NCBI RefSeq assembly: GCF_008369915.1
Contig: NZ_VSRN01000001.1
Coordinates: 2,662,501-2,726,500, forward strand
Length of the DNA: 64,000 nt
From: Dyadobacter sp. UC 10
GTDB lineage: Bacteria; Bacteroidota; Bacteroidia; Cytophagales; Spirosomataceae
Direction: 5' to 3'
Shown: positions 1-64,000 of the stretch, one piece after another
How positions within the stretch are numbered: the first letter of the stretch is position 1
Layout of the letters: each line of letters begins with the position of its first letter
Translations under genes and position numbers: made by a program
Notes under the pieces: generated by a model
Told to the model about the DNA's origin: nothing
Database searches by the model: none
The model's input: only the letters and a program-made list of their open reading frames with translations

Positions 1-1
1 T

Positions 2-958
2 GCTTCTGAAAACAATATGCCGATATGGGATGTGGTCGCCAATATCGGTAAATATGCCTCCGGACGCACAATTTCGCCTATCGAGCAATTTGCTACGCTG
101 ATCAAAAGCTTTAAAATCCAGGTTGAAGAAGGAAAAGATGCGTACGAAATTGCCGCGCACATTGCCAAGGCTTCCGGCATTCTGCGGGAATTGTATGAGG
201 ATAAAACGATTGAAGGGCTTTCTCGTTACGAAAACGTCCAGGAGCTGCTGAATGGTATCAAAGAGTTTGTTGACAGTGAAACTACGGAAGACAAATCGCT
301 CAGCGCATTTTTGCAATCCGTGTCGCTGCTAACCAATGCCGACGAGCCGGATGAAAACGAGGACCACGACCGGGTCACGATGATGACTATTCACTCGGCC
401 AAAGGACTGGAATTCAGGAATGTATTTATTGTGGGGTTAGAAGAAGACCTTTTCCCAAGCCAGATGATGCTTGAAAGTCGGCAGGACCTGGAAGAAGAGA
501 GGCGTCTGTTTTATGTTGCTATTACCCGGGCTGAAAAGAAACTGACGTTTTCTTACGCAGAAAGCCGCTACCAGTGGGGGCGCATTAAAATGTGTGAACC
601 GAGCAGGTTTTTACTGGAAGTCGACCAGCGTTTTCTGAATGTATCCAAAATGGTTCAGACTGCGATAGAAAGAGATTCCGGGCCGCCGCCAATTACCAAC
701 TTTGCGAGAAATCTTCGCAAACCGGCAGCTCCGGTGGCCACTTCTCCGGCCCCGGCCCACACCCCTTCGTCCGATTTTGTGCCGAGTGACACATTCGATC
801 TTGCGGAAGGTGATAAAGTTGAACACCTGAAATTCGGTTTCGGCCAGGTTACAAAAATGGACGTGAATGGTACAGACCGAAAAGCGACCGTTAAATTTGA
901 TCTGGTAGGAGAGAAAACACTGCTGCTGAGTTTTGCGAAGTTAAGGATACTTAAATAA
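2..958 (+). CDS. UvrD/PcrA-type ATP-dependent DNA helicase, C-terminal part
   Basis: This is the 3' end of a superfamily 1A helicase that unwinds DNA in repair and replication restart. The frame is open to the window edge, so the gene begins upstream. Visible are motif V (TIHSAKGLEF, about bases 386-415), motif VI with the arginine finger (RRLFYVAITRA, about 497-532), and a charged, proline-rich linker. A small Tudor-like C-terminal domain begins GDKVEHLKFGFGQV, as in PcrA and UvrD. The ATP-binding Walker A half is outside the window. The family is certain from motifs V and VI; whether this is the organism's main UvrD or a paralogue cannot be told from the fragment. Confidence 0.93.
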   Translation, partial: ASENNMPIWDVVANIGKYASGRTISPIEQFATLIKSFKIQVEEGKDAYEIAAHIAKASGILRELYEDKTIEGLSRYENVQELLNGIKEFVDSETTEDKSLSAFLQSVSLLTNADEPDENEDHDRVTMMTIHSAKGLEFRNVFIVGLEEDLFPSQMMLESRQDLEEERRLFYVAITRAEKKLTFSYAESRYQWGRIKMCEPSRFLLEVDQRFLNVSKMVQTAIERDSGPPPITNFARNLRKPAAPVATSPAPAHTPSSDFVPSDTFDLAEGDKVEHLKFGFGQVTKMDVNGTDRKATVKFDLVGEKTLLLSFAKLRILK

Positions 959-1046
959 ATCACTATCCATAGTTATAGTGGCTTCGCGGCCCGCTTTTAT
1001 ATAACTAATCTTACCCTAAAACTTCACTGATTAAAACAAACATAGT

Positions 1047-2543
1047 ATGTTCATTGAAAAGGATATAACGCAAATAAAGGAAAGAGGTAGTGATATCGGC
1101 ACTGTGGAAGAGCAGGTTGGATATTTTGTCAATGGTTTCCCGTTTCTTCAGCTGTCCAAGGCAGCCACGGTGGGTGACGGGATTATAAGGCTCACAGATG
1201 CAGAAATTTCAGAAGTTATCAGTGAATTTGATAAAAAAGCGGCGGATGGAGAAGTCGCATTGTTGAAATTTGTACCTGCTTCCGGCGCTGCAACGAGGAT
1301 GTTTAAGTCCCTTTTCAGCTTCTTACAGGAAGGCAAAAAAGATAAGTCGGTAGATGAGTTTTTTGCGAAGCTCCCGGACTTTGCTTTTTACGAAGATTTG
1401 AAAGCGTCCTTATTATCAGATGGTTACGATATTATATCTGCTGACGAAACGACGATCGCTTCTTATTTCCTTACTACCAAGGGCCTGGGTTACGGCGAAT
1501 TACCGAAAGGGTTGCTCAAATTCCATAACTATGCCGATCGTTCAAGAGCTCCATTGGAAGAGCATTTGGTAGAAGGAGCCCGATATGCCAATGCAGGTAG
1601 TAATGTGCAAATCCATTTTACCGTGTCGCCGGAGCACCGGGATAAGTTCGAAAAGCTGGTAGTGGAAGTGCTGCCCAGCTACCAGAGCGAATTCGGGGTT
1701 AGGTATATTGTTTCGTTTTCAGAACAAAAAAGTGCGACAGATACGATTGCGGTTAACCTGGACAATTCTCCGTTCCGCGAAAAAGACGGATCATTATTGT
1801 TCCGCCCGGCAGGTCACGGTGCATTGTTGGAGAATCTGAGCCAGCTCGATGCCGATATTATTTTTATTAAAAACATCGATAATGTTGTCCCTGACCGGAT
1901 TAAGGCAGATACTATTCAGTACAAAAAAGCACTCGCAGGAATTGTTCTTAAATACCAGAAAAAGACATTTGCATACCTCGAAAAGCTAAATGAAAGCTCT
2001 GATTTCAGTATTTTGACGGAACTGGATATGTTTTTCAAAGACGAGCTTTGTGTAATTCCACCTGCTGGGTTCGAATTGTGGGATGATCAAAAACGGAAAG
2101 ATTATTTTATCCAAAAACTGAATCGCCCATTACGCGCCTGCGGAATGGTGAAAAACCAGGGTGAACCTGGCGGCGGGCCTTTCTGGGCAGAAAATGCAGA
2201 TGGATCTTCTTCACTGCAAATTGTCGAATCAGCGCAGGTAGACGTAGATAACGCGGGCCAAAACGATATTTTTAAGAATTCGACTCACTTTAACCCGGTT
2301 GATCTGGTTTGCGGAGTGAAGAATTACAAAGGAGAATTGTTCGATCTGAAAAAATTCCGTGATCCGCTGACAGGTTTTATTACAGCGAAATCAAAGGACG
2401 GGAAAGACCTGAAAGCGCAGGAGTTGCCTGGGTTATGGAATGGATCTATGGCAGATTGGAATACGCTATTCGTGGAAGTTCCGCTAATTACTTTCAATCC
2501 CGTCAAAACAGTCAACGATCTGTTGAGAGAGCAGCACCAATAG
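1047..2543 (+). CDS. DUF4301 family protein
   Basis: A 498-residue soluble protein with no signal peptide or membrane segment. It matches the DUF4301 family, which is largely confined to Bacteroidota and has no established function that I know of. The signature stretch FVPASGAATRMFK (about residues 76-88) is followed by a long mixed alpha/beta region. The glycine-rich SGAATRMF segment resembles the nucleotide loop of sugar nucleotidyltransferases, which would fit a nucleotide-sugar role; that part is inference. It stands alone, 88 nt after the helicase gene, and ends at a strong bidirectional terminator. Full length for the family. Confidence 0.85.
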   Translation: MFIEKDITQIKERGSDIGTVEEQVGYFVNGFPFLQLSKAATVGDGIIRLTDAEISEVISEFDKKAADGEVALLKFVPASGAATRMFKSLFSFLQEGKKDKSVDEFFAKLPDFAFYEDLKASLLSDGYDIISADETTIASYFLTTKGLGYGELPKGLLKFHNYADRSRAPLEEHLVEGARYANAGSNVQIHFTVSPEHRDKFEKLVVEVLPSYQSEFGVRYIVSFSEQKSATDTIAVNLDNSPFREKDGSLLFRPAGHGALLENLSQLDADIIFIKNIDNVVPDRIKADTIQYKKALAGIVLKYQKKTFAYLEKLNESSDFSILTELDMFFKDELCVIPPAGFELWDDQKRKDYFIQKLNRPLRACGMVKNQGEPGGGPFWAENADGSSSLQIVESAQVDVDNAGQNDIFKNSTHFNPVDLVCGVKNYKGELFDLKKFRDPLTGFITAKSKDGKDLKAQELPGLWNGSMADWNTLFVEVPLITFNPVKTVNDLLREQHQ

Positions 2544-2568
2544 CAAACAAAATGGTTTTAAAATAAAA

Positions 2569-2597
2569 AACCGCAGAATATCCTTCTGCGGTTTTTT
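2569..2597. terminator. Bidirectional rho-independent terminator
   Basis: Perfect 10-bp stem (AACCGCAGAA at 2569-2578, TTCTGCGGTT at 2584-2593) with a 5-nt loop. It has a T run on the plus side and an A run upstream that gives a U tract on the minus side. It lies between the convergent DUF4301 and Lrp-type genes and can serve both. Confidence 0.9.
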
Positions 2598-2619
2598 GTC
2601 TAATGTCTGATGAAATCCA

Positions 2620-3093
2620 TCAAGGTATTGGTAGCACTTTGCTTTCTTTAAAAGTAGATAGGATAACCATTGTTTGGGTACTTGCTACTTCCTCTATTTC
2701 ATTGATCTTTTCAAGCATCAGTTTCTGGTAAGTACTGATATCTTTTGAAATTACCCTCAATAAAAAGTCACCGGTGCCTGTAACGTGGTGACATTCAATT
2801 ACTTCCGGAATAGCATGAATCTTTTCAACAAACGATTCCGTCACAGCTTTACGGTGCCCAACCAATGATATCTGAACAAAGGTGCTAACACCCAGGCCCA
2901 CTTTCTCAGGTTCGAGCTGAGCATGATAACTTTTTATGATGCCAGACTGTTCCAGTTTTTTAACACGCTCCAAAGTCGGAGCAGGAGACAGCCCTATTTC
3001 TTTCGATAATTGAGCGTTGGTTATTTTTGCGTTCGTTTGTAAGATCTCCAGTACTTTACGGTCTATCTGGTCTAACTTAATAATGGCCGACAT
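2620..3093 (-). CDS. Lrp/AsnC family transcriptional regulator
   Basis: A 157-residue feast/famine regulator: an N-terminal winged helix-turn-helix (LDQIDRKVLEILQ, then the recognition region LSPAPTLERVKKLEQSGII) followed by a C-terminal RAM effector-binding domain (HHVTGTGDFLLRV). Family members form octamers and respond to amino acids, mostly leucine, alanine or lysine. An upstream ATG at 3141 gives 16 extra residues, but the canonical N-terminus starts at 3093. A TAGTTTTG box on the minus strand (3139-3146) overlaps that upstream ATG, which favours 3093. The gene is monocistronic and shares a terminator with the convergent gene. The effector is unknown. Confidence 0.9.
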   Translation of the reverse strand: MSAIIKLDQIDRKVLEILQTNAKITNAQLSKEIGLSPAPTLERVKKLEQSGIIKSYHAQLEPEKVGLGVSTFVQISLVGHRKAVTESFVEKIHAIPEVIECHHVTGTGDFLLRVISKDISTYQKLMLEKINEIEEVASTQTMVILSTFKESKVLPIP

Positions 3094-3138
3094 TTCTCTT
3101 TGACTAAGGTTTTTACGAGGCCCCTTTTTGGGACGCTG

Positions 3139-3146
3139 CAAAACTA
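3139..3146 (-). promoter_or_regulatory. Candidate -7 box (TAnnTTTG) of the Lrp-type gene
   Basis: The minus strand reads TAGTTTTG, matching the Bacteroidota -7 element, about 46 nt before the chosen start. No clear TTG at the -33 position, so the assignment is tentative. Confidence 0.35.
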
Positions 3147-3278
3147 AATAGTTTCCCGAAGATTCTTGTAATTTTATATTGGAAATTTGTCAAAAAAAAG
3201 AATTATCGTAGGTCAAAATAGATTTTAGTACTTAAATATTAGGCTCACAAAGATTTAAACGCATTGAAATCGATTAGA

Positions 3279-4220
3279 TCAGACAGCATACGTTTCTATT
3301 TTTTGCAGGAAATCCTGGTAAGTATTCCGGATTCCATCCTCTAAATCTATCCGGTGCTTCCAGCCCAGATTGTGGAGTCTGCTCACGTCCATCAGCTTTC
3401 TTGGCGTACCGTCGGGCTTATCCGTATTCCAGTTGATTTCACCTTCATAACCTACCGTATCTTTGATCATTTCAGCAAGGGATTTGATCGTTACATCAGC
3501 ACCGACACCTACATTTACAAAGCCGGGCTCGTTATAATTTTGCATCAGGAAATAACAGGCGTCTGCGAGATCGTCCGCATGTAAAAACTCTCTCAGCGGC
3601 GATCCGGTGCCCCAAAGCTCGACAGCAGGCTTGTTTTCTTCCTTAGCCTCGTGGAATTTCCGGATCATAGCCGGCAAAACGTGCGAGTTGTTCAGATCAT
3701 AGTTATCATTCGGACCGTACAAATTGGTGGGCATTACCGAGATAAAATTGCAACCATATTGGGCGCGGTAAGCTTCGCACATTTTAATGCCCGCGATCTT
3801 GGCAATTGCGTAAGGTTCGTTGGTAGGTTCCAGCAAGCCGGTTAATAAAGATTCTTCGCGCAGGGGCTGCGGGGCAAGCTTGGGGTAGATGCAGCTGGAT
3901 CCGAGAAACATCAGCTTTGTGGCGCCCGAGTGGTAAGCGCTGTCGATTACATTATTCTGAATCAGCAGGTTATCATGCAAAAATTCAGCGCGGTAAATGT
4001 TGTTTGCCATAATGCCGCCCACTTTTGCCGCAGCAAGGAAAATATAGGCCGGACGTTCCGTCTCGAAAAAAGATCTTACTGCACGCTGATCGCGGAGATC
4101 AAGCTCGGAGGAAGTTTTGAGAACAAGGTTGTTATAGCCTTCGCTGACCAATTTTCTGTGTATGGCAGAACCTACCATTCCTCGATGCCCGGCGATATAA
4201 ATTTTTGCGCTTTTTTCCAC
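3279..4220 (-). CDS. fcl: GDP-L-fucose synthase
   Basis: Epimerase/reductase of the extended SDR family. It converts GDP-4-keto-6-deoxy-mannose to GDP-L-fucose with NADPH, supplying fucose for surface glycans. At 313 residues it is full length. Visible are the nucleotide loop GHRGMVG (11-17), the catalytic serine region SSCIYP (108-113) and the catalytic pair Y137-x3-K141 in YAIAK. The partner GDP-mannose dehydratase (gmd) is not next to it; the neighbours are an Lrp-type regulator and a divergent secreted protein. A TACTTTTG box on the minus strand at 4277-4284 could be its -7 element. Family assignment is firm. Confidence 0.95.
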
Positions 4221-4316
4221 GGTGTTTTTTTTAAATTTGTACGTTGAATATCAATATAGAAAAAATCAATTCGTTACAAAAGTAACAATCTTGACCGTAA
4301 GAAAAATCCAATTCTC

Positions 4317-5330
4317 ATGCAAAGAATCGTTCTGATTTGTAGCCTTATTTCGTGCTGTCTGATAGAGGGGGGATATGCTCAGTCCATTCAAAAGGATTCT
4401 ACGGCACCAGCCTGGCTACCAAAGGAAACTGTAAAAAAAGACAGCGCCAGCAAATCAACGGGACTTAATTCATTTATTTCCGGACTCGATCCAGTCGTAG
4501 GAGCCTCATTACCAGGAGATAAAGGTAAGTCGACCAATTTGTCGACACTTTTCGGCGAGACGATTCCTGACCTTGGTTTAAGGGTAAAGGAATACAAGAG
4601 CCAAAAGAAAGATCGCAAGGCAAGAAAAGAAAGAGCCAAGCTTGCAAAAGTGCAATATAAAGGTGTTCCAATGCAAAGCATGTCGGTCAAATACGGCAGC
4701 GGCGAGCGGGCGACGGTGGAATCATTTCACGTATTAAAAGAATATAAGCCGATCAATCAATACGTTCGTGCTACCGAGACGCGCTGGTACAACAAAAAAG
4801 GTAAAAAGCTAAGCTCGGGCGCCGTGCAGAAAAATGACGAGGCGCTACCGCTGCACGGTTCTTATAAAAAATATAGCGGAGAAAACCTGATCGAGGAAGG
4901 ATTTTACTATATGGGTGTCAAGGACGGGCGCTGGGTGAAATACGACGCCAAGTACAATCTCATTGATAAGACAGTCTGGGACCGCGGTTTTCCGGCCGAG
5001 TCACATATCACTTACTATGATTCCGCACATACGCAGGTAAAAGAAGTAATGCCGGTTATGTTTGGTGAAGTGGAGGGAGAATTTCTGCAGTTTTATAAGG
5101 AAGGCCAGCTCATGGCAAGCGGAAAATATGATGACGGCAAAAAAATAGGTCGGTGGATTGAATATTATCAGTTTCGCCGGCAACGCAAAAAAGAAATACA
5201 ATATCCCAAAACGAGCTGGGAAGAAGAGTTTGAACCTTTTGTTTTGAGAGAGTGGGACGACAAGGGCAAGCTGCTTTACGATTATACAAAGGACCCCCGC
5301 GCTTCGGCCGAAGAGGAAACCGAAAACTAA
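4317..5330 (+). CDS. Secreted protein with MORN/YwqK-like repeats
   Basis: A 337-residue protein with an N-terminal signal peptide ending near GGYAQ. A low-complexity, lysine-rich middle part is followed by at least two repeats of the MORN/YwqK antitoxin-like type (YSGENLIEEGFYYMGVKDGRW and EGQLMASGKYDDGKKIGRW). Such repeats form beta-hairpin ribbons and are common in exported Bacteroidota proteins of unknown role. The next gene, a membrane protein, starts 4 nt after the stop, so the two are probably cotranscribed. No enzymatic motif is visible, and I do not assign a function. Confidence 0.7.
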   Translation: MQRIVLICSLISCCLIEGGYAQSIQKDSTAPAWLPKETVKKDSASKSTGLNSFISGLDPVVGASLPGDKGKSTNLSTLFGETIPDLGLRVKEYKSQKKDRKARKERAKLAKVQYKGVPMQSMSVKYGSGERATVESFHVLKEYKPINQYVRATETRWYNKKGKKLSSGAVQKNDEALPLHGSYKKYSGENLIEEGFYYMGVKDGRWVKYDAKYNLIDKTVWDRGFPAESHITYYDSAHTQVKEVMPVMFGEVEGEFLQFYKEGQLMASGKYDDGKKIGRWIEYYQFRRQRKKEIQYPKTSWEEEFEPFVLREWDDKGKLLYDYTKDPRASAEEETEN

Positions 5331-5334
5331 ATTT

Positions 5335-7032
5335 ATGCTCCAATCTCTCCTTCATTTTGCCAGGGAAAAAACCTGGCTTTTATTATTGTTTTGCATTGCT
5401 CCTGTCGTAATTTATATCTGGGTATTTAAAGCTATTGCTCTAAATGTCAACTATATAGCATTCGACGATATCACGATCCTCGGTGTTATCCCACCATTTG
5501 GTGAGGCCAGTCTCTACGAGCGCTGGAAGCTGCTCACCGACCTTTTTCCCGAGCATCGGCTCGTGTTTTCCCGCTCAGTTATTCTACTGTTATATGGAAT
5601 ATTTGGCAAGGTCAATCTAGTTTGGCCGATGATCATTGCCAATACCTGCTGGGCCTTGTGCGCATTCGTTTTTTATCGTGCGTTTACCAGGCTGGGCATT
5701 TCGCTATGGTATTTTGTACCGGTTATGTGGTTGTGGTTCAATATCCAATCCTTTGAAAATATCTTCTGGGGAGTAAGCTCACTTTGTAACTTCGGTGTGA
5801 TCCTGTTTTTCCTGTCGGCACTGTATTACGCCGCATTTCATCCCCGTAAAATTGTGATTGCACTTGCATTTGCGCTGGCAGCCACATTTACTTACGGGAA
5901 TGGGTTAATGGTTTTTCCTGTGATCGGACTGATTTATCTGGTGAGCGGATATCGAAAGCAGTTTTTTATTACGCTATTCACCGCTGCACTCGTTGCGATC
6001 GTGTATTTCATCGATTTCACACCAATCACTCAAAACCTCGACATTTCAAATCCCAAGCAGGTGAAAGAAGGTTTTTTCGGCTTTTTTGGATTTATAGGTT
6101 CAATTGCGACACTTACTGCCTATAACACGCCTTATTCCATTCTGTATCTGGCTTCGTGTGTTGGAATGCTGTTCATTGCACTGTTGATCTTTTTGTTCAG
6201 AAAGGAATTCGTCAAACTGTGGGATCCTGCTTTTTTAAAGGTGCGTTATGAAAACCAAATCGCACTTTTCGCTGCCGGAATTGCCATATTGGTTGGAATC
6301 ACCGCCCTTGCGCTGACCTACAAGCGCATTCCTACCGATACTTTTGAGGGAATGTATAAAGGAAGGTACCGGATGTATTCAGTGCTTTGGAGCATTGCAT
6401 TGTATTTCGCATTCCTTTCCCTGACTAAAAAATCTGTCGTGACGAAATTCGCTCCGGGAATTCTGGTACTCACGATCGCATTAAATCTGGTCATTTTACA
6501 CAGCAATTTTGCAGACGCCGTTAACAACCGCAGGGCTGCAATTACGCAGGAATTTAATGCGCGGTACAATGCAGACTGGCTGGGTCTCAGCATGTTTTCG
6601 ATGGATCAGCAGCACTACGAGAAAATAAGGTCATACTATAAATCAGCGGATCCGATTGCGGAAGGATGGAATCCGGGAACGAAAGTACTGGATGTGCAGT
6701 GCGACAGTTTGCTATCGCCCGAAACCGTTGAGAAAATAGGTAACCACATTGTAATCAGGTTTCCGCAGGATTTTTTCAAAGCAGTAAAAGACTATTCCGA
6801 TGGTCCCTATATCTTGCTCAAATCTCGTGAGCACGTTTACGCCTCACCACCTTTCCAGTTTGCAGTACCATTAAAAACCACCGCGCGCAGACTCATGTAC
6901 TTTTCAAAAGGAGCGTATGGAAGCTTTCACGAAGCTACCGTCGAGCCTGGTCTGTATCAGGTTTATTTGCTGGTCCGAAAGGAGGGAAGAAACCGCATCT
7001 ATTGCACCGGCAGCACCTGGGAGGAGAAATAG
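5335..7032 (+). CDS. Polytopic membrane protein, possible GT-C type glycosyltransferase
   Basis: 565 residues with about ten predicted membrane segments in the first 390 residues and a soluble C-terminal part of about 170 residues. The first extracytoplasmic loop carries an acidic pair (FDDITILG) and a later EHRLVFSR. This layout recalls GT-C glycosyltransferases, which use an acidic residue in the first loop, but no family motif is strong enough to be sure. It follows the MORN-like gene by 4 nt and ends 3 nt before the convergent PBP4-type gene, with no obvious terminator between. It could equally be an O-antigen-related membrane protein of another family. Confidence 0.55.
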   Translation: MLQSLLHFAREKTWLLLLFCIAPVVIYIWVFKAIALNVNYIAFDDITILGVIPPFGEASLYERWKLLTDLFPEHRLVFSRSVILLLYGIFGKVNLVWPMIIANTCWALCAFVFYRAFTRLGISLWYFVPVMWLWFNIQSFENIFWGVSSLCNFGVILFFLSALYYAAFHPRKIVIALAFALAATFTYGNGLMVFPVIGLIYLVSGYRKQFFITLFTAALVAIVYFIDFTPITQNLDISNPKQVKEGFFGFFGFIGSIATLTAYNTPYSILYLASCVGMLFIALLIFLFRKEFVKLWDPAFLKVRYENQIALFAAGIAILVGITALALTYKRIPTDTFEGMYKGRYRMYSVLWSIALYFAFLSLTKKSVVTKFAPGILVLTIALNLVILHSNFADAVNNRRAAITQEFNARYNADWLGLSMFSMDQQHYEKIRSYYKSADPIAEGWNPGTKVLDVQCDSLLSPETVEKIGNHIVIRFPQDFFKAVKDYSDGPYILLKSREHVYASPPFQFAVPLKTTARRLMYFSKGAYGSFHEATVEPGLYQVYLLVRKEGRNRIYCTGSTWEEK

Positions 7033-7035
7033 TGG

Positions 7036-8310
7036 CTAAAACTTGTCGTGTACGCCAGTCAATATCCTTTCTACTTCCTTCCTTACTTCGCTGCTGGGTC
7101 GGGTAAAATTGTTATTCATAAAGCTGAAAACCAGTATGTTACCTTTTTTTGTAATTAAAAAACCGCTCAGATTAAAGACATTGCTCAGGCTGCCTGTTTT
7201 CGCAAAAATGAACGGCGTGCTGTCTTTAAACAAATTTTTCAAAGTCCCGCTTTTACCGCCGGAAGGCAATATCTGAAAAAGCCTTTCCTGAGGCATTTTT
7301 AAATAAATCTTCTGTAAAAGTGCTGCAATGCTTCTCGGAGTGAACAGATTATACCTGCTCAAACCCGACCCGTCTTTCCAAATCGGTTTGTCTGGCAGAT
7401 CCTTCAGATGATGCTCAATGGCATGTGCAATCGCCTTTTCTGTATTCAAAGGCAAACCATTTGCGGAAGCATAAAGCAGCATGAGTTGCTCCGCCAGCAT
7501 ATTATCACTTACCTGCATCATTCTGGAATAGAGCGAATCGGAAGGAATGCTGTTAATCCGCTGCAACTCAATATCCAGCGGAATATTGATCAGTTTGATC
7601 TCTTTTTTTAATGTGTCGCTCAGCAGCTGCACGGTCAGCAAATCCGTCATACGCACCGGAATGTCCTGTTCAAGCCCCTGTGGTACAACGAGTTTTGAGT
7701 GGTGAAAAACGTTTTGCATTTCTTCCCTTTGAATTCCGGATGCAAGGCTGTCGAAAACCATAGCCTGTTTCCACCGCGCCGGGCTTACCGTGAATTGCTG
7801 TGAAGGACCGCCTTTAAAACGCGCAATATTTCCATAAACAGGCATTGCAGTAACCTCCGGCTGGTAGTAATCATTATAGTCGCTCCACGCCCAGCCAGGT
7901 CCGAAACGCTTATTTTCGAAATTATATGGAGTAAAAAATATAGGCTCTTTCCGGTTTTTTAAAAAATCAAATACCTTGCTATGAGGCAGGTCCGGGTGCA
8001 GAAGAGACGGGTCGCCGGTACCACGTACAATGAGCAACTCGCCCCATTCAAGATATTCGAGGCCCGGAATAGAATCGCCGAGGGCACAAAGGCCTGCATA
8101 AAAGCTGAATAGTTTGGTATTGGAAGCAGGTGTGAAATATTTGTTTCCCTGATAGGATCCCAGTTCTTTGTTTTCTTTCAGATCGGAGATAGAAACCCCT
8201 GTATGTTGCTGACTTAGAACAGACGAATTCCGGATTTCCTTATTTAAATAACGCGAAACAGAGCAGCCGGATAATGTGAGGATACTGACGAGGAAAAGCA
8301 GCGTGCGCAT
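7036..8310 (-). CDS. PBP4-type D-alanyl-D-alanine carboxypeptidase (S13), lipoprotein
   Basis: Penicillin-binding serine peptidase that trims or cross-cleaves peptidoglycan stem peptides in the periplasm. All three active-site motifs are present: SxxK as S63-N-T-K66, SxN as SDN near residue 265, and KTG in FAKTGS near 370. The N-terminus MRTLLFLVSILTLSGC is a lipoprotein signal with cysteine at position 16, so the enzyme is probably anchored to a membrane. At 424 residues it is on the short side for PBP4/DacB. A TAACTTTG box on the minus strand (8337-8344) may be the -7 promoter element. Whether it acts as carboxypeptidase or endopeptidase cannot be read from sequence. Confidence 0.88.
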   Translation of the reverse strand: MRTLLFLVSILTLSGCSVSRYLNKEIRNSSVLSQQHTGVSISDLKENKELGSYQGNKYFTPASNTKLFSFYAGLCALGDSIPGLEYLEWGELLIVRGTGDPSLLHPDLPHSKVFDFLKNRKEPIFFTPYNFENKRFGPGWAWSDYNDYYQPEVTAMPVYGNIARFKGGPSQQFTVSPARWKQAMVFDSLASGIQREEMQNVFHHSKLVVPQGLEQDIPVRMTDLLTVQLLSDTLKKEIKLINIPLDIELQRINSIPSDSLYSRMMQVSDNMLAEQLMLLYASANGLPLNTEKAIAHAIEHHLKDLPDKPIWKDGSGLSRYNLFTPRSIAALLQKIYLKMPQERLFQILPSGGKSGTLKNLFKDSTPFIFAKTGSLSNVFNLSGFLITKKGNILVFSFMNNNFTRPSSEVRKEVERILTGVHDKF

Positions 8311-8406
8311 GAAAAAGCTTTAATAATGAATGAAAACAAAGTTAATATTTTCAGTCATTTAAAAAGGGCCGGTTAGCAGCCGGCAAGCGAATTTAAGATA
8401 GGGTAA

Positions 8407-9900
8407 TCAATGGCGCTGCCTCTGGCCAATATGTTGTACGTCTTTAATTACCAGCGAGAACTTGCCTTCCAGCGGAATAATGGAATCGGTTTTGGAGTTA
8501 AAATCGGGCAGGCAAGTGGAATCGGCCAGAACATACCTTGTGGAATTGGTATCAGTCGTGAGCGAGAGCAGGTGGTATCTTTGTAAATTAGCATGAATGT
8601 CGGCATTCTGATATAGCTCGGGGCAAATGCCGATGGTCGACGACCTTTTAACCATCTTTTTCAGTTTTAAAGCATTTGCCGCCATCACGCTGGACTTCGA
8701 ATCTATCATTTTTGAAGCGGTTAGTATCCAGCAGCCCGCGCACAAGAAAAGGGTAGCAGTGATAAAATGGCTTTTTCTCATTGAAATGATTACTCCGACT
8801 TGCTCAGCCAGGATTGAAGCAAAAAACAATGCTACAAAAGGCAGGGCCGGCAGGAGGTAGTGCGGGTACTGCTTAATGCTGACAAGCATTGGAACGATGC
8901 CGGAACAGGCGATCAGGAATGTGAACAAGCTTGTTTCTCTGACGGCCCTGGTCATTTTTATTTTTATCTGAAAAAAATAAGCAGCCAGGCGGATGACCAG
9001 AACTACTAACAAATGCGGATATACGTTCCTGGCTAACTCGAAAACCAGGATGAAATGCGCGGTCCAGCCGGTGCCGGTTTTTTCTCTTTTCTGTAATAAA
9101 GCCTGAACCACCTGGCCCTGGAAGTAAGTTTCAAGGAAGTCGCAGGCAGGCTCGTAGCTGAGGATGGTTAGGAAACCAATAGCGAAAGTGCCGGCCATAA
9201 ACGCCGTAGCGACAATAGCAGTTTTTACTTTTTTGAATTCGAAGCAAATACAGAAGATGACGGGGATAGCCAGTGGAAAAAGTCCTACCGGGCCCTTGGA
9301 AAGGAAGGCTGCCAGAATCGAAATTCCGGCCAAGATCATCCAGAAATAGTTTTTGCCGGCCCGGTTATTTTTGAAAAAAAGTAATTGAAAGTAGCACGAT
9401 AACAAACAGAAAACGGCCATTGTACTGTCCAGAAAGTTATTCGGAATGCTGTACCAAACCGTTATCATCGCATACCAGCTAAGTACAGGCATCCACGAAT
9501 ACTTTTTCAGATCAGGGGTATTCTCGAATAGCGTTTTCCAGATTGCAGTGATTAGAATTATAGAGAAGATCAGAATCAGCAGGTTATAAATATTCTCAAC
9601 GGCAGTACTGTCGCCCATAATTCGGAAAAGAAGCGACTGCATGCCGAACTGCAGGGGCGGGTGGCCGGAAAAGAATTCATTATTGTCGTAGGGAAGCCAA
9701 AAGGAGTCTGCAAAAACGGGGCGCCAGAAAGATCCGATTCCTATCGACATATTTCTGGCAATGGAAGCGTAGGTCACGCCATCCATAAACATCACATTAT
9801 CGACAGAACGGGGAAGAAAAGTAATGAGGATGAAACTTAATGTGAAGCCCCACGCGACTATTGTGATGTAGTTGCTGCCAGGCTTTTTCAAAAACATCAT
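8407..9900 (-). CDS. GT39-family (ArnT/PMT-like) membrane glycosyltransferase
   Basis: Integral membrane protein with about ten to twelve hydrophobic segments. The first loop contains MDGVTYASIARNM, and a GHPPLQF motif follows about 45 residues later. This pattern is typical of GT39 and ArnT-like enzymes that move sugars from polyprenyl phosphate carriers to lipid A, proteins or other acceptors on the periplasmic side. The longest frame starts at 9963, but a TTG-N17-TATGTTTG promoter match (9933-9960) covers that region. I therefore place the start at 9900, giving 497 residues; 9897 is also possible. It is divergent from recQ. Donor and acceptor are unknown. Confidence 0.8.
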   Translation of the reverse strand: MMFLKKPGSNYITIVAWGFTLSFILITFLPRSVDNVMFMDGVTYASIARNMSIGIGSFWRPVFADSFWLPYDNNEFFSGHPPLQFGMQSLLFRIMGDSTAVENIYNLLILIFSIILITAIWKTLFENTPDLKKYSWMPVLSWYAMITVWYSIPNNFLDSTMAVFCLLSCYFQLLFFKNNRAGKNYFWMILAGISILAAFLSKGPVGLFPLAIPVIFCICFEFKKVKTAIVATAFMAGTFAIGFLTILSYEPACDFLETYFQGQVVQALLQKREKTGTGWTAHFILVFELARNVYPHLLVVLVIRLAAYFFQIKIKMTRAVRETSLFTFLIACSGIVPMLVSIKQYPHYLLPALPFVALFFASILAEQVGVIISMRKSHFITATLFLCAGCWILTASKMIDSKSSVMAANALKLKKMVKRSSTIGICPELYQNADIHANLQRYHLLSLTTDTNSTRYVLADSTCLPDFNSKTDSIIPLEGKFSLVIKDVQHIGQRQRH

Positions 9901-9932
9901 AGTAGGTGAAGTTGAGTAAAAATTGCTAATCG

Positions 9933-9960
9933 CAAACATAATCACATTACCTTGTACCAA
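9933..9960 (-). promoter_or_regulatory. Bacteroidota-type promoter of the GT39-type gene
   Basis: The minus strand reads TTG, 17 nt, TATGTTTG, matching the -33/-7 pattern of the Bacteroidota primary sigma factor. Transcription would start near 9926, about 26 nt before the ATG at 9900. Confidence 0.5.
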
Positions 9961-9988
9961 CATATTTTACACACTGTATATTGCCACA

Positions 9989-11908
9989 ATGATCGATTTA
10001 CACGCCGTTTTAAAGCGTTTTTGGGGGTATGACACGTTTCGCCCCTTTCAGGAAGAAGCGATAAGGACTATACTGAACGGAATTGATACCCTCGTTTTGC
10101 TTCCGACGGGCGGTGGAAAATCTGTTTGCTTTCAGGTACCGGTAATGGTGATGGAAGGTGTTTGTATCGTGGTAACGCCGCTGATCGCACTCATGAAAGA
10201 TCAGGTGGAACAACTGAAAAAGCGCGGGATTCCGGCAGCCGCTATTCATACCGGCATGGGTAAAAATGAGATAGATATTACCCTCGACAATTGCATTCAC
10301 GGTACGACCAAATTTCTCTACGTATCACCCGAGCGGCTGCGTACGGACATAATGAAGGTGCGCGTGGCGCAAATGAACGTATGCTTGCTGGCGATCGATG
10401 AGGCGCACTGTATTTCTGCCTGGGGTTACGATTTCCGGCCTTCATATCTGCTGATTTCCGAATTTAGAAAACTGATTCCGAGCGTGCCTTTGATCGCGCT
10501 GACCGCCACTGCCACCGAGGAAGTGCGGGCGGATATCCTCGATAAACTCGAAATGAAGAACTCGCGGGTCTTCAAGCAATCCTTTGCCCGCGCCAATCTT
10601 TCTTATTCCGCTTTTGCAGAAGAAAATAAGGAGGCCAAGATCCTGCAGGTATTGAAGAATGTAGGTGGATCGGCGATCATTTACGTTCGCACCAGAAAAA
10701 AAACCAAGGAAATAGCCGACTGGCTGAACAGAAAAGGCATTTCGGCGCATGCTTACCACGCAGGTCTGCCATTTAAGGAACGATCGGAGCGGCAGTCTGC
10801 CTGGATTCGTAACCAGGTGAGGACGGTAGTTGCTACGAATGCCTTTGGAATGGGAATCGACAAACCGGATGTGCGCGCGGTAATCCATTTCGATCTGCCC
10901 GATAACCTCGAAGCCTATTACCAGGAGGCCGGCCGGGCCGGGCGTGATGAGAAAAAGGCTTACGCAGTGGCACTGTTTAACCAGATAGAGCTGGAAGAAC
11001 TTTCGCAAAATGTGGAAAGGCGGTACCCGGCAGTGGAAGTACTGAGGAAGGTATACCAGTCGCTTGCCAACTACTACCAGGTACCTGTCGGTGGCGGTGA
11101 AATGGCGGGATATAGTTTTGATCTACAAGATTTTACGAGTGTATTCGGGCTGATTGCCAATGAAACGCATTATGCATTGAAACTGCTCGAAGAGGAAGGA
11201 TTCATTCAATTGAGTGAGAATTTTAATGACCCTTCAAAAATTCATTTCCTGGTAGATAACCGTCAATTGTACGACTTCCAGATACGTTACCGGGAAATGG
11301 ATTCGTTTATCAAATTGATTTTACGGCTTTACGGTGGCGAGGTATTCACCGAGTATGTCCGGATATCTGAGATGGAGCTCGCGCAAATTTTTTACGCTCC
11401 CGAAGCAGAGATTATCAAAAAGCTGAAATTTCTTGCTGAGCGGGAAATTCTGGATTATCAGCCAAGAAAAGACAAGCCGCAACTTACATTTCTTACACCC
11501 AGATATGAAGCAGCATTGTTGCCTCTCAATATTTTTGAAATACAGAGAAAGAAAGAAAGAGACCTGAAAAAGGCAGCCGCAGTAGCCCGGTACGCCTCAC
11601 ATTCAAAGATTTGCAGGACACTTTTACTGCTCGAATATTTCAATGAGTTTGATGCCGAGGAATGCGGGATTTGTGATATATGCCTGAAAAAGAAAAAATA
11701 CGAGGTATCCAGTGATACAGATCTGGCCGGAAATATTATTCAATATCTTAAAAATGAAGGCGCATCGTCACCTGTTGCGCTGAGTCAGGTATTTGATCAC
11801 GCAGACGAAAACATACTATTGCAGACATTACGGGAGCTAATCGGACAGGAAATATTAGTTTACGATTCATCCGGAAAAATTGACATTACTAACAAATCTC
11901 AACATTGA
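9989..11908 (+). CDS. recQ: ATP-dependent DNA helicase RecQ
   Basis: 3'-5' superfamily 2 helicase in recombination and fork repair. Visible are Walker A in LLPTGGGKS (37-45), the DEAH box (137-140), the motif III-like TATAT segment, motif VI QEAGRAGRD and the RecQ zinc-binding cysteines C-x16-C-x2-C-x2-C (CRTLL to CDIC). A winged-helix RQC region follows. The end is short, and I do not recognise an HRDC domain, unlike E. coli RecQ. The frame could start at 9923, but the canonical N-terminus MIDLHAVLKRFWGYDTFRP begins at 9989. The stop overlaps the TTG start of the next gene, so recQ is probably the first gene of a three-gene run. Confidence 0.95.
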   Translation: MIDLHAVLKRFWGYDTFRPFQEEAIRTILNGIDTLVLLPTGGGKSVCFQVPVMVMEGVCIVVTPLIALMKDQVEQLKKRGIPAAAIHTGMGKNEIDITLDNCIHGTTKFLYVSPERLRTDIMKVRVAQMNVCLLAIDEAHCISAWGYDFRPSYLLISEFRKLIPSVPLIALTATATEEVRADILDKLEMKNSRVFKQSFARANLSYSAFAEENKEAKILQVLKNVGGSAIIYVRTRKKTKEIADWLNRKGISAHAYHAGLPFKERSERQSAWIRNQVRTVVATNAFGMGIDKPDVRAVIHFDLPDNLEAYYQEAGRAGRDEKKAYAVALFNQIELEELSQNVERRYPAVEVLRKVYQSLANYYQVPVGGGEMAGYSFDLQDFTSVFGLIANETHYALKLLEEEGFIQLSENFNDPSKIHFLVDNRQLYDFQIRYREMDSFIKLILRLYGGEVFTEYVRISEMELAQIFYAPEAEIIKKLKFLAEREILDYQPRKDKPQLTFLTPRYEAALLPLNIFEIQRKKERDLKKAAAVARYASHSKICRTLLLLEYFNEFDAEECGICDICLKKKKYEVSSDTDLAGNIIQYLKNEGASSPVALSQVFDHADENILLQTLRELIGQEILVYDSSGKIDITNKSQH

Positions 11909-13335
11909 AAAAACCAGCACTTTACTCAGCACTATTATCCGTTTTTATTGCAACAGGCAGCATTGCCCAGCAAATTCCGGGCCTCGACAGAAGTAACTAT
12001 GGCGGTTTATACCGCGCAACCTACAATCCGTCGGTATTGGGCGGGCCCAAGCATAAATGGCAGATTAACATCGGGACGATCGGAGGAAGTATTAATTACA
12101 GGTATTTCAGATTTTTGGGTGAAAATTCCTTATTGTACCCGCTTCTCGCACCGCATTCTACCAAAGAATTATATGGTCGTTCACGGACAATGGGCTCACT
12201 GGCATATAAAGATCCGATTTACCTGGCCAGTGAAATCCGCTGGCCGTCGGCGATGATATCGTTGGGCAAATACCAGGGGCTTGCATTATCATTCCGCACA
12301 AGAGGTTACGCAATGGCGAACCATTTCCCGGAGGCGATCCGCAACCTCTACTTTCACAGGCTCGATACGGGAAGTACACCGGCGGTAACCAATGAATCAT
12401 GGGGCGATTTTAGTCTCGTTCAGCAAAGTTTTTCAGACGTAAGCGTTTCCTACGGTGTGCAGCTGCTTGACCTGGAATCACATAAAGTGCGGCTGGGCGG
12501 TACGGTCAAGCGTGTGTTTGGTGCGCGTGTTGGCTATTTGATTGGCTCTGTCGAAAACTTTTCAATTCAGCCGCTGGCTACGAATCCGGATGTGAGTGAG
12601 TTGACTGTCAATAATTTCGGATATGAAACCGGTTTTAGTACTCCCAATCGCAGCATGTCTTTGGGAAGCTTGTTCAATTCGGATAAATACGGTTCCGGCT
12701 GGGGATATGATCTTGGTTTTACTTACGAGCTCGGGTCTTACTGGGGAAAGTCAAAAGAAGTGTTTGACGAAAGCCCTGAATATTTGATCCGTTTGGGCGC
12801 GTCGCTCACAGATATTGGCTCGATCCGCTACCGGACAAATGATTCAAAAGTTTCAAAGGGTCGCCAGGAGCAGGCGGTAATTGGTCAGACAGAGCTGGAA
12901 ACGATCAGTGACAAAGGTACAGAAGGTTTTATGAGCCTGTTTCCTTCCGAGTTGGATACTACCTTCAACAGAAATGTCCGTTTACCGCAGGCTGTACATT
13001 TTGAGGCGGACATTCAGTTGGTAAAAGGCTTCTTTCTGAATCTTTCTCAAACAAAGCGATTCAAAGAACGCTCAGGTGAAATCCTGGATATTTATCAGCC
13101 GAACGTATTCACGATAACACCCCGTTTTGAAGATGAGGACTCTGATTTCGCTTTCCCTATTTCGTTTATTCAGGGAAATAACCGGCCTTCCATCGGCGCG
13201 GTCGGCCATTTTGGACCTATTTTTCTGGGGTTGAGCAGTGTGAACGGACTTTGGAAAAGGGGAGGGGCGAGAGGAAGTATGGTCTATCTGGGATTTAGCG
13301 CGTGGAAACTGAACAGGAAAAAAGATAAGGACTGA
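11905..13335 (+). CDS. DUF5723-like outer membrane beta-barrel protein
   Basis: 476 residues with a signal peptide (cleavage near GSIAQQ). It is rich in alternating, aromatic-containing strands and begins after the signal with LDRSNYGGLYRATYNPS, which resembles the DUF5723 family of Bacteroidota outer membrane proteins. It uses a TTG start codon (11905-11907) that overlaps the recQ TGA, so translation is probably coupled. The next gene follows after one base. Its role is unknown; pairing an outer membrane barrel with recQ is odd and may simply reflect a shared transcript. The DUF assignment is from memory of the family pattern. Confidence 0.72.
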   Translation: MKKPALYSALLSVFIATGSIAQQIPGLDRSNYGGLYRATYNPSVLGGPKHKWQINIGTIGGSINYRYFRFLGENSLLYPLLAPHSTKELYGRSRTMGSLAYKDPIYLASEIRWPSAMISLGKYQGLALSFRTRGYAMANHFPEAIRNLYFHRLDTGSTPAVTNESWGDFSLVQQSFSDVSVSYGVQLLDLESHKVRLGGTVKRVFGARVGYLIGSVENFSIQPLATNPDVSELTVNNFGYETGFSTPNRSMSLGSLFNSDKYGSGWGYDLGFTYELGSYWGKSKEVFDESPEYLIRLGASLTDIGSIRYRTNDSKVSKGRQEQAVIGQTELETISDKGTEGFMSLFPSELDTTFNRNVRLPQAVHFEADIQLVKGFFLNLSQTKRFKERSGEILDIYQPNVFTITPRFEDEDSDFAFPISFIQGNNRPSIGAVGHFGPIFLGLSSVNGLWKRGGARGSMVYLGFSAWKLNRKKDKD

Positions 13336-13336
13336 T

Positions 13337-15667
13337 ATGCATAAAACTTTTACAGCGCTTGTTTTGCAACTGCTGCTTTCTGCCACCTTGCTTGCGCAGC
13401 ATGAACACCATACCGCATCTGAGCATAAGCAAAGTTCGGTAGAGCCGCAGCCGCTCTTATCTCAGGCAATGCGACTCAGGGATGCACTGGCTTTTTCTGG
13501 AAATCCACTGGCTGCAAGCGATCTCGAAAAGTTAAAGGATCTGGAAAACAAGCAGTTATCTGCGGAAACTGTAAAAGGAATACAAGCAATATTTGATCCC
13601 TATTGTTTGAGTGTGGTTGACATTAATCCGGAAGGCCGGGTAAAGGTGGAGCGGGGCGCGGCAAAAGCGGAATTAATACAAGGCGGCTGGACAAGTTTTC
13701 TGGTTCGTGTGAATAATGAGGCCGGCATCACTGCAAAGCTGGAAGTGGAGAGTCCGAATGCAGCAAAGCCATTTCATTCTCCTTCTTTTGAGCACCGGGT
13801 CAAGAAAGAACATATGCTCACGCCAGGGCAGGTCGAAAACCGGTTCCTGGAAGTTCAGATGTATACCAACCGACCATTACAGGCAAATTTGACTGGCCTT
13901 AAATTAGAATATGCGGTTGTTCAGCTGTATTCAAAAGATGCAGGAAAGCGGGAGGCTGAAATCGCTTACCATACCGGGCAGGGCTCCCAGGATATTGGAT
14001 TTCGTAATGCAACACATATCCTTTTCGACATAAAACCTGCGGTCACAGTTAACTTAAATATCCGTGACACAGATGGTAGTCCGGCGATGGCCTCCCTGAT
14101 TATTGCGGATTCAAAAGTGCTCTCTACTGGAAAATTTAAAAAATACTATCCACTTCCATCCCGCCGCGTGGCTGCATTCGACGAGTATCCTGACTTCTTT
14201 TTCCAGCCTCAGATTTACCGGAAAGATGGAGAGCACGTACAGCTTCCTGCCGGCACATACAAAATTACATTCAGTAGAGGCCCGGAATATATTCCTCAAA
14301 CCAAAGAAGTTACCATTCCGCAAGGCGAGTCTAAATTTGAGATTACCCTGGAATTGAAGCGCTGGATCCAGCTCAGCAAACTCGGCTGGTATAGCGCGGA
14401 TCATCATATTCATGCCGCGGGTTGTAGTCATTACGACAGCCCGACAGAGGGTGTCGACCCGAAAGATATGTTCAGGCAGGCGCTGGGTGAAGATCTCAAT
14501 ATGGCCGCGAACCTCGCCTGGGGACCCAGCTGGTACCATCAGAAAACTTTTTTTACCGGGAAGGATCACCCGCTTTCAGGTAAGGGAAATATCATGCGGA
14601 ATGACGTGGAGGTTTCTGGTTTCCCTTCGTCCCATGCCGGGCATATTGTTCTGTTGAGGATCAGGGAAGATGACTATCCCAATACCAAGGTAATCGAGGA
14701 CTGGCCAAGCTGGACAGCACCGGTTTTGTCGTGGGCGAAAGGGCAGGGCGGCGTAGTAGGTTATGCGCATTCAGGCTGGGGATTGGAACCTGTACAGCCG
14801 GTTAATAAAATACCTAATTACATTTTGCCCAAAATGGACGGGATAGGCGCAAATGAATACATTGTGACTGTAACCCAAAATCTCGTCGACTTCTATAGTG
14901 CTGGAGATACGCCAGCCCCCTGGGAGCTCAATATGTATTATCACACGCTCAACTGCGGTTTCAGGCCCAGGCTGAGTGGCGAAACAGACTTTCCCTGCAT
15001 TACCGACGCGCGGGTAGGGCAGGCGAGGAGTTACTTCAAGACGGATAAGGCAATGAATTATGACGATTATGCAGAAGCTCTTAAAAATGGCCGGAGCTAC
15101 GTTTCCGATGGGAAATCGCATATGATTGATTTCGCGGTAAATGGAAAGCTGGCAGGAGTTGGGAATAGTGAAGTGACGCTGAAAAAAGGAGAAGAAATCG
15201 CCATAACTGCACAGATAGCGGCTTATTTGCCCGTGCATCAGGATAGTATAGGAGAAGTCATCGCAAAAACACCTCTTGAAGTCAGGCCGTTTTGGGATAT
15301 TGAAAGGGCTCGCATTCAGAAATCGAGGAACGTTCGCGTAGAGCTGATCGTCAACGGAGTGGTTGTGGATACTACGGAAGTGGCGGCAGACGGAGAAATC
15401 AGGAATGTAAAATTTGCACACAAGCTTGAAAAATCAGCCTGGGTAGCATTGCGTATCTTTCCAAGCTCACATTCCAATCCTGTCTTTGTAGAAGTGGACG
15501 ATAAGCCGATTGCAGAGAAAAAAAGTGCGGAATGGTGCCTGGCGGCGCTGGAACAATGCTGGAAAATGAAGGAACCTAATATTCGAAAAGAGGAAAGGGA
15601 GCCCGCGAAAGAAGTTTATGATAAGGCGAGGAAAATCTATAAGAATCTGATAGAAACTGGAAACTAG
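13337..15667 (+). CDS. CehA/McbA-like PHP-domain metallohydrolase, secreted
   Basis: 776 residues with a signal peptide (LLLSATLLAQ), a histidine-rich start of the mature part (HEHHTASEH), and an N-terminal half made of beta-sandwich-like segments. A PHP hydrolase domain opens at GWYSADHHIHAAG (about 351-363). Later conserved parts are YAHSGWG and GRSYVSDGKSHMIDFAVNG. CehA/McbA proteins are metal-dependent hydrolases; the founders cleave carbamate esters, but most relatives have unknown substrates. Export and the large N-terminal module suggest a polymeric or extracellular substrate, which is inference. It is third in the recQ run, one base after the previous stop. Confidence 0.8.
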   Translation: MHKTFTALVLQLLLSATLLAQHEHHTASEHKQSSVEPQPLLSQAMRLRDALAFSGNPLAASDLEKLKDLENKQLSAETVKGIQAIFDPYCLSVVDINPEGRVKVERGAAKAELIQGGWTSFLVRVNNEAGITAKLEVESPNAAKPFHSPSFEHRVKKEHMLTPGQVENRFLEVQMYTNRPLQANLTGLKLEYAVVQLYSKDAGKREAEIAYHTGQGSQDIGFRNATHILFDIKPAVTVNLNIRDTDGSPAMASLIIADSKVLSTGKFKKYYPLPSRRVAAFDEYPDFFFQPQIYRKDGEHVQLPAGTYKITFSRGPEYIPQTKEVTIPQGESKFEITLELKRWIQLSKLGWYSADHHIHAAGCSHYDSPTEGVDPKDMFRQALGEDLNMAANLAWGPSWYHQKTFFTGKDHPLSGKGNIMRNDVEVSGFPSSHAGHIVLLRIREDDYPNTKVIEDWPSWTAPVLSWAKGQGGVVGYAHSGWGLEPVQPVNKIPNYILPKMDGIGANEYIVTVTQNLVDFYSAGDTPAPWELNMYYHTLNCGFRPRLSGETDFPCITDARVGQARSYFKTDKAMNYDDYAEALKNGRSYVSDGKSHMIDFAVNGKLAGVGNSEVTLKKGEEIAITAQIAAYLPVHQDSIGEVIAKTPLEVRPFWDIERARIQKSRNVRVELIVNGVVVDTTEVAADGEIRNVKFAHKLEKSAWVALRIFPSSHSNPVFVEVDDKPIAEKKSAEWCLAALEQCWKMKEPNIRKEEREPAKEVYDKARKIYKNLIETGN

Positions 15668-15675
15668 CAAAAGCC

Positions 15676-15990
15676 CTAGGTCTTAGCGCGTTTCTTTTTG
15701 AACAGACTTCCTATCCTGCCAAACATTCGTTTTTCAAATTCCCAAAAGAACGAAAATTTACCCCAGATCCACCCCCAGATCAATAAAATCACCTGGTATA
15801 AAGGCAGGATAATAAGGATATTGACAGTCCAGCGAAGCCAGGAAGGCGAATCTTCAGTCAACCCTATTAATGCAAATAATCCCCTTTTGACGTATAGCAC
15901 TGAAAAGCCGGTACAGGCAAAAACCAGCAGGATGATCAATACATCCCAGCCGTTTTTGACATTCCAGCGTTGTTTCAGTTTTTCAATCAT
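15676..15990 (-). CDS. Small membrane protein, DUF6787-like
   Basis: 104 residues with two hydrophobic segments (LIILLVFACTGFSVLYV and NILIILPLYQVILLIWGWIW) and a basic tail. The WEFEKRMFGRIG stretch after the second segment resembles small Bacteroidota membrane proteins classed as DUF6787. No function is known. It starts 3 nt after the stop of the upstream RluA-type gene and ends 8 nt from the convergent PHP gene, so it looks like the last gene of the panB operon. Confidence 0.7.
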   Translation of the reverse strand: MIEKLKQRWNVKNGWDVLIILLVFACTGFSVLYVKRGLFALIGLTEDSPSWLRWTVNILIILPLYQVILLIWGWIWGKFSFFWEFEKRMFGRIGSLFKKKRAKT

Positions 15991-15993
15991 CGG

Positions 15994-16725
15994 TTATTCA
16001 TGTAGAAAGTCCAGGTGGTCGGGCTTGATTTCTTCTTTATCCAAAGACAAAAATTCTTCCCAAAAAGGGTCGCTCGGCACGCCCGCCCGGCATATTAAGG
16101 GCTCTTTTTTCACCGGATGCTCAAAATAAAGCCGTCGCGCGTGCAGATTGATATTCCCGTCAGGATTTGCTTTTGGGTAACCATATTTCAAATCTCCCCG
16201 GATCGGGCAGTTCATAGAAGCCAGTTGCACGCGAATCTGGTGCGGCCTGCCTGTAACAGGCATTACTTCCAGCAAATGAAATTTATTGACTTCTCCAAGC
16301 CAGCGGTATGACAGTTCTGCGCGTTGGGTGTTTGGTGCCTCGTAGTCGTAAGCAGTAGTCACATTGCGGGATTCATCTTTTGAAAGCCAATGCACGAGCT
16401 TACCTTTTTTTTCAGCGGGCCTGTTTTTTACAATAGCCCAATAGGTTTTTTGCACATCCCGCTTACGAAATATCTCGTTCATCCGTTCCAATGCCTTGGA
16501 GGTCCGGGCGAATACGACAAGCCCGCTGACAGGCCTGTCAAGACGGTGGACTGTACCGAGAAAAACGGCCCCCGGTTTTTGATAGGTATCCTTGATATAC
16601 TCCTTTCCCATGTCCAAAAGGCATTTATCACCGGTAGCGTCGCCTTGTACCAGGACACCGGGTTCTTTGTTGATGATGAGGAGATGATTGTCCTCATATA
16701 CCACATGAAGAGATTTTTTAGCCAT
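15994..16725 (-). CDS. RluA-family RNA pseudouridine synthase
   Basis: Isomerises uridine to pseudouridine in rRNA or tRNA. The catalytic motif HRLDRPVSGLVVFART carries the nucleophilic aspartate, and GRPHQIRVQLA is the second conserved block. There is no S4 domain in front, which separates it from RluC/RluD. At 243 residues it has the length of the single-domain RluA class. It lies between panB and the small membrane protein gene in one direction, with gaps of 27 and 3 nt. The target nucleotide cannot be inferred. A second RluA-type gene lies at 32181-32903. Confidence 0.92.
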   Translation of the reverse strand: MAKKSLHVVYEDNHLLIINKEPGVLVQGDATGDKCLLDMGKEYIKDTYQKPGAVFLGTVHRLDRPVSGLVVFARTSKALERMNEIFRKRDVQKTYWAIVKNRPAEKKGKLVHWLSKDESRNVTTAYDYEAPNTQRAELSYRWLGEVNKFHLLEVMPVTGRPHQIRVQLASMNCPIRGDLKYGYPKANPDGNINLHARRLYFEHPVKKEPLICRAGVPSDPFWEEFLSLDKEEIKPDHLDFLHE

Positions 16726-16752
16726 TTGAATAGTTCTTTACTTTTTAAAAGG

Positions 16753-17571
16753 TTAATAAGATTCCTGATCGTTAGGGAACGATTTACCTTTTACGTCTTT
16801 GATATAATTTGAAATCGCGTCGGTCATGACACCGTTCAGATCGGCGTAGCGGCGCAGAAACCTGGGTTTAAATTCTTTGTTGATACCAAGCAGATCGTGC
16901 AGCACCAGTATCTGGCCGTCAGCATGAGGTCCTGCGCCGATTCCGACGGTTGGGATAGATATACTTTCCGATACTTTCTTTGTTAGCTTGGCCGGTATTT
17001 TTTCAAGAACCACTGAAAAACAACCTACATCTTCCAGCATTTTTGCATCTTCAATCAGCTTATCGGCCTCCGTTTCCTGCTTGGCGCGAACGGTATAGGT
17101 ACCAAATTTATAGATAGATTGCGGCGTTAGTCCCAAATGCCCCATAACAGGCACACCGGCACTTAGTATTCTGGTGATCGAATCTTTGATTTCCAGTCCG
17201 CCTTCCAGCTTGACTGCATGCGCGCCCGACTCTTTCATAATTCGTATTGCCGAATTCAAAGCTTCTCTCGAATTGCCCTGGTACGAACCGAAAGGCAGGT
17301 CGACCACGACCAGCGCTCTTTTTACTGCCCGTACAACCGAAGTAGCATGATAAATCATCTGATCAATGGTGATCGGAAGGGTAGTTTCATGGCCGGCCAT
17401 TACATTTGAAGCCGAGTCGCCCACAAGTATGAGCTCGACACCAGCGGCATCCACAATACCCGCCATAGAATAATCGTAGGCAGTCAGACAAGAAATCTTC
17501 TCGCCCCGGTTTTTCATTTCCTGGATAGTGTGGGTAGTAACGCGTTTAATATCAGGTGTATGGACGGACAT
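16753..17571 (-). CDS. panB: 3-methyl-2-oxobutanoate hydroxymethyltransferase
   Basis: Ketopantoate hydroxymethyltransferase, which adds a one-carbon unit from methylene-tetrahydrofolate to 2-oxoisovalerate at the start of pantothenate and coenzyme A synthesis. At 272 residues it is full length. Visible are [18 protein letters not shown] at the N-terminus, the metal and substrate region [34 protein letters not shown] and [17 protein letters not shown]. No panC or panD is next to it. A cluster of TGAC boxes lies within 112 nt upstream and may regulate it. Confidence 0.96.
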
Positions 17572-17588
17572 GGTGAAGTAATATTTTA

Positions 17589-17682
17589 GTCATTTGTAAT
17601 CAGAGTCATTTGTTGTTCAGATATCACGTAAAAGTCAACAAATGACAACCCTTGACTAAAAATGACAACAATTGACTTTTTG
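17589..17682. repeat. GTCA/TGAC repeat cluster with inverted repeat
   Basis: GTCATTTGT occurs at 17589 and 17605, 16 nt apart. GTCATTTGTTG (17605-17615) is repeated inverted as CAACAAATGAC (17636-17646). From there TGAC recurs at 17643, 17653, 17663 and 17673, exactly 10 nt apart. The cluster fills the gap between the envC-like stop and the panB start, so it could bind a regulator on one face of the helix. No known operator is matched. Confidence 0.6.
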
Positions 17683-17704
17683 TAATAGTGCTACCGAACC
17701 AGCA

Positions 17705-19042
17705 TTAACGCCTGATGAGCCAGTTTTCAGGATTAAGACGGGAGGTGTTTTTCCAGATCTGGAACTGGAGTTCAGATGTACCATCGCTGTCCGTGGCCAC
17801 GCGGCCGATGTTTTCCCTCGCCTTCACTTTCTGTCCCGCGTGAACGGTTACTCCGTTCATTTTGGCATAAATCGTCATGTAGTTTCCATGCTGAATAGCC
17901 ACCACATTGCCCATTCCCGGCATTTCAGTTACGTCGAGTACCACACCATCGTAGACTGACCGAACGGGTTCACCCGCGGTGGTCTGAATATCGACGCCCA
18001 GGTTATCCACCATTACACCTTTCAAAACCGCATGAGGTCTTTGCCCGAAATGTCCTGATACGAAGCCTTTCACAGGCCAGGGTAGGCGGGATTGCGATGC
18101 GGTAAATGACGAGGCGAGTGTTGTTTCCTCTTCGCTCATACCACTCGAAATCACCGGCTCTTCCTCTTTGGGGGCTTCTACAATAGCAGCCTCTCCCTTT
18201 TTCTCGCGCTCGGCATTCTCGCGGGCAATACGTTCTCTTTCGGCTTTCCGGCGAGCTTCCCGCTCTTCGCGTTCGCGGCGCTCCCGTTCCAGACGTTCCC
18301 TTCTTTCCCGTTCTGCTATTCTTCGGATATTAGCTTCCAGGAGATCGGTAGCACGCTTGTTTTCAGCTATTTGCTTACGAAGTTCTGTTTCTTTCTGTGA
18401 AAGTTCCTGAATAACCTCGTTCTGTTTTACTTTGAGGCCTTCCAGCTTTGTATTTTCAGATACCCGGGTATCCAAAACAGTTTTTTGCTGATTCTTTTTG
18501 GCCGTGATACGCCTGCGTTCATCGGCCAGCTTTTCCTGTAATATCCCGATCTCCTTCGCCTGGCCTTGTCTTGCTTCTGTATATTGCTTTAGATACTTGT
18601 ACCTCAGTACAAACTGATTGAATGTGCCTGCTGAAAATAAAAATACCAATTGATTAAAATAGACATTCCTTTTAGAAGCCTCGTAGATCATATGCCCGTA
18701 TTCTTCTTTGAGCACATTTAAACTGCTGTCAAGCGACTGGCGCTTTTTTTCCAAAACCTTCAATTCGCCATTGAGCAGGTCAAGGTCATCAGAAAGCAGG
18801 TCAATTTGTTTTTTATAGGTGTTGATTTGCTGGTTAAGCGCCTTTAATTGTCCGAGGTTGACATTCTTCTGGGAAGAAGTTTGTTTCAAAATACCTTGGA
18901 TCTCCCGGATTTTGCTTTGGTTTTCACTTTTCTCTTTTTCAAGCTGTTCTCTGGTTTTCTGGGCGTACACACCGGATAACGAACAGAGAATGAACGTCAG
19001 CATTAAAAGTAAACGACGGCTACCGGGAAGACTAATGAGCAT
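17705..19042 (-). CDS. EnvC-like murein hydrolase activator (degenerate LytM/M23)
   Basis: 445-residue periplasmic protein: a signal peptide ending near SGVYAQ, a long coiled coil (about 30-270, with a strongly Arg/Glu-rich stretch near 240-280), and a C-terminal LytM domain (about 315-445). The zinc ligands of active M23 peptidases are not conserved. The usual HxGxD is replaced in VDNLGVDI, and the HxH block reads IYAKM. This matches EnvC-type activators, which do not cut peptidoglycan but switch on amidases at the division site. It sits downstream of the DUF4292 and TPR genes in one direction, and a TAAATTTG box (19083-19090) may add a separate promoter. Confidence 0.87.
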   Translation of the reverse strand: MLISLPGSRRLLLMLTFILCSLSGVYAQKTREQLEKEKSENQSKIREIQGILKQTSSQKNVNLGQLKALNQQINTYKKQIDLLSDDLDLLNGELKVLEKKRQSLDSSLNVLKEEYGHMIYEASKRNVYFNQLVFLFSAGTFNQFVLRYKYLKQYTEARQGQAKEIGILQEKLADERRRITAKKNQQKTVLDTRVSENTKLEGLKVKQNEVIQELSQKETELRKQIAENKRATDLLEANIRRIAERERRERLERERREREEREARRKAERERIARENAEREKKGEAAIVEAPKEEEPVISSGMSEEETTLASSFTASQSRLPWPVKGFVSGHFGQRPHAVLKGVMVDNLGVDIQTTAGEPVRSVYDGVVLDVTEMPGMGNVVAIQHGNYMTIYAKMNGVTVHAGQKVKARENIGRVATDSDGTSELQFQIWKNTSRLNPENWLIRR

Positions 19043-19082
19043 ATTTATTGATTCTTGCAGGCAAAATACAAGTCCTGGCTGG

Positions 19083-19090
19083 CAAATTTA
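19083..19090 (-). promoter_or_regulatory. Candidate -7 box of the envC-like gene
   Basis: The minus strand reads TAAATTTG, matching TAnnTTTG, about 41 nt before the start at 19042 and inside the gap after the DUF4292 gene. No good -33 box was found. Confidence 0.3.
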
Positions 19091-19106
19091 AGCAGACTTT
19101 CTGACT

Positions 19107-19949
19107 TTATTTTTTGCGTTTATAGCTGGAAGGTATACTGAACGGAAATCCCGGGCTCTCAATTTGCATTTCGACCTTGCTATGCCTGATGCGCATATTG
19201 GTCTCCCTCACCTGCTGATCTTTCAAGGATTTGACATTCAGATTAATAATGCTGGTAAAGGGGAATAAAAAGCTATTGACATCCTTAAACTCTTCATAGT
19301 CAAGCGTAAACGTGTTTTGAGTAGGTACCTCTACTGCTTTCAATCTTGACAATTTCAGTGTGCTTTCACTGATGAAATTATCCACTTCCAGTCTGTCTTT
19401 GATCTGTTTCAAAACATAGAATTCATTCATTTTGACAAACCTAGCCTCGGGCTGAGGTTCGAAAGGAAGATTTCCGATAATCATAGCCTGCAATAAATCG
19501 AAATTCAGGTCAAAATTGTACTGCTTGCTCAATTGTTCATAGTTGAAAACAAAATAATCGCGGTGGATTTTATCCATGAATACAATAGAATCGCGCGTAA
19601 TCAATCCCCGCGCTACTTCGAGACCGACCCCGGTAACGGAGAGCCAGATCACGCTATCCTTTTTCATGCGAATATTCACATTGGCATTATCAAAGTTTTG
19701 AGATTTGCTGGCCAGTGAAACTTTGGATTTGGCGGTGAGGTAGCTGAATTCTATTTCATTGATCTTAACCGGCTCCACTTTCTCCGGAGTGCCGGCTTTT
19801 AGCGAGTCAATGATAGGTGGAATTGTCTGGCTAAGAGTGGAATCGGCGACCGGATTGTTCTTATTTCTTTTAGAAGTACGTTGCTTGTGACAGGCTGAAA
19901 ACCATATTAAACAAATGGCCAGCAGCCCGGCGGAAAATTTATTGCTCAT
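19107..19949 (-). CDS. DUF4292 lipoprotein
   Basis: About 280 residues beginning with a lipoprotein signal (LLAICLIWFSAC). The body has alternating strands, including SVTGVGLEVARGLITRDSIVFMDK and YFVFNYEQLS, typical of DUF4292. The strand-rich pattern recalls the LolA/LolB fold used in lipoprotein sorting; that link is my inference. The gene overlaps the end of the upstream TPR gene by about 11 nt (20 nt if the alternative ATG at 19958 is used), a sign of coupled translation. It is followed 64 nt later by the envC-like gene. I recall this TPR, DUF4292, EnvC order from other Bacteroidota. Confidence 0.82.
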   Translation of the reverse strand: MSNKFSAGLLAICLIWFSACHKQRTSKRNKNNPVADSTLSQTIPPIIDSLKAGTPEKVEPVKINEIEFSYLTAKSKVSLASKSQNFDNANVNIRMKKDSVIWLSVTGVGLEVARGLITRDSIVFMDKIHRDYFVFNYEQLSKQYNFDLNFDLLQAMIIGNLPFEPQPEARFVKMNEFYVLKQIKDRLEVDNFISESTLKLSRLKAVEVPTQNTFTLDYEEFKDVNSFLFPFTSIINLNVKSLKDQQVRETNMRIRHSKVEMQIESPGFPFSIPSSYKRKK

Positions 19950-21690
19950 GTAATGCACCCGTTGCTATTTTTTTGTCAAGAAGTTCGGTGGTCTCTCCCA
20001 TACTCTTTGCCCTCTTCCATTGTGCCACTGCATTGTCCCTTTCGCCTAATTTGAAAAGAACGTCTCCATAATGCTCAACAATCGTGCCACTTACAGTGGA
20101 ACTGTCGGTCATTGCTTTTTCCAGAAACTCCTTGGCTTTTTTATAGTCTTTACGAATGTACAGTACCCAGGCATGAGTGTCCAGGTAAGTGGGGTTATTT
20201 TGATGTTGCTGAACAAGTTTTTCAGACATTTTGAGTGCCAGGTCCAGCTTTTCTTTACGTAGAGAAAGGAAATAGCTGTAATTGTTGAGCACGTGATCGT
20301 TATCCGGATTTGCTTTCAAGGCCTGTTCGTAAGCCGCGTCCGATTTCGCATGATCGCCCAGCCCGTTGTAGGCATCACCGAGTTGTGCATGAATATAAGG
20401 CACCAGCTCGGGGTTGTTTGAGATCAGCTTAAGGCTTTCTTCAAGAGAGGAAATTGCTTCCTTAAAATTTTTTTTCATCAAATGGGCTGTGCCGTTCGAG
20501 TACCAGAACATTCCCTGATTTGGAAACAATTCAAGGGCTTTTTCCGAATGCACCAGCATGCTATCCACCTGGTTAAGGTCACCATCGAGCTGTAAAATCG
20601 CTGCCCAAACCTGGAAAACAGAACCGTCAATGCGGCTTGCCTTGGTGTACATATCCCTTGCCTCAGCCTTTTTATCCTGGCGAACAAGCAAATCGGCGTA
20701 AATCACATTGGCGCGCGATTCATTAGGATGCGTGTCGGAAAGCTGCTTGGCCAGCGCAACTGCATCATTGATCTCACCTTCCGATTTCAACATTGTCAGG
20801 TATCCAGTCAAAACCCTGATCTTCGGGTCGGCGTCCAGATTTGGATTGGCAAAAACCAGCTTGAGTTCTTCGTTACATTTCTGGACATCTCCGTTGCGAC
20901 GGTAGATATCCGCCAGCAGAACGTGCGCCTGCGCTTCATCAGGATTGATTTTAAGCGCCTCCTCTAGTGGCGCGACAGCCTCGATGATCCGGTCGTTCGC
21001 GATCAGCAGTTCTGCCAGCTCCACCCGATAGCTTACCTCGGCGGGTTCGGCTGCGATCAGCTTTTTAGCTTCTGCCAGTGCTTTGTCCAGGTTATTCTGG
21101 CGCAAATAAAGCTGCTGCTTCTGGTGCGTGATTTCCTCTGTAATGCCCATCGATTTTTCCAGGACATTATACGTTTCTATTGCCTTCTCAGGCTGGTCGT
21201 TGAAAACGTAAATCGCAGCGAGCTCAATACCATATTGAATGTTTTCAGGATTTTTGGCGACGAGGGTCTCGTATATTTCGGCAGCCTCCGCGTATTTCCT
21301 GCGTTTTGCGTAAAGTTCTGCCAGCTGCTGGGCGTAGAAGATATTTTCTTTGCGGAGATCGAAGGCTTTTTTGGCGGGAACGATGGCTTCGTCGAACTTC
21401 TCCAGCTTGATCAGTGCCGTGGCGACCAGGTAGTGACTGGCAGGATCCTGACCGTTTTCCTGAACCAGTTTTTCAAAAACAGGCAACGCACGTTCCGGTT
21501 CATCCTTCATCATGAATTTCATGCCTTCTGCTGCAAGCGATTCCGTTTCTATACGGAGGGCTACCGTGTCGGTTTTAACAGCATCTTTTTCACGTTCTTT
21601 ACCGCGGCGCTGGGCAATAGTATCGTGAGCAGCGAAGCAATTCGCCAGCAATATGATCAGAAGGGTCAACTTTAAATATACGGTCTTCAT
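19939..21690 (-). CDS. Secreted tetratricopeptide repeat protein
   Basis: 583 residues: a signal peptide (LTLLIILLANCFA, then HDTIAQ), a short charged linker and an array of roughly twelve TPR helices running to the C-terminus. Clear units are PASHYLVATALIKLEKFDEA, ENIQYGIELAAIYVFNDQPEKA and PYIHAQLGDAYNGLGDHAKS. TPR superhelices bind partner proteins, and this one probably acts in the periplasm or is surface-bound. It is the first gene of the TPR, DUF4292, EnvC-like cluster. A TAACTTTG box on the minus strand (21748-21755) is a plausible -7 element. The binding partner is unknown; products of the next two genes are the obvious candidates. Confidence 0.85.
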   Translation of the reverse strand: MKTVYLKLTLLIILLANCFAAHDTIAQRRGKEREKDAVKTDTVALRIETESLAAEGMKFMMKDEPERALPVFEKLVQENGQDPASHYLVATALIKLEKFDEAIVPAKKAFDLRKENIFYAQQLAELYAKRRKYAEAAEIYETLVAKNPENIQYGIELAAIYVFNDQPEKAIETYNVLEKSMGITEEITHQKQQLYLRQNNLDKALAEAKKLIAAEPAEVSYRVELAELLIANDRIIEAVAPLEEALKINPDEAQAHVLLADIYRRNGDVQKCNEELKLVFANPNLDADPKIRVLTGYLTMLKSEGEINDAVALAKQLSDTHPNESRANVIYADLLVRQDKKAEARDMYTKASRIDGSVFQVWAAILQLDGDLNQVDSMLVHSEKALELFPNQGMFWYSNGTAHLMKKNFKEAISSLEESLKLISNNPELVPYIHAQLGDAYNGLGDHAKSDAAYEQALKANPDNDHVLNNYSYFLSLRKEKLDLALKMSEKLVQQHQNNPTYLDTHAWVLYIRKDYKKAKEFLEKAMTDSSTVSGTIVEHYGDVLFKLGERDNAVAQWKRAKSMGETTELLDKKIATGALHEQ

Positions 21691-21747
21691 AATTCAATCA
21701 GATGCCATCAGTTTCCGAGACGTGACCGGCTATTTCAATGTAAACAA

Positions 21748-21755
21748 CAAAGTTA
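21748..21755 (-). promoter_or_regulatory. Candidate -7 box of the TPR-DUF4292-envC cluster
   Basis: The minus strand reads TAACTTTG, matching TAnnTTTG, about 58 nt before the TPR gene start. No TTG was found at the expected distance. Confidence 0.3.
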
Positions 21756-21796
21756 CCAATTTTGTCTGTAGAACTAGTTTCAAAGACTATTCAAAT

Positions 21797-21828
21797 AAGA
21801 ATACTAACGTCGAAAGCTGCGTATTCTT
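21797..21828 (-). terminator. Possible terminator of the TonB-plug gene
   Basis: 8-bp stem (AAGAATAC at 21797-21804, GTATTCTT at 21821-21828) with a 16-nt loop, just after the stop at 21835 on the minus strand. The T run is weak (ATTTG), so confidence is low. Confidence 0.35.
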
Positions 21829-21834
21829 GTTTCC

Positions 21835-24261
21835 TTAATTGACTGAATATGTGGATTTGCCAAAGCCAGGAAGGCCCGTTGCGCTAAGTGCTTCAACCCG
21901 GATATCCACGGTTGTTGCGGCATCAGAATTGTAATATTGCAAACGGACCTTTCCATTTTTATCAGTTTTTAACATAGGTGCCCAAAAAATCGTAGATCGG
22001 TAGTCAGGAGCAACATTCTGGGCCGCATTGGCAGGATAGGCTGGTGAGTAGAACGCTTTCGGTATGTGAAACCCCGCGATTTTTGAAGCCAACACGCCCG
22101 GGACAATTTCCTGCGAATAATCGTAATTATCATTTCCCCGTTTTGTCAATATGGATATTACTCCATTCCCTCCGCCCATCCCGAAGATTGCAGCAGACGC
22201 TCCCTTCAACACATCGATGGATTCCACGTCATTTACATTCATAGAACTGATAAAGTCTTTATCCACCGGCATTCCATCTAATACAAACTGCGGCTCATTC
22301 CGATTTCCCCGGATATATACCGAAGCATTCATTCCCGACCCTACAACTTGGACTCCTGCCACTCTTCCCGCAAGTATGTCCAACACGCTGGTACGCCCGC
22401 CGACCAGCTGGGGAGTCATTTTGATGGAAGCGTCGGGCGTGCCGTAAATTTTCCGTGAATCGCGCTGAACTTCTTTTTTTGCCTTAATTGTCACCTCTTG
22501 CAATAACCGTTCCCGGCTTTCACGAATTTTTCGCGCAATCTCCTGATCCTGTGCGTTTCTCTTCAAAAATTCGCTCAGCAGCTGGCCGTCGATCGTCAGC
22601 GGAAAATAGGGGGTTTTTGCCTGTGAAACTTTCGGCGGGGCGAACGGGAGTACCTTGATTGTGAGGTTCTGATTGTTCTTCTTGTTCATTCCCTGCACCC
22701 TTATCCTCAGAGAGTCTTCAAAAATCAGGTTGTAAAGTGTAAAACGGCCCAGCTCGTCTGTCTCAGCTGTCAGGAAGGAATTAAGGCTGTCGTTGCTCAG
22801 GTAAACCGATAACGGTGTTTTTTCAACCGGTTTTTTATTGTTTCGCGTCACCTCTCCCGAGAATGTAATGCCTTGTTCCAGAAACCTTTCTGCGGGTTGC
22901 AGAGAGTCTTTCAATACTTCATCCCAGCGAAACCGGGTCCAGCCCTGGGTCATCAGCAGGATATCGCGATGGATTTTCCTTTCAGCCTTGGTTTCGTCAA
23001 AATAGTAGCTGGGTTGCTCTATAAATCCTTTGATATCAGAAGACAAAAGAAGATACGAAAGAATGTGCTGGTCATTTGTTTGCTGCTGAATCTGACCGGC
23101 GTCGGTAACAGCGACAGATAAGTTTGCTTCCAGAGGTTTCCCTGACGTGTCGCTTACCGTTATTTCAATCTCGGATTTTTCACGGGGCCTGAATGTATTC
23201 CTGGATGGCGTTATTCCAATCCGGAGTTTGTGGGCATGGTCTATAAAAATCAGCCGCTCTGAAACCGGCTTGTTTTCGCTATTGAAAAGAGTCAAATGGG
23301 TGATACCGTCGGGCAGGTCAGTGTTCGGAACAAGCATCATCAAACCTTTGGCCCCTATCTTTCCCCTGGCCACAAAAGCGACGATCCCGCGCGAATGACC
23401 AACTACATGCACGGGTAGTTCGCTCTTGCCTGGGATATTTGCATAGGCTATTATTCTGGTTTTCAGTGGATTTGACAGGTTGTCTACAAGCAGTGTGTAT
23501 CCGTTTTCTTTGACTTCCGGGAATGGGTAGCTTGTTATCGTACCGTTCTGATCGCGCAGGAATGCGGAATATGTAGCGCCTGATTTCGGTGAAAACGGAA
23601 TTCGGCCCATTCCAAGATGCTCGCTTTTAAAGGAAGCGACCGTGTCCTTATTCTGATCAAGTACGAAACCGCGAATATCCTGTCCCAGACCATTGGTATT
23701 CACTGCCTTAAATGCGATTCGGGTGGATGTTCCGGCGATCAGTTCGCCGCCCTCGGGAAAAAATTGCAGGTCGACTTTTCCGGTGCCTGGTGCAGATGCA
23801 TTGCCTGTTTTGTCGAAGATGAAGATGTCCTTTTGAAAAAAGAAGTCTTCCGAAGAATTGCGCATCCAGTTGGTATATGCTCTGATTAAATAAGCCCCGG
23901 GGGGTATTGAATCGGCGAGCACGATTTCACCATTGCCAACACCAGCGTCCATATGCGTGTGCCTGAGTGTCCAGTTCTTGCCTGTACGCTGCTCAATCAG
24001 GTCGACGTATAACAAATTACTTGCACTGTCGGCAAAATGCAGGGAGCCTTCGACCAGGTAAGCTTTATACCATAATGTATCTCCCGTCATATAGTAAGGC
24101 TTGTCCAAATGCAGATAGGCTTTTTCGACAGGATACATTTGCCTGAACTTCTCAAGTTTGCCCGAAATCAGCTTTGTGAAGTCTTCTTCTGCCAATTTAA
24201 ATGCGGCCAGAAAAACAACTAACAACAGAATACTTGCTATTTTAATGGACGACTTGCGCAT
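21835..24261 (-). CDS. MG2-like protein with TonB-dependent receptor plug domain, no barrel
   Basis: 808 residues with a signal sequence, then YLHLDKPYYMTGDTLWYKAYL. This opening is typical of Bacteroidota proteins with alpha-2-macroglobulin MG2-like sandwich domains. Further beta-sandwich modules follow, including a carboxypeptidase-regulatory-like unit near residues 470-550. A TonB receptor plug domain sits at about 600-735 (SVYIRGN, FVLDGMPV, SIDVLKGASAAIFG, GVISILTKRG). After the plug only about 75 residues remain, so the 22-strand barrel of a true receptor is absent. The gene stands alone between the permease and TPR genes. Its function is unknown; it may act as a periplasmic partner in export or envelope assembly. 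Confidence 0.85.
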   Translation of the reverse strand: MRKSSIKIASILLLVVFLAAFKLAEEDFTKLISGKLEKFRQMYPVEKAYLHLDKPYYMTGDTLWYKAYLVEGSLHFADSASNLLYVDLIEQRTGKNWTLRHTHMDAGVGNGEIVLADSIPPGAYLIRAYTNWMRNSSEDFFFQKDIFIFDKTGNASAPGTGKVDLQFFPEGGELIAGTSTRIAFKAVNTNGLGQDIRGFVLDQNKDTVASFKSEHLGMGRIPFSPKSGATYSAFLRDQNGTITSYPFPEVKENGYTLLVDNLSNPLKTRIIAYANIPGKSELPVHVVGHSRGIVAFVARGKIGAKGLMMLVPNTDLPDGITHLTLFNSENKPVSERLIFIDHAHKLRIGITPSRNTFRPREKSEIEITVSDTSGKPLEANLSVAVTDAGQIQQQTNDQHILSYLLLSSDIKGFIEQPSYYFDETKAERKIHRDILLMTQGWTRFRWDEVLKDSLQPAERFLEQGITFSGEVTRNNKKPVEKTPLSVYLSNDSLNSFLTAETDELGRFTLYNLIFEDSLRIRVQGMNKKNNQNLTIKVLPFAPPKVSQAKTPYFPLTIDGQLLSEFLKRNAQDQEIARKIRESRERLLQEVTIKAKKEVQRDSRKIYGTPDASIKMTPQLVGGRTSVLDILAGRVAGVQVVGSGMNASVYIRGNRNEPQFVLDGMPVDKDFISSMNVNDVESIDVLKGASAAIFGMGGGNGVISILTKRGNDNYDYSQEIVPGVLASKIAGFHIPKAFYSPAYPANAAQNVAPDYRSTIFWAPMLKTDKNGKVRLQYYNSDAATTVDIRVEALSATGLPGFGKSTYSVN

Positions 24262-24289
24262 GTAAATATGATTTATATATCGCTGTTAA

Positions 24290-25624
24290 TTAACGGTTTA
24301 CCTTTCGAACGAACAAGAAGGCAGGGTAACTGATAACCAGAAAAAGTAATGCATATTGACTGCTTGCCAGATCCTGTACTACTGCGCCGACTAGAAAAGC
24401 CAGCGAGCAAAGCAGCATCACCACAGGCAATACAGGATAAGCCGGTACTTTCCATGGGCGGGGCAGTGACGGCTCGTTTCTACGTAACGCCAGCAGGGAG
24501 GCAAAGCCGGAAGTATATCCGAGAACAAAAAAGAAAGTGGCAATATCTGAGAGTTTTTCGCATGCCTCTTTCCCGATCAATATCAAAAACACAGCTACTG
24601 CCGAGGTAATCAGCATCGCTACCGCAGGTGTGCCGCCGGTATTGACATTGGTGCCGGCAGGGAGAAACAATCCGTCGCGGCTCATAGAATAAAGTACTCG
24701 GGGATTGAATAGCAGCTGTGCATTGACGATCCCTAAAATTGATATCATCAGAAACAGCGTAACGATTTTGCCGGAACCTTCACCAAAAATGAGACGTATC
24801 GCATCCGCCGCAGCCAGTTTCGACTGCGCCAGCTCACTCATTGGTAAAATGTGTAGGATCGCCATATTGCACAGAAGATAGATCGCGATAATCAGTAAAA
24901 CACCTCCTATCATGGATTTTGGAAGGTTTTTTGACGGATCCTTGTCTTCCTCAGAAAAATAGGCTGCAGTGTGCCAGCCATCGTAAGTGTAAAAAATAGC
25001 CTGAAGTGAGAAGATTACTGGCGCGATCCAGCTTCCTGTTGAGATGATTTGACTCGTTGTATTGCGCGCTTGTTCCGCGGTAACTTCGTCGCCATAGATA
25101 TAGCAAACAGCCACAAAAACGAACAGGCCTATTCCCTTCAGAACACTCATGATATTTTGAAAACTGCTCGCCAGGGCAAGCCCGATCCAGTGAATGCAGG
25201 TCAGCACCAGTAATATTGCTGCGGCTACATAAGGTTCGTAGCCTGTGAGCTTAGGAATGAGCAATGCCAGGTATTCGCTCATGGTGTAGACTCCAAAACC
25301 CAGGGCGGAGCACGTTCCGAGCCAACTATTGATCCCGACAACGAAGCCGGCGTAATTGCCAAAAGCACGTTGGGCATATACATACCAGGCCCCGGCTTTT
25401 GGAACAGAAGTACCCAATTCAATGGTGCAGAGTGTACCAAGAAATGCATAAAGACTTACTGCAACCCAGAGGAGCATGATCAGCCAGGATTCGCCAAGCT
25501 GTGCCGCGATTGGCCCGGGCTTGCGCAGGATCCCTGTACCGATTGTGCCGCCCACAGTGACCGCAATACCAAAGCCTACTCCCAGAATCTTTAAAAGCTC
25601 GTTTTTGGCAGAGGGCTGTGTCAT
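24290..25624 (-). CDS. APC-family amino acid permease
   Basis: Secondary transporter of the amino acid-polyamine-organocation family with about twelve membrane segments. The conserved first helix GFGIAVTVGGTIGTGILRKPG carries the unwound GTGIL substrate site, and YAQRAFGNYAGFVVG follows. The frame is open to an ATG at 25708, with other ATGs at 25687 and 25624. I chose 25624 because it puts the first helix about 15 residues from the start, as in most relatives; the longer forms cannot be excluded. Substrate unknown. It stands alone downstream of the atpC terminator. Confidence 0.85.
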   Translation of the reverse strand: MTQPSAKNELLKILGVGFGIAVTVGGTIGTGILRKPGPIAAQLGESWLIMLLWVAVSLYAFLGTLCTIELGTSVPKAGAWYVYAQRAFGNYAGFVVGINSWLGTCSALGFGVYTMSEYLALLIPKLTGYEPYVAAAILLVLTCIHWIGLALASSFQNIMSVLKGIGLFVFVAVCYIYGDEVTAEQARNTTSQIISTGSWIAPVIFSLQAIFYTYDGWHTAAYFSEEDKDPSKNLPKSMIGGVLLIIAIYLLCNMAILHILPMSELAQSKLAAADAIRLIFGEGSGKIVTLFLMISILGIVNAQLLFNPRVLYSMSRDGLFLPAGTNVNTGGTPAVAMLITSAVAVFLILIGKEACEKLSDIATFFFVLGYTSGFASLLALRRNEPSLPRPWKVPAYPVLPVVMLLCSLAFLVGAVVQDLASSQYALLFLVISYPAFLFVRKVNR

Positions 25625-25736
25625 ATCAGGGCGTGAAAGAATGTGCTTTTCGAAAATAGGAAAACTTTTTCTTTTTGTAACTTCCATATTCGTAAGGACA
25701 TACTTCACGATCAGGTGAGTCCCTGCTGAAACAAAA

Positions 25737-25766
25737 AAACGGATGCCGTTTTCACAGCATCCGTTT
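25737..25766 (-). terminator. Terminator of the atpD-atpC operon
   Basis: Perfect 10-bp stem (AAACGGATGC at 25737-25746, GCATCCGTTT at 25757-25766) with a 10-nt loop. The A run on its left gives the U tract for the minus strand, 20 nt after the atpC stop. Confidence 0.88.
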
Positions 25767-25785
25767 TTACTATTGTTCTAATTTC

Positions 25786-26028
25786 CTAGAGAATCGCTTC
25801 TGCCAATACAAGTACTTTGTTATTAAGCACTTCCACGACGCCTCCGTCAATTACATAAGACTGTTTTGCAGCTCCTGTATCGATCACCACATCGCCCTTT
25901 CCAAGTGTACTCACAAGTGGCGCGTGGCGGTTCAGAACCTGAAATTGTCCTTCCGTACCCGGTAATGTCACAGCATTCGCCTCGCCGGCAAACACTTTCT
26001 TATCTGGGGTAATTATTTCTAAATGCAT
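25786..26028 (-). CDS. atpC: F1Fo ATP synthase subunit epsilon, short form
   Basis: 80 residues covering only the N-terminal beta-sandwich domain (MHLEIITPDKKVFAGEA, LPGTEGQFQVLNRHAPLVSTLGKG). The C-terminal helical hairpin that inhibits hydrolysis in E. coli epsilon is absent. Short epsilon is usual in Bacteroidota. It forms part of the central stalk and couples rotor to catalytic head. It follows atpD by 79 nt, and the leader directly before its ATG consists of four 7-nt repeats. The other ATP synthase genes are not in this window. Confidence 0.94.
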   Translation of the reverse strand: MHLEIITPDKKVFAGEANAVTLPGTEGQFQVLNRHAPLVSTLGKGDVVIDTGAAKQSYVIDGGVVEVLNNKVLVLAEAIL

Positions 26029-26038
26029 CTGTTCGACG

Positions 26039-26066
26039 TTTAGCTGTTAGCTTTTAGCTGTTAGCT
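26039..26066 (-). repeat. Heptamer array in the atpC leader
   Basis: A 14-mer is exactly duplicated (26039-26052, 26053-26066), and each copy is two 7-mers. Read in the sense of atpC the array is AGCTAAC AGCTAAA, twice. It ends 10 nt before the atpC ATG. The same 7-nt period and consensus recur at 47205-47232 and 59715-59763. Confidence 0.85.
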
Positions 26067-26107
26067 TTTTCTATTTACAAGCAACAACTATGACAAACGG
26101 TTTTCGA

Positions 26108-27695
<1,588 letters not shown>

Positions 27696-28159
27696 GAAGA
27701 CACAAAGTGATTTATTGGATATTTTTTAGAAAAGTGTTTCGCAATACTGCGTTCTTTTACATTTAGCATCAAATGATTGTGCTGATTAATAGAATCAGAA
27801 ACTTTTTGCGGCAAGAAAACATCGCAATCGGGAATTTGAGGAAATATGAAAATAAAGTAAATTTGAAATAGTCACTTAGCCTTATTGTCATATGAATACG
27901 CAGCGGCTATGCTGATTCATCCGGTGTTACGAGCGGGCTGATGATTGTTCTGGGTTCCCATATTTCTCCGGGTCTTGCGCTATGGATCACTTCAAAGTTT
28001 GACCCGGAATGCTGCTTCGCCCGATATCTGCTGCCCACTTGACAAATTCACTTGAATTACTGAAAACAACTGATCTGGTCGAAATAACAGGCTACTGAAC
28101 TTTTCGTTGTTTTAAACGAAGCTTTTTACGATCCGGCAAGCACCGGTTTAAACTATTAT
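27696..28159. other. Gene-poor spacer with possible decayed coding remnants
   Basis: Nearly 470 nt without an intact gene between divergent atpD and the membrane-TPR gene. Short open stretches in shifting plus-strand frames (around 27890-28010 and 28045-28098) look protein-like, for example YEYAAAMLIHPVLRAG, SHISPGLALWITSKFD and NSLELLKTTDLVEITGY. Stops and frame changes separate them. I recognise no family. They may be remnants of a lost gene or chance; no RNA gene or strong repeat was seen. Confidence 0.35.
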
Positions 28160-30823
28160 ATGAAGGAGTTTTTTTTCTGGAAGGTTTGGTCAGCGTCGGA
28201 GCGCAGAATGGCTGTTGCGGCACTGACCGTTTTATTTTTGGCGATCGTATTTTTTGTATTCAAATGCATTGATCCGCTCGGTAACGTCATTCGCTGGAAT
28301 GTTGTCAGTGAGCTTTCGGAAGTAAGCTCGGTTGTTGATATTTTACAGCTGGGCAGCTGGCAATACGGTGTTTCAACACCCACACATCTTGTGAGCGAAA
28401 GCTTCATGGCTTCGGTCATGGAAGTAGATTATCTGACTGTCCGAATTTTTTGGGTATTTGCTACGATCGGACTCTGCTTTATTTTGGCAGGACTGACCAC
28501 CTTGTCGAGATTCTGGTATCTAGCAGGAATGGTCGTTTTTATATTGTTTCTCGGTTTTGCACGACTGGAAACGCTGGCAGTCGCAGGCGCCGGCAGCAGG
28601 CTCCTTTTCATTTTAACTGTATTGATATACAGCGTTACTACTTATTATTTCCATGCTTTCAAGCCGGAAGCCGGCATAGCGCTACGCATTGGGGGAATGC
28701 TTCTGGCATCGTGCATTGTTATATCAATTGCATGGACTATGTCAGCAGCCCCTTTTACAGCGCTGGCAGCAGCAAGTTATTCTTTTCCTTTCTGGCTAAT
28801 TATAACGATACTTTTTCTACTTGTTTCCGCTACTGAAATTATGGCAGGATTGGTTTGGCTGAGTACCAGCGGATCAATAAAAAAGGGTAGCACCGGCCTG
28901 ATCAATTTTGTAGTTATTTCCATTTTATACCTCCTGGTATTATTGCTGATTTACCTGCAAAACACACGTCAGATCGACTGGGACGTAACATTGATAAATC
29001 CGATTTTCCTTGCACTGGCGGCAGGTATCCTCGGAATCTGGGGATTTCGCCGGAGAGCCGATTCGATGGGAGGCTTACTTCCGTTCAGAAGCGCTGGATT
29101 TTGGCTTTACACCGGCATGTTTATCATAGCGGTCGCATTTGCGGGATTAATGGCCGGGAGTGCGAATGATCCGGTACTGGAAGCACTGGAAGATGTCGTG
29201 GTGCAGGGGCAGCTGGCTATGGGAGTATTGTTCCTGTTTTACGTTTTGGTCAACTTTTATCCCCTTTTCAAGCAAAAACTGGCAGTTTACAAAGTATTGT
29301 ATAAGCCGCTAAGATTTGGGCTGACGCAAACCAGGTTATTCGGATTTGCGGGCTTTGTCGTTTTGATCTTTGTTCAAAAACTATTGCCGGTCAATCAGGC
29401 AATTGCGGGATATTTCAATGGAATAGGCGACCTGCACGCGGCGACGGAGGAATTCACACTGTCGGAACAATACTATAAGCTGGCATTGCGGCAGGAATTT
29501 CAGAACCATAAATCCAATTACTCACTCGCTTCGCTGGCTATCCGCCAGGGTGACCGGACTGCGGCCGCCTTTTACTTCCGGCAAGCATTATTAAAAGATC
29601 CTTCGGCCCAGGCTTATGCTGGGCTGAGCGCGATATTGGCACAGGAAAACCTGTTTTTTGATGCAGTTCATAGTTTGCAGGAAGGTATCGGCCGCTTTCC
29701 TGAAAGTGGGGAGCTGCTGAATAACCTTGGGATGCTTTATTCCAAAACAAATGTGGCGGATTCTGCGTACTACTATATTGAGAAAGCCCAGGCCAACGCA
29801 AAACGTCCAGAGATTCCGGCTACCAATCTGTTGGCTATTTTGGCAAAAAATACGGATTCTGGTCTGCTGGACTCGCTGGCATCAAACATAGAAAAATATA
29901 ACTATTTGTCGTGGCAGGCCAATTGGCTTGCAGTTCAGAATTTAAGACAGCAATTCGTGAAACAGGATTTCAATGCCAGCGCAGTGCCGGCGGATTCGCT
30001 TTTAAGCGTGTCGGCTTCCGCCTATTTGCTGAATTATGCTGTTAATCAGGCGCGAACAGAAAATACTTCCGCGACATTATTGACCAAGCTGGCAGCAAAC
30101 AACCCTGTCCTCTCGAAGGATCTGACCTGGGCCGCGCTGTATCCTGAATTTTACAGCGGCGACAAGCTTCGGGCTTTGCGGTCACTCACTGCCCTGGCTT
30201 CCGACGAGGAAGAAAAAGGCGATCAATACCATAAGGTTTTGGGTCACTGGTTTTTGCAGCTTGGTTTATACGAAAAGGCTATTGAGAACTTATCTGTGGT
30301 TGAAGGTCTCGAAGGAACAATTGGAATGGCGGTTGCGAATGCGCTGTATGATAAAAGAGAAGTAGCGGCTATTTTGCTAGATAAGATCCAGGAGAAAGAA
30401 AACAACCCGGCGATTGAGAATTTGAAGCAGAGCCTTTTTTCAGGAGTAAGACCAAAGACACCAGGTGACTCTTTATTAAAAACAGCATTGCAGTCGCCGA
30501 CAGACGAAAGTTTTCAAAAGGCAATTGATATTAATCCCTTTAATGCACAGACGGTATCGGCCGCATCGGTTTATTTCAGGGGGAAAAAACAAACGGATAA
30601 AGCGTATAAATTGGTACTGAATGCGCTTGCTTATAATGAATATGATGCGAGACTTTGGGAGCAATATGCTTATCTCAGTCTCGAACAGGGGTTGACCGGC
30701 CAGGCAAAAGAAGGCGAAGAGAAAGTAAAACAATACGCGACGGTCGCCGACTATCAGCAATTTATCAGCCGCTATCAACCTATGCAGGCACTTATCGAAA
30801 AACGGCGGGCGGAATTTCAGTGA
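28160..30823 (+). CDS. Membrane protein with C-terminal TPR array
   Basis: 887 residues. The first 410 hold about eleven hydrophobic segments. The rest is a soluble repeat region with TPR-type helices (LHAATEEFTLSEQYYKLAL, DRTAAAFYFRQALLKDPSA, GELLNNLGMLYSKTNVADS), with further, more degenerate helices to the end. The layout suggests a membrane anchor presenting a protein-binding scaffold, probably in the periplasm. No enzymatic motif is visible. It stands alone, with a small hypothetical gene 40 nt downstream. Bacteroidota carry many such proteins of unknown role. Confidence 0.75.
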   Translation: MKEFFFWKVWSASERRMAVAALTVLFLAIVFFVFKCIDPLGNVIRWNVVSELSEVSSVVDILQLGSWQYGVSTPTHLVSESFMASVMEVDYLTVRIFWVFATIGLCFILAGLTTLSRFWYLAGMVVFILFLGFARLETLAVAGAGSRLLFILTVLIYSVTTYYFHAFKPEAGIALRIGGMLLASCIVISIAWTMSAAPFTALAAASYSFPFWLIITILFLLVSATEIMAGLVWLSTSGSIKKGSTGLINFVVISILYLLVLLLIYLQNTRQIDWDVTLINPIFLALAAGILGIWGFRRRADSMGGLLPFRSAGFWLYTGMFIIAVAFAGLMAGSANDPVLEALEDVVVQGQLAMGVLFLFYVLVNFYPLFKQKLAVYKVLYKPLRFGLTQTRLFGFAGFVVLIFVQKLLPVNQAIAGYFNGIGDLHAATEEFTLSEQYYKLALRQEFQNHKSNYSLASLAIRQGDRTAAAFYFRQALLKDPSAQAYAGLSAILAQENLFFDAVHSLQEGIGRFPESGELLNNLGMLYSKTNVADSAYYYIEKAQANAKRPEIPATNLLAILAKNTDSGLLDSLASNIEKYNYLSWQANWLAVQNLRQQFVKQDFNASAVPADSLLSVSASAYLLNYAVNQARTENTSATLLTKLAANNPVLSKDLTWAALYPEFYSGDKLRALRSLTALASDEEEKGDQYHKVLGHWFLQLGLYEKAIENLSVVEGLEGTIGMAVANALYDKREVAAILLDKIQEKENNPAIENLKQSLFSGVRPKTPGDSLLKTALQSPTDESFQKAIDINPFNAQTVSAASVYFRGKKQTDKAYKLVLNALAYNEYDARLWEQYAYLSLEQGLTGQAKEGEEKVKQYATVADYQQFISRYQPMQALIEKRRAEFQ

Positions 30824-30863
30824 TTTGATATTTTAGTTATCTGTAAATTACACTTCATCAGCA

Positions 30864-31316
30864 ATGTCTTTAACCTGTAAATTCAATTTCACCGGCACCG
30901 AATGCAGGATTTTCAGAGGAAAAGTAATAGCCGGGTTATTGAAAACGAGCTCGTGGAAAAATGACGGATATGGCGAGCTCGACGGGAATATGCTCAGATT
31001 TAAAACCAGGGGATTTTGGCAAAGAAAAACCGAGATCCGGGACATTGAGGGCCAAAATACATTGGGCGAAATCGAGTACCACCTTTTAAAGGGGGCAGCA
31101 ACAATTAAATATAGCGGGAGAAGCTATCATTGGCACTTCGCTTCCTGGACAAGACAAAAATGGGAAGTGAGGAATGATGAAGAAAGCGCGAAATATCAGG
31201 CGACCAGTCTTTGGAAAAATGAAGGAGAGTTGGTGAATGAAGGTGTTTCGGCTGCAGTAATCCTGGCTTCTTTATTCGTATCAAATCATTTCCGGAAAAT
31301 AACGGCAGCATCCTAA
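30864..31316 (+). CDS. Conserved hypothetical protein, possibly LURP-one/Tubby-like
   Basis: 150 residues, no signal peptide, made of regularly spaced beta-strands and ending in one hydrophobic helix (VSAAVILASLFVS). The strand pattern with YGELDGNMLRFKTRGFW and YHWHFASWTRQKWEV is reminiscent of small LURP-one/Tubby-like barrels, which bind membranes, but I cannot confirm the family. It ends 15 nt before the ABC ATPase gene, so the two may be cotranscribed. No function is assigned. Confidence 0.6.
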   Translation: MSLTCKFNFTGTECRIFRGKVIAGLLKTSSWKNDGYGELDGNMLRFKTRGFWQRKTEIRDIEGQNTLGEIEYHLLKGAATIKYSGRSYHWHFASWTRQKWEVRNDEESAKYQATSLWKNEGELVNEGVSAAVILASLFVSNHFRKITAAS

Positions 31317-31331
31317 CAGGAAAATTTCAAT

Positions 31332-32042
31332 ATGAGAATTATAGAAACCAGCGAGATTGCAAAACGTTACGTGATGGGAAGTGAAGTAATTCAGGCACTT
31401 AAATCGGTAACAATTTCTGTAAATAAGGGTGAATATGTCGCTTTTATGGGTCCGTCGGGCTCCGGTAAGTCGACGTTGATGAACATTATAGGATGCCTGG
31501 ATACTCCGACTACCGGCCGGTACATTCTTAATAATAAGGATGTCAGCGATATGACTGAAAGTGAGCTGGCCGAGATCAGGAACAAGGAAATTGGTTTTGT
31601 GTTTCAGACATTCAATTTGTTACCCAGAATGTCGTCGCTGGATAATGTCGCGCTGCCACTGATATATGCAGGTCTCGGAAAGTCTGATCGGACGGAAAAA
31701 GCAATGCTTTCGCTGAAAAACGTCGGCCTTGAAAACCGGGCCGGGCACAAGCCAAATGAACTTTCCGGCGGCCAGCGCCAGCGCGTTGCCATTGCCCGGG
31801 CGCTGGTGAATGACCCCAGTATTCTGCTCGCTGATGAGCCGACGGGAAACCTTGATTCCAAAACTTCCTATGAGATCATGGACTTGTTCGACCAGTTATA
31901 TAGCAAAGGAAATACGATCGTAATGGTTACCCACGAAGAAGATATTGCGCATTATGCTCATCGCATTGTGCGTTTACGCGACGGTTTGGTAGAGTCGGAT
32001 ACGATTAATCCTAATCCTACGAAAGTTTCGGCGATGGTTTAA
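31332..32042 (+). CDS. ABC transporter ATPase, MacB/LolD type
   Basis: 236 residues. Walker [10 protein letters not shown] (40-48), the Q-loop in [12 protein letters not shown], the signature [15 protein letters not shown], Walker [13 protein letters not shown] and the switch histidine in MVTHEED are all present. The spacing and the sequence GYILTxD-like [13 protein letters not shown] follow the MacB/LolD/FtsE class, which drives lipoprotein release or mechanotransmission across the periplasm. No permease gene is adjacent, so the partner must be encoded elsewhere. It follows a small hypothetical gene by 15 nt. Confidence 0.92.
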
Positions 32043-32054
32043 AGGTTCAAACGA

Positions 32055-32086
32055 TTGTCATATAATATGGAGATTGATTAGTTTTG
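32055..32086 (+). promoter_or_regulatory. Bacteroidota-type promoter upstream of the second RluA-type gene
   Basis: TTG at 32055-32057, 21 nt, TAGTTTTG at 32079-32086. It lies between the ABC ATPase stop and the pseudouridine synthase start and would give a leader of roughly 90 nt containing the hairpin at 32125-32161. Confidence 0.45.
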
Positions 32087-32124
32087 TGTTAACAGCGGAG
32101 ACGATCTATTTCAAAGCTTCGTGG

Positions 32125-32170
32125 ATCCGAATGAGTTACTTTTCCGGTAGTTCATTCGGATTATTTTTAT
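32125..32170 (+). terminator. Hairpin with T-rich tail before the RluA-type gene
   Basis: Perfect 10-bp stem (ATCCGAATGA at 32125-32134, TCATTCGGAT at 32152-32161), a 17-nt loop, then TATTTTTAT. It can terminate transcripts from the ABC gene. Because a promoter match lies in front and the next ATG is 20 nt after the stem, it could also act as an attenuator. Confidence 0.55.
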
Positions 32171-32180
32171 CAGACCAACT

Positions 32181-32903
32181 ATGAAGATCAATTTTAAAGA
32201 CCTCATTTTATTCGAAAACGAGGATTTTTTAGTCGTAAATAAACCCCCGCACCTGGCTACACTGGACGAGCGTACTGCCGACAGAGGCGGTAGTGTTTTG
32301 AGACTGGCAAAAGAATACAACTCTGAATTACAGGCAGCTCACCGGCTGGACAAGGAAACTTCGGGTGCACTTGCATTTGCTAAAAATCCTGCAGCTTACC
32401 GGCATCTGGCGATGCAATTTGAGCATCGCGAGGTGACAAAGCGTTACCACGCCGTCTCGAATGGTATTCATAAATTGGATAGCATTTCAGTTTTTTTGCC
32501 GATCCTGCCTTTAAAAAATGGTACAGCCGTGAAAATCGACCGGGCAGAAGGAAAGGTTGCAGAGACTATTTTCAACACATTACAGGTTTACAGAGGATAC
32601 ACATTAGTGGAATGTATACCCATCACAGGTCGCATGCACCAGATTCGGATTCACTTGTCTTGCTTAAAAGCGCCGATCGTTTGCGATGCGCAATATGGCG
32701 GGGAGGTAATTTATCTTTCCAGTCTTAAACGGAAATTTAATTTGAAGAAGGAAACCGAGGAACAGCCTCTTATTCAGCGGGTTGCGCTTCATGCGCATTC
32801 GCTTTCCTTTGCATTAATGGATGGTGAGCGGATCCGCATTGAGGCTCCGTATCCCAAAGATTTTGAGGTACTTGTGAAGCAATTGAACAAATTCGGGATG
32901 TAG
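32181..32903 (+). CDS. RluA-family RNA pseudouridine synthase
   Basis: 240 residues, single catalytic domain without S4. AAHRLDKETSGALAFAK carries the catalytic aspartate, and GRMHQIRIHLS is the second conserved block. It modifies uridine in structured RNA; the site is unknown. It differs clearly from the paralogue at 15994-16725, so the two probably have different targets. A hairpin ends 19 nt before its ATG and may control read-through from upstream. Confidence 0.92.
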   Translation: MKINFKDLILFENEDFLVVNKPPHLATLDERTADRGGSVLRLAKEYNSELQAAHRLDKETSGALAFAKNPAAYRHLAMQFEHREVTKRYHAVSNGIHKLDSISVFLPILPLKNGTAVKIDRAEGKVAETIFNTLQVYRGYTLVECIPITGRMHQIRIHLSCLKAPIVCDAQYGGEVIYLSSLKRKFNLKKETEEQPLIQRVALHAHSLSFALMDGERIRIEAPYPKDFEVLVKQLNKFGM

Positions 32904-32971
32904 TAGCACAATTTTTTAAAGGTTAGGAAAAGATTGTGTACGTTTAGCTTTCATTTTTTAACCTTAACTAT

Positions 32972-33712
32972 ATGTCCATGCGGATACACACATTTAAGAA
33001 CCTGCGGGTACTGCTGATCACCTTGTTTTCTATTTTTTTGGCTCAACTCGCCAATGCACAGAGCCCCCGCAAAAATGATGTTATCGTAAAACGCGACAGC
33101 TCGCAAATTCAGGCGCTGATTACGCAGATGACGAACGAAAAGATCAATTACCGAGATCTTGGCACACCTGATAGCGTGAAAACCTATATTTACCTGGATC
33201 AGGTAGCGAAGGTTTTACTGAAAAACGGGAAGACAATCAATGTCAGAGATTCTATTCAACCCGGAAAAATACCACCTGATTCGGTTGGACAGTATGCCGA
33301 CCTGAACAATTTGCCTACCGACCCTTTCGAGAAAAGTATTGTAATGGCAAATTCCGACCAGCTACGGGATAAATATGAATATCATCACAACAAATCAATA
33401 GACGGAAAAACGGGCGCAATCGTCTTCACGTCGATCGCTGTGGCTACGCTTATTTCCGGCGTCATTGTTACTGCGGTAGGAGACGATCCGGATGATAAGA
33501 AATTCGGCGGAGCACTAGCGATTGCGGGGCCGGCGTTTGGAGTGGTGTTTGGCTCCTTGTCTTTCAATAAATATCGGGTTCATAGAAAAAAGGCTGAGAA
33601 AGTGAAGACGGAATTGGAAAAGCGCGGCCAGCCACTTACTACATTTAAGATTGGCCCACGTTTCGACCCGTTTAATAAGTCAGGCCACCTCACGTTGCGG
33701 ATGACATTTTGA
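32972..33712 (+). CDS. Secreted hypothetical protein, tandem paralogue 1
   Basis: 246 residues. A signal peptide (cleavage after LANAQ) is followed by a short domain starting PRKNDVIVKRDSSQIQALI, then a hydrophobic glycine-rich pair of segments (GAIVFTSIAVATLISGVIVTA and FGGALAIAGPAFGVVFGSL). A basic stretch and a strand-rich end (SGHLTLRMTF) complete it. The same order of parts occurs in the next gene, so the two arose by duplication. No family is recognised. The hydrophobic pair would fit a membrane hairpin, and the C-terminal strand ending in phenylalanine recalls outer membrane proteins; both are inferences. Confidence 0.7.
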   Translation: MSMRIHTFKNLRVLLITLFSIFLAQLANAQSPRKNDVIVKRDSSQIQALITQMTNEKINYRDLGTPDSVKTYIYLDQVAKVLLKNGKTINVRDSIQPGKIPPDSVGQYADLNNLPTDPFEKSIVMANSDQLRDKYEYHHNKSIDGKTGAIVFTSIAVATLISGVIVTAVGDDPDDKKFGGALAIAGPAFGVVFGSLSFNKYRVHRKKAEKVKTELEKRGQPLTTFKIGPRFDPFNKSGHLTLRMTF

Positions 33713-33771
33713 TTAAGGCGGATTTATTACTTCATTGGTAGCTAATATTAAATTTTTAGCTCCTTCCATCA

Positions 33772-34548
33772 ATGAAAGTAATTTTATCACTGCTGAAGTC
33801 TCAGCTGTTAGCCATTTCACTCTTTCTTTTATTAAATCCGGTTTCCGCCCAGACCTCACGGAAGCCGGATATTATTTTGTTGCGTGACGATGCAAAACTG
33901 GAAGTTGTCATCCAGGAAGTGGACGACAAAGTTATTAAGTACAAGAAAGTCAGTGATCAGGAAGGGCCCTTATTTACAATTAAAAAGTCCGAAATCGCGT
34001 CCATCCAATATGGGAACGGTGAGGTAGAAACGTTCGAGACGGTGCTGGAAGTACCCAGTTATTATTCGCCCGGACAAGCGGCCTCTCAGCAGGCGCGACC
34101 CGCGCAAATCTCGCCGCCAGGTTCGCGGAACAGGTTCATGGAGGAGGTTAGAAATTCGTCGGCGGACCATCTTCGGACCACCTATAAATACTATAAAGGA
34201 AAATCTAAAACGGGCCTTGTTCTGGGAATCGCTGGTACTTCGGCAGGGTTGATCTTCGTTGGAGTGGGAGCGGGGATTATCGCGGGTTCAGTAGATGCGA
34301 ACGGAAACTTTGCAACCTACGCAGATGAGCGCCGCGCGATACGCGGAGCCTGGATGATGATTGGTGGTTTTGCCGGTGCAGCCACATTTGGTACTGTTGG
34401 GTTTATCAAAGCAGGAAAAAATGGCTCGAAAGCCAGCAAGATCAGGAGGGAGTTAATTCACAGAGGCGAACCGATCGTATTTAGTGTGAGCCCCGGATAT
34501 AACTCGTATATGCAAGCCGGGTATCTTACTGTGAATATTAGTTTTTAA
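33772..34548 (+). CDS. Secreted hypothetical protein, tandem paralogue 2
   Basis: 258 residues, built like the preceding gene product: signal peptide (LNPVSAQ), a first domain beginning SRKPDIILLRDDAKLEVVI, a glycine-rich hydrophobic pair (TGLVLGIAGTSAGLIFVGVGAGI and GAWMMIGGFAGAATFG), a basic segment and a final YLTVNISF. Shared features include the xRKxDxIxxRD start and the KxxxELxxRGxP motif near the end. It follows its paralogue by 59 nt and ends at a strong terminator. Function unknown. Confidence 0.7.
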   Translation: MKVILSLLKSQLLAISLFLLLNPVSAQTSRKPDIILLRDDAKLEVVIQEVDDKVIKYKKVSDQEGPLFTIKKSEIASIQYGNGEVETFETVLEVPSYYSPGQAASQQARPAQISPPGSRNRFMEEVRNSSADHLRTTYKYYKGKSKTGLVLGIAGTSAGLIFVGVGAGIIAGSVDANGNFATYADERRAIRGAWMMIGGFAGAATFGTVGFIKAGKNGSKASKIRRELIHRGEPIVFSVSPGYNSYMQAGYLTVNISF

Positions 34549-34561
34549 GATCAAACAACAT

Positions 34562-34596
34562 AAAAAGGCCTGAGAATCAATTTCTCAGGCCTTTTT
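34562..34596. terminator. Bidirectional terminator
   Basis: 15-bp stem including the flanking A and T runs (34562-34576 with 34582-34596; core GGCCTGAGAA / TTCTCAGGCC) and a 5-nt loop. It sits between the convergent secreted-protein and beta-barrel genes. Confidence 0.92.
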
Positions 34597-34613
34597 ATGA
34601 ATTCTATAATCTA

Positions 34614-35144
34614 TTAAAACTTGAAAGTAATCCCCACTTTTAACGGAGTTACATTATATCCCACTTCGGCAAATGCAGCCATGTTAGGCTTGAAATAGTA
34701 TCTTCCGCCTCCAAAAACGCCAAATAGTACTTTGCTGCCGTAGGTGTCGTTGTAAACACCTCCAAAAGGAGTATCCGCTTTGTAGCTGGAAATGTAATAA
34801 CCTAGAGAAACACCTCCATAAAGGTCTAATTTTTCAATTTCCAAAAAATGTTTGCCAAAGTGGTATGAACCTCTGGCGGCTATTGGTAAAAAAGTATAAC
34901 GATATTTATAACCAGCGCCATAATTGTATCCCCAAGTGTAAAAGTCAGCTTGCGCTCCTACGCTTATAAAGTCGGTGACGCCGTATTCAAATGCTGCGCC
35001 AACAGCAACACCACCTCCGTAATAAGAACCAAGGCCAAGACCAACGTTGAGAAGTTTATCGCCTTTTTCATATTGAGCAAAGGCCTTCTCAGAAGTTACA
35101 CTCAAAACCGAGGCAACTAATAGCATGAATAGAATCTTTTTCAT
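34614..35144 (-). CDS. Small outer membrane beta-barrel protein
   Basis: 176 residues with a signal peptide (SEKAFAQ). The body is about eight amphipathic strands rich in tyrosine and glycine (NVGLGLGSYYGGGVAVGAAFEYG, YKYRYTFLPIAARGSYHFG) and ends LKVGITFKF with terminal phenylalanine, the usual barrel-assembly signal. Size and pattern fit an OmpX/OmpA-type eight-stranded barrel. It is probably monocistronic: a nested hairpin lies between the msrA stop and its start. Ligand or role unknown. Confidence 0.8.
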   Translation of the reverse strand: MKKILFMLLVASVLSVTSEKAFAQYEKGDKLLNVGLGLGSYYGGGVAVGAAFEYGVTDFISVGAQADFYTWGYNYGAGYKYRYTFLPIAARGSYHFGKHFLEIEKLDLYGGVSLGYYISSYKADTPFGGVYNDTYGSKVLFGVFGGGRYYFKPNMAAFAEVGYNVTPLKVGITFKF

Positions 35145-35168
35145 CGTAATAGATTAGTTATTGTTAAT

Positions 35169-35218
35169 AATGGCACAAATTAAAGCCTTTAATTGAATGC
35201 TTCAAAACTTGTGCCATT
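35169..35218. repeat. Nested inverted repeat upstream of the beta-barrel gene
   Basis: Outer arms AATGGCACAA (35169-35178) and TTGTGCCATT (35209-35218) are perfect over 10 bp. Between them lies a second dyad, ATTAAAG-C-CTTTAAT. No U tract follows on the minus strand, so it is not a typical terminator of msrA; it may lie in the leader of the barrel gene. Confidence 0.55.
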
Positions 35219-35276
35219 TATAGTTATTATCCGGGGTATCTTACCTTATAAGTGGCCCAACACCTTTTTTTCTAAA

Positions 35277-35963
35277 CTAGATTTCTTTACGCAACTTTTC
35301 TTTGAAGACTTTTTTGAATTTGTCAAGTTTTGGGGCAATTACGAATGCGCAATAGCCCTGGTCCGGATTGTTTGCGTAATAATTCTGATGATAGTCTTCG
35401 GCAGGGTAAAACTTTACCGCCTTTGAGATTTCAGTCACAATGGGTTTGGCATACGCTCCTGATTTGTCCAATTCAGTCTTTGCCTTCTCGGCAAGGGACT
35501 TTTGTTCCTCATTATGATAAAAAATAACGGAGCGGTATTGCGTTCCAACGTCATTTCCCTGGCGATTTAGCGAAGTAGGATCATGGCTGCGGAAAAATGC
35601 TTCCAGCAGATCGGCATAGGTGATCACTTTTGGATCGTAAACTACCTCTACGCATTCAGCGTGGCCGGTGTTGCCGGTGCAAACTGCCTCATAATTCGGT
35701 TTTGGATCGTGACCGCCTGAATAGCCGGAAACAACTTTTTTTACGCCATCCAAAGATTCCAGTACAGCTTCTGTGCACCAGAAACACCCGGTCCCGAAGG
35801 TGGCAATCTCCATATTTGCAGTATCAACATTCTTTTCGTCAAGCGAGGTAAAAGCCGCCTCTTTTTCCATTTTTCGTTTCTGTTTTTTATCCGACTGAGC
35901 GCACGATATCACAACCATGGAGCACAGGAAGAGGAACGTCAAAATCGGGATGGTTGTTCTCAT
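35277..35963 (-). CDS. msrA: Peptide methionine sulfoxide reductase MsrA, lipoprotein form
   Basis: Reduces methionine-S-sulfoxide in damaged proteins. The catalytic motif GCFWC has the nucleophile at C60, and YSGGHDPKPNYEAVCTGNTGHAECVEV and the QYRSVIFYHNEEQ block are conserved. The start at 35963 (MRTTIPILTFLFLCSMVVISC) gives a lipoprotein signal with C21; an upstream ATG at 35987 adds eight residues that would spoil it. Membrane anchoring suggests repair of periplasmic proteins, where E. coli uses MsrPQ. No msrB is adjacent. Confidence 0.93.
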   Translation of the reverse strand: MRTTIPILTFLFLCSMVVISCAQSDKKQKRKMEKEAAFTSLDEKNVDTANMEIATFGTGCFWCTEAVLESLDGVKKVVSGYSGGHDPKPNYEAVCTGNTGHAECVEVVYDPKVITYADLLEAFFRSHDPTSLNRQGNDVGTQYRSVIFYHNEEQKSLAEKAKTELDKSGAYAKPIVTEISKAVKFYPAEDYHQNYYANNPDQGYCAFVIAPKLDKFKKVFKEKLRKEI

Positions 35964-36114
35964 TTTTAGTATTAGGGTTATTGTCAAAAAGATTAACGAA
36001 TACCTTATAAAGAAAGTTTTCTATCTGGTATTGATGCATTATTTACGAAATTTGCTTACAAAAGGATCGGTACCACAGACGTAACAACTGCATATTCCGG
36101 CATTCGATGAACTT

Positions 36115-36666
36115 ATGACATACCTTCATTTCAAGGCGCTCCATATTATTTTTGTAGTAAGCTGGTTTGCCGGACTTTTCTATATGCCCCGGTTATTTGT
36201 TTACCACACGGAGGCGAAGGATAAGGCAGATCCCGAGCGGGAAATCCTGCTGGCACAGTTTACGAAAATGGAGAAATTGCTCTGGAATGCGATCATGACA
36301 CCAGCCTGCTGGCTGGCGCTGATCTGCGGAGGCGTAATGCTTTATATTACTCCCGCCTGGCTGGATCAGGACTGGATGCGCATGAAATTGTTGTTTGTGC
36401 TGGGTTTGCTTGTATATCATTCATTTACACGCAAGATTCTGCTGGAATTACGAGAGGGAAAATTTCGGTTCTCTTCGTTCCAACTCAGGCTTTTCAATGA
36501 GGTCGCCACGGTCTTTCTGTTCTCGATCGTTTTTTTGGTGGTATTGAAAAATACTGTTGACTGGCTCTGGGGCGTACTCGGGCTGATCGCGTTTGCAGTT
36601 TTGATAATGACGGCGGTGCGGATCGTAAAAAGGGTGAGGGATAAAAACACAAAAGCTGAACCTTAG
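36115..36666 (+). CDS. hemJ: Protoporphyrinogen IX oxidase HemJ
   Basis: 183-residue integral membrane protein with four hydrophobic segments, matching the HemJ family that oxidises protoporphyrinogen IX to protoporphyrin IX in haem synthesis. The N-terminal signature KALHIIFVVSWFAGLFYMPRLFVYH carries H10 and R26, the histidine being the conserved haem ligand. MRMKLLFVLGLLVYH and the final transmembrane region also fit. Full length. It stands alone, 23 nt from the 3' end of a convergent tRNA gene. Assignment is by the N-terminal signature. Confidence 0.9.
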   Translation: MTYLHFKALHIIFVVSWFAGLFYMPRLFVYHTEAKDKADPEREILLAQFTKMEKLLWNAIMTPACWLALICGGVMLYITPAWLDQDWMRMKLLFVLGLLVYHSFTRKILLELREGKFRFSSFQLRLFNEVATVFLFSIVFLVVLKNTVDWLWGVLGLIAFAVLIMTAVRIVKRVRDKNTKAEP

Positions 36667-36689
36667 ATTTCTCATCAGGTTCAGCTTTG

Positions 36690-36773
36690 TGCCGAAGGCG
36701 GGACTCGAACCCGCATGGGGCAACCCCCACACGCCTCTGAAACGTGCGTGTCTACCAGTTTCACCACTTCGGC
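36690..36773 (-). tRNA. tRNA-Leu (anticodon CAG)
   Basis: 84 nt on the minus strand. The acceptor stem GCCGAAG pairs with CTTCGGC, discriminator A. The anticodon stem CACGT/GCGTG encloses loop TTCAGAG with CAG at positions 34-36. The long class II variable arm TGGGGGTTGCCCCA and the T arm GCGGG-TTCGAGT-CCCGC are clear. The CCA end is not encoded (CAA follows the discriminator), so it must be added by the CCA enzyme. Confidence 0.97.
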
Positions 36774-36849
36774 ATTGAAATTGGGTTGGCAAAAATAACC
36801 AACACAATCGATTTTCCAAGTCAGCCAAACCTGCAAAGCGTATAAAAAA

Positions 36850-38250
36850 TCAAATTTTTACGCTCTCGTAAAGCGCTGGAATGTGAATGCTTTGAAAGCC
36901 AGCCTTTTCCAGTTTCAATTTAAAGGATATTTGTGTTTCGTATTCTCCATGGACGAGAAACACTTTCTGTACCCTCGAAGGTGTCTGGCAGGATAGAAAG
37001 TCGAGCATTTCATTATAGTCTCCATGCCCGGAAAACGAATCCATGCTTTCCACGTGGCAGCGCACATCGAACTTTTCCCCAAAGATATTGACTTGCTTGT
37101 CGCCGCGTTTCAATGCACCGGCCAGCGTATTCTCGGACGCATAGCCTACCAGCAGGACCGTACAATTTTCGTTGCCGATATTGTTCTTAATATGGTGCTT
37201 GATCCGTCCTGCCTCTGCCATTCCGGATGCGGAAATAATGATACAAGGTTCCGGTTTATCGTTCAAAGCAATCGATTCTGCTACTTCCGACACATAATGC
37301 AAATAGGGAAATGCGAATGCATCTCCGTCTTTTTCAATGTATTCCAGGATTTCCGGATTAAAACATTCTTCGTGTTCCTTCATAATGGCAGTCGCCCGAA
37401 TTGCCAGCGGGCTGTCAATATATACCGGAATGTGTGGTAGCGATCCGGAGCTGTAAAGCTGATCGAGCGCGTAGATCAGCTCCTGTGTACGGTCAATCGC
37501 AAATGCGGGAATGATCAGTTTGCCTCTTCGGTCGACGCAGGTATCTCTCACAATTTTCAGTAAATGCTCCTTCATATCCACTTCCTTCTCGTGGATACGG
37601 TCGCCGTAAGTAGATTCGCAAATGATAATATCCGCCTGTGGGAATGTGTCCGGTTTTTTGAGTATCCGATCTTCCGGCCTGCCGATATCTCCGGTGAAAG
37701 TCAGCTGTTTAAAGGTTCCATTGTCTGGAATAGTAAGATGTACCGCCGCACTTCCCAGCAAATGCGCCGCGTCGGTTAGAAGCACAGCTACCTCTTTGTC
37801 CTCACCCAAATAAAATGTCTGACCATATTTAACGGTTTTAAATAATGTCAATGCGTGCGCTGCATCTTCCGAATCGTACAATTCTTCGAGTAAAGGGCGG
37901 CCCTGGTTTTTCCTGCGGCGGTTGATCCGCTCCAAATCCTTTTCCTGAATATGTGCACTATCCATTAACATAACCGTGCAAAGGTCGGCAGTTGCGGCAG
38001 TGGTATAAATTTCACCTTTGAATCCTTTTTTGACAAGCCGGGGAATGAGTCCGGAGTGGTCAATGTGAGCGTGAGACAGAATCAGGTAGTCGACTTCGGA
38101 GGGCTTAAAACCAAAACTCTGGTTGAATTCGTCTGTCTGGATTCCCTGAAAAAGGCCGCAGTCAAGTAGTATTTTCGTGCCTTTTTCAGTGGTTATCAAA
38201 TGCTTGCTTCCGGTAACGGTACGTGCAGCACCAAAAAATTGAATCAGCAT
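36850..38250 (-). CDS. MBL-fold beta-CASP RNA-processing hydrolase
   Basis: 466 residues of the metallo-beta-lactamase plus beta-CASP class, relatives of CPSF73 and bacterial RNase J-like nucleases. Metal-binding H60-x-H62-x-D64-H65 in LSHAHIDHSG is clear, with AAHLLGSAAVHL, the beta-CASP domain (DRTQELIYAL) and the C-terminal SFSGHGDYNEMLDFL with its histidine. These enzymes cut RNA; the exact substrate of this subgroup is not known to me. The next gene upstream, hpt, starts about 38 nt away on the same strand, so the two may share a transcript. Confidence 0.9.
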   Translation of the reverse strand: MLIQFFGAARTVTGSKHLITTEKGTKILLDCGLFQGIQTDEFNQSFGFKPSEVDYLILSHAHIDHSGLIPRLVKKGFKGEIYTTAATADLCTVMLMDSAHIQEKDLERINRRRKNQGRPLLEELYDSEDAAHALTLFKTVKYGQTFYLGEDKEVAVLLTDAAHLLGSAAVHLTIPDNGTFKQLTFTGDIGRPEDRILKKPDTFPQADIIICESTYGDRIHEKEVDMKEHLLKIVRDTCVDRRGKLIIPAFAIDRTQELIYALDQLYSSGSLPHIPVYIDSPLAIRATAIMKEHEECFNPEILEYIEKDGDAFAFPYLHYVSEVAESIALNDKPEPCIIISASGMAEAGRIKHHIKNNIGNENCTVLLVGYASENTLAGALKRGDKQVNIFGEKFDVRCHVESMDSFSGHGDYNEMLDFLSCQTPSRVQKVFLVHGEYETQISFKLKLEKAGFQSIHIPALYESVKI

Positions 38251-38287
38251 CGGGAAGAGGTTAAGTAGTTAAATAATTGGAAGGATT

Positions 38288-38830
38288 TTACGCGAGAACG
38301 TAAATGGAATCCAGGTTTCTGCCGATACCATCGTAGTCGAGACCATAGCCGACGACAAACTTGTTCTCGATTTCAAAACCTGTATAGCGCATATTAACAG
38401 GTGTTTTGAGTGCTTCCGGTTTGTGAAGTAATGTAGCTATTTCAACCGACTTAGGCGACATCTCCCGGACTTTCATTACCAACTTGGTCATAGTAAGGCC
38501 GGTATCGACAATATCTTCAATAATGATGATGTCCCTGTCTTTTAAGCTTTGATCGAGACCGATAATTTCTTTGACTTCGCCCGTAGACTCGGTTTTAGAA
38601 TAGGAAGAAAAACGGATAAAGGTAATTTCGCAGGACAAATTGATTCTTTTAACCAGCTCACTTGCAAAAAGGAACGCGCCGTTCAAAACAACCAAAAAGA
38701 CAGGACAATGATTTTCGTAATCTTTACTAATCAATGCGGCAAGCTCGGAAATACGGGTTTCGATGGTCGCGGTGGGGATGAATGGGACAAAAGCTTTGTC
38801 GAGAATCTGAATCATATCCGGGGATGTCAT
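38288..38830 (-). CDS. hpt: Hypoxanthine phosphoribosyltransferase
   Basis: Purine salvage enzyme that converts hypoxanthine or guanine with PRPP to IMP or GMP. The PRPP motif IIIIEDIVDTGLTM (acidic pair E105-D106 and D109-T-G) is exact, and the flexible loop region FIRFSSYSKTESTGEV and the base-binding end KFVVGYGLDYDGIGRNL are present. 180 residues, full length. A TACGTTTG box on the minus strand at 38887-38894 is a possible -7 element. A second in-frame ATG five codons in could also be used. Confidence 0.94.
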   Translation of the reverse strand: MTSPDMIQILDKAFVPFIPTATIETRISELAALISKDYENHCPVFLVVLNGAFLFASELVKRINLSCEITFIRFSSYSKTESTGEVKEIIGLDQSLKDRDIIIIEDIVDTGLTMTKLVMKVREMSPKSVEIATLLHKPEALKTPVNMRYTGFEIENKFVVGYGLDYDGIGRNLDSIYVLA

Positions 38831-38886
38831 TTGGGCAATGCTCTGAGGATCAATATTAACTCTTTTTTTAAAAACCGGGCCGATGA

Positions 38887-38894
38887 CAAACGTA
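38887..38894 (-). promoter_or_regulatory. Candidate -7 box of hpt
   Basis: The minus strand reads TACGTTTG, matching TAnnTTTG, about 57 nt before the hpt ATG. No -33 box at the expected distance. Confidence 0.3.
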
Positions 38895-38936
38895 AAATAT
38901 AAATCCGGCGTTAATTAGGACAAGTTTACCCCTGCT

Positions 38937-40160
38937 ATGAAAAGTATCATTAACACCATCATCTTCTGCTGTTTAACTGCAATTTCAATCCAAAACACTT
39001 CCGCTCAATTGTATTCTTCGGCCGAACTGGACAAGAATTACGATATGATCCTGAAAAACCCAAGTGTGCAGATTGAATCGACGGAAGCGATCAATATGCT
39101 TTACAATTATCAGTTTCACGAAGCAGATGCAGAGTTCCGGTGGCTCAAATACCGTTACCCGAAACACCCGATGCCGCACTTTCTGATGGGGCTTGCCGAG
39201 TGGTGGAAAATAGTGCCGAATACCGACAACGAAGCCTACGATAAGACTTTCCTGGCGCAAATGGATTCGACCATTAACCTGGCTGAGGAGCTCTACGACA
39301 ATGAAAAGAACAAAGTAGAGCCGGCATTTTTCCTGGCCGCGGCTTATGCATTCAAAGGCAGATTGTATGCCGAACGTGAAAGCTGGACAAAAGCAGCGTT
39401 TGCCGGAAAAAAATCCCTTAAATATTTTGAGCAATGCAAAGGAAACGGTGATCTGACGCCGGAGTTGCTTTTCGGTGACGGGCTCTATAATTATTACGCG
39501 GAGTGGGTACCCAAAGAATATCCGATCCTGAAACCGATTTTAGCGCTTTTTCCGAAAGGAAACAAAAAGCTGGGCGAGCAGCAATTAGAAAAGGTAGGAA
39601 ACAACGCATTTTACACGAGGGTGGAAGCCAGGTATTTTCTATTGCAGATATATAGCATTGAAAATGAGTACAATAAAGCCTACGAAATGGCGAAATACAT
39701 GTGGCAGACTTATCCCAATAACCCGTATTTTGAGCGGTACTTTTGCAGGACCGCATTTGTAACCGGCAAAATGGGAGAAGCTGAGCGTGCTGCGCAGAAT
39801 ATTATCGACAAAATAAGCAAAGGAATGCCTGGTTATGAAGGCGTGAGTGGTAGAAACGCGGCCTATGTACTTGCTTACTATAATATGAACTACCATCGCA
39901 ACTATGATCTGGCGAGCCAATATTACAAGAAAGCGATCGAGTACTCAACGCAAACCAACTCGATGAATGCGGGATATTACGTTTCGTCGCTTTTGGGTTT
40001 AGGCAAAATTGCTGAAACTAAAAAGGATTACGATGAAGCTTTGAAGTACTATAAACTGGCCGACGATCGTGCGGATAAGAAATCGAGCCAAAATAAGGAA
40101 GCCAAAACCGCGATCGCGAATCTAAAAAAAATGAAACGAGACCAGCGAAGAAAGCGGTGA
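38937..40160 (+). CDS. Secreted tetratricopeptide repeat protein
   Basis: 407 residues with a signal peptide (ISIQNTSAQ) and TPR-like helices throughout (YNYQFHEADAEFRWLKYRYP, RNYDLASQYYKKAIEYS, KKDYDEALKYYKLADDRA). The C-terminus is very basic (KKMKRDQRRKR). It is probably periplasmic and binds other proteins. It stands alone; the convergent M20 peptidase lies beyond a REP-like palindrome. The specific partner is unknown. Confidence 0.8.
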   Translation: MKSIINTIIFCCLTAISIQNTSAQLYSSAELDKNYDMILKNPSVQIESTEAINMLYNYQFHEADAEFRWLKYRYPKHPMPHFLMGLAEWWKIVPNTDNEAYDKTFLAQMDSTINLAEELYDNEKNKVEPAFFLAAAYAFKGRLYAERESWTKAAFAGKKSLKYFEQCKGNGDLTPELLFGDGLYNYYAEWVPKEYPILKPILALFPKGNKKLGEQQLEKVGNNAFYTRVEARYFLLQIYSIENEYNKAYEMAKYMWQTYPNNPYFERYFCRTAFVTGKMGEAERAAQNIIDKISKGMPGYEGVSGRNAAYVLAYYNMNYHRNYDLASQYYKKAIEYSTQTNSMNAGYYVSSLLGLGKIAETKKDYDEALKYYKLADDRADKKSSQNKEAKTAIANLKKMKRDQRRKR

Positions 40161-40200
40161 CCTTTCTATTGCGCTAGGTTGATCAGCCGACCTGATTTTA

Positions 40201-40248
40201 TCAGGCTGAGCGGAGTCGAAGCACGTGCCACTACTCCGCTTAGCTTGA
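40201..40248. repeat. REP-like imperfect palindrome
   Basis: Arms TCAGGCTGAGCGGAGT (40201-40216) and ACTCCGCTTAGCTTGA (40233-40248) match at 14 of 16 positions around a 16-nt loop. The core CTGAGCGGAGTCGAAG resembles a dispersed palindrome I recall from many genomes, Bacteroidota included. It lies between convergent genes. Confidence 0.55.
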
Positions 40249-40255
40249 CAAGTTG

Positions 40256-41617
40256 TCACTTTTTCAACGCTGCATAATGTTTGAAAAACAGCGGAATGGT
40301 CTCAATTCCTTTATAGTAATTGAACAACCCATAGCTTTCGTTTGGCGAATGCAGGGCATCGATATCCAGTCCAAATCCCATCAGAATACTTTTACACCCT
40401 AATTCCTGCTCGAAAAGCGCGACGATAGGGATACTTCCTCCTCCGCGGGTCGGGATTGGTTTTTTACCAAAAGCCTCTTCCATCGCCAGTTCGGCAGCTT
40501 TGTATTCTATTGAATCAGTTGGGGTTACGTAAGGCAGCCCACCGTGATGCGGCGTCACTTTTACCTTCACCGATGCCGGCGCAATCGATTCGAAATGCTT
40601 TGTAAACAGTTCAAGGATTTCATCGTCGGTTTGGTGCGGTACCAGGCGCATCGATATTTTCGCATTTGCCTTCGAAGGTAAAACCGTTTTGGCGCCTTCA
40701 CCAATATACCCTCCCCAGATCCCGTTCACATCCAGCGTCGGGCGGACGGAAGTTCTTTCGATGGTCGAATAGCCTGCCTCTCCATGAATATCATCGATTT
40801 GCAGGTCTTTTTTATATTCATCCAAATCAAAAGGCGCTGCATTTAACGCTTTCCGCTGCTCTGAGGTAAGCTCTTCTACTTTTTCGTAAAACCCTGGAAT
40901 GGTGATGTGACCGTTTTCATCTTTCAGCGACGCGATCATTTCGCACAATACATTAATAGGGTTTGCGACGCCGCCGCCATAAACGCCCGAATGCAGGTCG
41001 CGGTTTGCGCCTGTTACTTCCACTTCCACATATGTCAAGCCGCGCAGGCCGGTCTCGATAGAAGGCACATCGTTCGCGATAATGCTTGTATCGGATATCA
41101 GAATGGTGTCACAGCGAAGCATTTCACGATGTTCTTTTACAAATGTCCCGAGATTGGAAGAGCCTATTTCTTCTTCTCCCTCGATCATGATTTTTACATT
41201 GCAAGCCAGGTTGCCAGTCTCAACCATCATTTCCAGCGCTTTGATATGCATATAAAACTGACCTTTATCATCGCACGCGCCGCGCGCATAGATGCGCTCG
41301 TTTTTGATCACCGGCTCAAAAGGAGGCGAATTCCACAGTTCGTATGGATCGGCGGGCTGCACATCATAATGCCCGTAAATGAGCACAGTAGGCAATTTCG
41401 GATCAATGATCTTTTCGCCGTACACAACCGGATGTCCGGCAGTTTGGTAGATCTCAGCTCTGTCTGCGCCGGCTTTCTGGATGCTGTCCCGCACAAATTC
41501 GGCGGCAGTCAGCATATCGTTTTTGAATTTGGAATCCGCACTCACAGACGGAATGCGCAGTAAATCGAGTAATTCACTTAAAAATCTATCGCGGTTTTCT
41601 TCTATGTAAGTCTGCAT
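40256..41617 (-). CDS. M20-family dipeptidase/carboxypeptidase
   Basis: 453-residue zinc metallopeptidase. IYGHYDVQPADPYELW carries the first metal-binding histidine and its aspartate, ARGACDDKGQ the bridging aspartate, and EGEEEIGS the catalytic glutamate pair. A dimerisation domain interrupts the catalytic domain, and the C-terminal LHSPNESYG supplies the last histidine. It resembles the CNDP-like M20 dipeptidases. No signal peptide, so cytoplasmic. It is transcribed alone, downstream of the plsY terminator. Confidence 0.92.
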   Translation of the reverse strand: MQTYIEENRDRFLSELLDLLRIPSVSADSKFKNDMLTAAEFVRDSIQKAGADRAEIYQTAGHPVVYGEKIIDPKLPTVLIYGHYDVQPADPYELWNSPPFEPVIKNERIYARGACDDKGQFYMHIKALEMMVETGNLACNVKIMIEGEEEIGSSNLGTFVKEHREMLRCDTILISDTSIIANDVPSIETGLRGLTYVEVEVTGANRDLHSGVYGGGVANPINVLCEMIASLKDENGHITIPGFYEKVEELTSEQRKALNAAPFDLDEYKKDLQIDDIHGEAGYSTIERTSVRPTLDVNGIWGGYIGEGAKTVLPSKANAKISMRLVPHQTDDEILELFTKHFESIAPASVKVKVTPHHGGLPYVTPTDSIEYKAAELAMEEAFGKKPIPTRGGGSIPIVALFEQELGCKSILMGFGLDIDALHSPNESYGLFNYYKGIETIPLFFKHYAALKK

Positions 41618-41647
41618 TGCTGTTGATTAAAATGTGGGGACAAGTTA

Positions 41648-41680
41648 AAAAAATAACCCCTAAGGTTTCCCCAGGGGTTA
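41648..41680 (-). terminator. Terminator of plsY
   Basis: Perfect 8-bp stem TAACCCCT (41654-41661) with AGGGGTTA (41673-41680) and an 11-nt loop. The A run on its left gives the U tract on the minus strand, 23 nt after the plsY stop. Confidence 0.88.
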
Positions 41681-41702
41681 GTATTTCTTGGTTTTAAAGA
41701 AC

Positions 41703-42359
41703 CTAAGAGCGGACTGCTGATTTCGATTTTCCGAAAAGATTGACCCGGTTTTCGTTACCGTTTAAGAGTCTTACAATGTTTTTTTGATGCGTAAAAACGA
41801 CCAGAATAAACATGACGAAACCAAATACGACCAGTAGCGGCTCCGGGTGGCCAAACATACCTGCCCAGGAAAGTACCGGGAAAGCCAGTGTCGCCAGAAT
41901 AGAGCTTAGTGAAACGTACTGAGATGCAAGTAGTGTCAGAATAAATATGGTAATGCAAACAGAAGCTAATTCAGGGTGGATCGCCAGGACCATGCCCAGC
42001 AAAGTTGCAATTCCCTTTCCGCCTTTAAAATTTACGAAAACAGGGAAAATATGACCGATAATCGCGATAATCCCGAAAAGGATCTTGTACACGAGCAGCT
42101 CGGTTTCGCCGATTTCATTCATATAAAATAGCATTGAAGCAAGACAGGTAGCTGTCCAGCCTTTCAATACATCGATCAGCATCACGACTGTTCCGGCTCT
42201 TTTGCCCAGCACCCTGAATGTATTGGTAGCACCTGCATTCCCACTTCCCTGCTTGCGTACGTCGATTCCAAAATAACCTATTCCGTACCAGACTGAGCTG
42301 GGTATAGAACCTAACAAATAAGCGGCAACAATTGATACTATTAATAAGGCAACACTCAT
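41703..42359 (-). CDS. plsY: Acyl-phosphate glycerol-3-phosphate acyltransferase
   Basis: Integral membrane enzyme that acylates glycerol-3-phosphate with acyl phosphate in phospholipid synthesis. 218 residues. The three conserved loops are visible: GSIPSSVWYG at the N-terminus, the GSGNAGATNTFRVLG glycine-rich motif, and HIFPVFVNFKGGKGIAT. About five hydrophobic segments. Its partner plsX is not in the window. It stands alone between the large secreted protein gene and the M20 peptidase. Confidence 0.96.
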   Translation of the reverse strand: MSVALLIVSIVAAYLLGSIPSSVWYGIGYFGIDVRKQGSGNAGATNTFRVLGKRAGTVVMLIDVLKGWTATCLASMLFYMNEIGETELLVYKILFGIIAIIGHIFPVFVNFKGGKGIATLLGMVLAIHPELASVCITIFILTLLASQYVSLSSILATLAFPVLSWAGMFGHPEPLLVVFGFVMFILVVFTHQKNIVRLLNGNENRVNLFGKSKSAVRS

Positions 42360-42512
42360 TTTGTATTATTCAATGATAAATTTAAATTACAATCAGTTTT
42401 CTTCAAAAATACGATAGTTAGAGGATTTTCCAAGTAAAAAGTCCGTAAAACTACGATTCTATCACCAAATTTTCAAAGTGTAGCATAAAGTATTGCAATT
42501 ATTAAAATTAGC

Positions 42513-45500
42513 TTAGAATCCTTCTGTTGGCTCTTCTTTTTTCTTCTTTTGCGCTGCCGGTGCGCTCACCGGCTTCTTCTTCGTTGTGCTCTTTACAAGC
42601 TTTGCTTTTTTGATAGCAGGCTGATAAAAATCATCAAACCGGTTCACAAACATATCCTTCTCTTCCGACCCGATTGACACCAATGTCATGTCTTTCGATT
42701 TCACATTTTTAGACTTCGCGGTGATCTGATCATTGAAATCAAGCTGGGAAGAAACCACTCCGAGCTCACCCAGTTTGTAATCGATGTAATACCAGATATC
42801 CGGCGAAGCCTGCAAGTACAAGCTGAATTCATCACCTTCTACACCTCTGCGGATTTCGAGTACACCTTCCATCTGCGCATTAATATTGTTCCGGCCAAAA
42901 TGCGCCACACCGATCGGCCCCTGCGAATAGTAAGCCTGGTGCGTAGGCGACCAGTGCAGATTCACATTGGACAAAACCATCGGAACATCCAGCATAGGGG
43001 AAGCGTCAAAAAGCGGCTTGTAACCCGCAGCAGTCAGTTTGGCATAAGCATCTGTTGCTTTCGGGCCGATTAATGCAGACAATTTTTGATTAAGTTGCTC
43101 AAAATCGTCGTCGGCTGCCGTACTATTCTGCTCTTCCAGGTTCGTTTCCACGATTTTCGCCGCCATTGGCTGGGCGATGGGTTCAAGCGCTGGCATCTTA
43201 AGCAGCAGCATGCTATTAAAGGAATATTTGGCACTATCGACCTGCACTTCCGCACTTCCGACAGATTGAAGCCAATCTGCACCAATGAATTTAAATGGCC
43301 CGGAGAATGTCGCCAGACCGGTTTTATCATCGAAACGCAATGCATTCGCTTCATCGATAAGCCCGTCGGCGCCTGGTGGCGGGGTTACTTTAAATGCTTT
43401 GTTATCCTCGTCATAATTCAATGCACCCTGTGCCAGGTAAATGTCTTCGTCACCGTCAGACTCTTTTGGTGATAAAAAGCTCATGTACATTCCGCGCGCC
43501 TCATTGTAATGCAAGCCGACAGAAAGCGGGATCTCGTGCTCGTTTTTCAGGTCTTTGTTGATTTTAATAGCAACAGTTTCGCCTGGCGACTCCTTATATA
43601 CGATCCACGAGCTCTGAAAATCCTTCCTGAATTTGATAACAGGTTTTACAAAACCGTCCAGTTGCAGCGAAGGCTCGTAGGCGATAAGGTTAATGCCGCC
43701 CTTAAATTGAATGCGCGGCGAAAGGATCAGATTCTCCTCTTCTTTTACGTCAGCCCGCGCGGTAGTATAGTATTTAACCGGACCTGACTGATTGTTATTT
43801 CTGGAACGTTTCCCTTCTTCGCCAGCCCCGATTTCTCTCAACTCAAAATTCTGCATTTTGATGTTGAAAGTATCCTTGCGCGCTGTAATGTATTGATAAG
43901 TAGCAGAACCTTCGAAATGGTTGCGGGAATCAATACGGATATCGGCATCGCGGAGGCGGTGAGCTACATTCAGTGTGTCAATTTCAATGCGCGCCTTTTT
44001 CAGCGGGGCAATCTTACCTTTGCTATCTACACTCACCAAACCTTTGTCCGGGATAATTTTAACGTCGGCGGTTTGTATAAAAGGCACTCCTTTGATATTG
44101 AGGGACACTTTTTCAATGTCATAAAGGGCTTCAGTACCGCTGAAAGTCAGACCTTCCTGCGTAGAATCTGTGGAAGTGTAGGTTGAAGTTTCGCCTATCC
44201 CTTTCATTAAAATCGTCTTCTTATTCATATCCCACTTCGCACTGCCGATCAGCGTTTGATAGGAAGCGGTGGGGATCTGCATACCCGAAGTATCGCTACC
44301 AAAGCCCGATTCGTCGGTCAGAAAATTAGCAATGCCGGTTTTGAAATTGAAATCAATATTGACATTGTTACCCGTCAGCAGCTTTTTGGCAGACTTGGTT
44401 TCGTTGCTATTGATTGCAAACTCTGAACGATTGGCCAGAAATCCGTCCTTATTGAATTTGATATCCGGCGAAGTCAGCTCAGAATCAGCCCTTTTCAGCT
44501 TACCATTTCCATAAAGTCCGGTTGATCTCAGCAGCAAACTTCCTTCGAGATTGGTAGTACCCTGGTGGAAAGCGAATGATTTGCCGGTTGTATTGATGAA
44601 CATACTATCTGCATTCGGGTACCACTTCAATGCAAAATCCTTCAAAGCCACTGCGGGAAAATATCCTTTTCCTATTGTGGCTTCCTTAATACTAGCCACT
44701 TCGCCGGATGCCATTAGAGAATCGGAAGTAAGCAGCACATTTTTTGCTGTCATCGTGGCTGAAAGGTATTTCAGGACCGCTTTTGAATGCAAACCTGAAT
44801 TGTCCATGGTAAGCGTGTCGGTAAATTTGGCCAGTGCTTTTCCCTCATAAAGCTTGATATCCGTCACTGGGGGCTTGTATTCGAAACCGAGCGAATTGTC
44901 CGGCATGCTTTTCAGGATCGTCTGAATCGGCGGAATAATACCATTGGAGTTGAAGGTTCCGTCAAAAATCACATCGCGATTGTCGAGACCGTCCATATCG
45001 ATTTTTGGAATCTTAAAGAATACTTCTCTGGGATAAATAACAGTACCTCGCTCAGGCTGGTCGAAAAATACGGTCATACCATCTTCTACAACCAATCGCG
45101 GGGACTTTTTCACCCCTTTCTGCAAGCCCGACTTGTTTTTAGGATCACTCAGATAAAAGGTACCTCCCTTGTCATATTTCACGTGCCCGCCCACTTCGCC
45201 TTTTTGCCCTTTTGCAAATTTTTCTCTCGGTGTAAATGTGATAGAGTCCGAAGGAGCCACATTTACAAAAAACTGATTATAGTCAAATTTGATATTCTGC
45301 CCGCGAAACTGATAGTTGGAGGCGACCATTTGACCATTTAATGTAAAATTTCGATTCTTGCCAATGATCAGCTTTTTGTCAGAAGGTATCGCGTATATTT
45401 TTAATGAGTCACTTACCACAAACCGGGAAACTCCTAATACAGTAAGCAGTGTATCAGGCATATAGATGGTGGCATTGGCAGTTTGATTGTCGGAAGTATA

Positions 45501-47195
45501 TTGTGACGCAACCTGGAAATTGTCGTAGTCAGCCCTGTCCAAATTAGCCATCACGAACAGGACGCCTTTTTTACTCAATGCAAATTCGTCGGTTTCCTTA
45601 TTATACATAAAGTAACCGTCCAAAGTGAGGCGGTCCAGTGCGTTGCGCAGGATCTTTGGATTTTGCTTGAACTTTGCTGCCAGTTCTTCGGCCAGAAAGG
45701 AAGATTTTTTAGTAGCCTGCACGTGGTTCGCCGCCATATTCAAAGGCTGAAAACCAAACTCCTTCGCTATCTCTCTGAAACGTTCTTTTTTGAAAAAATC
45801 CTGAGACTCAAGCGTTACCGGCACAACCTGCTTTCCATCAATGCGATGGAATTCCAGTTTATCGTTGGTAAACCGCCACCGCATGGCCTGTGACCAGATA
45901 TTCATTTTGTGATAACTATCCTGGTAGGGCAGGGGAGCGTAGTCCGTTTTCTCCATCCGGCTCGTTTTCACCAAACCTTCATCGTCATTATATTTAAATA
46001 CAACACCCTGATGGTAAATAGAATCGCTGCCGAGGGGCATAGAGTAGGTCGCAAAGGAAGACGAAATCACGGAGTCGCGCAATGCAAACTTCTTGCTCCG
46101 CGCCGTAAAAGCGACCTTATCCTTGTATTTGACCTTGACTGTGGAAAGCTGATCGCTGAGCGACGTGCTGTACATATCCGTCCCAATCAGCGAAAAGCCG
46201 CCCAGATAATCAATGCTCTTTCTGGTATCTTTTAGTCTCGCATCGATTCCATTAGAAACAAAACGCGGGTACGGTGCGGGCTGGCCTTTCACTTTTTTTA
46301 CGCCCCGGTATTCCAGCGTTCCTTTAATGGGAGCTGCCAGTTGCTGATGATGCAAAGTCACATGCTCAGCAATAATCTTCGGCTGGGTGGTATTGAAAGA
46401 ATAGCTGTCGAGATCCGCATAAATAGATGAATCACCTGCGGCGAGCCAGTCGAACTTGCCGTTTTTCCCAACAAAAATTCCGTTTTGCAACGAAACACTT
46501 CCATTTGCCGGACCGAAAACGACCGAATCGCTGGCTGTAACCATCGCGAATCGCGCATTTTGCAGGTCGATCAATGCGCCGGAAACAACCGGTAACGGAT
46601 TTGACTTAGGCGCGATTACAAAATTCGTGTCAACAGGCGTATCCCAACTGTCGTTGGCTGCGGCGATATTGGCTTCTGCATTAGCTTTTTCTGCATTGGT
46701 AGTGTCAAACCGGTAGTTGTAAGTTCCTTCAAGCAGGTAAAGCGAATTGTAATTCGCGGAATACAGCTTTTTGTTCTCATTCAAAAGCCTGACGGTTTCC
46801 ATTACTTTTTGCAATGTTTTTCCATCATACTTTTCACCTGAACTTGCAGCCAGATTCAGAAAACTATCGAATCCCTGTGGATTTTGCTTCGCGAAATAAG
46901 TTGCATTCCGCGTCAGAATGTACAGAACCGGCCCGGCTTTCTGTCCTTTTGCGACCTGCGTTTTGACAATACCGGTAAATTTCATCTGCTGCGCCGTATT
47001 AAATGAAGACATCCAGATGCTGTCCAGCTGCGCTGCTGCGCGCATATATTGCGGATTACGGCTTCCGTCCATCAGTTTTTTAAATTGCACCATAAACTGG
47101 GTCGGTTCGTCGGCCAGTTTCAGGTTTTGGGCGGATGTATTTTTTCCGATAAAAAAGAGGCAGTACAGAAGGAAAGTATATCGTATTATTTTCAT
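42513..47195 (-). CDS. Very large secreted protein of unknown function
   Basis: 1,560 residues with a signal peptide (LLYCLFFIGKNTSAQ). The first 200 residues are helical. The rest is long runs of short beta-strands with repeated D-S-x and T-x-x-K patterns, suggesting an elongated beta structure like AsmA-, LptA- or TamB-type periplasmic bridges, though no family motif is certain. The C-terminus is lysine- and proline-rich. I recognise it only as a conserved kind of Bacteroidota hypothetical. A heptamer array ends 9 nt before its ATG. The gap to prmA upstream is 52 nt, so cotranscription with prmA is possible. Confidence 0.75.
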   Translation of the reverse strand: MKIIRYTFLLYCLFFIGKNTSAQNLKLADEPTQFMVQFKKLMDGSRNPQYMRAAAQLDSIWMSSFNTAQQMKFTGIVKTQVAKGQKAGPVLYILTRNATYFAKQNPQGFDSFLNLAASSGEKYDGKTLQKVMETVRLLNENKKLYSANYNSLYLLEGTYNYRFDTTNAEKANAEANIAAANDSWDTPVDTNFVIAPKSNPLPVVSGALIDLQNARFAMVTASDSVVFGPANGSVSLQNGIFVGKNGKFDWLAAGDSSIYADLDSYSFNTTQPKIIAEHVTLHHQQLAAPIKGTLEYRGVKKVKGQPAPYPRFVSNGIDARLKDTRKSIDYLGGFSLIGTDMYSTSLSDQLSTVKVKYKDKVAFTARSKKFALRDSVISSSFATYSMPLGSDSIYHQGVVFKYNDDEGLVKTSRMEKTDYAPLPYQDSYHKMNIWSQAMRWRFTNDKLEFHRIDGKQVVPVTLESQDFFKKERFREIAKEFGFQPLNMAANHVQATKKSSFLAEELAAKFKQNPKILRNALDRLTLDGYFMYNKETDEFALSKKGVLFVMANLDRADYDNFQVASQYTSDNQTANATIYMPDTLLTVLGVSRFVVSDSLKIYAIPSDKKLIIGKNRNFTLNGQMVASNYQFRGQNIKFDYNQFFVNVAPSDSITFTPREKFAKGQKGEVGGHVKYDKGGTFYLSDPKNKSGLQKGVKKSPRLVVEDGMTVFFDQPERGTVIYPREVFFKIPKIDMDGLDNRDVIFDGTFNSNGIIPPIQTILKSMPDNSLGFEYKPPVTDIKLYEGKALAKFTDTLTMDNSGLHSKAVLKYLSATMTAKNVLLTSDSLMASGEVASIKEATIGKGYFPAVALKDFALKWYPNADSMFINTTGKSFAFHQGTTNLEGSLLLRSTGLYGNGKLKRADSELTSPDIKFNKDGFLANRSEFAINSNETKSAKKLLTGNNVNIDFNFKTGIANFLTDESGFGSDTSGMQIPTASYQTLIGSAKWDMNKKTILMKGIGETSTYTSTDSTQEGLTFSGTEALYDIEKVSLNIKGVPFIQTADVKIIPDKGLVSVDSKGKIAPLKKARIEIDTLNVAHRLRDADIRIDSRNHFEGSATYQYITARKDTFNIKMQNFELREIGAGEEGKRSRNNNQSGPVKYYTTARADVKEEENLILSPRIQFKGGINLIAYEPSLQLDGFVKPVIKFRKDFQSSWIVYKESPGETVAIKINKDLKNEHEIPLSVGLHYNEARGMYMSFLSPKESDGDEDIYLAQGALNYDEDNKAFKVTPPPGADGLIDEANALRFDDKTGLATFSGPFKFIGADWLQSVGSAEVQVDSAKYSFNSMLLLKMPALEPIAQPMAAKIVETNLEEQNSTAADDDFEQLNQKLSALIGPKATDAYAKLTAAGYKPLFDASPMLDVPMVLSNVNLHWSPTHQAYYSQGPIGVAHFGRNNINAQMEGVLEIRRGVEGDEFSLYLQASPDIWYYIDYKLGELGVVSSQLDFNDQITAKSKNVKSKDMTLVSIGSEEKDMFVNRFDDFYQPAIKKAKLVKSTTKKKPVSAPAAQKKKKEEPTEGF

Positions 47196-47204
47196 TTCGT
47201 TGAT

Positions 47205-47232
47205 ATTGGCTTTCAGCGGTTAGCTATTGGCT
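47205..47232 (-). repeat. Heptamer array in the leader of the 1,560-residue protein gene
   Basis: Read in the sense of the gene: AGCCAAT AGCTAAC CGCTGAA AGCCAAT, four 7-mers without gaps, ending 9 nt before the ATG at 47195. Same period, consensus and orientation as the arrays before atpC and the 59769 gene. Confidence 0.8.
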
Positions 47233-47247
47233 TTGTCAGTCACTTAA

Positions 47248-48090
47248 TCAACTGATTTTCGCTTTTTCGAATACAACGGTAGCCCATTGGTTACGTGTAT
47301 TTGATCTCAGTATTTTTAGACCGTTGTTAATGGCACATTGTTCGATATCCGGCTGGTCAACTTCATAAAAACCGCTTGTTACCAGCCAGCCGCCAGGTTC
47401 AAGGTGTTGGATATATGTCGGGATTTCGCTGAGGAGGATATTCCGGTTGATATTCGCCAGTATACCTCCAAACATTTTTCCTGCCGGCACTTTGGTGATC
47501 GTTCCCTGAAATACCTCCGTTTCTGCCGAGAGCTCATTCATTTCAAAATTCTCGACCGTATTCTCAACCGCCCACTCATCGATATCGAATCCAAGCAAGC
47601 TTGCTGCGCCTAGTTTAGCGCCCAGGATAGCCAGAATACCTGTTCCGCAGCCTACATCCATGATCGACAGTCCCTTGTGCGGAAGAGCGAGTTGTTCATT
47701 CATGACGAGCCACGTAGTTTCGTGGTGCCCGGTACCAAAAGACATTTTGGGCTGAATCAGCAGATCGTACGTAAATGCAGGATCCGGTTTGTGAAATACG
47801 GCCCTCACCCGGACCTGGTTACCGACCTCGATCGGTTCGTAGCTTTTCTCCCACTCCTCGTTCCAATTTCTTCTTTCTAACGATTTCCAGGTAGCTGCTA
47901 TTGCCGTCAATTCCAGGTATTTGGCTACGATATTTTGCAGCTCAGTTTGGTCAAAGTCGCTTTCCTGAATATATGCCAGCAATCCTTCGTCCGTCTCGAC
48001 AAAAGATTCAAAACCCAGTTCCCCCAGCTCGGCCATTAATATTTCGGAAAAATCAGGCTCGACGGTCAGATTGACTTCTATGTAGTTCAT
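47248..48090 (-). CDS. prmA: Ribosomal protein L11 methyltransferase
   Basis: Trimethylates ribosomal protein L11 with S-adenosylmethionine. 280 residues. An N-terminal substrate-binding domain is followed by the methyltransferase core. Visible are FGTGHHETTWLVM, the SAM motif DVGCGTGILAILGAKLGA, FDIDEWAVENTVENFEMN and the catalytic-loop equivalent ILANINRNIL. Full length for the Bacteroidota form. The large secreted protein gene follows by 52 nt on the same strand. Confidence 0.95.
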   Translation of the reverse strand: MNYIEVNLTVEPDFSEILMAELGELGFESFVETDEGLLAYIQESDFDQTELQNIVAKYLELTAIAATWKSLERRNWNEEWEKSYEPIEVGNQVRVRAVFHKPDPAFTYDLLIQPKMSFGTGHHETTWLVMNEQLALPHKGLSIMDVGCGTGILAILGAKLGAASLLGFDIDEWAVENTVENFEMNELSAETEVFQGTITKVPAGKMFGGILANINRNILLSEIPTYIQHLEPGGWLVTSGFYEVDQPDIEQCAINNGLKILRSNTRNQWATVVFEKAKIS

Positions 48091-48212
48091 GTGTTTGTAA
48101 TATCGTTTTTGATAGTGGAAAAGGTAACAAGAATCTGCGTTTTGATCATGATTTGATCTTTTAAATGTATTTTTATGTTTAGAGATGATGTTAAATAAAT
48201 CACATAGACGCT

Positions 48213-48449
48213 ATGTACACAGCTGTGAAAGGTATTTATGAAAAAGGCAAACTGACCTTTACCGAAACGCCTCCGGAAGTAGAAAAATCGGAAGTAGTTG
48301 TACTGTTTATGAAAGATAAAATGGCCGGTGACAATACAGATCGTACCGAAAGGAAAACGGGCGTAACGCTTGGTAGCCTCTCCGGGAAAGGATATCGTAT
48401 TCCGGAAGATTTCAATGATCCGCTTTCAGATCTGGAAAATTATATGTGA
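48213..48449 (+). CDS. Antitoxin of a type II VapBC-like pair
   Basis: 78 residues. The N-terminal strand MYTAVKGIYEKGKLTFTE recalls the AbrB/DUF2281 class of small antitoxins, in which this part binds DNA and dimerises. The C-terminal part (GYRIPEDFNDPLSDLENYM) is the usual acidic toxin-binding tail. It is followed 4 nt later by a PIN toxin gene. Antitoxins of this type neutralise the toxin and repress the operon. Both genes are intact here. Confidence 0.85.
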   Translation: MYTAVKGIYEKGKLTFTETPPEVEKSEVVVLFMKDKMAGDNTDRTERKTGVTLGSLSGKGYRIPEDFNDPLSDLENYM

Positions 48450-48453
48450 TTAA

Positions 48454-48852
48454 ATGCAAAGACGATATCTGATAGATACCCAAGTGCTTATCTGGGCATT
48501 GATTAGCCCGGAAATGTTATCACAGAAAGTCCGGGAAATATTATCCGAACATCTTATTTACGTTTCCCGAATCAGCTTACTTGAAATTGCAATCAAGCAG
48601 AAGCTGGACAAATTGCCCATGCTGAAAGTGAATGTCGAGGATTTAGAAAATAGGCTGGTGCAGGATGGTTTTCAGATCATGCATTTGAAAACGAGTCACA
48701 TTGCCGGTTATGATGTCATCCCATTTTTTCCTATACATCAAGATCCTTTCGATAGAATATTGCTGGCCACTGCTTTTGCGGAAAGCATTCCGATTATTTC
48801 ATCAGATCAGAATTTCAAACTTTACTCCGCCATATTGAGGGTGATATCATAA
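48454..48852 (+). CDS. PIN-domain toxin, VapC-like ribonuclease
   Basis: 132 residues. The PIN acidic cluster is complete: D8 in LIDTQVLIWAL, E44 in SLLEIAIKQKL, D97 and D100 in HQDPFDRILLATA, and D118 in SSDQNF. VapC toxins cut tRNA or rRNA when free of antitoxin. It lies directly after its antitoxin gene. A perfect 21-bp palindrome starts 4 nt after its stop codon. The RNA target is unknown. Confidence 0.92.
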   Translation: MQRRYLIDTQVLIWALISPEMLSQKVREILSEHLIYVSRISLLEIAIKQKLDKLPMLKVNVEDLENRLVQDGFQIMHLKTSHIAGYDVIPFFPIHQDPFDRILLATAFAESIPIISSDQNFKLYSAILRVIS

Positions 48853-48855
48853 TAT

Positions 48856-48900
48856 TTAAGCCCGTAAATGTAAAATCCGATTTTACATTTACGGGCTTAA
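48856..48900. repeat. Perfect 21-bp inverted repeat after the PIN toxin gene
   Basis: Left arm 48856-48876 (begins TTAAGCCCG) and right arm 48880-48900 (ends CGGGCTTAA) are perfectly complementary over 21 bp with a 3-nt loop. It lies between the toxin gene and the convergent glycogen synthase gene. It lacks the T run expected of a rho-independent terminator on either side, although the strong stem may still end transcription. Confidence 0.75.
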
Positions 48901-48914
48901 TGCTAAGCAAATCG

Positions 48915-50729
48915 TCAAGGCTTCCTCCTTTTCGCCGCCAGATCATGCGCCGTATCATAATACGATCTCAGATTCGTCCAGTCGAAAACATCGGAAATAT
49001 TTTCGACGCGGTTTCGCTGCATAATGCGGTCTCTTCTTTGCATTCTGACAAATTTGAACAGAATATCGGCCAGCTGGTCGGCAGCTTGCGAGAAGGTTTG
49101 TGATTTCCGGTTGATCACATAAATGCCGCGATTTTCGTAATCCCGCATGATCTGCATAATGTAATCCCCGAAACCGGAAAGGTCGCTCGTCACGGTAGGC
49201 ACGCCGCGAACTACACATTCCAACGGTGTGTAGCCCCAGGGCTCATAGTAACTAGGAAATACACCCAAATGACAGCCACGTACAAACTGTCCATAATCCA
49301 GACCAAATAGCGGATTAGTCGAGGAGATGAAGTCGGGATGGTAAACGATTTTCACCCGGTCCCGCTCATTATTTACCAGATTCGCCTTTTTACAGAAATC
49401 CGTAATACCATCTTCTTCTTTCAGATCATGCGTGACAAATGCGGGTAGCTTTTCAGTTTTCCAGCTCTGGATCGTTCTGCGGAGCCTCAGCCGCCAGTAT
49501 TCATCTACAAATTCATTCAGATCCGGCATTTTATGGTCTGCTCCGGCGGCTGTGGCGAGGAATAGTTTTTCACCAACTTCTTTCTCAATAGCAGTACAGG
49601 TTTCCTGCAACTCATTCAAAACTGCCCGCGACTGTAATACGTCGGGATTTACAGAATAATAAGGCTGCTTGGTGACAATGAACATCACAACCGTCATATC
49701 CATATTGGCCTGTACCATTTTCCAGTTCAGGCGCGCGAGCGCTTCCAGGGTAAGGTCGTAACCCTTGTTGCTATATTCGTAACGCCCGGAAGTAAAAAAG
49801 TAAAGTGTTTTGTCAAGATCGAACGAATAGCTTGGGAAAAAGTGGCCCAAAACAAATTCGTGAATTCTTTCCTTGTGTTTTAAATGCAGGTTCTGAAATT
49901 CGTGCACTGCCTGGAAACGAACGACATTCAGGCCGTTAGGAGTTACAAGATCGGGCATTCTGCCGAGGAACACCTCACATTCACGAGCTGTTACATCGCT
50001 TACAGTGGTAAGTACATGCGCGCTAAGTGCCGCCTGCCTTTCAATTGAGCACTGCGCTACGATACCGTAATTTTTTGCCTCTTGTTCCCAGTCGAAAAAA
50101 GGAAGTTTGTTATAAAAGCCTGACACATTTTGCGCGAGATATCTGCCCAGCATCGTAGCGTGGGTCGTAAAAGTCATCGCTATTTTTACATTGTCGCGCT
50201 TCAGTTCGGGTAAACCGCTGCTGGCCATCCATTCGTGGAACTGGGCAAAAATCTCTTCGCGCTTGGCATTATCTTCTGCATACTCTTTAAGAAACATGCG
50301 CACCATTTCACCAAAACACAAAGTCTGGTTTACCAGCGGTTCCACATTAATAGTAGGGATCCGGCTCTTTTCCCAAAGGTTGAATTTGATCGCGTCAAGG
50401 TCTTTGGCAACGCTATCCAGGTCGAAAAGTACAACTCTCGGCTTTCCGGTCACCAGCCAGTAACCGTAATAAACGGAGTAGCCCATTTCTCGCATTCTTT
50501 TCACAATGCGTCCGGCAGGGGAGTCGTCGAGATCTGTAATGATCTCAAATTCAGACGATGCTTTTTTCTCAAAATACGGTCCCAGTAAAAAATAGTTTTC
50601 ATCCCACTTTTCGACCATCGCGGGTACCTTGGTCCTTATAACAGTATATATTCCTCCGACTTGATTACAAACCTCCCATGCAATTTCAAACAGGACGTTT
50701 TTCTTAGTGGTTTTAACAAAAGGTTCCAA
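48915..50729 (-). CDS. Glycogen synthase, GT3 (eukaryotic-like) type
   Basis: 604 residues. The N-terminus NVLFEIAWEVCNQVGGIYTVI and the catalytic C-terminal block FPSYYEPWGYTPLECVVRGVPTVTSDL (with the paired acidic and glycine residues) belong to the GT3 family of fungal and animal glycogen synthases, not to the GT5 GlgA type. GT3 enzymes use UDP-glucose to extend alpha-1,4-glucan; GT5 usually uses ADP-glucose. The arginine cluster that senses glucose-6-phosphate in eukaryotes is partly recalled by RLRRTIQSW, which is inference. Other glycogen genes are not adjacent. Confidence 0.9.
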   Translation of the reverse strand: MEPFVKTTKKNVLFEIAWEVCNQVGGIYTVIRTKVPAMVEKWDENYFLLGPYFEKKASSEFEIITDLDDSPAGRIVKRMREMGYSVYYGYWLVTGKPRVVLFDLDSVAKDLDAIKFNLWEKSRIPTINVEPLVNQTLCFGEMVRMFLKEYAEDNAKREEIFAQFHEWMASSGLPELKRDNVKIAMTFTTHATMLGRYLAQNVSGFYNKLPFFDWEQEAKNYGIVAQCSIERQAALSAHVLTTVSDVTARECEVFLGRMPDLVTPNGLNVVRFQAVHEFQNLHLKHKERIHEFVLGHFFPSYSFDLDKTLYFFTSGRYEYSNKGYDLTLEALARLNWKMVQANMDMTVVMFIVTKQPYYSVNPDVLQSRAVLNELQETCTAIEKEVGEKLFLATAAGADHKMPDLNEFVDEYWRLRLRRTIQSWKTEKLPAFVTHDLKEEDGITDFCKKANLVNNERDRVKIVYHPDFISSTNPLFGLDYGQFVRGCHLGVFPSYYEPWGYTPLECVVRGVPTVTSDLSGFGDYIMQIMRDYENRGIYVINRKSQTFSQAADQLADILFKFVRMQRRDRIMQRNRVENISDVFDWTNLRSYYDTAHDLAAKRRKP

Positions 50730-51047
50730 TATGGGATGTATGTTTAAGCGTTACCATCAGTATTACAAGGCCAGGGCTTTTATTTTAGTCACAAAAAACC
50801 TTGTAATTACACAATAAATATGCAGAAAAATAATTCACAATTACAACAATTTAGACTTTGATTCTTCTTCATTAATGGCGCTTGTAAACCGGCAAAATAT
50901 AACAAAGACAAGAATACATAAATCTGTCCATATCACGTTCAGAAGGGTATCAGGAAGCCTCTTCACATGAATTTAAGTCGCTTGTCGGCTAACTTTGTTC
51001 CAAATTACGTTACTTTGACTGGATTAACATTTTGCATTGGTCAGATA
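50730..51047. other. Divergent intergenic region with hairpin and promoter match
   Basis: About 318 nt between the glycogen synthase and GH10-like genes. It holds an inverted repeat ATTACAAGG (50762-50770) / CCTTGTAAT (50799-50807) in the glycogen synthase leader, and TAACTTTG (50990-50997) on the plus strand before the GH10-like gene. No RNA gene or small ORF seen. Confidence 0.5.
50990..50997 (+). promoter_or_regulatory. Candidate -7 box of the GH10-like gene
   Basis: TAACTTTG, matching TAnnTTTG. It lies downstream of the ATG at 50967, so transcripts from it would use the GTG at 51048. Confidence 0.35.
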
Positions 51048-52616
51048 GTGAAAAAAATTAAAATAGTTGCGCTTTTCTTTTCTGTGATCCTATTCTTACT
51101 GGAAAGTTGCATTGCGCAGACTACTGAAATTGAGAATCCATTACCTCCAAAACGAGAGTTCAGGGCCGTTTGGATCGCGACAGTTGACAATATCGACTGG
51201 CCTAGCAGCAAAAATCTTATACCGGAAGAACAGCAGGAGGAATTTTCGGATCTCCTGGATTTCCATAAGAAAAATGGCATGAATGCAGTATTTGTGCAGG
51301 TACGTGCTGCAGGTGATGCATTTTACGCCAAAAGTCCCGAACCCTGGTCGGAGTGGCTTACCGGCAGGCAGGGCAGGCGGCCTGACCCGATGTGGGACCC
51401 GCTGGATTTCATGGTAGCGGAAGCCCACAAACGCGGCCTCGAGTTTCACGCCTGGCTGAACCTGAACCGGCTCGTTCACAAATCTTCTACCAGTGTTTCG
51501 TCAGAAAATATGAGCCGGCTCCATCCTGAATGGATCCTGACTTATGATGGCTACAAGCTTTTTGATTTCGGAATCCCGGAAGTAAGGCAATTCATTACCG
51601 ATATGACCGTAAACGTCGCTAAAAACTACGATGTCGACGGCATTCACTTTGACGACTACTTTTACCCGTACGCCTCCCCCGGCCAGGTGATCCAGGATGA
51701 AGGAACTTTTCGAAAATATGGTGCGGGATATAAAAACAAAGCTGATTGGCGGAGGCACAATGTAGACTTACTGGTAAAGCAGATCCATGATGCTTTGCAG
51801 GAACTGAAGCCAAAACTTAAATTTGGGATCAGCCCTTTTGGTGTATGGAGAAATAAGGACAGGGATCCGGAGGGTTCAAAAACCTACGGCGCGCTCGCCT
51901 CTTACGACGACTTGTTTGCGGACAGCAGAAAATGGGTGAAAGAAGGCTGGATAGATTACATCGCCCCCCAGGTGTATTTTTCATCCGGATTTAACAGAGT
52001 TCCGTACAGAAACCTTGTGGATTGGTGGACTGAAAATCGCTTCGACAGGCATTTATATGTAGGAATGGGCGCCTATCGGGTAGGCTACAAGGATAAGGAT
52101 ACCCACTGGTCGAATCCAAGAGAGCTCCCAGGTCAGATCCGGTATTCAAGGGATAGTGAAACCGACGGGGAGATATTTTTCAGTTCCAGGTCTTTAAGAG
52201 GTAATAGCCTTGGTTTTGTAGATTCACTGCGCCGTGACTTCTTCAAGTACCCGGCACTGGTGCCTACTATGCCCTGGAAAGACCAGGTACCGCCGCTGTC
52301 TCCGAAAAGTCTGAAAGCAACCTTGTTGTCGAAAGGGCTTGAGCTGACATGGGAGAAGCCGGATCCGGCTTCCGACGGTGATCGTGCATGGTACTATATT
52401 ATTTATCGTTTTTCGCCGGATGAAAAGCCTTCCGGCCATGACCCGCGAAGAATTATCGGAATGTGTCATGAGGGTGAAAAATTTGTGGATACCAATGCTG
52501 AGTCCGGCAAAAGATATGTTTACTATCTAACTGCCGTGGATAGGCTGCACAACGAAAGCCGCCCGATCGGCCCATTAAAGGTCGAAGTGCACGACCAGAA
52601 ACTAGTCAGATTTTAA
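51048..52616 (+). CDS. GH10-like (DUF187) secreted glycoside hydrolase
   Basis: Family 10-like glycosylhydrolase of the GHL10/DUF187 group, exported. The TIM-barrel domain starts [17 protein letters not shown] and contains [41 protein letters not shown] and [13 protein letters not shown] fibronectin type III-like domain ends the protein. I chose the GTG at 51048: it gives a clean signal peptide ([21 protein letters not shown]), possibly a lipoprotein. The ATG at 50967 adds 27 atypical residues and lies upstream of the -7 box. The substrate is probably a cell-wall or exopolysaccharide glycan. nuoD starts 4 nt after the stop. Confidence 0.85.
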
Positions 52617-52620
52617 TGTT

Positions 52621-53838
52621 ATGAGCAACTCCATTCAATATGAATACAGACCGGAATATCTGACTGTTTCGGTTCCCACAAAATACAACTCCGAAAGTCT
52701 TCGTACTGAGGAGATGGTCTTGAATATGGGGCCTCAACACCCTTCTACTCACGGAGTTCTGCGTCTGGAAGTAGTGACGGACGGAGAGGTAGTGGTAGAT
52801 GTGATACCGCATGTCGGCTACCTGCACAGATGCTTTGAAAAGCACGCGGAGTCGCTGCCGTTTAACCAGACTTTACCTTATGTTGACCGCCTGGACTATG
52901 TTGCGGCAATGAATTCGGAGCATGCTTATGTAATGGGGGTTGAACGGATGCTGGGTATTGAAAATGATATTCCCAAAAGAATAGAATATATAAGGGTAGT
53001 CGTAGCGGAACTGAATCGGCTTGCTTCTCACTTTGTGGCTCTGGGAACTTATGCCATGGATATTGGGGCATATACGCCATTTCTCTGGATGATGCGTGAC
53101 CGGGAGCAAATCCTTCGGCTTCTGGAATGGACCTGCGGAGCAAGAATGCTTTACAATTATATTTGGATCGGCGGCCTGTTCTACGATTTGCCAGTCGGTT
53201 TCGAAGAGCGTTGTCTTGAATTTATTAAGTACCTCAAGCCCAAACTGATCGAACTAAAACAGCTGGTTGTGGAAAATAAAATTTTCATTCAGCGAACTGC
53301 TAATGTTGGGGTATTGCCGCTTCCGGTTGCTATCAACTACGGCTGCACCGGCCCGATGCTCCGCGGTTCAGGCTTGCGGTACGATTTGCGAAAAGTGGAT
53401 GCGTACTCCGTTTATCCTGAGCTTGAATTTGAAGTACCCATCGGAGAAGGCAAAATGGGGACAGTAGGTGACTGTTGGGATCGTACCTGGGTACGGGTTG
53501 TCGAGTGTGAGGAGTCTGTAAAAATGATTGAGCAAAGTCTGATCAGGCTCACGGGAGATTATAAAAGAACCCGTGACTTCGATCCTCAGGCAATAGTTCC
53601 CAAGAAAATCCGCCCGAAAGCCATGGATTTTTATATCAGGGCCGAAAATCCAAAAGGAGAACTAGGATTTTATTTCCGTACCGACGGAAGATCGGATATT
53701 CCGGTTCGCTGCAAGGCCCGCGCCTGTTCGTTTAATAACCTTTCGGTAATCGGAGAAATATCGAAGGGAGGTTTGCTGGCGGACCTGGTTGCGATTATCG
53801 GGTCTATCGATGTCGTAATGGGTGAGGTAGACAGGTGA
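52621..53838 (+). CDS. nuoD: NADH-quinone oxidoreductase subunit D, isolated copy
   Basis: 49-kDa subunit of complex I, lining the quinone site in the peripheral arm. 405 residues, full length. Visible are [50 protein letters not shown], RILxx-like [12 protein letters not shown] and the C-terminal [13 protein letters not shown]. The nickel-binding cysteines of related hydrogenases are absent, so it is a complex I subunit. Unusually, no other nuo gene is beside it: it follows a secreted glycoside hydrolase by 4 nt and ends at a terminator. Confidence 0.95.
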
Positions 53839-53868
53839 AATTTTTCCTACCAAGCTTCGGGGACAAAA

Positions 53869-53897
53869 AAAAGAGCCACTTTTCAGCAGCTCTTTTT
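53869..53897. terminator. Bidirectional terminator
   Basis: 8-bp stem AAAAGAGC (53869-53876) with GCTCTTTT (53889-53896), A and T runs on both sides, between convergent nuoD and asd. Confidence 0.8.
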
Positions 53898-53914
53898 CTT
53901 ATGTGCATTATATA

Positions 53915-54925
53915 TCAAACTTCCTGAGGAACTCCTACCAGCTCGTTTTTCGCTAAAAATTCAGCGATCTGAACTGCATTTGTTGCGGCACCTTTCCGTA
54001 GGTTGTCAGCTACGATCCAGAGATTCAATGTTTTAGCCTGTGATTCGTCGCGACGGATTCTGCCTACAAAAGTTTCGTCCTTTCCATGCGCAGTCAAAGG
54101 CATCGGGTACACTGCATTTTTCGGATCATCCTGAACAATAACACCCTCTGTCTCAGCGAGGATCTGACGAACTTCATCCAGGTCAAACTCATTCTCAAAC
54201 TCGATATTAACAGCCTCCGAATGCCCGCCAATCGTTGGAATACGAACCGTAGTAGCAGTCACGGCGATGGTGTCGTCGCTCATGATCTTCTTCGTTTCAT
54301 TCGTCATTTTCATTTCCTCTTTCGTGTAACCGTTGTCCAGGAACACATCAATATGAGGAAGTACGTTCAGGTCGATCTGATGCGGGTACACTTTGCCGCG
54401 GCTGTGGTCACCTGAACGTTCAGAAAACAGCTGGTCAACAGCGGCCTTACCTGTTCCGGTTACAGATTGGTAAGTGGAAACGACCACACGTTTGATTTTA
54501 TATTTTTTATGCAACGGGTTCAAAACCACCACCATCTGAATGGTTGAGCAGTTTGGGTTTGCGATGATTTTGTCATCTTTGGTCAACTCGCCCGCATTAA
54601 TTTCCGGCACTACGAGCTTCTTCGTAGGGTCCATTCTCCAGGCTGAGGAGTTATCTACTACCGTGATTCCGGCCTCTGCAAATCTTGGAGCTAGTTCGAG
54701 AGAAGTGCTACCGCCCGCTGAAAAGATAGCGATCTCAGGTTTAGCTGCAATCGCCTCCTCAAAACCGATCACCTTGACCTGTTTACCCTTGAATGTAACT
54801 TCCTTACCAACAGATCTTTCTGATGCAACGGCCAATAATTCCGTCACCGGGAAATTACGCTCTTCGAGCACTTTGAGGATTTCGCCGCCCACCAAACCGG
54901 TAGCGCCTACTACTGCGATTTTCAT
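53915..54925 (-). CDS. asd: Aspartate-semialdehyde dehydrogenase
   Basis: Reduces aspartyl phosphate to aspartate semialdehyde on the way to lysine, diaminopimelate, methionine and threonine. 336 residues. The NADP loop GATGLVGGEIL is at the N-terminus, the catalytic cysteine in IANPNCSTIQMV, and the substrate region in QSVTGTGKAAVDQLF. The longest frame starts at 54988, but a TAAATTTG box (54986-54993, minus strand) overlaps that ATG. The family N-terminus MKIAVVGATG starts at 54925. Confidence 0.96.
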   Translation of the reverse strand: MKIAVVGATGLVGGEILKVLEERNFPVTELLAVASERSVGKEVTFKGKQVKVIGFEEAIAAKPEIAIFSAGGSTSLELAPRFAEAGITVVDNSSAWRMDPTKKLVVPEINAGELTKDDKIIANPNCSTIQMVVVLNPLHKKYKIKRVVVSTYQSVTGTGKAAVDQLFSERSGDHSRGKVYPHQIDLNVLPHIDVFLDNGYTKEEMKMTNETKKIMSDDTIAVTATTVRIPTIGGHSEAVNIEFENEFDLDEVRQILAETEGVIVQDDPKNAVYPMPLTAHGKDETFVGRIRRDESQAKTLNLWIVADNLRKGAATNAVQIAEFLAKNELVGVPQEV

Positions 54926-54985
54926 TCTTGCATTGAGATTAAATGGATAAAACTTTTTGCTTCCGCCAACAGGTGAAAAGTGCCG

Positions 54986-54993
54986 CAAATTTA
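54986..54993 (-). promoter_or_regulatory. Candidate -7 box of asd
   Basis: The minus strand reads TAAATTTG, matching TAnnTTTG, about 60 nt before the chosen ATG. It overlaps the upstream ATG at 54988, which argues against that start. Confidence 0.4.
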
Positions 54994-55100
54994 CGAGGAA
55001 AATTTAGTTTTAATGCCTGGAATCCGCGATTAAAGTATTTAAATTCAATAAATAAGAACAAAAGAAGGGCTATTGAGAATTTCAAACCCAAATAACTCAA

Positions 55101-55679
55101 TCAGAAACGGTAGACACGATCGGGGGTAATGCAGAGGTCGAGTGGAATATCGTGCAGGTTAATATCAGAGATTTCTTCAACAGGTTCAAAGAAAGACAGG
55201 CCGATTTTAACCGCATCGGCCCTGCATTTTTTCAAAAAACGGTCGTAGTAACCACCGCCATAACCGACCCGAAATCCATTTAAATCAAATGCGAGCAATG
55301 GAACTAATACTGCGTCAATTCCTTCCGGACTGACCAGTTGCGAGGTAGCAGGATCGGGTTCAGGGATCTTCCAGTGGTTAGGTAGCAGTGTGGTTTCATT
55401 ATTAAGAACATAATGACGCATTTCCTGGGTACCCGGAATAACATACGGAGCAATCGTACAAATGCCTGGGTCTATCTCCCAAAGTGCCCTTGCAATTTTC
55501 GAACAATCCACTTCATTTTTCGCCGGGTGCGGCAGGAATAGATGGAGTTTTAAAAAGCTGCTGTTCGTCACGTAATCAATCGTCTTCTCGGCAATGGAAG
55601 CATTTTTAAGGGAATTCTCATTTTCTGTCAATTCCATTCTTTTTTTCAAAAATTCCTTGCGAAGAAATGCTTTTTCCAT
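55101..55679 (-). CDS. 5-formyltetrahydrofolate cyclo-ligase
   Basis: Converts 5-formyltetrahydrofolate to methenyltetrahydrofolate with ATP. 192 residues. The basic N-terminus [12 protein letters not shown] and the ATP and folate site [17 protein letters not shown] near the middle of the C-terminal half are clear, with the final [14 protein letters not shown]. Full length. It follows the lipoprotein gene after 4 nt, so the two form an operon, though they are unrelated. Confidence 0.94.
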
Positions 55680-55683
55680 TCAC

Positions 55684-56394
55684 CTATTTTTTGTACCAGT
55701 TCCCAATATCAAAAATTAACCCAATGCTCCCAATATCAGAATCGTAGTTAATGTTATTTTTCGTCATTTTAAACGAATGCCCGTATTGCAACTGCAATTT
55801 CACAAACCGGTAACCGCCGCGAACCGTTAGCGCAGGCTCGAAGAATGCGTGCATTTTTTGATCTAGTACATTAAAGTAGTTGCCTGAAATTTCCTGCGGC
55901 GAATAACCAGTTAATTCCGGGCTTTTATATTTGACCATAGTAAATCTCGGGGTAAGTGCGACGTCGAAATACTGGGTTACCCAACCTACTGACGGTTGAA
56001 TAAAGTATTTAACGGCGTCAGTATCAAAGGTTTTTGTGTTATTCGACTCGCGCATCCTGACATTGTATAAACCGGCTCCGGCATATGCTTCGTAGGAAAT
56101 GCGCTGTTCTGTATGGCCGAAATACCCTATTCCCACCTCAGCACCTTTGCCATTATTTTTGAAACTTTTGTCATCGCTGGTGTAACTGTTGAGAAATCCA
56201 TTGACCATAATTCCTACATGTTCGGTAACTCCCGCAGCAAGTTGTAGGTTATTGGTCGCTACTGCGGCTTTAAATTCACCCTTCTCCTGAAGTAAGGGCG
56301 CATTCACCGCATTGGGTGCATATACAGTTCTGCAGGAATAAAGGACCAAGGCGGGCAGAAAAAGCAGGCCGGCACATTTCGATATTGATTTCAT
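55684..56394 (-). CDS. Outer membrane lipoprotein, beta-rich, unknown function
   Basis: About 236 residues. The start at 56394 gives a lipoprotein signal (ISKCAGLLFLPALVLYSC). Other ATGs lie at 56400 and 56517, the latter adding about 40 unlikely residues. After the cysteine comes RTVYAPNAVNAPLLQEKGE and then strand-rich sequence typical of a small outer membrane barrel (GYFGHTEQRISYEAYAGAGLY, FEPALTVRGGYRFVKLQLQYG). The pattern VYAPNxxNxPLxxEKGE recalls a family of Bacteroidota envelope proteins; I cannot name it with certainty. Operonic with the folate ligase gene. Confidence 0.72.
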   Translation of the reverse strand: MKSISKCAGLLFLPALVLYSCRTVYAPNAVNAPLLQEKGEFKAAVATNNLQLAAGVTEHVGIMVNGFLNSYTSDDKSFKNNGKGAEVGIGYFGHTEQRISYEAYAGAGLYNVRMRESNNTKTFDTDAVKYFIQPSVGWVTQYFDVALTPRFTMVKYKSPELTGYSPQEISGNYFNVLDQKMHAFFEPALTVRGGYRFVKLQLQYGHSFKMTKNNINYDSDIGSIGLIFDIGNWYKK

Positions 56395-56575
56395 AGGCAT
56401 CAACAAATATTTTAAATTATATTTTTTAAAAGCATAATTATATATGATGCAAAATCTTGTGCCAGGATCTATCAGGACTCGCTCGGATTCCCCCGATTTT
56501 TCCGCCTTTTTATTCATTTGTTTGTACTTTCACGGTTTGATTTCAAATCTTTAACTATTGTATAGAATTTAAGAC

Positions 56576-57787
56576 ATGAGCAAAATTAAAGTTGACAATC
56601 CCGTTGTAGAACTGGATGGCGATGAGATGACCCGCATCATCTGGAAGTTTATCAAGGAAAAACTGATTTTACCTTATCTGGATGTAGATATCAAGTATTA
56701 CGACCTCGGAGTTGAATATCGTGATGAAACAAACGACCAGGTTACGATTGACGCAGCCAATGCAATTAAAGAATACGGCGTTGGTATCAAATGCGCGACT
56801 ATCACTCCTGATGAGGATCGCGTGAAAGAATTCAATCTGAAACAAATGTGGAAATCGCCAAACGGCACTATCCGTAATATCCTGGATGGAACTGTTTTCC
56901 GCGAGCCGATCGTGATGCAGAATGTGCCTCGCTTGGTTACCAACTGGACTGCACCTATAATCGTAGGACGTCACGCATTCGGTGATCAGTACCGTGCAAC
57001 AGATTTTATTGTGCCTGGTAAAGGTAAGTTGACTGTAAAATTTGAAGGCGAAGACGGAAAAGTGATCGAGCACGAGGTTTACCAATTCCAGGGACCTGGC
57101 GTGGCGATGGCGATGTACAATGTGGACGAATCGATCCGTGGCTTTGCGCGCTCTTGCTTCAATGTGGCTTTGGACAAAGGGTGGCCATTGTACCTTTCTA
57201 CAAAAAATACAATCCTTAAAAAATATGATGGCCGCTTCAAGGATATTTTCCAGGAAGTATACGACCAGGAATATGCAGGTAAAGTACATTACGAGCATCG
57301 TCTGATCGATGACATGGTTGCTTCTGCATTGAAATGGGAAGGTAACTTTGTGTGGGCTTGCAAAAACTATGATGGTGACGTTCAGTCAGATACAGTTGCG
57401 CAAGGTTTCGGTTCACTAGGTTTGATGACTTCTACGTTGGTGACGCCAGATGGCAAAACAATGGAAGCGGAAGCGGCGCACGGAACAGTAACCCGTCACT
57501 ACCGCGAGCATCAGAAAGGAAGACCAACTTCTACTAATCCAATCGCATCTATTTTCGCGTGGACGCGTGGTTTGGCGTTCCGTGGTAAACTGGATAATAA
57601 CCAGCCCCTGATCGATTTCGCAAATGCTTTGGAAAAAGTATGTATCGAAACGGTTGAAAGCGGAAAAATGACCAAGGATTTGGCAATCAACGTTTTCGGA
57701 AACGACGTGAAACACGGTGAACACTTCCTGTACACCGAAGAATTCCTGGAAGCGATTGATCAGAATCTGAAAGCTGCTTTGGCGTAA
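56576..57787 (+). CDS. icd: NADP-dependent isocitrate dehydrogenase, eukaryotic-like homodimeric type
   Basis: TCA cycle enzyme that oxidises isocitrate to 2-oxoglutarate. 403 residues. The sequence [22 protein letters not shown] and [20 protein letters not shown] is that of subfamily II, shared with animal and fungal IDH, unlike E. coli Icd. The NADP site [13 protein letters not shown] and the catalytic aspartates in [12 protein letters not shown] are present. Ends at a strong terminator. Family assignment is firm. Confidence 0.96.
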
Positions 57788-57808
57788 GGTAAATATCAAT
57801 GCATTTGG

Positions 57809-57840
57809 AAAGCCGTTGACTCTCGTCGACGGCTTTTTTC
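57809..57840 (+). terminator. Terminator of icd
   Basis: 11-bp stem with one G-T pair (AAAGCCGTTGA at 57809-57819, TCGACGGCTTT at 57826-57836), a 6-nt loop and a T6 run, 22 nt after the icd stop. Confidence 0.88.
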
Positions 57841-57877
57841 TTATTTTTAGGTGTTACATAAGCGAATGTAATTACAA

Positions 57878-58084
57878 ATGAACTTACGAGCTCAAATAAT
57901 AGAAGAGTCGGTCATTCCTAAGTTTGCGGTTCTTCCAATTGAGAAATATCAACAACTGTTAAATGAATTGGCAGAATTCTAGAGTCTCGAGGATTTAGCA
58001 GACTATTTAAGAGCAGTTAAAGCTAAAGCGGAGAATAAGGAGTGGCATACGCTTGCAGACGTTAAATCTGAATTAGGTATCTAA
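57878..58084 (+). pseudogene. Phd/YefM-like antitoxin gene broken by an amber codon, no toxin
   Basis: Starts MNLRAQIIEESVIPKFAVLPIEKYQQLL, the typical opening of small Phd/YefM-type antitoxins. After 34 codons there is a TAG (57980-57982). The same frame then continues with SLEDLADYLRAVKAKAENKEW and ends LADVKSELGI followed by TAA (58082-58084), as in intact relatives. A single nonsense change would explain it. No toxin gene follows. The N-terminal peptide could still be made, but without the toxin-binding half it should be inactive. Best read as a relic of a toxin-antitoxin locus. Confidence 0.65.
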
Positions 58085-58354
58085 TCCTCCCGCCCCTCTT
58101 TTCCAATCGCATCGGCCATTCTACAACCGTTTGTGAACATTTCGCAAGTGGTTACCCGCTCATTTCACGCTGCATTTATTTGGGGAATACTTCCCAAAGC
58201 GCAGATCTTCCATGCCAATCTCAGTTTCCATAAATTCATTTTTTAGTGTGAACTGTTGCGTGATTATTAATGAATAGGAGCAATCATTGAATTGGTAACG
58301 GAAATTTTTAAAAAATCTTTGTTTGCTTTAATCCGCACAACTATAAAAAACCCG
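58085..58354. other. Intergenic region without recognisable features
   Basis: After the broken antitoxin, about 270 nt precede the aminotransferase promoter. I see no protein-like frame, no RNA fold and no repeat in it. It may hold the remains of the lost toxin gene, but nothing recognisable is left. Confidence 0.4.
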
Positions 58355-58362
58355 TACCTTTG
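58355..58362 (+). promoter_or_regulatory. Candidate -7 box of the aminotransferase gene
   Basis: TACCTTTG followed by CGGG, a typical Bacteroidota -7 sequence, about 56 nt before the ATG at 58418. It falls inside the longer frame that begins at 58292 and so argues for the shorter start. Confidence 0.45.
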
Positions 58363-58417
58363 CGGGCAATTTGTTGATACAGATTGCAGTACCTTCTTTA
58401 ACTCAATTTTTGTTGCA

Positions 58418-59647
58418 ATGTCCGCAGTAGCAGAGCAAACCCGGTTGGAAACACGCATGTTGGCCGACCGCATTAACGCCCTCGAAGAATCTTCGACGCT
58501 GGCGATGACCAAAATGGCCCGGGAGCTTGCCTCCAAAGGTCACAGAGTAATCAGTCTGAGTGTAGGTGAGCCAGATTTTAAGACACCTGAGCACATTTGC
58601 GAAGCCGCCAAGAAGGCTATCGATGATGGTTTTCATGGCTATTCTCCTGTTGCAGGCTATCCTGATCTGCGCAAGGCGATCGCTGACAAGCTGGAAAGAG
58701 ATAATAAAATTGAATGGAAACCTGAGAATATCGTCGTGTCAACCGGCGCGAAACATTCTTTGGCAAACGTAATCCAGGTATTGGTCAATCCAGGCGATGA
58801 GGTTGTTATCTTCGCTCCTTACTGGGTAAGCTACTCCGAAATGGTGAAGCTGGCCGAAGGTAAGTCGGTAGTCGTGGATGGTGCTTTTGAGAATGACTTC
58901 AAAGTAACTGCTGCGCAACTGGAAGCTGCAATCACACCAAAAACTAAAATTGTGATGTACGCTTCTCCAAACAATCCTACGGGAGCTGTTTATTCGGAAG
59001 CTGAATTAAGGGAAATCGCCGCGGTACTTGAAAAACATGAAGGAGTTTATGTACTCGCCGACGAAATCTATGAATATATCAACTTCACCGAGGAAGGCCA
59101 TTTCAGCATTGGTTCTATTCCGGCTTTGAAGGATCGCGTGATTACCGTGAATGGTGTAGCAAAAGGTTATGCAATGACCGGATGGCGCATTGGCTTTATC
59201 GCCGCTGCAAAATGGATCGCCGAAGGTGTCGAGAAATTGCAGGGACAGGTTACTTCGGGTACTAATTCGATCGCGCAAAAAGCGGCAACTGCTGCTTTCA
59301 ACGGCCCGATGGAGCCTTCGATCGAAATGGCAAAAGCTTATCACCGCCGCAGGGACCTGGTAGTTGGTTTGTTGAAAGAGATTGAAGGATTTAAAGTAAA
59401 TGTTCCGCAAGGCGCATTCTACGCTTTTCCGGATGTAAGCTATTATTTCGGAAAATCAAATGGAGAAACTACTATTAAAGACTCCGACGATTTCTGTAAC
59501 TGGCTGCTCAACAATTCGTACGTATCAACCGTAGCAGGCTCAGGTTTCGGTGCTCCAAACTGCATCCGTATTTCAACTGCCGCGTCAGACGAATCGCTCG
59601 TGGAAGCAGTTCAGCGCATTAAAGACGCAGTTGCTACTTTAAAATAG
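58418..59647 (+). CDS. PLP-dependent aminotransferase, class I (AspC/AatA-like)
   Basis: 409 residues of the fold-type I aspartate aminotransferase family. Visible are SVGEPDFKTPEH at the substrate side, SPNNPTGAVYS with the cofactor asparagine, LADEIYEYI with the PLP aspartate, and VAKGYAMTGWRIGF with the Schiff-base lysine at about K249. Likely transfers amino groups between aspartate or related amino acids and 2-oxoglutarate. The start at 58418 is supported by the -7 box and by family length. The gene ends at a terminator, and the next gene lies behind a heptamer leader. Confidence 0.93.
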   Translation: MSAVAEQTRLETRMLADRINALEESSTLAMTKMARELASKGHRVISLSVGEPDFKTPEHICEAAKKAIDDGFHGYSPVAGYPDLRKAIADKLERDNKIEWKPENIVVSTGAKHSLANVIQVLVNPGDEVVIFAPYWVSYSEMVKLAEGKSVVVDGAFENDFKVTAAQLEAAITPKTKIVMYASPNNPTGAVYSEAELREIAAVLEKHEGVYVLADEIYEYINFTEEGHFSIGSIPALKDRVITVNGVAKGYAMTGWRIGFIAAAKWIAEGVEKLQGQVTSGTNSIAQKAATAAFNGPMEPSIEMAKAYHRRRDLVVGLLKEIEGFKVNVPQGAFYAFPDVSYYFGKSNGETTIKDSDDFCNWLLNNSYVSTVAGSGFGAPNCIRISTAASDESLVEAVQRIKDAVATLK

Positions 59648-59664
59648 GCATTTAAGAAATGAAT

Positions 59665-59698
59665 AAAGCCTCATAGGTGTTATCCTGTGAGGCTTTTG
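59665..59698 (+). terminator. Terminator of the aminotransferase gene
   Basis: 13-bp stem with one wobble pair (AAAGCCTCATAGG at 59665-59677, CCTGTGAGGCTTT at 59684-59696), a 6-nt loop and a T run. Confidence 0.87.
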
Positions 59699-59714
59699 CA
59701 TTTATATTCATCAA

Positions 59715-59763
59715 AACTAAAAGCCAACCGCTAAAAGCTAATAGCAAAAGGCTAACAGCCAAT
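59715..59763 (+). repeat. Heptamer array in the leader of the 2Fe-2S reductase gene
   Basis: Seven gapless 7-mers in the sense of the gene: AACTAAA, AGCCAAC, CGCTAAA, AGCTAAT, AGCAAAA, GGCTAAC, AGCCAAT. The array ends 5 nt before the ATG at 59769. It shares period, consensus and orientation with the arrays before atpC and the 1,560-residue protein gene. Confidence 0.85.
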
Positions 59764-59768
59764 AAACA

Positions 59769-60836
59769 ATGAGCAAGCACTATTTTTTAAAGGTTAAAGA
59801 AGTTGAAAAGGAAACGGACGAGGCAGCTACAATTCACTTTTGGCACCCTCTGAATGAGGTTGTTGCCTACCGGCCAGGGCAATTTCTTACTTTGCTCCTG
59901 CCAATGGAAGATGGTACCAAGCTGCGCAGGTCCTATTCTATGTCGAGCTCGCCTTATACGGATGTTTCGCTCGCGATTACGGTGAAGCGTATTCCCGGCG
60001 GATTTGTATCTAATATGTTGCTGGATACCATTAAGGAAGGTGATATCCTGGAAGCAGTAGAGCCAATGGGTTCATTTTTTCCAAAACAGGAGGATGATCA
60101 GGTCAGACAGGTAGTGTTCGTTGGGGCCGGAAGTGGCATAACTCCTTTGTTTTCAATATTAAAATCGATTTTAATTGTAGAACCAGAGAGTGAAGTGTTC
60201 CTGATTTACGGGAGCCGAAATGAGGATTCTATCATTTTCAACAATAAAATTACTGCGTTAAAAGAGAAATATGGCGATCGCTTTCAGGTTGTTCACACTT
60301 TGAGCCAACCCTCCGAAGGCTGGTCTGGCGAAACGGGCAGGCTGAATAAAACGCATATCCTCAAAATTCTTGGCCAGCTCGGTGACCTGAATGCAAGTGA
60401 GGCCGAGTATTATCTGTGCGGGCCTGAAGATATGATCGATGAAGCCAAACGTGCAATGTCGATTCTGGGGGTGCCGGATCAGAAGGTTAGGAGAGAAAGC
60501 TTTGCAACCGCTTCATCCACGCAGCCCGGAGAAGTAATTGTAGCTGAGGATGATACCTACAAAACAAGAGAAGTCACCATTTTTTACGAAGGTACCGAAT
60601 ACAAAGTCCCAGTTCAGGCGCACGAAACTGTACTGGAAGCTGCTTTAAATATGGATATCGACTTGCCTTATTCTTGTCAGGCGGGCATGTGCACTGCCTG
60701 CATGGGCCGCTGCGTTTCCGGAAAAGTGCAAATGGATGAAGATGAGGGGCTGACGCAGGGAGAAAAAGATGCCGGCTTTATCCTGACCTGCGTCACCCGC
60801 CCATTAACTGACGATGTAATTCTGGAAGTAGAATAG
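59769..60836 (+). CDS. NAD(P)H-dependent flavin and 2Fe-2S reductase (PaaE-like)
   Basis: 355 residues in three parts: an FAD domain (RRSYSMSSSPY), an NAD(P) domain (VGAGSGITPLFSILKS, then YYLCGPEDMIDEAK) and a C-terminal plant-type 2Fe-2S ferredoxin (YSCQAGMCTACMG with C-x4-C-x2-C, then the last cysteine in LTCVTRP). The layout is that of PaaE and related oxygenase reductases, but no oxygenase gene is near, so the electron acceptor is unknown. A heptamer array forms its leader, right before the start codon. Confidence 0.92.
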   Translation: MSKHYFLKVKEVEKETDEAATIHFWHPLNEVVAYRPGQFLTLLLPMEDGTKLRRSYSMSSSPYTDVSLAITVKRIPGGFVSNMLLDTIKEGDILEAVEPMGSFFPKQEDDQVRQVVFVGAGSGITPLFSILKSILIVEPESEVFLIYGSRNEDSIIFNNKITALKEKYGDRFQVVHTLSQPSEGWSGETGRLNKTHILKILGQLGDLNASEAEYYLCGPEDMIDEAKRAMSILGVPDQKVRRESFATASSTQPGEVIVAEDDTYKTREVTIFYEGTEYKVPVQAHETVLEAALNMDIDLPYSCQAGMCTACMGRCVSGKVQMDEDEGLTQGEKDAGFILTCVTRPLTDDVILEVE

Positions 60837-60855
60837 TAGATTTTAATCTATTACC

Positions 60856-62715
60856 TCAATTATTTCTTGCGGGAGCTGGTGGCGGCGGAGGCGGAATAGT
60901 CGCTTTCGCCGGTTTGGCTGCTCTCGCTGGTGCTGGCGGCCGTGGAGGCGGCGGCGAAATTCTGCGATTGTTTTGCACTTTGCCCACCCGCGCAACTTTT
61001 GCTGGCCGGGGTCGCGCCGCTGCTTCGAGTTTTTCTATACCCATTGCTTCTGCGCCCAGTTTCTCGCCTAGCTCTTCAATTTTGTGATGCAATTCCTCTG
61101 CTTCGGCTTCCAGTTTCCGGTTTGGCTGCTGCGCCGCTACCTCAGCTTTACGGGCGGAGGAAATTTGTGCATTCAACTCTGAAACAGTTTGTTCGTGCGT
61201 TTTAATCTGCTGTTCAAAATCAGCCAGCTGCTTTTCAATATCTGCTTCATTTGGTTTTATTTGATTGGGTTTGTCTCCTCGGTCAAGCAGGGACGAACGT
61301 TTTTCCATCAGCTCAGATCTCAATTCCAGCGCACGATTTTTTTTCCATTCGATTTTTTCAAGATCTCTTTGAACGCGTTCGATTTCAAAGTTTTGCTTTT
61401 CCATTTCCAGTTGAATTTCTTCCAATCGGCGCTGGAAAGGCTCCATTTCGGCATTGATCGCGTGCATTCTTTTACTGATCTCGGAGATTTTCTTTTCGAG
61501 TGAGTCGTTAATAGCAAATCCTTCAACAGGCTCATCCAGCCTTATTTCAATGAGCTCATCCATTTCCGCAGCAATTTCTTCGTCACGCATTTCGACAATA
61601 TCCCCCGGTACCACCACCAATGCGGACTTGCCTGTTTTCTTCTTTACGCTTTGCTTCGCGACTTTCTTTTCCTGGGTTTTTTCAGATTTTTGAGCCACTG
61701 CGTAAACGGATACACCGACAGCAAGCGTGACCATCAAAAGAATGACCGGCAGACTTCCGATACTTCTGGAAGTTTTTGGAGAAATACCCAGCACCCGCTG
61801 CACTCTATTTAGTAGTAAAGGTTTTTTCGAAGCGAATGCCATCGCAACCCTCGGGGCAGTCTGCCACTCGGCTACTTTTACCAGTGCGTGTGCGAGCGAC
61901 ATTTTATCTCCGCAAACAGCAAGTGCAATATCATCGCAGCAATGCTCGCGTTCTGCACGGACCTTGTCGGAAAGCCACCAGATAGCAGGGTGGAAGAAAA
62001 AGATCACTTCCACAAATGACTGAAAGAGGTTGATCAGGTAATCGTTCCTTTTAATGTGCGCCAGTTCATGTGCGAGAATTGCCTCCACCTGTGAAGTTGA
62101 AAATCCGGTGAGGAAACCGATTGGGAGCAAAATGACCGGGCTGATCGTACCAATTACCATTGGCGTTAAAATTTTGGCTGTTTCCTTAAACTCCACCGAC
62201 TTGGCAATATTCATTTTTGCTATAATAATACCGAGTCTTGCGCGCCACTCCCTGTCAGTCACAATGCGCGCCTGAGCACGAAGCCGCTCTGTGAAAATCC
62301 AGCCGCCGAAGAATCGCATCAAAAGGATCGCCGCGCCTATTGCCCAACAAGTAACCAACTCGTGCATGTGAGCAGTCAGCCATAGTTGTATTTTGAAAGT
62401 CAGAGGATATTCGTATCCCGACCGTACCACTCTTGCCAAACCTTCTGTCGCATTTGCTCCGGCTGAGACCGCGCGGGCCAGTGGCGTTGAATATTTCATA
62501 AAATAATGAAAGAATGTTGCGAGAGACGCAACGAGCTGAACAAGCAGTAAACTAATGCCCACTGCGTAACGCGTCAGGGCCGATTTACGGCGAAGTATAT
62601 AAAAAGCAGCTAGGCCAATGAGTAGGAGGGCGGTTCCCTGCCAAAGGGAATGAACAAGCGTCCAGCCGAAGGCGGACATCATGGAATCTGAGAAAAGGCC
62701 GGAAATCGATTTCAT
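60856..62715 (-). CDS. BlaR1/M56-family membrane metallopeptidase with coiled-coil tail
   Basis: 619 residues. Three hydrophobic segments lie in the first 150 residues, then a cytoplasmic zinc peptidase domain with HELAHIKRND (near residue 215), and a fourth hydrophobic segment (about 325-345). In BlaR1 the part after the last helix is a penicillin-binding sensor. Here it is a long coiled coil (about 390-575) and a proline-rich tail, so the signal is probably not a beta-lactam. It starts 2 nt after the BlaI-type gene, and the two should act together: the peptidase cuts or triggers loss of the repressor. Confidence 0.9.
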   Translation of the reverse strand: MKSISGLFSDSMMSAFGWTLVHSLWQGTALLLIGLAAFYILRRKSALTRYAVGISLLLVQLVASLATFFHYFMKYSTPLARAVSAGANATEGLARVVRSGYEYPLTFKIQLWLTAHMHELVTCWAIGAAILLMRFFGGWIFTERLRAQARIVTDREWRARLGIIIAKMNIAKSVEFKETAKILTPMVIGTISPVILLPIGFLTGFSTSQVEAILAHELAHIKRNDYLINLFQSFVEVIFFFHPAIWWLSDKVRAEREHCCDDIALAVCGDKMSLAHALVKVAEWQTAPRVAMAFASKKPLLLNRVQRVLGISPKTSRSIGSLPVILLMVTLAVGVSVYAVAQKSEKTQEKKVAKQSVKKKTGKSALVVVPGDIVEMRDEEIAAEMDELIEIRLDEPVEGFAINDSLEKKISEISKRMHAINAEMEPFQRRLEEIQLEMEKQNFEIERVQRDLEKIEWKKNRALELRSELMEKRSSLLDRGDKPNQIKPNEADIEKQLADFEQQIKTHEQTVSELNAQISSARKAEVAAQQPNRKLEAEAEELHHKIEELGEKLGAEAMGIEKLEAAARPRPAKVARVGKVQNNRRISPPPPRPPAPARAAKPAKATIPPPPPPAPARNN

Positions 62716-62717
62716 AG

Positions 62718-63092
62718 CTATCGATTGTTTTCAAGGTTATTTAATAACTCACGAATTTCACTTAACTCTTCCGCAGAAGTGGAGTGATTCCCCAAAGCCT
62801 GCATGACCATTTGAGCTGCCGATCCCTGAAAAACAGTTTCAACCATTTTCCCCAGCAAATTTTGCTGCGTTTCTTCCTTACCCAGCAATGCGACATAAAT
62901 ATGCGACCGGCCCTGTTCAGTTCGGTAGAGTAATCCTTTGTCATGCATGATCTGCATTAACTTTAAGGTCGTGGTATAACCTACGTCTTTAGTTGCTGAC
63001 AGTGCATCGTGCACGGCCCTGACCGTACTTGGGCCGGCTTGCCACAAGAAATTCAGGATCTCTAACTCGGAATCAGTGGGTTTGATATACAT
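62718..63092 (-). CDS. BlaI/MecI/CopY-family transcriptional repressor
   Basis: 124 residues. An N-terminal winged helix (TDSELEILNFLWQAGPSTVRAVHDAL, YTTTLKLMQIMHDKGLLYR) is followed by a helical dimerisation tail. It represses its own operon until the BlaR1-type peptidase is activated. Upstream are three exact copies of TACGA-N6-TCGTA (63105-63120, 63130-63145, 63161-63176), the likely operators. It is the first gene of a two-gene operon with the M56 peptidase. Confidence 0.93.
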   Translation of the reverse strand: MYIKPTDSELEILNFLWQAGPSTVRAVHDALSATKDVGYTTTLKLMQIMHDKGLLYRTEQGRSHIYVALLGKEETQQNLLGKMVETVFQGSAAQMVMQALGNHSTSAEELSEIRELLNNLENNR

Positions 63093-63104
63093 AGTATAAT
63101 AGGT

Positions 63105-63176
63105 TACGATAATCTTCGTACCAAATGTCTACGAAAAAAATCGTACTTCCAAGCTACAAGTACGATTTTTTTCGTA
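63105..63176 (-). promoter_or_regulatory. Triple BlaI-type operator
   Basis: Three copies of the dyad TACGA-N6-TCGTA at 63105-63120, 63130-63145 and 63161-63176, centres 25 and 31 nt apart. The outer two lie in the arms of a perfect 21-bp inverted repeat (63128-63148 and 63158-63178). The nearest copy is 13 nt before the repressor start. Confidence 0.85.
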
Positions 63177-63226
63177 GATAAGGTTGGTGTAGCTTAAACA
63201 AATTGATAGTGAGGGTATTAAATAAA

Positions 63227-63255
63227 AAAAGTCCAGCATCAATTGCTGGACTTTT
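63227..63255 (-). terminator. Terminator of dnaN
   Basis: Perfect 12-bp stem (AAAAGTCCAGCA at 63227-63238, TGCTGGACTTTT at 63244-63255) with a 5-nt loop. The A run on its left gives the U tract on the minus strand, 20 nt after the dnaN stop. Confidence 0.9.
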
Positions 63256-63274
63256 AGTAGAATTTTATTGAAAT

Positions 63275-64000
63275 CTAAACGTAAGTGTTCAACATTACCG
63301 GCATCACCAGCATAAGAATATCCTCGTTTTCCTCCTGGTCAACCGGAATAATTAATCCCGCACGATTTGGAGCTGAGAGTTCAAATGTGATGGTTTTGCT
63401 GGACAGATTACCTAATACTTCGATCAAAAATTTTGCATTAAAACCGATTTCCAGATCATCCCCATTATACTCACACATGAGGCGCTCGTTCGCTTCATTA
63501 GAATAGTCAAGATCCTCTGCGGAAATAACCAGGTCGTTCAAAGACATTTTCAGGCGAACCTGGTGCGTGGTGCGGTTTGAATAAATTGAGATACGACGCA
63601 GTGAGCTCAGAATCTCCATTCTGCTAATCGTCAATGTATTCTGATTGTTAGTTGGGATCGCATTCTCGTAATCCGGGAAACGCTCGTCGATCAGCCGACA
63701 GATCATGCGGATATTACCAAAGCTGAAAAACGCATTTGAAGACGTGAATTCTGCTTTTACAGGTAGGTCGTCTGACGGCAGACATGATTTCAGCAAATTC
63801 AATGCTTTTCGCTGAATGATCATCGACGTATCGATATCAGATTTAATATCAGTACGGCGGTAACGTACGAGGCGGTGACCGTCGGTGGCTACAAACGTGG
63901 CATTTTCTGTTCCCATTTGAACAAAAACCCCGGTCATAGCCGGACGCAGATCGTCGGTACTGGTTGCAAAAAGTGTATTGGCGATTGCCGAACCCAGCGC
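63275..64000 (-). CDS. dnaN: DNA polymerase III sliding clamp, C-terminal part
   Basis: The frame is open to the window edge, so the first part of the gene lies outside. The visible 241 residues include LFATSTDDLRPAMTGVFVQM, ATDGHRLVRYR, ERFPDYENAIP and the C-terminal end ILMLVMPVMLNTYV, all typical of DnaN domains 2 and 3. DnaN forms a ring that keeps polymerase on DNA. It ends at a strong terminator ahead of the BlaI-type operon. No dnaA is visible in this part, so I do not infer an origin here. Confidence 0.96.
   Translation of the reverse strand, partial: ALGSAIANTLFATSTDDLRPAMTGVFVQMGTENATFVATDGHRLVRYRRTDIKSDIDTSMIIQRKALNLLKSCLPSDDLPVKAEFTSSNAFFSFGNIRMICRLIDERFPDYENAIPTNNQNTLTISRMEILSSLRRISIYSNRTTHQVRLKMSLNDLVISAEDLDYSNEANERLMCEYNGDDLEIGFNAKFLIEVLGNLSSKTITFELSAPNRAGLIIPVDQEENEDILMLVMPVMLNTYV

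Follow-up and report, generated by a model that had tools for sequence, protein, structure and literature searches.

Heptamer arrays in the reductase leader and at two companion genes

The window analyzed here, a 64,000-nucleotide stretch of the genome of Dyadobacter sp. UC 10, holds a tandem array of degenerate heptamers in the leader of a reductase gene and two shorter arrays of the same unit in front of atpC and of a long open reading frame (ORF). The features are as follows.

59665 to 59697, plus strand: terminator-like hairpin with a T-run, belonging to the upstream aminotransferase gene
59715 to 59763, plus strand: array of 7 AGCYAAN heptamers that forms a lone start-side arm in the reductase leader
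59769 to 60836, plus strand: flavin/NAD/2Fe-2S oxidoreductase (FAD_binding_6, NAD_binding_1, Fer2), 3' of the reductase array
26039 to 26066, minus strand: AGCYAAN array of 4 perfect heptamers in the atpD/atpC spacer, a single start-side arm
25786 to 26028, minus strand: atpC (ATP synthase epsilon), downstream of the 26039 array
47205 to 47232, minus strand: AGCYAAN array of 4 units (3 perfect and 1 poor), a single start-side arm
42513 to 47195, minus strand: 1560-aa ORF with a signal-peptide-like start and no Pfam match at threshold, downstream of the 47205 array

The description of the reductase array as seven gapless heptamers of consensus AGCYAAN is borne out by the sequence (AACTAAA, AGCCAAC, CGCTAAA, AGCTAAT, AGCAAAA, GGCTAAC and AGCCAAT, read on the plus strand); three of the seven units are exact and four carry one mismatch. 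The array ends 5 nt 5' of the ATG at 59769, and the A at position -3 of the start lies outside it. The hairpin sits between the aminotransferase stop codon and the array, in a place conserved across most of the genus, and the spacer has no stop-side arm. The companion arrays stand 10 nt (atpC) and 9 nt (1560-aa ORF) from the start codons of their genes, and all three loci do agree in period, consensus and orientation, each reading AGCYAAN towards a start codon. Since the window holds three single start-side arms, a pattern of ribosome-binding regions was what the original prediction saw, with slippage in the array as a possible way of tuning translation of the downstream gene.

Such arrays are far from chance. 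The whole genome (6.9 Mb) contains 291 exact three-unit AGCYAAN matches (133 + 158, a count that includes overlapping matches inside long arrays) and not one match to the backward-read control pattern. In the window itself, 60 first-order Markov versions yielded three such arrays in total, compared with three in the real sequence.

Arrays point outward from intergenic spacers

To place the arrays relative to genes, we sampled the window and 34 array-containing stretches of 20 kb each (0.68 Mb), 744 kb in all; the stretches were chosen for holding arrays but without regard to start codons, and genes were called by our own hexamer model, so that gene starts are predictions. This sample contains 85 arrays (a reversed-sequence control gave 0), of which 84 lie in intergenic spacers, and 80 of these 84 face out of the spacer, in the direction of the closest gene end (binomial p of about 2e-19). 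The same orientation is seen for 37 of 38 arrays in the relative G020. On the sense strand, the arrays therefore read AGCYAAN before starts and NTTRGCT after stops, and they are similarly frequent at the two. Stop-side arms in tandem spacers lie at a median distance of 2 nt behind the stop codon, whose TAG is often supplied by the TTAGCT of the arm itself. Start-side arms lie at a median of 17 nt from the ATG; many end at 4 to 13 nt, and several are 50 to 200 nt away (maximum, 202 nt). Between convergent genes, where two stops face each other with no start codon near, seven of seven arrays obey the outward rule. The one array inside a predicted gene (L299:9938-10036; 14 units) is near that gene's 5' end, and the start of the gene may be wrongly placed.

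Arrays are carried by 43 of 388 tandem, 4 of 73 convergent and 3 of 81 divergent spacers. Among the tandem spacers, 25 are bounded by an arm on either side, a further two hold two inverted arms and one forward arm (--+), and 16 have a single arm; across all gene configurations, the inverted -+ pair occurs in 30 spacers and --+ in two more. Array-free spacers lean weakly in the same direction, with C over G before starts and G over C after stops. This survey upholds one half of the expectation, namely that the arrays form a genome-wide family whose orientation is strict rather than random, and corrects the other: the arrays are not bound to positions before starts, and the true rule is that they face outward from the spacer.

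Can the arrays nonetheless be ribosome-binding regions whose slippage adjusts translation? In favor of this idea, start-side arms do point to the start and frequently end within reach of it, and the leader length of the reductase gene differs by 21 nt between two relatives (see below). However, arrays are equally regular after stop codons, in the reverse sense and in convergent spacers as well; because they follow stops as often as they precede starts, they are not ribosome-binding sites. In addition, it is the stop-side arms that are placed more tightly, some start-side arms are far from any start, some species have no array at the same gene, and the A at -3 of the reductase gene is supplied by sequence beyond the repeat. 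The AGCYAAN unit contains no GGAGG-like stretch of the Shine-Dalgarno type, and Bacteroidota do not use Shine-Dalgarno sequences, initiation being favored instead by open, A-rich leaders (PMC6847099). A Shine-Dalgarno type site was accordingly rejected, as there is no anti-Shine-Dalgarno complementarity and placement is not limited to starts. A ribosome-binding role is untenable as a general explanation, and we regard it as highly improbable that it accounts for the array at the reductase gene.

Unit, core and predicted hairpin

Five positions of the heptamer are nearly constant (A1, about 0.88; G2, 0.95; C3, 0.995; A5, 0.97; A6, 0.97), and the other two differ freely between units, with C or T at position 4 and A, C or T, but hardly ever G, at position 7. 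Most arrays are mixtures of units, and some consist of as many as 14 nearly perfect units in a row. Paired arms enclose an AT-rich core of 19 to 144 nt (median, 67 nt), and the 33 cores compared with each other by blastn share no sequence similarity. The sense RNA of the 25 paired tandem spacers is predicted to fold with a mean z of -5.6, and in the predicted folds arm-arm pairing covers 78% of the shorter arm. Pairing is no stronger within a spacer than between arms exchanged among spacers, which indicates that it reflects the shared consensus and not locus-specific compensation; in this comparison of same-spacer and swapped arms, we saw no selection at the level of base pairs.

Several other candidates were considered and discarded. 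Copying of one arm, in mirror image, to make the other does not apply, as two arms from the same spacer resemble each other no more closely than shuffled arms do. A mobile element with a conserved body is not supported, given that none of the 33 cores matches another. A promoter in every core finds no support either, the motif TAnnTTTG being not enriched (1 seen versus 0.96 expected) and marginal after the right arm. With respect to terminator replacement, terminator-like hairpins built from Watson-Crick pairs only are present in 3 of the 25 paired spacers and in 22 of the 138 tandem spacers that lack arrays, which is no difference; allowing G-U pairs gives an excess in array spacers because the stop-side arms themselves supply the hairpins.

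One array spacer (L127:9952-10542) has its core duplicated in tandem, in two nearly identical copies of about 80 nt, each flanked by heptamer arrays, as is expected from recombination between arrays.

Copy number and unit change among relatives

AGCYAAN arrays are patchy in the genus, being found in 23 of 36 other species, and arrays of four units occur in 19 of 395 genomes across the phylum (our own genome included). Outside the phylum, the loci include Pseudanabaena, a cyanobacterium, in which one spacer is laid out identically, with one arm 2 nt behind the stop codon, then a core, then a second arm 10 nt short of the following ATG. Some other matches, from binned metagenomes, may be misplaced.

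Shared arrays seldom have the same length. The reductase leader carries eight units in G006 and five in G020 and is otherwise nearly identical in the two; the expectation that leader length changes in 7-nt steps holds, insofar as copy number differs by whole units between close relatives. The array in front of the 1560-aa ORF is also present in the orthologous spacer of both of these relatives. In comparison with G020, array presence is common to 11 of 14 array-bearing orthologous spacers, with 54 spacers empty in both genomes (the stretches compared were partly chosen for arrays, so that the odds of shared presence are biased), and copy numbers nearly always differ. In some species the array is missing at the reductase gene or at atpC, or another repeat takes its place; across the genus, the atpD-atpC spacer is nearly empty (20 to 32 nt), has a single AGCYAAN arm or holds an inverted pair of octamers resembling ACTCATAA, the latter in several relatives.

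The unit itself is also exchanged. In G036 and G066, two other close species, several of the orthologous spacers have outward arms of AGCCGAN instead, and one spacer reads AGCYTAN in our genome (G000), AGCYAAN in G020 and AGCCGAN in G036 and G066. Over whole genomes, three-unit AGCYGAN matches number 0 in G000, 0 in G006, 35 in G036 and 53 in G066, and three-unit AGCYAAN matches number 291 in G000, 98 in G006 and 60 in G036; the backward-read control is meaningless for AGCCGAN, which reads identically backwards. Over longer distances the unit is swapped in both arms, for AGCYGAN or for an octamer, and in all 58 classified paired spacers from five genomes, both outer arms belong to the same repeat family.

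Comparison with known repeat systems

A literature search for the AGCYAAN unit itself found nothing relevant, and the best-supported class is that of the G-rich heptamer arrays described by Rehm et al. in 2015, GGGANTN in Xanthomonas and GGGGAYT in Nostoc (PMC4692102). Those arrays keep one strand near the 5' neighboring ORF whatever the ORF direction, form inverted pairs and are transcribed; the placement geometry has thus been known since 2015, and it is the unit that differs. Like them, the arrays studied here are degenerate intergenic heptamers with free positions and frequent inverted pairs, obey a strand rule (80 of 84 arrays, and 37 of 38 in G020), favor co-directional and convergent over divergent spacers, and occupy spacers that are mostly common to relatives and variable in length. 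Unlike them, they belong to another phylum, their unit changes, in both arms, from one related species to another, and neither AGCYAAN nor NTTRGCT has a G-tract of three, as read from the sequence. AGCYAAN therefore cannot form quadruplexes, and the quadruplex idea put forward for the earlier arrays does not explain the geometry in general.

The original prediction knew of no described family of this kind in Bacteroidota. A further relative of the arrays is formed by the TAACTGA direct repeats, reported from Beggiatoaceae, cyanobacteria and five Bacteroidetes (MacGregor 2015, PMC4679880). These too are intergenic heptamer arrays a few nucleotides before starts, with no Shine-Dalgarno sequence. 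In contrast to AGCYAAN, however, they have a different and nearly fixed unit and are mostly start-side (12 of 170 sets point to stops), and paired outward arms are not described for them.

The nearest functional analogue, we think, is the REP element, a transcribed repeat beside the stop codon (PMC3733652). REP/BIME sequences of the GTAG/CGTC families resemble the arrays in being inverted repeats between co-directional and convergent genes, near stop codons or supplying them, with frequent G-U pairing, and they are thought to act as transcribed RNA. They differ in having a GTAG or CGTC tag and a compact palindrome, whereas the arms described here are tandem heptamers around a non-conserved core; the array spacers that we read contain no GTAG- or CGTC-tagged palindrome of 20 to 40 nt.

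A proposed boundary element of intergenic spacers

We propose, with moderate confidence, that the reductase array forms one arm of a repeat element, REP/BIME-like in character, at the boundaries of spacers, and that it is a tolerated leader arm and not a ribosome-recognition sequence. By analogy with REP, the AGCYAAN arrays as a whole would be a slippage-prone boundary element with a putative role, a Bacteroidota counterpart of the Xanthomonas and Nostoc arrays that may behave in a REP/BIME-like way. In this model, the arrays would be transcribed; where both arms are present, read-through RNA could fold, 3' of the upstream stop codon, into a hairpin that is long and slippery, and RNA started inside the spacer would carry only an A/C-rich, G-poor and weakly structured leader that ribosomes tolerate. 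Orientation would be fixed because only the outward arrangement leaves the leader open, which fits the need for open, G-poor leaders in Bacteroidota (PMC6847099). We count against the proposal that arms of the same spacer show no excess complementarity, that 16 tandem spacers have a single arm, that the cores share neither sequence nor an enriched promoter motif, and that the strong constancy of A1, G2, C3, A5 and A6, beside a free Y4 and N7, is accounted for by neither slippage alone nor pairing.

In a rival account, polymerase slippage expands short repeats in unneeded spacer, orientation comes only from selection against G-rich or structured leaders, and the arrays have no function of their own. 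Fast change in copy number and content, the essential atp operon whose spacers carry or lack arrays, the existence of single arms, the want of locus-specific arm pairing and the unrelatedness of the adjoining genes all agree with neutral filler of this kind. Slippage and mutation would, however, let all seven positions drift, yet five are 87 to 99.5% constant genome-wide; a change of family always involves both arms of a spacer; and the orientation rule holds between two stop codons too. We consider this account somewhat unlikely.

A unit with five constant and two free positions, alike in Bacteroidota and a cyanobacterium, would be natural if the heptamer were the site of a sequence-specific RNA- or DNA-binding protein, arrays being multivalent and the family switching with the protein's specificity, and the concerted replacement of the unit over several orthologous spacers agrees with this. 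The candidate binder is hypothetical, however, and the coexistence of several repeat families in one genome means that several proteins would be needed, which leaves the idea quite unlikely. A further and very doubtful proposal is that a trans-acting process writes or homogenizes the unit over many spacers, so that a change in its specificity would convert AGCYAAN to AGCYGAN in concert, in the two arms of orthologous spacers alike; this would be somewhat like the alteration of all telomeres by a changed telomerase template. Read 5' to 3', the G/T-rich strand leads away from each gene end.

A clear positional rule now takes the place of the supposed ribosome-binding curiosity, one that recurs in a cyanobacterium and, with unrelated units, in the published Xanthomonas and Nostoc arrays. 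Among close relatives, orthologous spacers whose two arms have both taken on a new unit offer a natural series for asking how bacterial genomes create and homogenize intergenic repeats.

Other inverted repeats in the spacers

Our genome has further inverted degenerate spacer repeats (GGAGGAA/CCTCCTT, TTGTCATTGG and GAATGAGT). The spacer at L136:10152-10290 and its orthologs (L310, L311, L312 and L313) have different inverted repeats in five species, which comprise AGCYAAN arms, CTCCTGAGGAGC-type hairpins, ACTCATAA octamers and AGCCGAN arms. A G006 spacer (L143:13800-14022) holds degenerate inverted arrays of period 10 (TTGTCATTGG / ACCAATGACA), and similar ones are found at L134:5582-5798. Lastly, the L310, L311 and L313 spacers orthologous to L136:12693-12774 carry a TGTCACCCTGAGCGCAGTCGAAGGG / CCCTTCGACTGCGCTCAGGGTGACA inverted repeat that is REP-like and distinct from the heptamers.
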